A program made the position numbers and the translations under genes. Below, piece by piece: positions 1-36,611 of a DNA stretch of 36,611 bases (position 1 is its first letter; every line of letters begins with the position of its first letter). This stretch comes from Armatimonadota bacterium (lineage in GTDB: Bacteria; Armatimonadota; Fimbriimonadia; Fimbriimonadales; ATM1), in assembly GCA_021324165.1 (NCBI GenBank), contig JAJPJR010000019.1, positions 1 through 36,611 of the forward strand. Reading direction: 5' to 3'. Under the pieces are notes generated by a model. That model ran no database searches and was not told the DNA's origin. It saw nothing but the letters and a program-made list of their open reading frames with translations.

Positions 1-1
1 C

Positions 2-439
2 ATCGTGACGGGAGTGGGGTTTTTGGGCGCGGGCTCGATTCTGCGCACAGGCATGGAGGTCAAGGGACTCACGACCGCCGCGAGCATCTGGGCCGTTACG
101 GGAATTGTGATGGCGATCAGCATCGGCGGCGCGTTTTATTGGGTGGCGTTGTTCGGCACCGTTCTGACCCTGGTGACCTTGGCGTTCGTGACGCAGATCG
201 AGCGGGCGTGGTTCCCCCGGCCCCATGGCGATCTGCTGTTGGTTCAGGTCGAGGATCGAAACATGAAGTCAGACGTGATCCGGCGGCTGGAAGCGGGGGG
301 CCTGGAAGTCAAGAGCGTGGCTTCCGAAGAGTACGAGGGCGGCGAAATGCTGAAGATTTCGTGCGAAGGGCCGCGTGAACGGGCGATCGGCCTTGCCCTC
401 GAGGCGCCGTCGGTTCGGTCGGCCAAGTGGTCGGAATAG
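2..439 (+). CDS. MgtC/SapB family membrane protein, C-terminal part (cut by window start)
   Basis: The reading frame is already open at base 2, so the start lies upstream and only about 145 residues are visible. The visible part opens with the MgtC-family glycine-rich motif TGVGFLGAGSIL, followed by two hydrophobic segments (near GIVMAISIGGAF and LTLVTLAFV). A soluble C-terminal domain of about 70 residues has the beta-alpha-beta pattern of the ACT-like tail found in longer MgtC proteins. MgtC proteins are inner-membrane proteins; in pathogens they are linked to low-magnesium survival and to modulation of the F-type ATPase, while many environmental homologues have no assigned role. The gene ends 70 bp before pckA on the same strand. 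Family is confident; substrate or partner is unknown. Confidence 0.85.
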   Translation: MVTGVGFLGAGSILRTGMEVKGLTTAASIWAVTGIVMAISIGGAFYWVALFGTVLTLVTLAFVTQIERAWFPRPHGDLLLVQVEDRNMKSDVIRRLEAGGLEVKSVASEEYEGGEMLKISCEGPRERAIGLALEAPSVRSAKWSE

Positions 440-452
440 GTGGGGCTACGGG

Positions 453-458
453 TAAAAT
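453..458 (+). promoter_or_regulatory. possible -10 box for pckA
   Basis: TAAAAT lies 51 bp before the pckA TTG start, in the only gap between the MgtC-like gene and pckA. There is no convincing -35 hexamer 16-18 bp upstream. pckA also has a normal Shine-Dalgarno sequence (AAGGAG, 496-501), so this would give a short conventional leader. Weak evidence. Confidence 0.3.
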
Positions 459-509
459 TGACGCTCGACCTGCCGGGGCTGGAAGGCCCTGGACGAAGGA
501 GAGACTTTT

Positions 510-2048
510 TTGGCTACCACCTCGATGCCCGAATCCCAGGAGTTCGATTTTTCGCGCGCCGGGGAGGTGGTGGCAAACCCATCGGCGGCATGGCTGATCG
601 AAGAGGCGATTCGAAACGGAGAGGGCCTGCTCGCATCGAACGGCGCTCTGGTAACCCGAACCGGGAAGTTCACCGGACGCACACCGAAAGACAAAGCGAT
701 TGTTGAAGAGCCCGGCTGCAAGGCGAACATCTGGTGGGAGAACAATCCTCCGTTTGATCCAGAAGAGTTTGAGCATCTGAAATCTCGAGTATTGGATTAC
801 GTACGCGGGAAGAAGCTGTACGTGATTGATGCTTTCGGCGGCGCCGATCCGGAATTTCGGATCGGCGTTCGATTTGTGGTCGAGAAGGCGTGGCACGCAC
901 AGTTCGTGAAAACGCTGCTCATCCGCCCCTCTGCCGGCGAGCTGCGGCGGTTTTCGGCTGACTGGACTGTGGTTGACGTTTGCAATTTTCAAGCCGATCC
1001 ATCGCGTGACGGCACGCGTTCGGGTGCGTTCATTTTGCTCAACTTCGATCAGCGGTTGGTGCTGATAGGAGGCACCGAATATGCGGGCGAAATGAAAAAG
1101 TCGGTGTTCACGGTTTTGAACTATCTGCTGCCGCTGAAAGGCGTGATGGCGATGCACTGCTCGGCGAACATCGGGCGCGATGGCGACACGGCGCTGTTTT
1201 TTGGACTCAGCGGGACAGGAAAAACGACGTTGAGCGCCGATCCTGATCGCAGGTTGATCGGAGACGACGAACACGGCTGGAGCGACAAAGGCGTGTTCAA
1301 CTTCGAAGGCGGATGCTACGCGAAATGCATCAGGCTTTCCAAGGAGTCCGAACCGCAGATCTGGAATGCGATCCGTTTTGGATCGGTGCTGGAAAATGTT
1401 GTGCTGCGCGAAGACCGAACGCCCGATTACGACGACGCTTCGATCACCGAGAACACGCGCTGCACTTATCCGGTGGAGTTCATCGAAGGCGCGGTCATTC
1501 CGAGCGTCGGCGGACATCCGAAGAACATCTGCTTCTTGACGGCGGACGCGTTCGGAGTTCTTCCGCCGATCAGCCGGTTGACCGATGAACAAGCGATGGA
1601 TCAGTTTCTGCTTGGATACACCGCGAAGGTGGCGGGCACCGAGTCGGGCGTAACCGAGCCGCAAGTAACCTTCAGCACCTGCTTCGGCGCGCCGTTTATG
1701 CCGCTTAGACCGGCGGTTTATGCCAAGCTGCTCGGCGAACGGATTCGAGCTCACGATGCCAAAGTTTGGCTTGTGAATACCGGATGGACGGGCGGCAGAT
1801 ATGGCGTGGGCAAACGGATGAACCTGGCGTGGACTCGTGCAATGGTGAAAGCCGCTTTGAACGGGGATCTGGATCACGTGGAATACGCCGAACACCCGAT
1901 CTTTGGATTCGCGGTGCCCAAAACCTGCCCCGGAGTTGACGCGCATGTGCTGAACCCAAAAGAGACATGGGCAGACAAAACGGCGTATGACGAACAAGCG
2001 CACGCCCTAAAGAAAATGTTCGACGAAACGATTCAGAAAATGCGCTAA
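510..2048 (+). CDS. pckA: phosphoenolpyruvate carboxykinase (ATP)
   Basis: Converts oxaloacetate and ATP to phosphoenolpyruvate, CO2 and ADP, the entry step of gluconeogenesis in the cytoplasm. The 512-residue length is normal for the ATP-dependent family. The P-loop GLSGTGKTT lies near residues 232-240, followed by the second nucleotide/metal-binding motif IGDDEHGWSD near 250-259. The N-terminal region holds TGRTPKDK, and the substrate loop GGRYGVGKRM is in the C-terminal third. The start is TTG at 510: AAGGAG sits 8 nt upstream, whereas the first in-frame ATG (525) is too far from it. The gene ends tail-to-tail with the rhodanese protein, the stop codons interlocking in 4 bases. Confidence 0.97.
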   Translation: MATTSMPESQEFDFSRAGEVVANPSAAWLIEEAIRNGEGLLASNGALVTRTGKFTGRTPKDKAIVEEPGCKANIWWENNPPFDPEEFEHLKSRVLDYVRGKKLYVIDAFGGADPEFRIGVRFVVEKAWHAQFVKTLLIRPSAGELRRFSADWTVVDVCNFQADPSRDGTRSGAFILLNFDQRLVLIGGTEYAGEMKKSVFTVLNYLLPLKGVMAMHCSANIGRDGDTALFFGLSGTGKTTLSADPDRRLIGDDEHGWSDKGVFNFEGGCYAKCIRLSKESEPQIWNAIRFGSVLENVVLREDRTPDYDDASITENTRCTYPVEFIEGAVIPSVGGHPKNICFLTADAFGVLPPISRLTDEQAMDQFLLGYTAKVAGTESGVTEPQVTFSTCFGAPFMPLRPAVYAKLLGERIRAHDAKVWLVNTGWTGGRYGVGKRMNLAWTRAMVKAALNGDLDHVEYAEHPIFGFAVPKTCPGVDAHVLNPKETWADKTAYDEQAHALKKMFDETIQKMR

Positions 2049-3430
2049 CTGGCGCACAACTGTTTGGCTGGATACCCGCCGATTAAATTGACCAGATCGT
2101 TTATTCCGTGCATATCCAAAATCGAAATGGCGACCAGCGACCTGTAGCCGCTTCCACAATTCACCACCAACGTTTTCCCGCGAGGTACTTCTGCGATCCG
2201 ATTTTCCAAACTCCCGAGCGGAATGTTCACCGCGCCATCGAAATGTGCGGAACCGAATTCGGAAGGGGATCGCACATCGAGCGACGCGGCGCCTTTTTTC
2301 AGCATCTCCTGCGCTTGTTCAAAACTGACTTGGCGTATCGCTTTTGGTTTCATCGCCTCCGCAAGTTCGCTTGAAAGAAACCAGCCGCGGACATCGTCAA
2401 GCCCGACTGAACGGAGATCTTTTACCGCTTCGTTCGCGGAGGCTTCGTCGTTGGCGATCAAGTAGATCGGCTTGTCATAAGGGAGCAGCCATCCTGCCCA
2501 ATTTGGAAACGAGCGCGCAAGCGGGATAGCATAAGTCTTGGAAAGAAAGCCGTTCACGATTTCGGACTCGGGGCGGATGTCAATGACCAGGTTCCCGGCG
2601 TGCAGTATCTCGGCGGCAGCTTCGACCGGCAGAAGTTTTGGTTTGGGCAGATCGCTTACGAAGGGCGGCCCCTGCCGGTTCAACTGCTTCATCCGCTTGA
2701 AATACGCAGGCGGATCGGGCTGCCCTTCCAGCACTTCCGCCACAAACTCGCTTTCTGAGTGGGTTTTGAGCCCCCAGTTCGAAGCGCGTTCGTAGCCGAT
2801 GGAACTCACAGGGAGTGAGCCTAAGTTTTTTCCGCACGCCGATCCGGCGCCGTGGCCCGGCCAGATCAGCAGATGGGGTTCCCATGCCGCGGTGTTGGCT
2901 AAGGATCGAAAAAGCTGTTTGGCGCTTTCGGTCATCGTGCCCTGCATGTTCGCGGCGCGCTCCAAAAGGTCGGGCCTTCCCACATCGCCAACGAAAATGA
3001 AATCGCCGGTCAGCACGCCCAGCGGTTCGGGAGATGAAGCGAGGTCGTGAATCATGAAGCTGATGTGTTCGGGCGTGTGGCCAGGAGTGTGCACAACACG
3101 GATGCGAACGCTGCCGATTTCGATCAGATCGCCGTCTCGAACGAGTTTTACGTTCGGTTCGTTAGCGTATGCATACTTCCAATCGGGCCCGCCCTCGTCA
3201 CTAAGATATAACGCCGCGCCTGCACGCGCAGCAAGTTCGCGCGCTCCAGAAACGAAGTCGGCGTGAATGTGGGTTTCAGTCACGGCAGCGATCGCGACGT
3301 TTTGTTCTTTTGCGGCATTCAGATACAGTTCAACATCGCGCCCTGGATCAACGATGATCGCCTGCCCGCCGGACGCGATCATGTAGCTTGCCTGCGCAAG
3401 TTTCTCATCATAAAATCTTTGAAAGTGCAT
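2045..3430 (-). CDS. MBL-fold hydrolase with two rhodanese domains (persulfide dioxygenase-like)
   Basis: Domain order in 461 residues: metallo-beta-lactamase fold at about 1-240, rhodanese-like domain 1 at about 262-353, rhodanese-like domain 2 at about 366-458. Metal ligands of the ETHE1/persulfide-dioxygenase type are visible: H54-x-H56-x-D58, H118 region (HTPGH), D149 (GDVGRPD) and H193 (PGHG). The last residue of the HxHxDH motif is F59. Rhodanese 2 has the active loop CGSGYR with Cys425; rhodanese 1 has no cysteine there and is probably structural. Such fusions oxidise or transfer persulfide sulfur in the cytoplasm. The ATG at 3430 is chosen because the family begins there; the frame stays open upstream but crosses the divergent exporter gene. 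Confidence 0.9.
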   Translation of the reverse strand: MHFQRFYDEKLAQASYMIASGGQAIIVDPGRDVELYLNAAKEQNVAIAAVTETHIHADFVSGARELAARAGAALYLSDEGGPDWKYAYANEPNVKLVRDGDLIEIGSVRIRVVHTPGHTPEHISFMIHDLASSPEPLGVLTGDFIFVGDVGRPDLLERAANMQGTMTESAKQLFRSLANTAAWEPHLLIWPGHGAGSACGKNLGSLPVSSIGYERASNWGLKTHSESEFVAEVLEGQPDPPAYFKRMKQLNRQGPPFVSDLPKPKLLPVEAAAEILHAGNLVIDIRPESEIVNGFLSKTYAIPLARSFPNWAGWLLPYDKPIYLIANDEASANEAVKDLRSVGLDDVRGWFLSSELAEAMKPKAIRQVSFEQAQEMLKKGAASLDVRSPSEFGSAHFDGAVNIPLGSLENRIAEVPRGKTLVVNCGSGYRSLVAISILDMHGINDLVNLIGGYPAKQLCAS

Positions 3431-3482
3431 GATTGCCGCCCGTTTACAATTTACCGCGTTCGGGTAAGGTTTTGAGCGGCTG

Positions 3483-4256
3483 ATGCCGAACGACTGGCTC
3501 CCCGGCATAGAAATCGGGCTGATCGCTTTTGCCGCTGGGACGTTCGGCGCGATGGTCGGATTGGGCGGAGGACTGCTGCTCATCCCGTCGCTCATCACGA
3601 TTTTTTCGATTGACGAATACTCGGCGCGGTTCGCTGGGCTTGCCGCTGTTTGCGCAACAAGCCTTTCGGGAAGCTTGGTTTACATTAGGCAGGGCGTGAC
3701 CGATATGAGCGCCGCGGGGTTGCTTCAGCTGCCGGCAACGATCGGCGCCGTGATCGGAGCGCGCATCGGCGAAAACGCGCATCCGAACGTCATGCGCGTG
3801 GTGTTTTCGATCGTGCTGATTTACACGGCGTGGAGGCTGATCGCAAACAGTCCAACTGCGAGCGCTGCGGAACCTGCCAAGTCGAGAATGATGTTTGCTT
3901 GGTCGGCATGCTGTTTGGGCGGAATGCTCAGCGCGTTTTTGGGAGTTGGCGGGGGCGTTGTGTTCGCTCCGGTTTTGACTTTGGTGATGAATCTGCCCGC
4001 GCGCGCAGCGGCCGCCACCAGCACGTATCTGATATCGTTGACTGCTGCGGGGTCGGCGCTTCTGTTTTATCGTCATCTGCGCGCCGAAGCGATTCCTTCG
4101 GTTGTGATGCCTGCGGTGATCGGCATTCTTCTTGGCGCACAATTGGGTGCGGTGCTGAGCGGAAAAGTAGACGCCAAAGTGTTGAAAAGAGTGCTTTCGG
4201 TTGGAGTTATTTTGGCAGCGGCGTCACTGATTTGGAAGGCGGCTTCGCATGGTTAG
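3483..4256 (+). CDS. TauE/SafE family sulfite/sulfonate-type exporter
   Basis: A 257-residue polytopic membrane protein of the TauE/SafE (DUF81) family. It has the family's internal pseudo-repeat: a glycine-rich loop GLGGGLL after the first helix and a second copy GVGGGVVFAP near residue 155. About eight hydrophobic segments are visible. Members move small sulfur-containing or organic anions across the inner membrane. The gene is divergent (52 bp apart) from the persulfide dioxygenase-like protein, whose expected product is sulfite, so sulfite export is a reasonable inference. Substrate is not shown by the sequence. Its last 8 bases overlap the start of the next small membrane protein. Confidence 0.88.
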   Translation: MPNDWLPGIEIGLIAFAAGTFGAMVGLGGGLLLIPSLITIFSIDEYSARFAGLAAVCATSLSGSLVYIRQGVTDMSAAGLLQLPATIGAVIGARIGENAHPNVMRVVFSIVLIYTAWRLIANSPTASAAEPAKSRMMFAWSACCLGGMLSAFLGVGGGVVFAPVLTLVMNLPARAAAATSTYLISLTAAGSALLFYRHLRAEAIPSVVMPAVIGILLGAQLGAVLSGKVDAKVLKRVLSVGVILAAASLIWKAASHG

Positions 4257-4485
4257 CAGATTGACATATTGGACGATTCTGATTGGTTTGTCGCTGTTTT
4301 TGTGCTGCGTCATCGTGCCGGGTTTCCGCGGTGCGGCGATTCATGCGCTCATCGTGCTGCCGCTGGTGGTGGGCGTGATGAACGGAATCGAGTTGATCAT
4401 TGCGAAGCGCTCGGTTTCGGGGGTGCTTCTGCTCGCTTCGGTTGCGGTTTTGATCGGTTCTGTTTTGCTCAGGAGCCGAAATTGA
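4249..4485 (+). CDS. small three-helix membrane protein, unknown function
   Basis: Encodes 78 residues with three hydrophobic segments (about 7-25, 29-51 and 56-76) and few charged residues outside the loops. I recognise no family. It overlaps the exporter gene by 8 bp and the ispE TTG start by 3 bp (TTGA), so it is translated within a coupled exporter/ispE transcript. The tight packing supports a real gene despite its size. It could be a helper of the exporter or simply a linker gene in the operon. Confidence 0.7.
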   Translation: MVSRLTYWTILIGLSLFLCCVIVPGFRGAAIHALIVLPLVVGVMNGIELIIAKRSVSGVLLLASVAVLIGSVLLRSRN

Positions 4486-5279
4486 AAGTGAGGGCGTTCG
4501 CCAAAATCAACACGCATCTGCACGTGGGCAGACTGCGCGAAAACGGCCTGCACGAGATTTCATCGCGCATTCGAATGATCTCGCTTTGCGATGAGATTGC
4601 GTTGACTCCCGCCGATGAACTCAGCGTTGAGTGCTCGGTTGGCGAATTGAGCGGAGAGAACAACTTGGCATGGAAAGCGATGCGGCTTCTTTCCGAAGCG
4701 ATTCCGCTGCCAAATTATCGCATTTTCATTGAAAAGCGGATTCCGATGCAAGCAGGGCTGGGCGGCGGAAGTTCGGATTCTGCCGCCGTTTTGCTTGCGG
4801 CGGTGCGCGCTTCCAAAATCGAACTGCCGGGTTCGCTGCTCGATGACATCGCGCTGGCGTGCGGCACCGACGCGCTGTTTTTCGTTCGAAAACTTGCGTG
4901 CGCAGATGTGGCGGGAACGGGCGATCTGATTACTCCCTGCGGACAGGATGCACCGATGTGGATCGTTTTGGCAAAACCCGAAGTCGGTTCTCCGACAAAG
5001 GATGCTTACAAAAGGTTGGACGCGGCGGCCGAGCGCGGCGCATTTGCCAACGAGTTCGATGCGGTGGCGTGCGGCGAATCGCTGGCGCTGAAGAACCGTC
5101 TGTTGGAAGAAGGCGCCAAAGAAGCGATGCTTTGCGGAAGCGGCTCTGCTGTTTTCGGCGTTTTTGAATCACAGAGCGATTCGGAACGCGTTGCGACGGC
5201 TCTTTCACAAGAGCGCATTTGGAGCAAGGCTGAACGCACGCTGACACAAAAAGAGGTGGATGAGGAATGGACGTTGTAG
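4482..5279 (+). CDS. ispE: 4-diphosphocytidyl-2-C-methyl-D-erythritol kinase
   Basis: Phosphorylates CDP-methylerythritol in the non-mevalonate (MEP) isoprenoid pathway. The 265 residues show the GHMP-kinase signatures: AKINTHLHV at 7-15 with catalytic-type Lys8, the ATP loop QAGLGGGSSDSAA at about 90-102, an acid at Asp130 in GTDALFF, and the C-terminal glycine motif LCGSGSAVFG. The start is TTG at 4482: AGGAG at 4471-4475 lies 6 nt upstream, while the GTG at 4488 would be 12 nt away. The longer upstream frame runs through the small membrane protein and is not used. It overlaps the next gene by 13 bp. Confidence 0.95.
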   Translation: MKVRAFAKINTHLHVGRLRENGLHEISSRIRMISLCDEIALTPADELSVECSVGELSGENNLAWKAMRLLSEAIPLPNYRIFIEKRIPMQAGLGGGSSDSAAVLLAAVRASKIELPGSLLDDIALACGTDALFFVRKLACADVAGTGDLITPCGQDAPMWIVLAKPEVGSPTKDAYKRLDAAAERGAFANEFDAVACGESLALKNRLLEEGAKEAMLCGSGSAVFGVFESQSDSERVATALSQERIWSKAERTLTQKEVDEEWTL

Positions 5280-6013
5280 TGCTTGCAGGGGGCAGATGTC
5301 CCGACGACCTGCGGCTTGCATCCGGATGCGAATTCCGCGCCGATCTGCCTTTCGGCGAGGGCAGGCTGGTGGATGTGGTGATTCGTGCGGCGCAACAGTA
5401 TTTTGGAAGCGATGCGAGAGTTCTTCTTGTGGGTTCGCGCGCCGACAACGCGATTTCGCTGCCTGCCGGAACCACGTTTCTTGAAAGCCTATATTTGGGA
5501 ATCGAGCAGTGCTCAGGCCCGAACGCGATGATCGCAACCGCCGACCTGCCGTTCGTTGATTCTTCCACCATCGCCGAGTTCTTGCCGAAGTGCGATCTGA
5601 ACGCTGCGATCAACTGGCCGATTGTGGATGTTCGATTGTGTCAAACCGCCTTTCCCGGAATGAAGCGCACAACGCTGAAACTTCGCGAGGGCCGGTTCAC
5701 TGGCGGCAACATGGCGCTGATTCATTTGGAGCGGTTTCAGCGGCTGTTTTCCGAAATCGAGCGCGCGTATCGGAATCGGAAAAGCCCGTTCAGGCTGGCG
5801 GGACAGATCGGCCCGATGGTGATGTTGCGTGTGCTGCTGGGTCAGATGCTTCCGTTCACGCTTTCGGTTGCGGGCTTGGAGAAAAGTTTGGAGCGTGCGT
5901 TCGGCGAACCCGTGAAAGCGGTGATCTGCGATCATCCAGAAATTGCGACCGATGTTGACAATCTCGATCAGTATCGGTGCGCGCTGGAGATGCTTGCGAA
6001 AAGGAACGGCTAA
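5267..6013 (+). CDS. MobA-like nucleotidyltransferase-fold protein
   Basis: A 248-residue protein beginning VVVLAGGRCPDD. It follows the Rossmann-like start of NTP transferases (LAGG) but lacks the usual LAGGxSxRMGxDK signature. The second family motif, ATADLPFVD, is present near residue 89 and matches the TaDmPfv pattern that carries the metal-binding Asp in MobA/IspD-like enzymes. A transferase acting on a nucleotide-linked substrate is likely but the substrate is unknown. It overlaps ispE by 13 bp and is probably translationally coupled. It ends tail-to-tail with the zinc-ribbon gene, stops sharing 4 bases. Confidence 0.75.
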   Translation: MDVVVLAGGRCPDDLRLASGCEFRADLPFGEGRLVDVVIRAAQQYFGSDARVLLVGSRADNAISLPAGTTFLESLYLGIEQCSGPNAMIATADLPFVDSSTIAEFLPKCDLNAAINWPIVDVRLCQTAFPGMKRTTLKLREGRFTGGNMALIHLERFQRLFSEIERAYRNRKSPFRLAGQIGPMVMLRVLLGQMLPFTLSVAGLEKSLERAFGEPVKAVICDHPEIATDVDNLDQYRCALEMLAKRNG

Positions 6014-6243
6014 TCTGCGTCTTCGTCTATCGGCTCTTCTTCCTCGTCCAGATCTTCTCCATCCGCAGGGTCGGCGGCCAGAAGGTCGTCGTCCAGATCC
6101 TCTTCATCTTTGGCATAACTGCTGGCGACAACCGGAGCGACGACCACCGCGCCGGGGCATTTGTTGCAGCGAAACGCCACATTGACTTTGTCGAGCCATT
6201 TGGGAAGTTTTTCGATGCGGGTCCCGCAACTGCATGTGGGCAT
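6010..6243 (-). CDS. small zinc-ribbon protein with acidic tail
   Basis: Encodes 77 residues. The N-terminal half has four cysteines in two CxC/CxxC pairs (C4-x-C6 and C26-x2-C29), typical of a zinc ribbon. The C-terminal 35 residues are almost all Asp and Glu, so the tail is strongly negative and probably unstructured. No specific family recognised. It follows the 81-aa membrane protein by 2 bp and is probably co-transcribed with it from the TATAAT promoter at 6501-6506. Confidence 0.72.
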   Translation of the reverse strand: MPTCSCGTRIEKLPKWLDKVNVAFRCNKCPGAVVVAPVVASSYAKDEEDLDDDLLAADPADGEDLDEEEEPIDEDAD

Positions 6244-6245
6244 CG

Positions 6246-6491
6246 TTATGAATCTCCTTGGTTTCGTTGTTCGCGTTCGTGCACTTTATGGCTTAGGAAT
6301 CCGTTGCACACAAAAACCGCTGCGGCCAAAAGATACAGCCACGGCAGCGAACTTGTGGTGGGATATTGGCCGGGGTCGGCAATCGAGTTGGGCCCTTTCA
6401 CCAGCCCGATGATGCCGATGATGGCGAGAATAAACCCGAAAATGAAATAGGTGTTTCGCCACCATGGGCCGGGCTTTTTTTCATCAGCCAT
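6246..6491 (-). CDS. small two-helix membrane protein, unknown function
   Basis: Encodes 81 residues with hydrophobic segments at about 14-31 and 49-70, a proline/lysine-rich N-terminus and a charged C-terminal tail rich in Arg, Glu and Gln. No family recognised. The ATG lies only 9 nt downstream of a perfect TATAAT, so the message would start at or next to the start codon. This supports the gene being real and leaderless. Two bases separate its stop from the zinc-ribbon gene. Confidence 0.7.
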   Translation of the reverse strand: MADEKKPGPWWRNTYFIFGFILAIIGIIGLVKGPNSIADPGQYPTTSSLPWLYLLAAAVFVCNGFLSHKVHEREQRNQGDS

Positions 6492-6500
6492 AGGCGCGTG

Positions 6501-6529
6501 ATTATACCGAAATCACACCCGCAGGTCGA
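6501..6529 (-). promoter_or_regulatory. sigma70-type promoter of the 81-aa gene, leaderless spacing
   Basis: Read on the minus strand, a TCGACC hexamer (6529-6524, four of six matches to TTGACA) is followed after 17 bp by a perfect TATAAT (6506-6501). The ATG of the 81-aa gene begins 9 nt later. The promoter lies across the 3' end of the 59-aa reading frame. Confidence 0.6.
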
Positions 6530-6692
6530 GGTTTTGGCCGAGCGGCGAAGGCTGGTCGGCTTGTTCCGATTCCTGCGGCGGCTGCTCGGCGGCGATGAGT
6601 TCCAGCAGCCGTTTTCGAGCCGTGTTGGGCATCGGGCCGGACGGCTTGACGGGGCTCGTCGGGCTTGGGCGCTTCGAATCGTCAATCCGCAT
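6513..6692 (-). CDS. possible 59-residue small protein
   Basis: An ATG at 6692 opens a 59-residue frame ending at TGA 6513, filling most of the gap between ccmD and the 81-aa gene. The protein is rich in Pro, Ser, Arg and Gln, with a short central amphipathic stretch (ARKRLLELIAAEQ). I recognise no family. There is no clear ribosome binding site, and its end overlaps the next promoter. Same-strand position 17 bp after ccmD makes it plausible as the last gene of the ccm operon, but it could be chance. Confidence 0.4.
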   Translation of the reverse strand: MRIDDSKRPSPTSPVKPSGPMPNTARKRLLELIAAEQPPQESEQADQPSPLGQNLDLRV

Positions 6693-6709
6693 GATCGCTG
6701 CTTAGGATT

Positions 6710-6853
6710 TTAGGCGTTCGGCGGGTTTTCGTGAGGGGTTGACCGCTTTTCGAGTTTACGAATCCGCTTCAGAACGGTCAGAGCGTAGCCGTATAGGGCG
6801 CACCACACCAGAATTGGACACAGCAGGATGAGAATCAGATACTCGGTTTGCAA
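6710..6853 (-). CDS. ccmD: heme exporter protein CcmD
   Basis: Encodes 47 residues: one membrane helix (about 4-22) and a basic tail with a KRIRKLEKR stretch, the usual CcmD layout. CcmD is the small inner-membrane subunit that helps release heme-loaded CcmE from the CcmABC complex during cytochrome c maturation. The start is TTG at 6853, with AGGAG 6 nt upstream. It begins inside ccmC in a different frame and shares 98 bp with it, an unusually long overlap. Position directly after ccmC supports the call. Confidence 0.75.
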   Translation of the reverse strand: MQTEYLILILLCPILVWCALYGYALTVLKRIRKLEKRSTPHENPPNA

Positions 6854-7514
6854 TGGGGTCTCCTGTTTGTTGTTCAAGGTCAAGCTGCCGGGTTCGCAGT
6901 TCATACGCCCAGCACGCAACCAGCAGAACGACGAACGCCGTTGAATAAAGATAAATTCTGTATGTGGCGTCCAACTGGTTTCCGATAACGACGTTGTTGG
7001 CCTGGGCGTGCTGCGAAAACTTGGAAAGAGCAACGAGCCGCGGCATGATCCAGATGAGAAACGGCACGGTGACGAAAGCGAAAATCGCATACGCCGCGCC
7101 GATGACGGCCCGCCTTTGCGGATCGGTGAACGAAGACCGCAGCGCGAAATATGCCGCATAAACCATTAGCTGCAAAAAGATGTCGAGCTGACGCGGATCC
7201 CAATCCCAAAACCTTCCCCACTGAATGTAAGCGAACATGGACCCGGTGACGGTGGCCAACGCGCACAGCAAAGTGCCGATTTCGACAGCGGCTGATGATT
7301 TGTGATCGGATTCCGGCGATCGTTTGACAAGGTGCACTCCGCCTTGAATCGCAGCCCACAAATAAAACAGACTGCACAGCATGGCGGGCGGCACATGGAA
7401 GAACAGAATGCGTGCGGTTTCGGGCGCCGTTGACCACCCGCGCGCGTTCGGCGCGAACGCATAAGCGGCGGTCGCGGCGATAGAAAGAACAACCAACAGC
7501 CAACGATAAATCAT
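6756..7514 (-). CDS. ccmC: heme-handling protein CcmC (CcsA-like fold)
   Basis: A 252-residue polytopic inner-membrane protein. The tryptophan-rich WWD motif WGRFWDWDPRQ, which presents heme at the outer membrane face, is intact, and histidines flank it in FFHVPP and QHAQ. CcmC loads heme onto CcmE in system I cytochrome c maturation. The last 40 or so residues after the final helix (from about RTRQLDLEQ) are polar and lie over the ccmD frame. The start at 7514 overlaps the ccmB stop by 4 bp (ATGA); the longer upstream frame is the ccmB shadow. Confidence 0.9.
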   Translation of the reverse strand: MIYRWLLVVLSIAATAAYAFAPNARGWSTAPETARILFFHVPPAMLCSLFYLWAAIQGGVHLVKRSPESDHKSSAAVEIGTLLCALATVTGSMFAYIQWGRFWDWDPRQLDIFLQLMVYAAYFALRSSFTDPQRRAVIGAAYAIFAFVTVPFLIWIMPRLVALSKFSQHAQANNVVIGNQLDATYRIYLYSTAFVVLLVACWAYELRTRQLDLEQQTGDPIANRVSDSHPAVSNSGVVRPIRLRSDRSEADS

Positions 7515-8179
7515 GATTCCCACACGAACGGAAAAAGCTGCCGCCCGATTCCTGCAAACACAAGGCTGAGGCCGGCGAGCGCGGCGACCGACTTCCACGC
7601 TCCGATCACAACGTCCGAATTCGATGATTCAAACGAACCCGAAATTGCGCCCATTCCCGAAATGATGATCGGCAAAAGCACCGGCAGGCAGATTACCCCC
7701 GCGATTGCGCCCCGTGCCGACGATTTTGCGACGAGACTTCCGCAAAACGTTACTCCAGAAGCGAGCGCTCCGCATCCGCTGATGGTTCCGACAATCAAAA
7801 GCGGCCAGTTTTCGGGATGAACCGATTCGAAAATCAGATGCAGCGGAACGACCACCGCCGCAACCGCAAGAACCAGAAGGAAGTTATAACTGAGTTTCGC
7901 CCAGAACACCGGTCCCGGCGGCGACAGAAGCCGCAAAAGATCGCTCGTTCTTTGGTCTTCTTCAACGATGAAAGCGCGGGCGAGCCCCGTTACCGATGCA
8001 AAACCGAGCACCAGCCACAACAGCGCCGAAGCGACAAGCGGAGACGGCGCGCGCTCGATGGAAGTGAACCCAACGGCAGTTGTGGTGAGCACCGCGAACA
8101 GCAGCGTCGAATAGATGCCGCTGCGGGTTCGCAACTCCGATGCGAGCTCCTTTTTCAACAGCGCGTTGAATCTATCCAA
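7511..8179 (-). CDS. ccmB: heme exporter protein CcmB (ABC permease)
   Basis: A 222-residue membrane protein with about six hydrophobic segments and the CcmB opening LLKKELASELRTR, an amphipathic stretch before the first helix. The EEDQRTSDLLRLL loop after helix 2 is the characteristic coupling region of the family. It forms the membrane part of the CcmAB transporter that uses ATP to free heme-CcmE from CcmCD. It overlaps ccmA by 8 bp and ccmC by 4 bp, so translation is coupled. Confidence 0.93.
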   Translation of the reverse strand: MDRFNALLKKELASELRTRSGIYSTLLFAVLTTTAVGFTSIERAPSPLVASALLWLVLGFASVTGLARAFIVEEDQRTSDLLRLLSPPGPVFWAKLSYNFLLVLAVAAVVVPLHLIFESVHPENWPLLIVGTISGCGALASGVTFCGSLVAKSSARGAIAGVICLPVLLPIIISGMGAISGSFESSNSDVVIGAWKSVAALAGLSLVFAGIGRQLFPFVWES

Positions 8180-8759
8180 GCCTCAGCTCCTGTTCGGCAA
8201 ATCGAAGTTCGCTGTGGTCGTTGGTGGCAAGAATCAGAAACCCTCGGCGCTTCTGCTCGGCCACGATTTCCGCAAGCATCGCCTTTCCCTGCGCGTCCAG
8301 GCTCGATCCCGGCTCGTCGAGTATCAGCAGCGCGGGTTCGTGCTGAACGGCGAGGCCCAGTTTTAGGCGGGTTTTCATTCCGGTGCTCAGCGCCGATGCT
8401 GGCAGAGTTTCGGCGCCTTTGAGCCCCACCATTTCGATCAGTTTTTGTGCGTTTGCTTGAACCGATCTCAGGCGCGCAGCAAACAGAAAATGTTCGTAAA
8501 CCGTGAGCGGCGGATATAAGTTGAGATCGGGCGCAACACATCCCATGCGCGGCCTGTCGAATGCAGAAAACGTTCCTTCGGTCGGCTGTTCCAGTCGGGC
8601 AAGAATTCTTAATAGTGTGGATTTCCCGGAGCCGTTTGGGCCCGTTACGGCGAGACATTCGCCTTGAGGAATTTCGAACTCGACGCCGCGAAACACCCAT
8701 TGCGAGCCGAACCGTTTCCCAACGTTTTTGGCTGCAAAAAAGTTTTCGCGGCAGCCCAT
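8172..8759 (-). CDS. ccmA: heme exporter ATP-binding protein CcmA
   Basis: A compact 195-residue ABC ATPase. Walker A GPNGSGKST is at 40-48, the signature loop is LSTGM at 124-128 (variant of LSGGQ, as is common in CcmA), Walker B LLILDEP is at 144-150, the D-loop follows as SSLDAQG, and the switch histidine sits in TNDHSE. It powers the CcmB permease. Its ATG directly follows the TAG of the upstream 110-aa gene with no gap. Confidence 0.93.
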   Translation of the reverse strand: MGCRENFFAAKNVGKRFGSQWVFRGVEFEIPQGECLAVTGPNGSGKSTLLRILARLEQPTEGTFSAFDRPRMGCVAPDLNLYPPLTVYEHFLFAARLRSVQANAQKLIEMVGLKGAETLPASALSTGMKTRLKLGLAVQHEPALLILDEPGSSLDAQGKAMLAEIVAEQKRRGFLILATNDHSELRFAEQELRLG

Positions 8760-9092
8760 CTACGTGCCCTCGATCGGCTCGTCTGAGATTTCTTGGACAA
8801 AAAGCCCATAGGGGCCGACGCCGAGGATCGTGATGAACACACCCATGCATCCGCCTGCGACGTTCGCCGTCGCGATCACAACTCTTCTGTTCGGCTGAAC
8901 CTTCACTGCCAGCCGTTTTTTGATGAGCGTGTTGTCGAACAGCAGTTCTCGCAGCCCTGGTTCGACCTGCTTTTCGGACGTTTGTCCATATAACAGATCA
9001 ACCATATGCTCGCCATCCACGAACACTTTCACGTCGCGGATTTTGATGTCGTTCGGCTCGTTGCGAACCACGCGAATCGCTCCGCTACTCAT
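8760..9092 (-). CDS. 110-residue protein of unknown function, PEGA-like beta fold
   Basis: The first half (IRVVRNEPNDIKIRDVKVFVDG...) alternates short beta strands and resembles small PEGA-like surface or stalk domains. A glycine-rich hydrophobic segment in the second half (about 80-100, CMGVFITILGVGPYG) could be one membrane helix. No cysteines or catalytic motifs point to an enzyme. It lies between the methyltransferase (8 bp overlap) and ccmA (0 bp gap), so it is part of the same message; its role is unknown. The ATG at 9092 is chosen; a TTG sits one codon upstream. Confidence 0.7.
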   Translation of the reverse strand: MSSGAIRVVRNEPNDIKIRDVKVFVDGEHMVDLLYGQTSEKQVEPGLRELLFDNTLIKKRLAVKVQPNRRVVIATANVAGGCMGVFITILGVGPYGLFVQEISDEPIEGT

Positions 9093-9753
9093 CAAACCCG
9101 CCCACCATTGTAAAAGATTTCGGCCAGCCCTTGAACTTTTCCACGAACAGTTTTGCCCCCGGAAAGGCTCGCATCAGCTCCCGCTTGGTCATCAGCCTTG
9201 CGCTTTTGGCAGCGCGTTCGGCCTGCTGTCTGTCGCTCATCTTTTCAAACCAGCCTAATTTGAAATGCATCAACAGCCAGACTTTCATGCGAAGCGGAAA
9301 GAACTGAAAAAACGGAAACAGGAAGTGGGGCTCGATCGGGAAATATCGGTTAGGAGTTTGAATGTAATACCGTTTGCCGACGCGCATGCACTCATTTGCC
9401 ATTTGAAACTGGTCTTGCAGATCGCCTACGTGCTCGATCACCGAGTTTGAAAACACGATGTCGAACTGTTTATCGGAAAACCGGCTCAGGTCGCGGGCAT
9501 CGCCGGCGAAGCATTGAAATCTTGGGCTTATCGGCTCTTCGGCTTCCAAATTGATCAGCGTAAACTCGATTCCATCTTCGTCCAACATTCCCATCTGCTT
9601 CCAAAAGTTCTGCGTTCCACCTACGTCGAGAATATGAACGGGACGAGGAACGGTGTCGAGCAAACGATGAAAATATTCGAACCGCTTGCGCCGAAGGCGG
9701 TTCCCCAGCGAACTGTCGCTTTCGGAATCGGCGTGTCGTACCAAACCGCGCAT
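9085..9753 (-). CDS. class I SAM-dependent methyltransferase
   Basis: A 222-residue protein with SAM-binding motif I ILDVGGTQNFW (residues 41-51), an acidic residue after the second strand (INLEAEE, about 67-73), and the motif FDIVFSNSVIEHV at 97-109, which is typical of Methyltransf_11-like enzymes. A long amphipathic insert between about 125 and 165 probably forms the substrate lid. The acceptor is unknown. Location between ahcY (which removes the S-adenosylhomocysteine product) and the ccm genes is suggestive only. The ATG at 9753 is 24 bp after the ahcY stop. Confidence 0.85.
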   Translation of the reverse strand: MRGLVRHADSESDSSLGNRLRRKRFEYFHRLLDTVPRPVHILDVGGTQNFWKQMGMLDEDGIEFTLINLEAEEPISPRFQCFAGDARDLSRFSDKQFDIVFSNSVIEHVGDLQDQFQMANECMRVGKRYYIQTPNRYFPIEPHFLFPFFQFFPLRMKVWLLMHFKLGWFEKMSDRQQAERAAKSARLMTKRELMRAFPGAKLFVEKFKGWPKSFTMVGGFDE

Positions 9754-9777
9754 GAGAATGCTTTCTTACCAGCCGAC

Positions 9778-12689
<2,912 letters not shown>

Positions 12690-12693
<4 letters not shown>

Positions 12694-13028
12694 AGCGCCG
12701 CATCTCCGCGTTCGCCCGTCCGAATGCGGATCACGTCGAGCACGTCGGCGACGAAAATCTTTCCATCGCCGATCTCGCCCGTGCGTGCCGCTGCGCAGAT
12801 CGCCTCGATTGCCGGCTCCACTTGGTCGTCGCGCACGATCAGTTCGATGCGCGCTTTGGGAAGAAGGTTGATCGAATAGGCACTGCCGCGATAAAACTCG
12901 GTTCTTCCCTGCTGCCTGCCGTGGCCCCTCACCGGCTCGGTTGTCAAGCCGAAAATCCCCACTTCCTCAAGCGCCGACTTAATCTCCTCGACCTTGTTTG
13001 TGCGCACGATGCAGTCCAGCCTCTTCAC
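12690..13028 (-). CDS. glnB: nitrogen regulatory protein P-II
   Basis: A trimeric cytosolic signal protein that senses ATP/ADP and 2-oxoglutarate and controls ammonium uptake and glutamine synthetase. From the GTG at 13028 it is exactly 112 residues, the canonical PII length, and the T-loop tyrosine falls at position 51 (YRGSAYS) with Ser49 also present, so both known modification sites exist. The C-terminal signatures IGDGKIFV and IRIRTGERG are complete. ATG codons at 13037 and 13049 would add 3 or 7 residues; the 13037 ATG lies inside a TAAAAT box whose 7-nt spacing fits the GTG. No amtB or glnA neighbour is visible, so glnB versus glnK is open. Confidence 0.93.
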
Positions 13029-13035
13029 TGCGCAC

Positions 13036-13041
13036 ATTTTA
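13036..13041 (-). promoter_or_regulatory. -10 box (TAAAAT) for the PII gene
   Basis: On the minus strand TAAAAT is followed after 7 nt by the GTG start of the PII gene. It overlaps the alternative ATG start at 13037, which therefore would not be in the message. No ribosome binding site is present. Confidence 0.42.
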
Positions 13042-13064
13042 ACATCCATCGGCCCGATTTGCGG

Positions 13065-13070
13065 CAAAAT
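13065..13070 (+). promoter_or_regulatory. candidate -10 box (CAAAAT) for the GT-C-like gene
   Basis: CAAAAT is followed after 8 nt by the ATG at 13079. The divergent PII -10 box is only 23 bp away, so RNA polymerase at one promoter would cover the other. Confidence 0.35.
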
Positions 13071-13078
13071 GGGCATCC

Positions 13079-14716
13079 ATGTCCATGATCGGCGACCTTC
13101 CGCGAGACGTGCGTTTGCGTTCGCTCGATCTTGCGCTGGCAAAAGCCGCCCTGTTGGTGATTCTTTTGTTCGTGATCGGGCTCGCGTTCGATCGGCCGCC
13201 TCCTGATCCCGATTACTATGTGTACAAGCAGGAAGCGCGCGACTTTTCCGCCTGGCACAAAACGCAGCAGAAGTTTCCGCCCGGATATCCCGCCCTGCTC
13301 GAGCCGTTTTCGAACGCATCGCCTGCGGCTCAAGAAACATGGGCAAAAGCGATCGGAATCGTATCGCTTGCAGCGTTTGGTGTTGCGCTGCTTCGGATTG
13401 CAAAACGGTTCGACCTTGTCGGCGTCTGTTTTCTTGTTCCCGTGATAATCGGCAACCGATACTCTGTCATCACAGCGCTCAACTGCACTTCGCACATGCC
13501 TTTCGCTGCGCTTTCCGCGTGGACGTTTTTGCTCGCAATGCAGAAGCGTTGGACGTGGGCATACTTGGCTGCATTCGCGGCGTTTTCTATGCGATACAAC
13601 GGACTGATTCTTCCTCCTTTTGTGGCGATTGTGCAGATCGCAGAAAGCAGGCGCAAACTTCTGGATTTTGTTCTGCCCGTTTTTTTTGCGGCGGTTTGCA
13701 TCGCGCCGATTGCCGTTTGGCTGAAGATTGGGAGTTCGGCAGGAGTTGAGACGTATTCGAACGAAACTCAAAAACGCGGCACGGCGGGATTTGGAGTCGC
13801 GCAGTACGTTGCAGCGGGCGCACTCGTTTCGTTTGCCGACGAAACTTCCAGCGAAAAGATCAGCGGCGGCGGCAGGCTTTCAAAGGTTCTTTTCGGCGCG
13901 GCTGCGGCTGTGGTGCTTGGGCTTGCGGTGATCGGGCTCATCCGGTTTTCAAAGACCAGCCTGCTTGCAGGGCTTTGGCTGATCGGTTGGCTTGCCTGGT
14001 GGGAGCTGGTGCATTCCCGCTTCGCGGATGTCGGCGGCGTGTACTTCTATTCCACCCAAACCAGTTGGGTGGTGTGGCTTTTGGTGTTGGCCGCCGTGAG
14101 TTCTTGGCTCGAACGAGGGGGTGTGCTGGCGCATCTGCTGGCGGTTCCGTTCGTGGTTACGGCGATCGGAGGCGTTCACAGCGGACTGGCGATTGCGCTC
14201 GCCCTGGTGGGCTGGCTGTTTTTCCTGTTTCGGCCCGAAAAGCCGCTGGCTCCGGCGGCAGGGGGGTGCCTCGGCCTGGTTTGCCTTGCGATGGTGAACG
14301 GCTGGCAGAAAGTTTATGAAGAGAACTTCCGGCCGGCTGCCGCTAAGTTCCTCGCTTGGGCCAAGGATCACCCGAACGTTCTGGTTTCTCCATATATGCT
14401 CGATCAATGGTCGGCCGATGGCATCGTGCAATCCGGCCTGGTTTCGGAAGCGGCGGTGGATGGCACGAACCTTGCCGGATCACTCGATGCGCTGGGAGTG
14501 CGGTGGGCGGCGGTCACCAGCCGCGAAATGCAATTCAGGTCGGAAACAGAGTTTTTGCAGGGACACGAGTTTTTCTTGGGGAATCGGTACAAAACGCCGC
14601 TCCGCCCTTACGGTCTGCTGTTTCCGATTTTCAAGGGCGAAAAGTGGAAAATGGTTGAACAGTTCACCGAACGAAACTGTTGGGTGCGAATTTACGTTAG
14701 GCCAACAAACGAATGA
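13079..14716 (+). CDS. GT-C-like polytopic membrane protein (probable glycosyltransferase)
   Basis: A 545-residue membrane protein with about eleven hydrophobic segments and a soluble C-terminal domain of about 130 residues. After the first helix comes an acidic DPDYYVYKQEA loop on the presumed outer face. In GT-C enzymes that use lipid-linked sugars, the first outer loop carries the catalytic acid, so a role as a polyprenyl-phosphate-sugar transferase is a reasonable inference. No closer family is recognised. It overlaps the following GT2 gene by 4 bp (ATGA), so the GT2 protein probably makes the lipid-linked donor. Confidence 0.68.
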   Translation: MSMIGDLPRDVRLRSLDLALAKAALLVILLFVIGLAFDRPPPDPDYYVYKQEARDFSAWHKTQQKFPPGYPALLEPFSNASPAAQETWAKAIGIVSLAAFGVALLRIAKRFDLVGVCFLVPVIIGNRYSVITALNCTSHMPFAALSAWTFLLAMQKRWTWAYLAAFAAFSMRYNGLILPPFVAIVQIAESRRKLLDFVLPVFFAAVCIAPIAVWLKIGSSAGVETYSNETQKRGTAGFGVAQYVAAGALVSFADETSSEKISGGGRLSKVLFGAAAAVVLGLAVIGLIRFSKTSLLAGLWLIGWLAWWELVHSRFADVGGVYFYSTQTSWVVWLLVLAAVSSWLERGGVLAHLLAVPFVVTAIGGVHSGLAIALALVGWLFFLFRPEKPLAPAAGGCLGLVCLAMVNGWQKVYEENFRPAAAKFLAWAKDHPNVLVSPYMLDQWSADGIVQSGLVSEAAVDGTNLAGSLDALGVRWAAVTSREMQFRSETEFLQGHEFFLGNRYKTPLRPYGLLFPIFKGEKWKMVEQFTERNCWVRIYVRPTNE

Positions 14717-15447
14717 AAATGGAAACCGAGCCAGCAGAAATGCCAGCCGAGCGGCTGGAATCCGATCCCAAAGTCAGCATCCTCGTGCCTGCTTATAACG
14801 AAGAGGCGACGCTGGCTGCCGTGCTGGATCGCTTGATCGCTCTGCCGCTCAATTCTGAAATCATCGTGGTGGACGATTGCAGCAAAGACCGAACTGGCGA
14901 AATCGCCCGCTCGTATGGCGAAAGAATCGTTTATGTGCGCCACGAGAAGAACATGGGAAAAGGCGCTGCGATACGCACCGGTTTGCAGCATGCGACCGGC
15001 GCGATCACCATCGTTCAAGACGCCGACTTGGAATACCGCCCCGAGGAGATCGCTTCGGTGATTCAGCCGATCGTCGAAGGCAAAACCGGCGTGTCTTATG
15101 GCACGCGGTTTGCGCACGGAATGAACAAGAACATGGCCGCGCCAAACAAGATTGTGAACCTGCTGCTGCGCTGGGCGGTGGCCGTGCTGTTTTTTAGAAG
15201 AATCTCCGATGAAGCCACCTGCTACAAAGCGTTTCGAACCGACATTTTGAAGCGGATGAACTTAGTGTGCAATCGCTTCGAGTTCTGCCCCGAAGTTACG
15301 GCCAAAGCGATTCGCATGGGACAAAACATTTATGAAGTGCCGATCAGTTATGAACCGCGCGGCAAAGAGGAAGGCAAAAAAATCCGGTGGACTGACGGCG
15401 TGGAAGCGTTTTGGACTCTGCTTCGGCACAGGTTTTCAAAATTCTAA
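14713..15447 (+). CDS. GT2 glycosyltransferase (dolichyl/polyprenyl-phosphate mannose synthase-like)
   Basis: A 244-residue family 2 glycosyltransferase. The GT-A fold starts with VSILVPAYNEE, then the UDP/GDP-binding acid in EIIVVDDCSKD, the metal motif QDADLEY (DxD), and the C-terminal EVPISYEPRGKEEG. It resembles polyprenyl-phosphate mannose/glucose synthases without the GtrA-type membrane tail. It probably charges a lipid phosphate for the GT-C protein whose gene it overlaps by 4 bp. Confidence 0.87.
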   Translation: MKMETEPAEMPAERLESDPKVSILVPAYNEEATLAAVLDRLIALPLNSEIIVVDDCSKDRTGEIARSYGERIVYVRHEKNMGKGAAIRTGLQHATGAITIVQDADLEYRPEEIASVIQPIVEGKTGVSYGTRFAHGMNKNMAAPNKIVNLLLRWAVAVLFFRRISDEATCYKAFRTDILKRMNLVCNRFEFCPEVTAKAIRMGQNIYEVPISYEPRGKEEGKKIRWTDGVEAFWTLLRHRFSKF

Positions 15448-15461
15448 GAGTTCCATCGAAC

Positions 15462-16181
15462 TCACCCGCCGCCGAGACGAGATTTCAAAGTAAACCGCAG
15501 CACAACAAGATCGCGCAGCATTCTGGGCGCGTCTCGAAGAACTTTGACTTTCGAACCCTCCTGATGTGCCCACCTCACGGAAACTTCCGCGATCGAAAAC
15601 CCCAGCGCCTTTCCGATCATCAGCGCTTCCACATCGTAGCTGAAGCCGTTCAATTTGCAGTGAGGAAAGATCGCCTTTGCGGCGCTGCGGGTGAACAGTT
15701 TGAAGCCGCACTGCGTGTCTTTCAGCCCTTTCACCGCCAGCATCTGTATCATCTTGTTCAGCACCCGCCCTCCAAACTCGCGCAGCCACGGCTGGTGCAC
15801 TTCCAGTTTTGCGCGGTCCAACGCGCGGCTGCCGATTGCGATGTCGGCGTGTGCGGCCGCAAGTGTTTCGAGTTCTTCGATGGGTGTTGCCAGATCGGCA
15901 TCGCAAAGCAGCAGAAAATCGGCATCGGCAGCCAGCATTCCCGTTCTCACGGCATATCCTTTGCCGCGATTGGGCTGGTATTCGATTAAACGAATGCGCG
16001 GCTCGTTTTCCGCAATGCGTGAAACAATCTGTGCCGTTTGATCTTTGCTCCCATCGCTCACCACGATCAGCGACCAGTCCCAATTTTCGTTTGAAAAATA
16101 CTCGCGAATCCGCTGGATCGTCTTTTCGATGCGCGGCTGTTCGTCATATGCCGGCATGATCACGGCCAACGTCGGAGGCAT
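15462..16181 (-). CDS. GT2 glycosyltransferase (dolichyl-phosphate beta-glucosyltransferase-like)
   Basis: A 239-residue family 2 enzyme with VIMPAYDEQ at the start, SLIVVSDGSKD as the nucleotide-binding strand and CDADLATP as the metal DxD. The motif GLKDTQCGFKLF followed by FSYDVEAL is the Alg5/DPG-synthase-like pattern. It probably makes a polyprenyl-phosphate-hexose on the cytoplasmic face. It lies 9 bp after selB and tail-to-tail with the other GT2 gene (14 bp gap). Confidence 0.87.
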   Translation of the reverse strand: MPPTLAVIMPAYDEQPRIEKTIQRIREYFSNENWDWSLIVVSDGSKDQTAQIVSRIAENEPRIRLIEYQPNRGKGYAVRTGMLAADADFLLLCDADLATPIEELETLAAAHADIAIGSRALDRAKLEVHQPWLREFGGRVLNKMIQMLAVKGLKDTQCGFKLFTRSAAKAIFPHCKLNGFSYDVEALMIGKALGFSIAEVSVRWAHQEGSKVKVLRDAPRMLRDLVVLRFTLKSRLGGG

Positions 16182-16190
16182 GCGCGGAGT

Positions 16191-18035
16191 TTACTTCGAA
16201 ACCACGATTCTTTCATCGCCCACGCGGCGGGTGATTTTTTGAGTGTCGAAATGCTGCAACAGCGCAAGAGCGAATTTGCGGGAACTGCCGGTCGCATCGC
16301 GGAATTGCGCCACGGTAAACCGCGTTCCCAACTGTTTCAGCCCGCTCACAAGTTGATCGAGAGTCGCATTCGAATAGGTCAAGTTTTGTTCAATCTGCGT
16401 CATTTTTCCGGCGGCGATTCCAAGCCGTTGAATCTCTTCCACCGCCTGTACCGGCACTCCCAGCGCCGCGGCGATTTCGCGGGGCGAAGGCGCAGCCGCC
16501 CCGCCCGCTTCCATCACTTGCAAGACTTTCGATAGCAGCGCAATCTGTTTTTCTGATAACCGCACCGTGAAATCTGGGTGACGAACTTCTGAACCCATCA
16601 GATCAATCTTGCGCTGTTCGTTCATTTTTGCGATCAGCCTGTCAAACGCCTTGGCGCTCCAGCGCCATCTGATTCGAGACATCAGGGCAGTTTTCGGCAT
16701 CGAAGCCGCAGCCGGATTTTCGTTGTGAATCTCCATCGCGGCATTTTGCACCCCGCCGCACACGGTTTCGTAATGTTCTGCGGAGAACCATACGCCCGCA
16801 AGGCCCACCGCTTGGCCGCTTGATTTCAGAATCTCGAACGGATCGCCAAGCGCCTGCGGCGAAAGCCCCAACGCCTCGCAAACCTCATTCGTTTCCACAC
16901 CCTCGGGTCGGCTTTGCAGCACTTGCAGAACTCTTGCTTCCAAAGCGCCTTCGCTTTGCGCAATGATCGGTTGTTCTCGTTTTCGCTTCCTGGTTGCGTT
17001 TGGGGTGACGATCGTTCCGCCAGCGAGCACCTCGAGCGGCGAATATCTGCGAATGACGATCTTTTGGAACGGCGCGCACGCAACGGTTTCTTCGAACCGA
17101 ATCTGCACGACTCCCGGTTCGGTTTCAAAAGCGCACACTCTGCCGATAAACTCGCCTGCGCCGATGTGCGCCCTGATCCGTTCGCCGTGCCGGATTGTTG
17201 AGCCGCGGTGAATGCGGACGTTGATGCAGCGCGTTTCACAGACAAACCCCGGCGATCCTAACGCCTGTCCGCGATGCAGCTCCTGCTTTTCTGCGCCCGC
17301 AATGTTCATCGCTGCACGGCTGCCCGCTTCGGCAAACGGCACGGATTCGCCGTACATCTGAATCGAACGGATGCGCACCTTGCGGTTTCCCGGCACCAAA
17401 ACCGGTTCATCGCCCACCCTAACGCAGCCGCATGCAACCGTTCCGGTGATCACCGTTCCGTGCCCTTGCACCGAAAACACGCGGTCAATCGGCAGAATCC
17501 AATCTTTCGATTCGGCGCGCTGCGGCAGTGAGGCGATGGTTTCATCGAGCAGGGATTTCAATGCTTCCAATCCGTTGCCGGTTTTCGCAGAAACGTTCAC
17601 GATTTCGCTCAATTCAAACTCCGTTCCGAGCAGAAACTGTTTGATTTCTTCGCGAGTGTGGTCAATCTGCGCATCGTCCGCAGCGTCGCATTTTGTGATT
17701 GCAACAACCATTTTTTTCACTTCCAGCATTTCAAGAATCTGAAAATGCTCGCGCGTTTGGGGTTTGATTCCTTCATCGGCCGCGACGCATAGCAGCGCGA
17801 CATCAACGCCCGAGGCGCCGGCAAGCATGTTTTTTATGAACTTTTCGTGTCCCGGCACATCCACGATTCCAACCCGGCCCGCTTCGGGCAGATCAATATG
17901 CGCGAAGCCGATGTCAATCGTCAGCCCGCGCGCTTTTTCCTCGGGCAGGCGGTCGGCGTCAATGCCGGTGAGCGCCGCAATCAGCGAAGTCTTGCCGTGG
18001 TCCACATGACCTGCGGTGCCGATAAGATACGCCAT
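16191..18035 (-). CDS. selB: selenocysteine-specific translation elongation factor
   Basis: Delivers selenocysteyl-tRNA to ribosomes at UGA codons marked by a SECIS hairpin. The 614-residue protein has a full GTPase domain: G1 GHVDHGKT (9-16), G3 DVPGHEKF (59-66), G4 TKCD (114-117), and GLTIDIGF in switch I. Two EF-Tu-like beta barrels follow, then the C-terminal winged-helix repeats (from about 370) that bind SECIS RNA, ending with the family-typical [16 protein letters not shown]. No selA, selD, tRNA-Sec or selenoprotein was seen here. GGG in the AAGGGACG leader is a weak Shine-Dalgarno sequence. Confidence 0.95.
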
Positions 18036-18182
18036 CGTCCCTTAAGAGGGTATCAGGCTCGCGCCAGATTTCTCTCGCCAAAGGCGGCTTCTGCGGAGTT
18101 TTCGGCCCCTAAATCTGTCATAGTCCCGGCAAGGCGCTTCCGGTTCTGCCGATTGACATCCGTCGCACGGGAGCGATTCGAG

Positions 18183-18188
18183 GATAAT
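18183..18188 (+). promoter_or_regulatory. candidate -10 box (GATAAT) for the serine hydrolase gene
   Basis: GATAAT is followed after 8 nt by the ATG at 18197. A GGAGG lies between, only 3 nt from the ATG, which is too close for a good ribosome site. A perfect TTGACA (18153-18158) is present but 24 bp from this box, longer than a normal spacer, so the pairing is doubtful. Confidence 0.35.
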
Positions 18189-18196
18189 GGAGGATT

Positions 18197-19615
18197 ATGG
18201 CTTCCACTCTCCCCATGCGAACGCCGCTGTCTGTTTTGTTGGTGTCTGGGCTTACCTCCGTCGGGATCGCCGATGACCTTGATTCGAAAATCCGATCCCT
18301 GATGACAAAACAGCGGGTTCCGGCATTGACGCTCGCCATCGTGAGGCACAAAAAGATCGTTCGGCTGGGCGCATACGGCTTTGCGAATCTGGAATGGAAA
18401 GCAAAGGCGACGAACGACACGCGCTTCGAAATCGCCAGCATCAGCAAGATGTTTTGCGGAGCGGCGGTTCGGCTCCTCATCGAGCAGGGAAAGCTCGACG
18501 TCGAAGATCCCGTCAGCAGATACATTCCCGGAACTCCCGCTTCTTGGGCAGGCATAAAACTGCGTCATCTGTTGACGATGAGTTCTGGTTTGCCCGAGGA
18601 TTTCGGCTTCGATACGATCCCTTATGACGCCGAGGTGTTGGGGCCGCGAGACGATAATGAGATGCTGCGGCAGTTTTTCAATTTGAAAATGGCTGCGCCG
18701 GTCGGCCAAGAGTTTCATTACAGCGGGCCGAATTTCGCGCTGCTTGGTATGATCGTCGCAAAAGTTTCAGGTGTTTCTTATCGTCAGTTCGTGCGCGATC
18801 ATCTTTTCAAACCGGCAGGAATGACGCAGACAACTGTGATTGACAATTCCGCAGTCGTCCCGCAGCGCGCCGAAGGATATCGTTTGCAAAACGGCGTGCC
18901 GAAGCGGGGATGGCTGCTGGGCCAGTACCTTCACTCGCGGCCGGATGTCGCAGTTTTGACAACCGCGCGCGACCTTGCAAAATGGATTGTTGCGCTCGAA
19001 CAGCACAGAATTCTGAACCATCCCGAAAAGCTTTGGGAAGGCGCCGTGTCCGATTCAGGCCGATGGCTCGATTACTCTTACGGCTGGACGCTCGAAACCC
19101 TGTTGGGTCATCGCCGGCTGGATCATTCGGGCGGCTTTCGAACGGGGTTTCACACATGGCTTTGCCGCTATCCCGATGACGATCTCACCGTGATCGTGCT
19201 CACGAACTGCGATTATTCAGGTGTTCGAGAATTCGAACTGTTGGCGACGCACCGATACCTGCGGCTGCCATACGATCCTGCAATCGAATCCAAAAAGATT
19301 GACAGCGAGCCGGCCAAAACCGCGCGATTGGTCATCGCGATGAAAGGCGTCGCCGCAGGAAAGTTGGACGAGCGCATGTTCGCTCCAAACGCGTTGGATC
19401 CGGTCGGGCTGGGCGAGGCATCCGGTTTTTTGAAACCGGTCAATCACTGGTCGTTTGCCGGGAGAACACACCTGCCCAACGCCGGAATAACAATCCATGG
19501 AACAACGTTTAAGGAGTGTGAAACGCTAAGGCTGCAGGTTGGCAGTCAGACTTTCTTTTTGACTCTTTACCTCGATTCGTCCGGACGAATCGGATATGTG
19601 GAACCGACAACGTAA
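18197..19615 (+). CDS. serine hydrolase, beta-lactamase/penicillin-binding fold (class C-like), exported
   Basis: A 472-residue protein with an N-terminal hydrophobic signal (about 7-25, possible cleavage near GIADD). The catalytic SxxK is S81-ISK84, and the third motif, HSGG, is near residue 317. The second motif reads YSGPN (175-179) where most relatives have YSN. The C-terminal 90 residues form a small beta domain, common in Beta-lactamase (PF00144) esterases and peptidases. Likely acts in the periplasm on a peptide or ester; true antibiotic hydrolysis is not indicated. An in-frame ATG at 18215 is an alternative start. Confidence 0.85.
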   Translation: MASTLPMRTPLSVLLVSGLTSVGIADDLDSKIRSLMTKQRVPALTLAIVRHKKIVRLGAYGFANLEWKAKATNDTRFEIASISKMFCGAAVRLLIEQGKLDVEDPVSRYIPGTPASWAGIKLRHLLTMSSGLPEDFGFDTIPYDAEVLGPRDDNEMLRQFFNLKMAAPVGQEFHYSGPNFALLGMIVAKVSGVSYRQFVRDHLFKPAGMTQTTVIDNSAVVPQRAEGYRLQNGVPKRGWLLGQYLHSRPDVAVLTTARDLAKWIVALEQHRILNHPEKLWEGAVSDSGRWLDYSYGWTLETLLGHRRLDHSGGFRTGFHTWLCRYPDDDLTVIVLTNCDYSGVREFELLATHRYLRLPYDPAIESKKIDSEPAKTARLVIAMKGVAAGKLDERMFAPNALDPVGLGEASGFLKPVNHWSFAGRTHLPNAGITIHGTTFKECETLRLQVGSQTFFLTLYLDSSGRIGYVEPTT

Positions 19616-19646
19616 CGGATTCACAAGGGCGGTATCTCATCAGATT

Positions 19647-19681
19647 GGCCCCCCCGATGGGTTCGGGGAGGCCGGGGTTTT
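19647..19681 (+). terminator. rho-independent terminator after the serine hydrolase gene
   Basis: Bases 19647-19656 pair with 19664-19673 in a GC-rich stem of ten positions with one C-A mismatch and a 7-nt loop, followed by GGGG and a short run of four T. It sits 31 bp after the hydrolase stop and before the opposing pilQ stop. The short T run makes it a modest terminator. Confidence 0.5.
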
Positions 19682-19700
19682 AGCAGGAGGGAGAGGAAGT

Positions 19701-22700
19701 TTACTTGCCGCCCCCGCTCTTCATGCCGCCCTCCTTTGAAGGAGGAAGCGGAACGTTTGCAGCGGTTGCGGGACCGTCAATCGAGCGCACCGTAAGGAAG
19801 AACACGATTTCGGTTTTCACGCGAGTGTTCGTGGTCTTTCTAAACAGCTGGCCAACGATCGGCAGGTCCATCAGAATCGGCACGCCGCTGGCTTGACGGC
19901 GGTCTTCATCTTGAATCAGTCCGCCAAGCGCGATCGTTTCGCCGCTTTTCAAGTTGACGGTGGTCTGCACCACACGCTCACTCGTCTGCGGAAGGTTCAC
20001 ACCTTCGACCGGCTGCGAAAAGCCTTTCAAGAAGCTCACAACGGGGCGCATGTCCATCGTGATGTTGCCATCGTCTCCGATTCTTGGCAGCACGGCAAGC
20101 CGCACTCCCACTCGAAGCTCTTTCGCGGTGATGCTCGGGCCGTTTTGGCTCGACGTGATGGATTCCACATATCGGATCACATCGCCCACGAAGATTTCGG
20201 TTTGACGTCCATCAACCGCAAGCAGGTTGGGCCGCGCAATCAGGTTGTTTCTGTTCGCAATCGCATCGAGCGAAGCCGTTACGTCGCCTCCGCCGCGGAT
20301 GTGAACGTTCGTAGAGTTGCTGAAATCCGATTGAGAGTTGTTCAACCGGATCAGCTTCACCGCGCCGCCTGTGAACAGGTTCCAATCAATTCCAGCGTTG
20401 ATCGCATCTTCCTTCGTCAACTCCATCACTCGAAGTTCGAGCGCGAGCTGCTTGGGAGCAACGTCAATCTTTGCCAGATAGGCGATCGCTTCGTTGATCT
20501 GATCGGGCGTTCCGCGCAGAATCAGTTTCATCGGCACGGCGGTGGATTCCATGTTTTCGAACGGAAGCGCCAGACCTTTAACTTCTGCTGTATCGCCTTT
20601 CACTCCGCCGGTGGTTTTCGCTCCGCCTGTTTCGCCTTGGCCGCCTTCGGCCTGCTGCGTTCCGCCGGATGCTGCTTGCGAACCCTGAGTGCTCTGCGTG
20701 CCTTGAGCTGCTGATTCGCCCGGGTTGTAAAGCGTCGGCGTCGCAGCGTGGTTCGGGCCGACCGTGCACCTGAGACCAGGAACTTGCACGATCAACTCTT
20801 CGCGCAGCGCGCGAGGATCGCCGAACTTCACGTTATAGATCGCCACATCGTTGCCATACACGGTGCCCGTGTCGAGTTGTGCGAGCGATTCCATCGCGCC
20901 CTGAACCTGATCGTCCGGGCCTTCCAGAATCATCACCTGTTTTTGGCTGTTGGCGGGCGATGTCATGATATGCACGTCAACGAACGATTCGGTGATCGCT
21001 TTTTTCAGTTCGTCGGCCTTGCCGTTTTGCACTTCATAGATCGCGCGGGTTGCCGTTCCTGCACCCATGCGATCCATCTGCGCTCTTTCGCGCGCCCGCT
21101 GACGATCAATCTGCTCTTTCAGTTTTTGTGTTTGGATGATGTCAAGATCGAGCTGCCTTGCGAGCGTTTCGGCTTGATCAACCCACTTCTTCGATCCGAT
21201 CAGAACGATATACGGATCGGATGCGGCGGGCGACTTGGCATAACTCGCCTGCGAGGTTTTCGAACCGTCGCTGTTGGTGGTCGTGCTGATCTGCGGCGAA
21301 ACCGAACCCGCTTCCGAAGGAAGGTAGATTTCGATCGTCTCGCGTCCAAACCAACGATACAGCGCATCTTTGATCTGAGCGGACTGCCCGCTGATGATCG
21401 GCAGAACACGGACCTCGTTGCTTGCCACGCCGCGGTCGGCGAGTTGGCGCACCGTGTCGGCGTATTCGGCTTTGGTCGTAACGATGTACGAATTGCCGAT
21501 TTTTGCGTACCGCAATCCCGAGAGCGCCGTCACCAAGTCGAGCGCTTCTTCAACGGTAACGTTTTTCAGCGAGAGAGTGATGCGGCGCGAAGCCGCCGCA
21601 CCGCCTGTTCCGCCCGCTCCAGGAGCAGGAAGGTTGGGATTCGCGGGCTGAGCCTCATTCGAATTGGCCGCTGGAAGAATCGGGTTGCCTTTCGGTTCTG
21701 CTTCGGGGGCTCCGCCTGTCACGCCTGGTGAAATGATGATGTTCACATTCACCTGGAGGGAGAGAGCCTTCAAAACGGCCACGACATCGGCATCCGAAAA
21801 GTCGAGGTTAACCCTGCCGTATTGGGAGGGGATCACGGTTCCGTTGTATTTGATCGGCGGAAGCGCACCGAAATCGTCGTCTTTGGTTTTGGTCTTTGAC
21901 GTTTTGTCATCGGTTCTGATTTTCGCCGTGTTCACCGTCGTGCTCGATTTCACCACTTCCGAAGCAAGCGCGGCTTCCTTCTGAATCATCTTTGGAATCG
22001 AGGTGACCGGTGTGTTTTCGGTAACAGGTGATTGAGTTTTCACGCCCTTGGACTGCGTGGTTGTGGTTTTCGGCTCAGGGTTCGATGGAGCTGCGCTTTG
22101 CGACGTTTCGTTTGCGAGCTGTTGGATCGCCTGCTTCATCTCCTGCGAATCCTGGTTCGAAGAGACAGTCGTATTCTGAGTCTTCGTCTTATCCTTCGCT
22201 TCGGTATCGGGCGCAGTTTTCGGCGTTCCTGCAACCGTCGAGACGATGGCGTCTGCAGCCAGCTGCTGAATCGCCTGCGCCATCGCATCGTGATCTTCGG
22301 CGTTGGTTGAAGGGTTCAACTTGGGCGTCGAAATGATGATGTTCCAGCCGTCCACATCTTCGGTAAACACAACCGCGACCGGCTTGGTGTGCCGAATCGC
22401 GATGCGCACTCTTGCTGGACGCATGGCGAACTGCGCGAGTTTTGCGGTCAAAACACCGAACTTGCCGATCTGCAAAGTTCGGGCTCGCGTTTGCAGTTCG
22501 CCGAGGAACTGCACAATGACGAAGTTATCAGAATCGGAAATCAGTTTCGGCTGCGGAATGTCGGTGCCATCCACATGAATGGCCACGCAATCCGGTCGAA
22601 CGTTTACCGACGCACCTGATATTTTTACCTGCCCAAAAGAGCAGATGAAAGCCGCGAGCATAAGCGCGCCGCTGAATGTTCTAAGAGCATTCCTTAGCAT
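19701..22700 (-). CDS. pilQ: type IV pilus secretin PilQ
   Basis: Forms the outer-membrane gate through which the pilus passes. At 999 residues it is longer than most PilQ proteins. Order: signal peptide (1-23), AMIN domain (about 27-128, binds peptidoglycan), a disordered Ser/Thr/Lys linker (about 130-285), STN domain (about 296-330), Secretin_N modules with low-complexity inserts (375-745), and the beta-barrel secretin domain (about 752-975) ending in PILMDLPIVGQLFRKT and EIVFFLTV. Gly/Gln/Thr inserts at 662-702 are also unusual. Stop of the upstream gene and this ATG overlap as TAATG, with GGAGG upstream. Confidence 0.93.
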   Translation of the reverse strand: MLRNALRTFSGALMLAAFICSFGQVKISGASVNVRPDCVAIHVDGTDIPQPKLISDSDNFVIVQFLGELQTRARTLQIGKFGVLTAKLAQFAMRPARVRIAIRHTKPVAVVFTEDVDGWNIIISTPKLNPSTNAEDHDAMAQAIQQLAADAIVSTVAGTPKTAPDTEAKDKTKTQNTTVSSNQDSQEMKQAIQQLANETSQSAAPSNPEPKTTTTQSKGVKTQSPVTENTPVTSIPKMIQKEAALASEVVKSSTTVNTAKIRTDDKTSKTKTKDDDFGALPPIKYNGTVIPSQYGRVNLDFSDADVVAVLKALSLQVNVNIIISPGVTGGAPEAEPKGNPILPAANSNEAQPANPNLPAPGAGGTGGAAASRRITLSLKNVTVEEALDLVTALSGLRYAKIGNSYIVTTKAEYADTVRQLADRGVASNEVRVLPIISGQSAQIKDALYRWFGRETIEIYLPSEAGSVSPQISTTTNSDGSKTSQASYAKSPAASDPYIVLIGSKKWVDQAETLARQLDLDIIQTQKLKEQIDRQRARERAQMDRMGAGTATRAIYEVQNGKADELKKAITESFVDVHIMTSPANSQKQVMILEGPDDQVQGAMESLAQLDTGTVYGNDVAIYNVKFGDPRALREELIVQVPGLRCTVGPNHAATPTLYNPGESAAQGTQSTQGSQAASGGTQQAEGGQGETGGAKTTGGVKGDTAEVKGLALPFENMESTAVPMKLILRGTPDQINEAIAYLAKIDVAPKQLALELRVMELTKEDAINAGIDWNLFTGGAVKLIRLNNSQSDFSNSTNVHIRGGGDVTASLDAIANRNNLIARPNLLAVDGRQTEIFVGDVIRYVESITSSQNGPSITAKELRVGVRLAVLPRIGDDGNITMDMRPVVSFLKGFSQPVEGVNLPQTSERVVQTTVNLKSGETIALGGLIQDEDRRQASGVPILMDLPIVGQLFRKTTNTRVKTEIVFFLTVRSIDGPATAANVPLPPSKEGGMKSGGGK

Positions 22701-23329
22701 TACTTCCTACCTCCAACTGACAACGTAAGGTTTTTTTTGCCGTGTTGAACGACAACCTGGCCGTCGGAAACCGCAATCACGCGGCTGCCTTCGTCCACGG
22801 GTTCTCCTTGCCGAACAAGTTTCTGATGTCCGGCATCATCTTGAAAAACTGCCACGGGCCGTGGTCCGCTGACCACTCCCACCAATTTGTATGCGAATTC
22901 GTCGGGTGCGCGCAAAGGCGCTCCTGCCGTAACGGCGCCGTTCGGAGCCATCGGCGGCATTGTCGGGTTTGCGAGTGCCGGCCCTCGATAGTTCACGTTC
23001 GGGCGCTGAATCGCGTCGGTGGGAGCCTTCACAACTGTCGAGGCGCTGTTTTCGGTGTCCTGATCTTTTGCGAGCGGAATCGGCTTGAACGGGTCTTTCG
23101 GTTTGGCCAGCTGTGCGGTGAGGCTCTGCTCGATAGCGGTGCGAGTTTTCTGGTTCTCGTCCGCGGCTGCTTCTTTCGAGCGGTCAACGATTGCGGGAGC
23201 CTTCTTCTCGGGCTTCCCGGAAGAAGCAGTGAACTGAAACACGCCGACCGCCGCCAACCCGATGCCAAGCGCAGCGATCACAAGCAGTTTGGTCTTGTTA
23301 GGCTTTTGGGATTGAATCTGGCCTTCCAC
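22700..23329 (-). CDS. PilP/GspC-like pilus assembly protein
   Basis: A 209-residue protein with one N-terminal membrane helix (about 14-33), a Pro/Ala-rich linker with DPFKPI (the short motif common before PilP domains), and a C-terminal beta domain (about 145-205, FAYKLVGVVSG... with ...LVRQGEPV) of PilP/GspC type. This domain links the inner-membrane PilNO complex to the secretin. It lacks the lipoprotein signal of classical PilP and so is closer to GspC in layout. The start is GTG at 23329 with GGAGGAG just upstream, sharing one base with the pilO stop. Confidence 0.8.
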   Translation of the reverse strand: MEGQIQSQKPNKTKLLVIAALGIGLAAVGVFQFTASSGKPEKKAPAIVDRSKEAAADENQKTRTAIEQSLTAQLAKPKDPFKPIPLAKDQDTENSASTVVKAPTDAIQRPNVNYRGPALANPTMPPMAPNGAVTAGAPLRAPDEFAYKLVGVVSGPRPVAVFQDDAGHQKLVRQGEPVDEGSRVIAVSDGQVVVQHGKKNLTLSVGGRK

Positions 23330-23955
23330 TAAACTCCTCCTGGGACTTGGGCATCGTCTTGGCCCGGCGTCGGGAACACGAACACCCGAAGGTTGATCGT
23401 GGTTTCCAGCCGGTCAATCGTGAGGCCGTCGGTTTTGATCTTGGGCATGACGCTGATGGACTGCACAGCAACGATTTTTGGAAACTCTTCCAATTTCTTA
23501 AGGAACTCCATCAGCTGCGGGAACATCCCGGCTGCCTTCACCTCGATCTGAAGTTCCACGTAAGGTTTTCGCTTGGACATGGTTTCAGGGCTCGATTCAT
23601 CGCCTTTCTTCTTGCTTGACCCTTTGTCCACCATCGGGCGCACGCCAGTGATCTGCAGATTGCACTGCCGGCCCGTGGTCTCCAGGTTTTGCAGAAGTGT
23701 GGGCACGAACTCTGCGGTCGAAACGCCGGTTTCCAGGTGTTGAAGTTCCTGCTGACCTTTGACCAGGTTGAGGCGGGAGTTCTCCAGATGCGACTTCAGG
23801 CCGTCGGCGTCTCCGATCTGGTTCGAAAGTTTGTTGACCATGGACTGCGCTTCCTGAAGCGCCGTGTTCTGCCAAAACACAAGCGCCCCGCCAATCACCA
23901 GCGCTGCCATTGTCATAGCGGCAAACAGTTTCGGGTTCGGTGTGCGTTTGTTCAC
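23329..23955 (-). CDS. pilO: type IV pilus inner-membrane protein PilO
   Basis: A 208-residue bitopic protein: a membrane helix at about 13-30, a coiled-coil stretch (about 32-75), then a ferredoxin-like C-terminal domain (from about 80). PilO pairs with PilN and positions the assembly platform. The start is GTG at 23955, overlapping the pilN stop as GTGA, with AGAGGAG upstream; the longer frame upstream is the pilN shadow. Confidence 0.87.
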   Translation of the reverse strand: MNKRTPNPKLFAAMTMAALVIGGALVFWQNTALQEAQSMVNKLSNQIGDADGLKSHLENSRLNLVKGQQELQHLETGVSTAEFVPTLLQNLETTGRQCNLQITGVRPMVDKGSSKKKGDESSPETMSKRKPYVELQIEVKAAGMFPQLMEFLKKLEEFPKIVAVQSISVMPKIKTDGLTIDRLETTINLRVFVFPTPGQDDAQVPGGV

Positions 23956-24551
23956 GACTTCTTCTCCTCTGAGCCTTTCGCTGCCACTTCTTCGGTGCCA
24001 ACGACCTGAGTGGCGATCGTAAACTCGAGGCCGGTTCCCTGCTGCGCTCGATGCTCTTCGGTGTATTTGAGCGAAACGGCTTCCAATTGCGGGCAGTTTT
24101 GCAGAGCGAGCATAAAATCGCCGACCAGATTCTGATCGAGGCTCATCCCCGTGAATTCGCACACAACGGGTTTGCTTGGATCGGACTGACGGTCGGACCG
24201 CACGTTGGTAAGAAACGCGCCGCTTGGAAGCGTCAGGCTTACATGCTTGAAGATTTCCGACCACCGGTCGGTCGCTTCGCGTGCTTTGGTCAGCGTCGTG
24301 AGTTTGGGTGCGAGCACGGCAAGCGCGTCTTCATTTTTGGAGATTTCATCGCGAACGGGCGACAGTTTTTCGAACTGCGCCTGCAGGCCGCGCGCTTCCG
24401 CTCGTTTCGACTCGGCCGCCAAGAACAGGCTGCCGGTGGTTCCGAGCGCAAGCACGGCAACCGCGCCGCACGCCAAGAACCAGATTCTCGCGTTCCTCGC
24501 GTTTTTACGGAACGTCTCGCGACGGTCGGATATTAAGTTTACATTCGGCAT
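23952..24551 (-). CDS. pilN: type IV pilus inner-membrane protein PilN
   Basis: A 199-residue bitopic protein that opens with MPNVNLISDRR, close to the conserved N-terminal NLLP-type peptide through which PilN docks on PilM. The membrane helix is at about 23-44, then a coiled coil and a ferredoxin-like domain. The ATG at 24551 has AGGAG 8 nt upstream and lies 20 bp after pilM. Confidence 0.88.
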   Translation of the reverse strand: MPNVNLISDRRETFRKNARNARIWFLACGAVAVLALGTTGSLFLAAESKRAEARGLQAQFEKLSPVRDEISKNEDALAVLAPKLTTLTKAREATDRWSEIFKHVSLTLPSGAFLTNVRSDRQSDPSKPVVCEFTGMSLDQNLVGDFMLALQNCPQLEAVSLKYTEEHRAQQGTGLEFTIATQVVGTEEVAAKGSEEKKS

Positions 24552-24571
24552 CGTCTCGTCTCCTAAGATGC

Positions 24572-25666
24572 CTACGCCGCGACAAGCACGCCCGAAGGGC
24601 GTCTTACGGCGAGGCCGACGGCGATCGCAAGCGATGTCCAGGCGTCTTGCGGGGTTGTGCCGCCGTATTGAAATGTCGGATTCTCGAACAGATTGGGAAT
24701 CTCGACTGCTACTCCAAGTTTGTGTGCGAAATACTCTTTTGCGCCGGCCATCTGGCTTCCACCGCCGCACAGATAGATCAGCGATACTGCAGAAGCCTGC
24801 TTTTTGTCCGACTGCTGCGATTGGAAATAGTTGAGCGAGCGGCGGACTTCGCGCAGAAGTTCATCCACCATCGGCTGAATCACCCTAAGGGGCGGGTTCT
24901 CCATCGGCTCTTCGAAGCAAAGAGGCCGCAAATCCAGCGCATGTTTGCCTTGCTCCGCTTCAACTTCAGAAAGTTTAAAGTAGTTTGTGAGCGCCTGCGT
25001 GAGCGATCGTCCTCCGATCGGAATGCACCGCGTAAGCGCAAATCGGCCGTGGTCCACAACGCTGACTTTGGTCTGATCGTCACCCAGATCCACAATGGCG
25101 ATCGCTTTATCCCATCCGTTGAACGCCGAGTCCAGCTCCACCAGCGTTCGAAACAGCGCGAACGATTCCGTGTCTACGATCTCCACGTCGAGTCCTGCGG
25201 CTTCGGCTGCCGCAACGCGGCTCTCCACCAGATCGCGCGGAGAGGCCACAACAAGAACATCCATCTGCCCTTCTTCGGCTTCGCCCAAGACTTCACACTC
25301 GATGTAGCTGTCTTCCACCGAGCTGGGAACGTACCGGCCCGCTTCGAATCGGATAGATTTCTTCAATGTGGCCGCCGGCATCGAAGGCATTTTCACTGTG
25401 CGGACCACCACGGGCGCGCCGGAAACCGCAAGGTTAGCGGTTGTTGCATGAATCCCGCATTCGCGCATGCCGTGACGGATCGCCGATCCTACGGCACCCA
25501 CATCGGTTACCACTCCGTCTCCCACGCATCCCGGAGGAGTCGGACAGATCCCGAAACCCACGATCCTCAGTTTCGATCCCGTAACTTCGACTTGGGCAAA
25601 TTTGATTGCGGAATGGCCGATATCAATCCCGACAAACCGCTCTTTTGCAAAAAGACTAAGCGACAT
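24572..25666 (-). CDS. pilM: type IV pilus assembly protein PilM
   Basis: A 364-residue cytoplasmic actin-like ATPase. Phosphate loop 1 is GIDIGHSAIKFA (13-24), phosphate loop 2 is AIVDLGDDQTKV (about 190-201), and the adenosine loop is YLCGGGSQMAG (about 300-310). PilM binds PilN's tail and links the assembly platform to the cytoplasm. It overlaps the upstream HTH gene by 11 bp. Confidence 0.93.
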   Translation of the reverse strand: MSLSLFAKERFVGIDIGHSAIKFAQVEVTGSKLRIVGFGICPTPPGCVGDGVVTDVGAVGSAIRHGMRECGIHATTANLAVSGAPVVVRTVKMPSMPAATLKKSIRFEAGRYVPSSVEDSYIECEVLGEAEEGQMDVLVVASPRDLVESRVAAAEAAGLDVEIVDTESFALFRTLVELDSAFNGWDKAIAIVDLGDDQTKVSVVDHGRFALTRCIPIGGRSLTQALTNYFKLSEVEAEQGKHALDLRPLCFEEPMENPPLRVIQPMVDELLREVRRSLNYFQSQQSDKKQASAVSLIYLCGGGSQMAGAKEYFAHKLGVAVEIPNLFENPTFQYGGTTPQDAWTSLAIAVGLAVRRPSGVLVAA

Positions 25667-26165
25667 CGCGTTCCTCCGATTCGTTGGCGGTGGTTTCCTT
25701 CAGCGTTTGCAAGGTGATCCATTCGTCAACCGCGTGACGCGGAAACTTCCACGCGCCGTCCACCATAAATGCAGGCAGTTCGCCCGATTCGGCGAGTTCG
25801 ATCAGCGATTTGGCGTTCACGCGCAGGTATTGCGCCGCTTCGCGCAAAGTCATTACCGAATGAGAGCCTTGGAAAATGCCTCGAAGCATCTGATGAACCT
25901 GTTCGGGCGACAAAAACAGTTCGAGCCGCACCACGCTGCCGCCGCCAGCATTCACGATGGGCGAAGGATCGGCAGGGTTCACCACTTCCGACGTTCCTGC
26001 AATCGGCGGTCGAAGCGAAACGGTCGGCGCGGATGGGCCGTGCGTCTCCGGGGTTTTGGGCGCATCGGGTTGGGCAGTTGGAGATGGCGGCACCGTTTGA
26101 CCGTTGGGCACAAGTTCGCTGCCGGTTTGTTGGCTTGCCTTTCTAATAGCGTCGGCTAAGTTCAT
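25656..26165 (-). CDS. excisionase-fold helix-turn-helix protein within the pilus operon
   Basis: A 169-residue protein. The first 75 residues are low-complexity (Pro/Thr/Ala). Residues 78-100 form an amphipathic helix region. Residues 103-150 match the MerR/excisionase-type winged helix (VMTLREAAQYLRVNAKSL then FMVDGAWKFPRHAVDEWI). Such a domain normally binds DNA. It is coupled on both sides: a 4-bp ATGA overlap with the ATPase and 11 bp with pilM. Role unknown: it could regulate the operon or act as an adaptor in pilus assembly. Confidence 0.78.
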   Translation of the reverse strand: MNLADAIRKASQQTGSELVPNGQTVPPSPTAQPDAPKTPETHGPSAPTVSLRPPIAGTSEVVNPADPSPIVNAGGGSVVRLELFLSPEQVHQMLRGIFQGSHSVMTLREAAQYLRVNAKSLIELAESGELPAFMVDGAWKFPRHAVDEWITLQTLKETTANESEERDVA

Positions 26166-27019
26166 GCGGCCTCCCTAAATTCCTCCACTAAATCGTTTTG
26201 TGTTCGACCGTTTCCTGCGGGCTGATCTGCGAGCAGCGAATGCATAAAGTAGCCGTCAATGATGCTCACTTTCTGCATCGCTCCGATGAGCAGCGCGTTG
26301 TCGGCGGCTTGGCTCACCAAACGCGGCGCGCCCCGAGTCTGCTTATGAATTTCATAAACGGCGTCGGGTGTGAACGGCGCGGTTTCGCCGGTAAAGCCCG
26401 CAACGCGCAAGCGATGTTCGATCATCGCGCCGGTCTCCTGCACATCGAGGGGTTGGATGTTGTATCGAACGGAAATCCGCTGTTGAAGCGCGGGGACTCT
26501 TTCCAACTTCGGCTTGAGCTCCAGCTGCCCCAACAGCAGCAGGTTCATCAAAAACTGATCGTTCATTTGGCAGTTGAGCAGAAGTCGAAGCTCTTCAAGC
26601 GTCGCAGTCGAACGGATCAGGTGCGCTTCGTCAATGATCAATACCGCGCGGCGGCCGTGCTCATACATCTCGATCAGCTTGGTGTGAAGCTGCTGTACCA
26701 GCTGCTGCCGATTGCGCGATGTTGCCGTATCGCCCAGTTGGGTAAGAATCTCGTGCAGAATCTGAATGGGAGTGAGAATCGGATTCACGATGAGCACCAC
26801 CTGAAACTGCACCGGGTCGAGATACTCCAGCAGCTTGCGGCTCACGGTGGTTTTGCCAAGCCCGATGTCTCCATAGAGCATGGCCGCCCCTTTGTTGCGC
26901 GAGATGGCGTAATGGAGCATCATCAGCGCGTCCTCGTGCGAACGGCTCAGGTACAGGAATCGCGGGTCGGGCGTCAGGCTGAAAGGTGGTTCTTGTAATC
27001 CCCAATAAGACTCGTACAT
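26162..27019 (-). CDS. ExeA/GspA-like AAA ATPase
   Basis: A 285-residue ATPase starting YESYWGLQEPPFSLTPDP, the typical opening of ExeA/GspA and related ATPases. Walker A GDIGLGKTT is at 50-58, Walker B LIIDEAH at about 127-133, and a sensor/arginine region follows (LPALQQRISVRY type). GspA family members support secretin insertion through the cell wall, usually with a peptidoglycan-binding tail, which is absent here. The ATG at 27019 has GGAGG closely upstream, inside the palindrome CCTCCGGAGG (27026-27035). First gene of the pilus operon. Confidence 0.88.
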   Translation of the reverse strand: MYESYWGLQEPPFSLTPDPRFLYLSRSHEDALMMLHYAISRNKGAAMLYGDIGLGKTTVSRKLLEYLDPVQFQVVLIVNPILTPIQILHEILTQLGDTATSRNRQQLVQQLHTKLIEMYEHGRRAVLIIDEAHLIRSTATLEELRLLLNCQMNDQFLMNLLLLGQLELKPKLERVPALQQRISVRYNIQPLDVQETGAMIEHRLRVAGFTGETAPFTPDAVYEIHKQTRGAPRLVSQAADNALLIGAMQKVSIIDGYFMHSLLADQPAGNGRTQNDLVEEFREAA

Positions 27020-27069
27020 TCATTCCCTCCGGAGGAAATCACTGGTAAATCTTTCGGCGTTCTTTGCAG

Positions 27070-27174
27070 AAACCTGTAGGTTCAGGGCAGGTTTTTCGTC
27101 CCGATAGGCTTCACCCGGCATCTCGCTGAAATCTGTTTCCACAGCCGGGCCAAGGTTCACCCCGCAAGCCTTGG
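27070..27174. promoter_or_regulatory. dyad-rich divergent regulatory region between pilus and carboxylase operons
   Basis: This spacer holds several inverted repeats: AAACCTG 27070-27076 with CAGGTTT 27088-27094; CCCGGC 27114-27119 with GCCGGG 27144-27149; CCAAGG 27150-27155 with CCTTGG 27169-27174. AGGTT also repeats directly at 27078 and 27089, 11 bp apart, about one helical turn, and again at 27153. Such spacing is typical of response-regulator sites. No protein frame is convincing here. Function is inferred only from layout. Confidence 0.35.
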
Positions 27175-27206
27175 GGATTTGGGGACGCAGCGGCACGCGG
27201 GGATAG

Positions 27207-27212
27207 TAAAAT
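27207..27212 (+). promoter_or_regulatory. candidate -10 box (TAAAAT) for the carboxylase gene, leaderless spacing
   Basis: TAAAAT is followed after 8 nt (CGCGGCTG) by the ATG at 27221, with no Shine-Dalgarno sequence between. No clear -35 is seen. Confidence 0.42.
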
Positions 27213-27220
27213 CGCGGCTG

Positions 27221-28810
27221 ATGCAGCCCCTTCGATCCACCGTTGACCCCAAGAGCGCGGAGTTCAAGGCGAACGCTGCTCATTACGAAACGTTGGTGAA
27301 CGCGCTCTGCTCCCTCCGGGCCAACGTGAGAGAAGGCGGACCCGAAAAGGCCCGCGCCCTGCACCAGGAAAGGGGCAAACTCACAGCCCGGCAGCGCATC
27401 GAGGCACTTCTCGACCCCGGCACTCCGTTTCTGGAAATCGGGATGCTCGCCGCAAACGGCCTTTATAACGACGAGGTGCCGAGCGCCGGGATCGTTGCGG
27501 GGGTGGGGCAGGTCTCCGGAAGAATCTGCGTGATCGCCGCAAACGACGCGACCGTGAAAGGCGGCACGTACTATCCGCTGACGATCCGCAAGCACCTGCG
27601 CGCGCAGGAGATCGCGCTGGAAAACCGCCTGCCTGCGATCTATCTTGTGGACAGTGGAGGCGTGTTCCTTCCCATGCAAAGCGAAGTGTTTCCCGACAAG
27701 GAGCATTTCGGAAGAATCTTTTATCAGCAGGCGCAGATGTCGGCATTGCGCATTCCGCAGATTTCAGTTGTGATGGGCATGTGTACGGCGGGCGGCGCCT
27801 ATATTCCGGCAATGAGCGATGAGAACATCATTGTGAAAGGAACGGGAACGATCTATCTTGCCGGACCTCCGCTGGTGAAAGCCGCAACGGGTGAAGAAGT
27901 TTCGGCAGAAGATTTGGGCGGCGGCGAAATGCATTCGCGCATCAGCGGCGTAACCGATCACCTGGCAGAAAACGACGAGCACGCGCTGGAGATTTGCAGA
28001 AGCGTGGTTGAAAACCTCGGAGCATCGCCGTCTTCGCAGCCTCCTTTCGAGATCGAAGAGCCTTTATACGCCGCTTCCGAAATCGAAGGCGTGGTTCCGA
28101 AAGATCCGCGCACGCCTTACGATTCGCGCGAACTGATCGCGCGGTTGGTTGACGGCTCTCGGTTCCATGAATTTAAATCCGGCTATGGCGCAACGCTGGT
28201 GTGCGGATTTGCGCGCTGGATGGGATATCAGGTGGGCATTCTTTCGAACAACGGGGTGCTTTTTTCGGAAAGCGCGTTGAAAGGCGCACATTTTATCGAA
28301 CTGTGCAGTCAGCGGGGGATTCCGCTTGTGTTTTTGCAAAACATCACCGGGTTTATGGTCGGAAAACGGTACGAACAAGGCGGCATCACGCGCGACGGCG
28401 CGAAGATGGTTCAGGCGGTTTCCACCGCGAGCGTTCCGAAAATCACCGTGATTGTGGGGAGCTCGCACGGGGCCGGGAACTACGCCATGTGCGGCAGGGC
28501 TTACGGGCCGCGGTTCCTTTTCAGCTGGCCGAATTCCAAAATCTCGGTGATGGGAGCCGAACAGGCCGCACAAGTGCTGATCACCATCAAAGAGATGAAA
28601 GGCGCGATTTCGGATGAAGAGAAGCGCGAGATCGGCGACCCGGTGCGCAGGCAGTACGAAGAGGAAGGCTCTCCTTATTACGCGACCGCGCGGCTGTGGG
28701 ACGACGGAATCATTCTTCCTTCTGAAACGCGCGCAACCGTGGGTATCTGCCTTGCCGCGGCAACTCAGGCGCCAGGCGAAGAAACGCGCTGGCCCGTGTT
28801 TAGAATGTAA
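27221..28810 (+). CDS. methylcrotonyl-CoA carboxylase beta (carboxyltransferase) subunit
   Basis: A 529-residue carboxyltransferase of the acyl-CoA carboxylase family. It transfers CO2 from biotin to 3-methylcrotonyl-CoA in leucine breakdown. Family marks: [17 protein letters not shown] near the N-terminus, [13 protein letters not shown] in the acyl-CoA site, ITGFMVG, and [17 protein letters not shown] with [11 protein letters not shown], which favours MCC over propionyl-CoA carboxylase. The biotin-carrying alpha subunit is not in the window. The ATG at 27221 is used; a TTG at 27179 is possible but lies before the -10 box. Confidence 0.9.
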
Positions 28811-28817
28811 CAGCTTT

Positions 28818-29582
28818 ATGTCCTCACTATTGGTTGAAAAATCGGGCAGCGTTCTTCGCATCACGCTCAATCGCTCCGAAGTGCGCAACGCGTTCGATGA
28901 CAAGACGATCGCCGAACTCACCGACGCGTTCGCGAACGCAGATGCGCGCGCTGTGGTCCTGTCCGGCGCCGGCAAATCGTTCTGCGCAGGCGGCGATTTG
29001 GAATGGATGCGCCGCTCGATTGATCTTTCAGCCAGTGAAAACTTTGCGGACGCGATGGGCCTCGGCAAGATGTTTGAAACGATCAACAGCTGCCCATGCC
29101 CGGTGATCGGCAAAGTTCACGGAGCGGCATTCGGCGGCGGAGTCGGGTTGGCGTGTGTGTGCGACATCGTCGTGGCTTCGGAAGATGCCAAGTTCTGTTT
29201 CAGCGAAACCAAACTCGGCTTGGCGCCGGCGGTGATCGCCCCTTATGCGTTGCGCAGAATCGGCGAAGCAAATGCGCGAAGATATTTTCTTACAGCGGAA
29301 CTGATCGAAGCCGCCGATGCGAAGCGAATCGGTTTGGCGCATGAGGTCGTTGCGATGGAAAACCTCGATGCGACGGTCAACAAGATCATCGCTTCGATAC
29401 TCTCAAACGGTCCTAAGGCAGTTGCGACAGCGAAATCGCTGATCCGCTCAATCGGCAGTTCCGACCCGAACGACATCGCGCAGATGTGCGCCGAGGCGAT
29501 CTCGTCGCTTCGCGTTTCGCCGGAAGGTCAAGAGGGCGTGCGTGCTTTCTTAGAAAAGCGCAAGCCGAACTGGATCGAGTAA
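28818..29582 (+). CDS. enoyl-CoA hydratase/isomerase, probable methylglutaconyl-CoA hydratase
   Basis: A 254-residue crotonase-fold enzyme. The oxyanion-hole and active-site motifs are SFCAGGDLEWM and GAAFGGGVGLACVCD, with SETKLGLAPAVIAPY carrying the catalytic-type acid. This last stretch is typical of methylglutaconyl-CoA hydratases. It lies 7 bp after the MCC beta subunit, whose product (3-methylglutaconyl-CoA) would be its substrate, giving HMG-CoA. The longer frame upstream is an overlap with MCC. Confidence 0.87.
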   Translation: MSSLLVEKSGSVLRITLNRSEVRNAFDDKTIAELTDAFANADARAVVLSGAGKSFCAGGDLEWMRRSIDLSASENFADAMGLGKMFETINSCPCPVIGKVHGAAFGGGVGLACVCDIVVASEDAKFCFSETKLGLAPAVIAPYALRRIGEANARRYFLTAELIEAADAKRIGLAHEVVAMENLDATVNKIIASILSNGPKAVATAKSLIRSIGSSDPNDIAQMCAEAISSLRVSPEGQEGVRAFLEKRKPNWIE

Positions 29583-29585
29583 TTT
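29580..29585 (+). promoter_or_regulatory. possible -10 box (TAATTT) for the cupin gene
   Basis: TAATTT begins at the stop codon of the hydratase gene and ends 7 nt before the cupin ATG. It fits only the loose TANNNT pattern and there is no Shine-Dalgarno sequence. The cupin could equally be read from the upstream message. Confidence 0.25.
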
Positions 29586-29592
29586 ATCCGGC

Positions 29593-29955
29593 ATGCAGCC
29601 GAAAGTTTTCAATTGGGACGAGGTGTCCGCCGATTCTCCGATTTCGCTTCTTTCGCGAAGGATCATTCGCGGTCAACAGGCGATGGTCGCTCAGGTGACT
29701 TTGCAGAAGGGCTGTGTGATCAAAACGCACAGTCATGAGAACGAGCAGATCGCCGTGATTTTGTCGGGCCGGGCTCGATTCGGTCTTGGCGATGAACTAA
29801 GCGCCGATCGAACCGAAATCGAGTTGAGGGGCGGCAACGTTTTGGTTTTGGATTCTTGGCTTCCTCATTCGGTGGAGATTTTGGAAGACGCAGTGATCAT
29901 GGACATTTTTTCACCGCCTGCGGATCGGATGGGCGTAGATGATCAAAAGGAGTGA
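29593..29955 (+). CDS. small single-domain cupin protein
   Basis: A 120-residue cupin. Motif 1 is GCVIKTHSHENEQIAVILSG, with metal-type residues in HSHENE. Motif 2 is reduced to VLDSWLPHSVEI with one conserved His. A typical small metal-binding beta barrel; substrate unknown. It may be the last gene of the leucine-degradation operon (10 bp after the hydratase). Its last 110 bp are repeated at 31927-32036, the remains of a second, broken copy. Confidence 0.85.
   Translation: MQPKVFNWDEVSADSPISLLSRRIIRGQQAMVAQVTLQKGCVIKTHSHENEQIAVILSGRARFGLGDELSADRTEIELRGGNVLVLDSWLPHSVEILEDAVIMDIFSPPADRMGVDDQKE
29845..29954 (+). repeat. direct repeat, intact copy (cupin 3' end)
   Basis: Aligns without gaps to 31927-32036: 93 of 110 bases match (17 differences by hand count). 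Many differences fall at third codon positions, so the copies diverged while under protein selection. Confidence 0.85.
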
Positions 29956-29998
29956 CTGCTGCTTAGTTGGTCCAACGTGTGCGGACAAAAAGCCCGGA

Positions 29999-30655
29999 TC
30001 AGTTCTGAACGTTCGCATCGTCTGGAAGACCAGGAAGCGGACGACTTCGCGTTCTGTTCCCGCCGAATGTAACCGTTGCGGCGATACCATCGTTAGAGAA
30101 TCGAAAAGGCGGAGATTTTGTGATTAGTGAAGTCGGTGCGTTTCGCAGAATTATCATATTTGGCTTAATGTTTATTGATTCGAGATTTGCGCTTATCCGC
30201 AATCCTCTGCCTGACCACTTGACGGAACAATTGGATACCCGTTTCCATAATTCGTTGCCGTTCGTTAGTTCACGATGGTAAACGGCGGCGATGCCGGAGC
30301 CATCCAGAGAACCGAATTTATAATTCAATGTCCATACGACAACGAGAGACTGGATCGCCCGGTCACTGGGATCGTCGAAATAAGCTTCAACAGTCGTGGC
30401 CCCAGTTTGAAGAGTCAGCCCCCCGTTGAACTCGATTGCAACTTCGGCTTTTTTTTCAGTAACAATACACGTCGCGCTTTTGATGCGCAATTCTGCCGGC
30501 ACGTCGAGTTCTGTTTCTGACTTTGTGCCATGTGAATTTGGAATCCAGAGCTTCACTGTCGAACGGTTGCTGACGTTGGCCGATTGCTGACAGCACGCTG
30601 ATGTCAAGAGAACGGTTACCGATGTGCAAAAGAGCGATAAGTGCGATCTAATCAT
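29999..30655 (-). CDS. secreted or lipid-anchored protein of unknown function
   Basis: A 218-residue protein with an N-terminal export signal (SLFCTSVTVLLTSACCQQS). A lipoprotein cysteine is possible at TSAC, though the -3 position is Thr rather than Leu or Val. The rest looks beta-rich (alternating hydrophobic and polar residues), with no catalytic motif. The ATG at 30655 has AGGA 6 nt upstream; the longer frame is ignored. It lies 8 bp after the EF-hand gene, same strand, so the two form an operon. No family recognised. Confidence 0.7.
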   Translation of the reverse strand: MIRSHLSLFCTSVTVLLTSACCQQSANVSNRSTVKLWIPNSHGTKSETELDVPAELRIKSATCIVTEKKAEVAIEFNGGLTLQTGATTVEAYFDDPSDRAIQSLVVVWTLNYKFGSLDGSGIAAVYHRELTNGNELWKRVSNCSVKWSGRGLRISANLESINIKPNMIILRNAPTSLITKSPPFRFSNDGIAATVTFGGNRTRSRPLPGLPDDANVQN

Positions 30656-30663
30656 ATGGGTTC

Positions 30664-31857
30664 CTACGCTGTGTGCGAAAACTGGGCACAAATCGGTTCC
30701 GGTGAGGGCGGCCCCATCGGGTCGGGAAAGTCATGACCGACCCTACTTCCATGATCGTTCCACGGATAGAGAAGAGGGTTTCCAACCCATACTAACTCCC
30801 ATGGCTGGCCGTCGCCTCGCTGAACATACACGCGAAGACGGACTTCAATCGGCTTTGCCGAGTCGTAGACAAATCGGATCACCCACGCACCATTGTTATG
30901 AGGCTGCTGAACTTCCCAAACGACAACGAAAGAGCCATCCGGGCGCACGTAAACGTCGCCCTGATCCATTCCGCCAGGCAACGGGCATTGGCCTACCTGG
31001 TAGAGGATTTCGTTTGCATCCAATCGCCCGTTACCATTGAGGTCGCGTCCGATAAAAACGGCATATTCATCAAATCCAAACGGCAGGTCGATCACCCAAA
31101 CTCCGACTAGCCAATCTCCAGTGATCGGAGTGTCCGGCTCCAGATCATAGTCAGTTCGACCATCGCCGTTGACATCATCCTCGTCCCTCCATTTTGAAGG
31201 GTCACCTACTGGCGAGGTATCGGGAATCTGAATAGGCTTTCTTGCTTTTGGAAGTTCATAAGGAAATGGGAACCTGCCAGGTCTTCGAGGCGGAGTCCCT
31301 TGCTGCTGCTGGACCTTCAATGAAACGAGAGAATCACTCACGTTTATTTCAGTTAGCTCGGACGGCAAGTATCGCGATGCCGTCCAGACGAGATAAGACG
31401 CGCCGATTTGCGTGAATGACAGTATGAACGTCACACTTGTTCCAGATATCTCTGGCGTCAGTTGAGCGATTGTTGACTTCGTTCTTAAATCGACGAGCCA
31501 CGCAGTGCCGTTTTGGAAAACATTAGAGACGCCGTCGCCGCCTGCTGGCAGGTACAAAATGCCGAGTGTGTATGGATCGGTGACATAGGGACTCGCGAAG
31601 AATAATTCGACGGCCCAACGACCCGTTCGATTCGCTGGAGGAGCTTCCTTCATAGAAACTGTAATCCGGGTTTGGCCTGCTGGCGTTACAGTTATTGACG
31701 TTCCTGAAATCATCGCATAGTCGGGAACATCGAAACTAACAGGATCCATCGACGGTGGGTACGGAACGGTGTGGACTTCTGAGGAAATGGCGCCGGCAGC
31801 GAACATCCAGCAGAATGCCGATGAGCAGAGCAGATTTGTTGCGCGTGTCCAGTTCAT
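30664..31857 (-). CDS. secreted protein with two EF-hand-type calcium loops, unknown function
   Basis: A 397-residue exported protein (signal about 1-25, ending AAGAISSE). Residues 40-180 look like a beta domain. A Pro-rich linker (188-215) follows. Two calcium-loop sequences are visible: DVNGDGRTDYDL (228-239) and DLNGNGRLDANE (272-283), the dockerin/EF-hand pattern. The C-terminal part is again beta-rich with several tryptophans (VVVWEV, PWELVW). The ATG at 31857 is 9 nt after a perfect TATAAT. Probably an extracellular, calcium-stabilised protein. No family recognised. Confidence 0.75.
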   Translation of the reverse strand: MNWTRATNLLCSSAFCWMFAAGAISSEVHTVPYPPSMDPVSFDVPDYAMISGTSITVTPAGQTRITVSMKEAPPANRTGRWAVELFFASPYVTDPYTLGILYLPAGGDGVSNVFQNGTAWLVDLRTKSTIAQLTPEISGTSVTFILSFTQIGASYLVWTASRYLPSELTEINVSDSLVSLKVQQQQGTPPRRPGRFPFPYELPKARKPIQIPDTSPVGDPSKWRDEDDVNGDGRTDYDLEPDTPITGDWLVGVWVIDLPFGFDEYAVFIGRDLNGNGRLDANEILYQVGQCPLPGGMDQGDVYVRPDGSFVVVWEVQQPHNNGAWVIRFVYDSAKPIEVRLRVYVQRGDGQPWELVWVGNPLLYPWNDHGSRVGHDFPDPMGPPSPEPICAQFSHTA

Positions 31858-31866
31858 ATCACTATT

Positions 31867-31872
31867 ATTATA
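31867..31872 (-). promoter_or_regulatory. perfect TATAAT -10 box for the EF-hand gene, leaderless spacing
   Basis: On the minus strand TATAAT is followed after exactly 9 nt by the ATG at 31857, the same spacing as at the 81-aa gene (6501-6506). The -35 region is poor. It lies inside the insert, close to its right edge. Confidence 0.55.
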
Positions 31873-31917
31873 CCGAGAAGTTGGCCACGGCAGACTTCCC
31901 ACTCAACGTGCACAAGC

Positions 31918-32037
31918 GGAGGTTTAGTTTTGGATTCTTGGCTCCCTCATTCCGTTGAGATTGTGGAAGATGCGGTGATCATGCACATTTTTGCACCGCC
32001 ATCAGACCGTATGGGCGTGGACGATCAGAAAGAGTGG
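31918..32037 (+). pseudogene. remnant of a second cupin gene (3' end only)
   Basis: Codes for VLDSWLPHSVEI and MGVDDQKE in frame, matching the last 37 residues of the intact cupin at 29593-29955, with no start or N-terminal two thirds. Similarity stops abruptly at about 31917, where the AT-richer insert begins. The stop codon is changed to TGG. It ends directly against the stop of the H-X9-DG gene on the other strand. It is not expected to make a functional protein. Confidence 0.85.
31927..32036 (+). repeat. direct repeat, broken copy (cupin 3' end)
   Basis: Partner of 29845-29954 at an offset of 2082 bp, 93 of 110 bases identical with no gaps. Confidence 0.85.
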
Positions 32038-32592
32038 TCAGTTTTTGGAAACCGGGCCCGCGTGCCCATCGGCATAAACCGCCGCGTTGCCGTTTGCGCG
32101 CGGCGGATCGGGAAGCGATTCGAGCGGCGTTTCGTCAAACGCGTTCCGCTCGGTTTTGGTGCTGTCGTAAATGCAGGGCGTTTTTTCGGGCGATCTTATT
32201 TCGGTCCGGCTTTTAGAAGAAAGCTGCCCGTTAAATGCAAACCCATATTTGTCGGTTGTGTTTTCAAATTCCGGCGCGCGGAGTTTTTTTCTGGTTTCCG
32301 AATCGTCCATGTCGGCTGTGTGCATATATTTTTCGAGTTCGTCAACCCAACGGTCTTTGGGGGGATAGCAGTCGTTAGTTTCCAAATAAATCGAGAGCGC
32401 GGTGCCCACCGCTTTCAGGTTTTGCATCGAAGATGTGGAAGAGAACGTGCGTTTGGGCGCGCACTGAATTTCGAGCCATTTTGGAATCAGCCCCAAAAAC
32501 CCTTTGCCGATGACCGCCGCAAGAAGCGCCAGAACCGCCACTGGCAGCCAAAATCTCCAGAGCCATTTTCGTCGGCCTCGGTTGTTGTTCAT
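32038..32592 (-). CDS. H-X9-DG/DUF1559-like protein without a prepilin leader
   Basis: A 184-residue protein with one membrane helix (about 12-38). The stretch SSMQNLKAVGTALSIYLETNDCYPP is the conserved core that follows the helix in DUF1559-type pseudopilins, and the end AVYADGHAG matches the H-X9-DG tail. The N-terminus has no GFTLIE-type prepilin peptidase site, so it may not be assembled into a pilus. It starts one base after the mannosidase stop and is co-transcribed with it. Confidence 0.72.
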   Translation of the reverse strand: MNNNRGRRKWLWRFWLPVAVLALLAAVIGKGFLGLIPKWLEIQCAPKRTFSSTSSMQNLKAVGTALSIYLETNDCYPPKDRWVDELEKYMHTADMDDSETRKKLRAPEFENTTDKYGFAFNGQLSSKSRTEIRSPEKTPCIYDSTKTERNAFDETPLESLPDPPRANGNAAVYADGHAGPVSKN

Positions 32593-32593
32593 A

Positions 32594-35500
32594 TTACAAA
32601 ACGAATTTTATCGTAAGAATCTCAAACGGTGCGAAGTCGAACTCCACCACCCCGCCGCGCACTTCCAACTGTTCGATTTCGCTTTCCATCAGATCGCACA
32701 AGAACGCGCGTTTGAATTTGCGGGCGATTTTGAGCGCTGCTCTGCCCCGCGCGTTGTGACACTCGTACAAACGGACGATGATGTCGTTCCCGTCTTCCGA
32801 TTTTTTCACGCTTTCGATCACGATGTCGCAGTCGCTGCACTCCACGAACGGCTGCAGCGCAGGTGCTGCGCCTTCATGCTTTCCCACAAACCGCCATCTG
32901 AGAGGAAGGTTCAGTGCATAAGCCGCCTGCACCACCCCCGACCAGTTGTACGATCCGTAATGCGGCAGCAGCGCATAACTAAACTTGTGAATCCCCATAT
33001 CGCATTCGGGGTCGGGAGATTTCGGCGAGCGGAGCAGCGTCATGCGCATGGTGTTTCCGAGCACATCGAAACCGTACTTCGAGTCGTTGAGCAGTGCAAC
33101 GCCGTGATCGCCTTCGCTCAGGTCAATCCATTTTTGCGCGCAGACTTCAAACCGTGCCATGTCCCAGGTTGTGTTTCTGTGTGTGGGCCTTTCCACATTG
33201 CCGAACTGAATCTCAAACGTCGCTCTGTTGCAATGCACATTCACAGGAAAAGCCACTTTCAGCATCTTGTTTGACTCGCGCCAGTCCACCATCGTGTCGA
33301 ACCGGATTCCTGGCGTGGGTCCCAAACTGATGCGCTGAACGATGCGGCTTTCGCCGAACCGTTTTTCCACTTCGATCGCGGCGCGCACCGGCCCGCGTTC
33401 TACGATCTCTTCCCTTTCGCACCGAATCAGATCGTGGCCGGTTTCCAGGGCGTAGATGTCCACGTCCCACGCGTCCCAAAACAACGGCACATCATCAAAG
33501 ATTTGGAAAAGATTTGCGAGTTTGCCGGGTTCGACGTATTCGGTTTGGTCTTCCAACGAGAGAATGCTGGTGATGTTTCCGTGGCCGTCGAACTGCACGC
33601 CCCACGTGTCGTTTTCGAGCCGGCGCTGCGTGGCTTTCAGGCGCGGCTTTGCGGGAAACGGCTCTTTGCGAAAATCCGCGATGCACACAGAGCCGAGGGC
33701 GGCCTCGGGCGTTTTGAAAATCCAATACTTTTCGCCGAACTCCTCGATCATCTGCACCGGGAGCGTTTCTTCTCCGCAAATCAAGTGCGTGGGCGCCGCG
33801 CCTTTGGGAGCGCGGATTCTGGCTTCGGTACTGACGTCTGCAGACGTGAACATCGCGCACGGCTTCTGCGTTTTGGAGGTGTCCAACGTTTCGGAATGGC
33901 GGTCCAAACAGCCTTGAATCATTTTGCCTGCCGCATCCAAAACGTGCGCATAATCTTTTTGACTGTCGCGATACACCTCGGTTACCGAGCTTCCCGGAAG
34001 GATATCATGAAACTGATTCAGCAGAACAAGCTTCCAAAGTTTTTGAATCTCATCTCCTGGATAGTGCGTCGGGAACTTCGGGCCGAACGCGCAGAGCCAC
34101 TCCAGATCGCGCAGCGCGAATTCGCATTCCCGATTCTGTTTTTTGGTCTTGGCCTGAGATGTGTATGTTCCGCGGTGCAGTTCGAAATAAAGTTCACCGA
34201 CCCAACTCTGCAAGTCTTTGCTTTTTGCACGGGCCTCTTCGAAGAACTCTGCCGCTTTGCGCCATTCTATTTGGGGCATGCTGGTAGCGCGGGAGGCGCG
34301 CATCAGCATTTCGATGTTTTCGGCGGTCGGCCCGCCGCCGCCGTCTCCTTGGCCGAAAATGTAAAGCCCGAAATCGGAGCGCGCGTGGTCGCGGTTCGCG
34401 GTCAGATGTTTGCGAAGCTGGGCTGGGTCGCAGTCGCCCGTATAGGTGTCCGACGGCGGAAAATGCGTCCAGATTCTGCTTCCGTCAATCCCTTCCCACC
34501 AGAACGTGTTATGAGGAAACTTGTTAAACTGGTTCCACGAAATCTTTTGCGTAACGAACTGTTCGATGCCCGCTTTTTTCATGATCTGCGGCAGCGCCGC
34601 CGAATACCCGAAGCAGTCGGGCAGCCACAACGTTTTCGAATCGGTGTCCAGTTTTTTTGCGAAATACCTCTTGCCGTACAGTATCTGCCGGACGAGCGAT
34701 TCGCCGTTCGGGATGTTCGTATCGCATTCGATCCACAAACTTCCGATCGGCTCCCACTGGTTTTTGGCGATTTTCTGTTTGACGCGTTCGAACAGTTTCG
34801 GATGCTGCTGCTCCAGCCATTCATACTGTGCGGGCTGGCTGTGAACAAACACGTAATCGGGATACTGATCCATCAGCGCGAGTTGAATGGCGGTTGTGTG
34901 CGCCATCTTTTTCATGGTGATGTCGAGCGGCCAAAGCCACGCCGTATCAAGGTGCGCATGTCCCAACGGCGTGACGGAGTGATAACGATCAACCCGCCGG
35001 GCGGCAGTGGCTTCTTTGACCGATTTTTTTGCGCTTTGCAAACTTTCCCGCTTTGCGGGGTTGAAGATGTTGGCGGCGTCGTTCAAACCGCGAAGCAGGT
35101 GCTCTCGTGCGGCGTCGCCTTCAGGAAGGTTTTTCATCAAAAGAAACGCAAACTGAACGTCGAGCCAAAACTCCCACAAATCCAGATCGATGCAGCGGAG
35201 TTCGGCGGTCTCGAATCGGAACGGCTGTTCGGCGCGCGGCGGCGGAGTTCCGTGCACCCGAACGTCCGGGTTGCCTCCATACGCCTCGATCATTAAATCA
35301 ACTTTTTCTCCGCCGCGGGCCGCTTTGGCGATCCGGAACAGGCTGTGCTCGCTGTCCAGCCCCCAAACGGGTTGGTTGGACTTCCAGATCGTGCGCTCGC
35401 CGCCCAGTTCAAGCACGGCGGCTACGGTTTTCCCGCCCCACGATCGGGGAACCGTTCCAGTCGCGCGAAACCAGACGGTGCGGTACGCCGGCCCCCAGGC

Positions 35501-35671
35501 AAAGCCGGGGCTCACGGGCTTCCACGGCCCCGAAACGGCGGCCTGCTGACTCGGGTGCGGAACCGCGCAGAACTCGATCCCAAGGGGGCTGGGCTCGCCC
35601 AGAAACGCCTGTTTCAGCGTCCGCACCAGCATCTCGATTCGGCGCTCGGTGATCTCACGGTGCTTCTGCAT
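32594..35671 (-). CDS. GH38 family alpha-mannosidase
   Basis: A 1025-residue glycoside hydrolase of family 38, which cleaves alpha-mannosides using a bound zinc. Visible motifs (numbering from this start): GHAHLDTAW with metal ligands H240 and D242, LPDCFGYS with the nucleophile Asp at about 352, and GQGDGGGGPT, the third conserved loop. N-terminal and C-terminal beta domains flank the catalytic barrel as in bacterial members. No signal peptide, so cytoplasmic use of imported mannosides is likely. The ATG at 35671 opens with KHREITERRIEML, like relatives; an ATG at 35719 would add 16 residues. Confidence 0.93.
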   Translation of the reverse strand: MQKHREITERRIEMLVRTLKQAFLGEPSPLGIEFCAVPHPSQQAAVSGPWKPVSPGFAWGPAYRTVWFRATGTVPRSWGGKTVAAVLELGGERTIWKSNQPVWGLDSEHSLFRIAKAARGGEKVDLMIEAYGGNPDVRVHGTPPPRAEQPFRFETAELRCIDLDLWEFWLDVQFAFLLMKNLPEGDAAREHLLRGLNDAANIFNPAKRESLQSAKKSVKEATAARRVDRYHSVTPLGHAHLDTAWLWPLDITMKKMAHTTAIQLALMDQYPDYVFVHSQPAQYEWLEQQHPKLFERVKQKIAKNQWEPIGSLWIECDTNIPNGESLVRQILYGKRYFAKKLDTDSKTLWLPDCFGYSAALPQIMKKAGIEQFVTQKISWNQFNKFPHNTFWWEGIDGSRIWTHFPPSDTYTGDCDPAQLRKHLTANRDHARSDFGLYIFGQGDGGGGPTAENIEMLMRASRATSMPQIEWRKAAEFFEEARAKSKDLQSWVGELYFELHRGTYTSQAKTKKQNRECEFALRDLEWLCAFGPKFPTHYPGDEIQKLWKLVLLNQFHDILPGSSVTEVYRDSQKDYAHVLDAAGKMIQGCLDRHSETLDTSKTQKPCAMFTSADVSTEARIRAPKGAAPTHLICGEETLPVQMIEEFGEKYWIFKTPEAALGSVCIADFRKEPFPAKPRLKATQRRLENDTWGVQFDGHGNITSILSLEDQTEYVEPGKLANLFQIFDDVPLFWDAWDVDIYALETGHDLIRCEREEIVERGPVRAAIEVEKRFGESRIVQRISLGPTPGIRFDTMVDWRESNKMLKVAFPVNVHCNRATFEIQFGNVERPTHRNTTWDMARFEVCAQKWIDLSEGDHGVALLNDSKYGFDVLGNTMRMTLLRSPKSPDPECDMGIHKFSYALLPHYGSYNWSGVVQAAYALNLPLRWRFVGKHEGAAPALQPFVECSDCDIVIESVKKSEDGNDIIVRLYECHNARGRAALKIARKFKRAFLCDLMESEIEQLEVRGGVVEFDFAPFEILTIKFVL

Positions 35672-35741
35672 GGAAATGGGGCTTGGTAAAGTTCGCCGCA
35701 CACAGCCCGTTTCCTGCATCTCGCGAACCGCCGAACTCGTC

Positions 35742-35747
35742 TATAAT
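35742..35747 (+). promoter_or_regulatory. perfect TATAAT -10 box upstream of the dprA-like gene
   Basis: TATAAT in an AT-rich patch between the divergent mannosidase and dprA-like genes. It ends 7 nt before ATC (35755), which is in frame with the DprA N-terminus. The -35 is weak. Confidence 0.5.
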
Positions 35748-35754
35748 TTTATAT

Positions 35755-36611
35755 ATCCAAAATCCTATATCACACTTCGATCCGCAGTTATCGGTTCTGC
35801 TCTTTAGCCGATGGCCCGGCCGGAAGGTGGGTACCGTGCCTCCGCGGCAGTGGCTGCCGATTCTCCAGCACGGCTGCCCGGGCGGCCGGCCCGATCTGCG
35901 CCTTCTGCGCGCCCAAGGCTTTTGGGAAGCTGCCGCCTTGTGCGGCTCGAACGATCTTTGGGCTGAGGCTGCCCAGGTGGTTTCGGACGCAGCGGCGGCC
36001 GGGTGGAAGCCTTTGGCTCCTGGCTGCGAGGGTTACCCCGTGCGGCTTCACACGGTTCTGGGGCGCTTGGCCCCGCCGCTGATTTGGCTGAAGGGAAGCC
36101 ATCCGGAAATGCGCAGGCTGGCGGCCGTGGTCGGAAGCCGCCGGCTGAGGCCTGCCGAATCGCGCGCTGCGTTTGAGGCGGGCGCGCTGCTTGCGCGGCT
36201 GGGTTTCGGGGTGATCTCAGGCGGGGCGGCAGGGTCGGACAGCATGGGAGTTCTCGGCGCAGTGAGCGCGGGCGGGTTTGGGGCGCATTTTCTGCCGGGC
36301 TCTGCGTGCAGGCGCTCACTTCGCTGCTCGGCTCTGTTTTGCGAATCTCCTTGGTCTCCGCGTTTCGACAGGATCGCCGCCCTGCGCCGGAACCGATGGA
36401 TCTATGCCGCAAGCGAGGCCGCGGTGGTGATCTCGAGCCGGTTGGGTGAAGGAGGAAGCTGGCACGGCGCGGTTGCCGCCCGGCGCGAAAAACTGTCGCG
36501 CGTGCTCATTCATCTGGCTTCGCCCCCAAGCGAGGGCAATGCGGCCTTGGCTAAGCTTGGAATGGAGGCGTTCGAAGACGAAGCCGGCCTGATGCGCGCG
36601 CTGGAGCGCGA
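35755..36611 (+). CDS. dprA: DprA-like DNA-processing protein (runs off the window end)
   Basis: A frame open to the last base, about 285 residues visible. It carries the Rossmann-fold DprA marks: VVGSRRL, VISGGAAGSDSMG and RNRWIYAASEAAVVISSRLGEGGSW. It follows the DprA subgroup whose later motifs read RNxxIYA and GGxWxGA. DprA loads RecA on incoming single-stranded DNA during transformation. The N-terminal sequence QLSVLLFSRWPG belongs to the family but has no ATG, GTG or TTG after 35683. Candidates are TTG 35683, ATC 35755 (7 nt after TATAAT, used here), or a shortened GTG 35836 with AAGGTGG just before it. Start is uncertain; family is fairly secure. Confidence 0.72.
   Translation, partial: MQNPISHFDPQLSVLLFSRWPGRKVGTVPPRQWLPILQHGCPGGRPDLRLLRAQGFWEAAALCGSNDLWAEAAQVVSDAAAAGWKPLAPGCEGYPVRLHTVLGRLAPPLIWLKGSHPEMRRLAAVVGSRRLRPAESRAAFEAGALLARLGFGVISGGAAGSDSMGVLGAVSAGGFGAHFLPGSACRRSLRCSALFCESPWSPRFDRIAALRRNRWIYAASEAAVVISSRLGEGGSWHGAVAARREKLSRVLIHLASPPSEGNAALAKLGMEAFEDEAGLMRALER

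Follow-up and report, generated by a model that had tools for sequence, protein, structure and literature searches.

The cupin gene and the repeat of its 3' end

The window, i.e. the whole stretch of 36,611 nucleotides that was analyzed, comprises all of one contig (C12) of an Armatimonadota genome of 2.33 Mb, which is distributed over 83 contigs and rated 97% complete. On its forward strand a gene for a carboxyl transferase subunit of the acyl-CoA carboxylase beta type (27179-28810; Pfam Carboxyl_trans, 3.8e-156) is followed in the same direction by an enoyl-CoA hydratase/isomerase gene (28818-29582; Pfam ECH_1, 3.3e-54) and, 10 bp downstream of the latter, by an intact cupin gene of 120 amino acids (29593-29955; Pfam Cupin_2, 6.9e-9), whose homologues in eight relatives show 41-50% identity. 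Seven relatives from the same family served for comparison. Homologues of the carboxyl transferase and hydratase genes lie close together in two relatives (G005 and G001); the hydratase occurs in six of the seven family members and, in the stretches read, is not located beside a cupin gene. As all seven belong to other genera, a direct comparison of the locus before and after the event is not possible. A scan of the GTDB 220 contig collection for closer relatives returned only a hydratase from Massilia.

The 3'-terminal 110 bp of the cupin gene (copy 1, 29845-29954) reappear on the same strand at 31927-32036 (copy 2). We could confirm the preliminary description of this repeat, with 93 of 110 positions identical and no gap. 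In a BLAST comparison the match extends over 114 bp (29841-29954 and 31923-32036; 84% identity, E about 1e-27). Within the whole 2.33-Mb genome the sequence occurs at these two places only and a third copy is absent, so that the similarity is not due to chance. The repeat opens with 17 identical bases, the longest exact stretch common to both copies. Copy 2 is an orphan 3' end, as had been described: the first two thirds of the gene are gone, and TGG is found where copy 1 has its stop codon TGA.

Both copies share the same reading frame throughout. Third codon positions account for 13 of the 17 differences (expectation one third, P = 3e-4), and four amino acids are changed. The Nei-Gojobori count leads to a dN of about 0.05 and a dS of about 1.05, the latter being a rough value since it is based on 23 synonymous sites. 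From the prevalence of silent differences it follows that both copies evolved as coding DNA, under selection at the protein level, before copy 2 became a fragment. The earlier view that the copies are old and do not stem from a fresh target duplication is therefore upheld. Both contain the motif DSWLPHS and an extra residue before MGVD, neither of which was seen in the homologues of other genera, indicating that the copies separated within the lineage.

Compared to eight homologous cupins, copy 2 carries His where all others have Asp, and Ala where all others have Ser or Thr. Together with the missing stop codon, this is what would be expected of a tail that loses its function after divergence. 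Judged from these positions, copy 2 probably lost its purpose, stop codon included, after the two copies had diverged, and the orphan cupin tail probably does nothing.

The inserted segment and the right flank

Between the two copies lies a segment of 1,971 bp (29956-31926) with a GC content of 51.3%. Windows of the same size in a 340-kb sample have a mean of 56.2% (sd 1.6), which places the segment in the lowest 0.4%. The proposed AT-richness of the insert thus stands; one must keep in mind that the genes on either side of it, cupin and 184-aa, are also somewhat AT-rich (GC about 0.53). The bias is visible at the third codon position of its two genes as well, with GC3 values of 0.526 (percentile 2.5) for the putative secreted protein and 0.493 (percentile 0.9) for the putative lipoprotein, in relation to a mean of 0.637 (sd 0.048) over 1,249 reading frames with a minimum length of 200 codons. 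By both measures, the composition of the insert is unusual. A search for a second copy of the insert in the genome itself gave only matches under 40 bp. The promoter that had been assigned to the insert found no support: promoter-like sites are no more frequent than in shuffled sequence, and the 412-aa frame has none at its start.

Two genes, both on the reverse strand, are contained in the segment, as previously reported. The label "secreted" given to them relies on N-terminal signal sequences recognized by eye. The genes probably encode a secreted protein and a lipoprotein. The putative secreted protein (30664-31857) has 397 amino acids counted from an ATG and shows two EF-hand-like motifs. 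Weak relatives, mostly matching its C-terminal part, occur in 10 of 60 relative genomes. It is without a Pfam match above the cut-off and without a match in PHROG, NCBIfam or PDB, and the predicted structure is unreliable, with a mean pLDDT of 37.8. The putative lipoprotein gene (29999-30658, with its start near 30658; 230 amino acids if an upstream TTG is used) contains a lipobox-like LTSAC, again assigned by eye. It has no Pfam match above the cut-off and none in PHROG. In 290 further genomes of the phylum a single relative was found, 32% identical; it lies in a different context in G003, and a homologue of the first insert gene is not present in the stretch read there.

At the right edge of the repeat follows an intact gene of 184 amino acids on the reverse strand (32038-32592). 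Its stop codon (32038-32040) is one base away from the cupin fragment, which ends at 32036. The next gene (32594-35719, reverse strand) encodes a glycoside hydrolase of family 38, alpha-mannosidase type (Pfam Glyco_hydro_38N, 3.8e-85). Homologues of the 184-aa gene (28-48% identical) occur in all seven family members, as do those of the mannosidase gene (56-64% identical), and the two genes are neighbors here and in most of the family. Divergent from the mannosidase gene, a frame resembling dprA by sequence motif is located at 35683-36609 on the forward strand, where it is cut by the contig end.

In most of the relatives the 184-aa gene has another companion. The gene sbcD is present in all seven and follows the 184-aa gene in five, in four of them directly (G002, G003, G005 and G006); the names sbcD and sbcC are here based on recognizable N-terminal sequences and not on a family search. 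In G004 an additional lipoprotein-like gene on the other strand is situated between the 184-aa gene and sbcD, so that this spot (position 32038 of the window, and L056:10577-11434) varies in two genera. A query with SbcD that matches all seven relatives found nothing in the present genome, and SbcC gave only a 55-residue match to a 1,226-aa frame, in its N-terminal ATPase region. As the genome is not quite complete, a loss of sbcCD is likely rather than certain. Since sbcD follows the 184-aa gene in five relatives and the cupin fragment is found there instead, the right edge represents a breakpoint specific to this lineage, a feature that had been overlooked and is newly reported here.

One could ask whether the arrangement is an assembly chimera, i.e. 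whether cupin ends from two different strains were fused during assembly. The genome is divided into 83 contigs, and related strains with about 85% identity can mislead assemblers. The longest exact stretch between the copies, however, is short for the usual assembly joins, a run of N is absent, and neither sbcCD nor another cupin context is found elsewhere in the nearly complete genome. We regard a chimera as improbable.

Origin of the arrangement

The locus is a real and well-delimited scar, ordinary in kind, and looks like a product of DNA gain and loss, not like a new type of system. As its origin we tentatively favor, with somewhat less than even confidence, the acquisition of DNA at the cupin gene through one homologous and one non-homologous end. 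According to this proposal, the incoming DNA would have carried the genes for both secreted proteins together with the diverged 3' end of a cupin gene, and the cupin gene of the host would have been its point of entry. Homologous pairing inside the cupin tail would have joined one end, and the other end would have been attached without homology. The host would have kept a full-length cupin gene, with the displaced 110-bp tail left on the far side. The genes sbcD and sbcC, the usual followers of the 184-aa gene, would also have been lost at the same place, in this or in another event.

The unusual composition of the insert and the near-absence of its lipoprotein gene elsewhere support an acquisition, as does the breakpoint at the right edge. 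A further hint arises from the cupin genes of the relatives: each relative with a cupin match has one and never more, all of these being from other genera. This makes a second lineage a better candidate than an old paralogue for the source of the diverged copy and lets us lean towards acquisition. One junction lies in sequence homologous to the host gene, namely the repeat of the cupin 3' end. Upstream of 31918-31927 there is no clear homology, although some short matches make the boundary indistinct. In homology-facilitated illegitimate recombination, the second junction usually contains a micro-homology of 3-10 bp.

Joins with homology at one end and none at the other have been described for three competent species. 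In a test with E. coli most products were partial duplications, which were attributed to a single crossing-over of a recircularized fragment (PMC3240628). The cupin locus resembles homology-facilitated illegitimate recombination and such single-crossover insertion-duplication in having one homologous and one apparently non-homologous junction, and in that the target gene is partly duplicated beside the inserted DNA (PMC3240628). It differs from these systems (PMC3240628) in the cupin homology, which is short and 15% diverged, and in that the mechanism is proposed from the sequence. Against the acquisition speaks that 110 bp with 15% mismatch offer a poor anchor for homologous pairing, and that in typical homology-facilitated events a similarly sized piece of host DNA is deleted and not duplicated (PMC3240628).

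Entry of foreign DNA by recombination at one homologous end had also been put forward in the preliminary description. Its premises, old diverged copies and an unusual insert, are borne out by our data, whereas transformation and illegitimate recombination are not established by them. The genes that had been cited in favor of a transformable host are indeed found in the window, i.e. the type IV pilus genes for PilM, PilO and a secretin together with the dprA-like frame, but genes of this sort are widespread and cannot tell which event took place. The four-part order of the locus was not seen in any of the seven family members, all of other genera.

An old tandem duplication, the alternative mentioned from the beginning, turned out to be almost as well supported and is almost as likely. 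It would have produced two adjacent cupin genes under selection, of which the second would later have lost its first two thirds to the insertion of the two-gene segment. The coding-type divergence with a dS of about 1 is in agreement with this, and homologous pairing of diverged DNA becomes unnecessary. Moreover, copy 2 ends as a native gene would, at its own expected stop position beside the convergent stop codon of the 184-aa gene; such an end would fit a tandem paralogue just as well, and the neat abutment makes us lean slightly to this side. A headless 3' fragment beside an intact copy is also what a decayed tandem paralogue with an insertion-deletion would look like. Such a paralogue would, however, require a duplication as well as an insertion with two non-homologous joins, and a second full-length cupin gene is not known in the relatives, whose genomes, from other genera, have at most one match each.

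The locus offers a clearly bounded example of the entry of small cargo into a genome with no recognizable mobile element. The lineage has received little study, and sbcCD seems to be missing at this very place. Its importance would grow only with the discovery of additional cases that follow common junction rules.

Mobile elements and other displaced 3' ends

Two kinds of mobile DNA were considered for the insert and rejected. In the case of a transposon or insertion sequence, no inverted repeat among the 25 longest pairs joins the ends of the insert, and no transposase is encoded. Cargo of phage or plasmid origin was dismissed because neither insert gene has a relative in the phage, plasmid and viral collections searched, the 397-aa protein having been compared to phages, viral contigs and plasmids, and the lipoprotein also to plasmids.

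A third possibility is a site-specific integrative element with its attachment site in the cupin 3' end, which would bring along a substitute tail in the manner of prophage e14 in the E. coli gene icd. The geometry of intact gene, cargo and displaced, diverged tail is matching, and the 17 identical bases that open the repeat could represent a core. As in e14, a whole gene with a different tail is found together with the displaced original, and the differences are mostly silent (PMC2973815). The insert differs from e14 (PMC2973815) in that it comprises 2 kb and not 15 kb, is without recombinase or phage genes, and is known only in its inserted form. A recombinase is not encoded in the two-gene, 1.97-kb segment, and the result of the phage, plasmid and viral searches likewise speaks against such an element, which we consider quite improbable.

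A self-comparison covering 1.98 of the 2.33 Mb revealed two further orphan 3' ends of about 100 bp downstream of intact frames (C1:9024-9122 and C65:2572-2679), which could be taken in favor of an integrative element. The three orphan tails, however, have no common junction motif by eye, and one of the other two is of the PEP-CTERM type, a motif common to many proteins. Among the rare matches in the 1.98 Mb, duplicated 3' ends (16) are opposed by 21 duplicated 5' ends and 17 middles, which is a further argument against such an element, and a general rule of displaced 3' ends was discarded on these counts. It would be most surprising if the lineage possessed recombinase-less cassettes at gene 3' ends, each with a replacement tail of about 100 bp and with the cupin and C65 loci as examples.

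The two additional tails may be described as follows. In C65 (L143) a frame stands at the contig start; its last 36 codons (173-280) are found again 2.4 kb further downstream, at 2572-2679, as an orphan tail with a stop codon, with prepilin-like and DNA methyltransferase-like frames in between. In C1 (L072) the PEP-CTERM-type tail at 801-899 recurs 8.2 kb downstream (9024-9122) without the rest of the gene.

The self-comparison also exposed a dispersed repeat family that does not touch the cupin locus. Its members of about 60-140 bp, 80-98% identical and often in short tandem runs, are found on more than 12 contigs, e.g. at C16:4268-4751, C62:10581-11354, C18:18288-18657, C45:1887-2221 and C1:936-1067 as well as on C65, C80 and C9. 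A separate array with a period of about 66 bp and about 74% identity occupies a contig start (C68:1-1430, L146).
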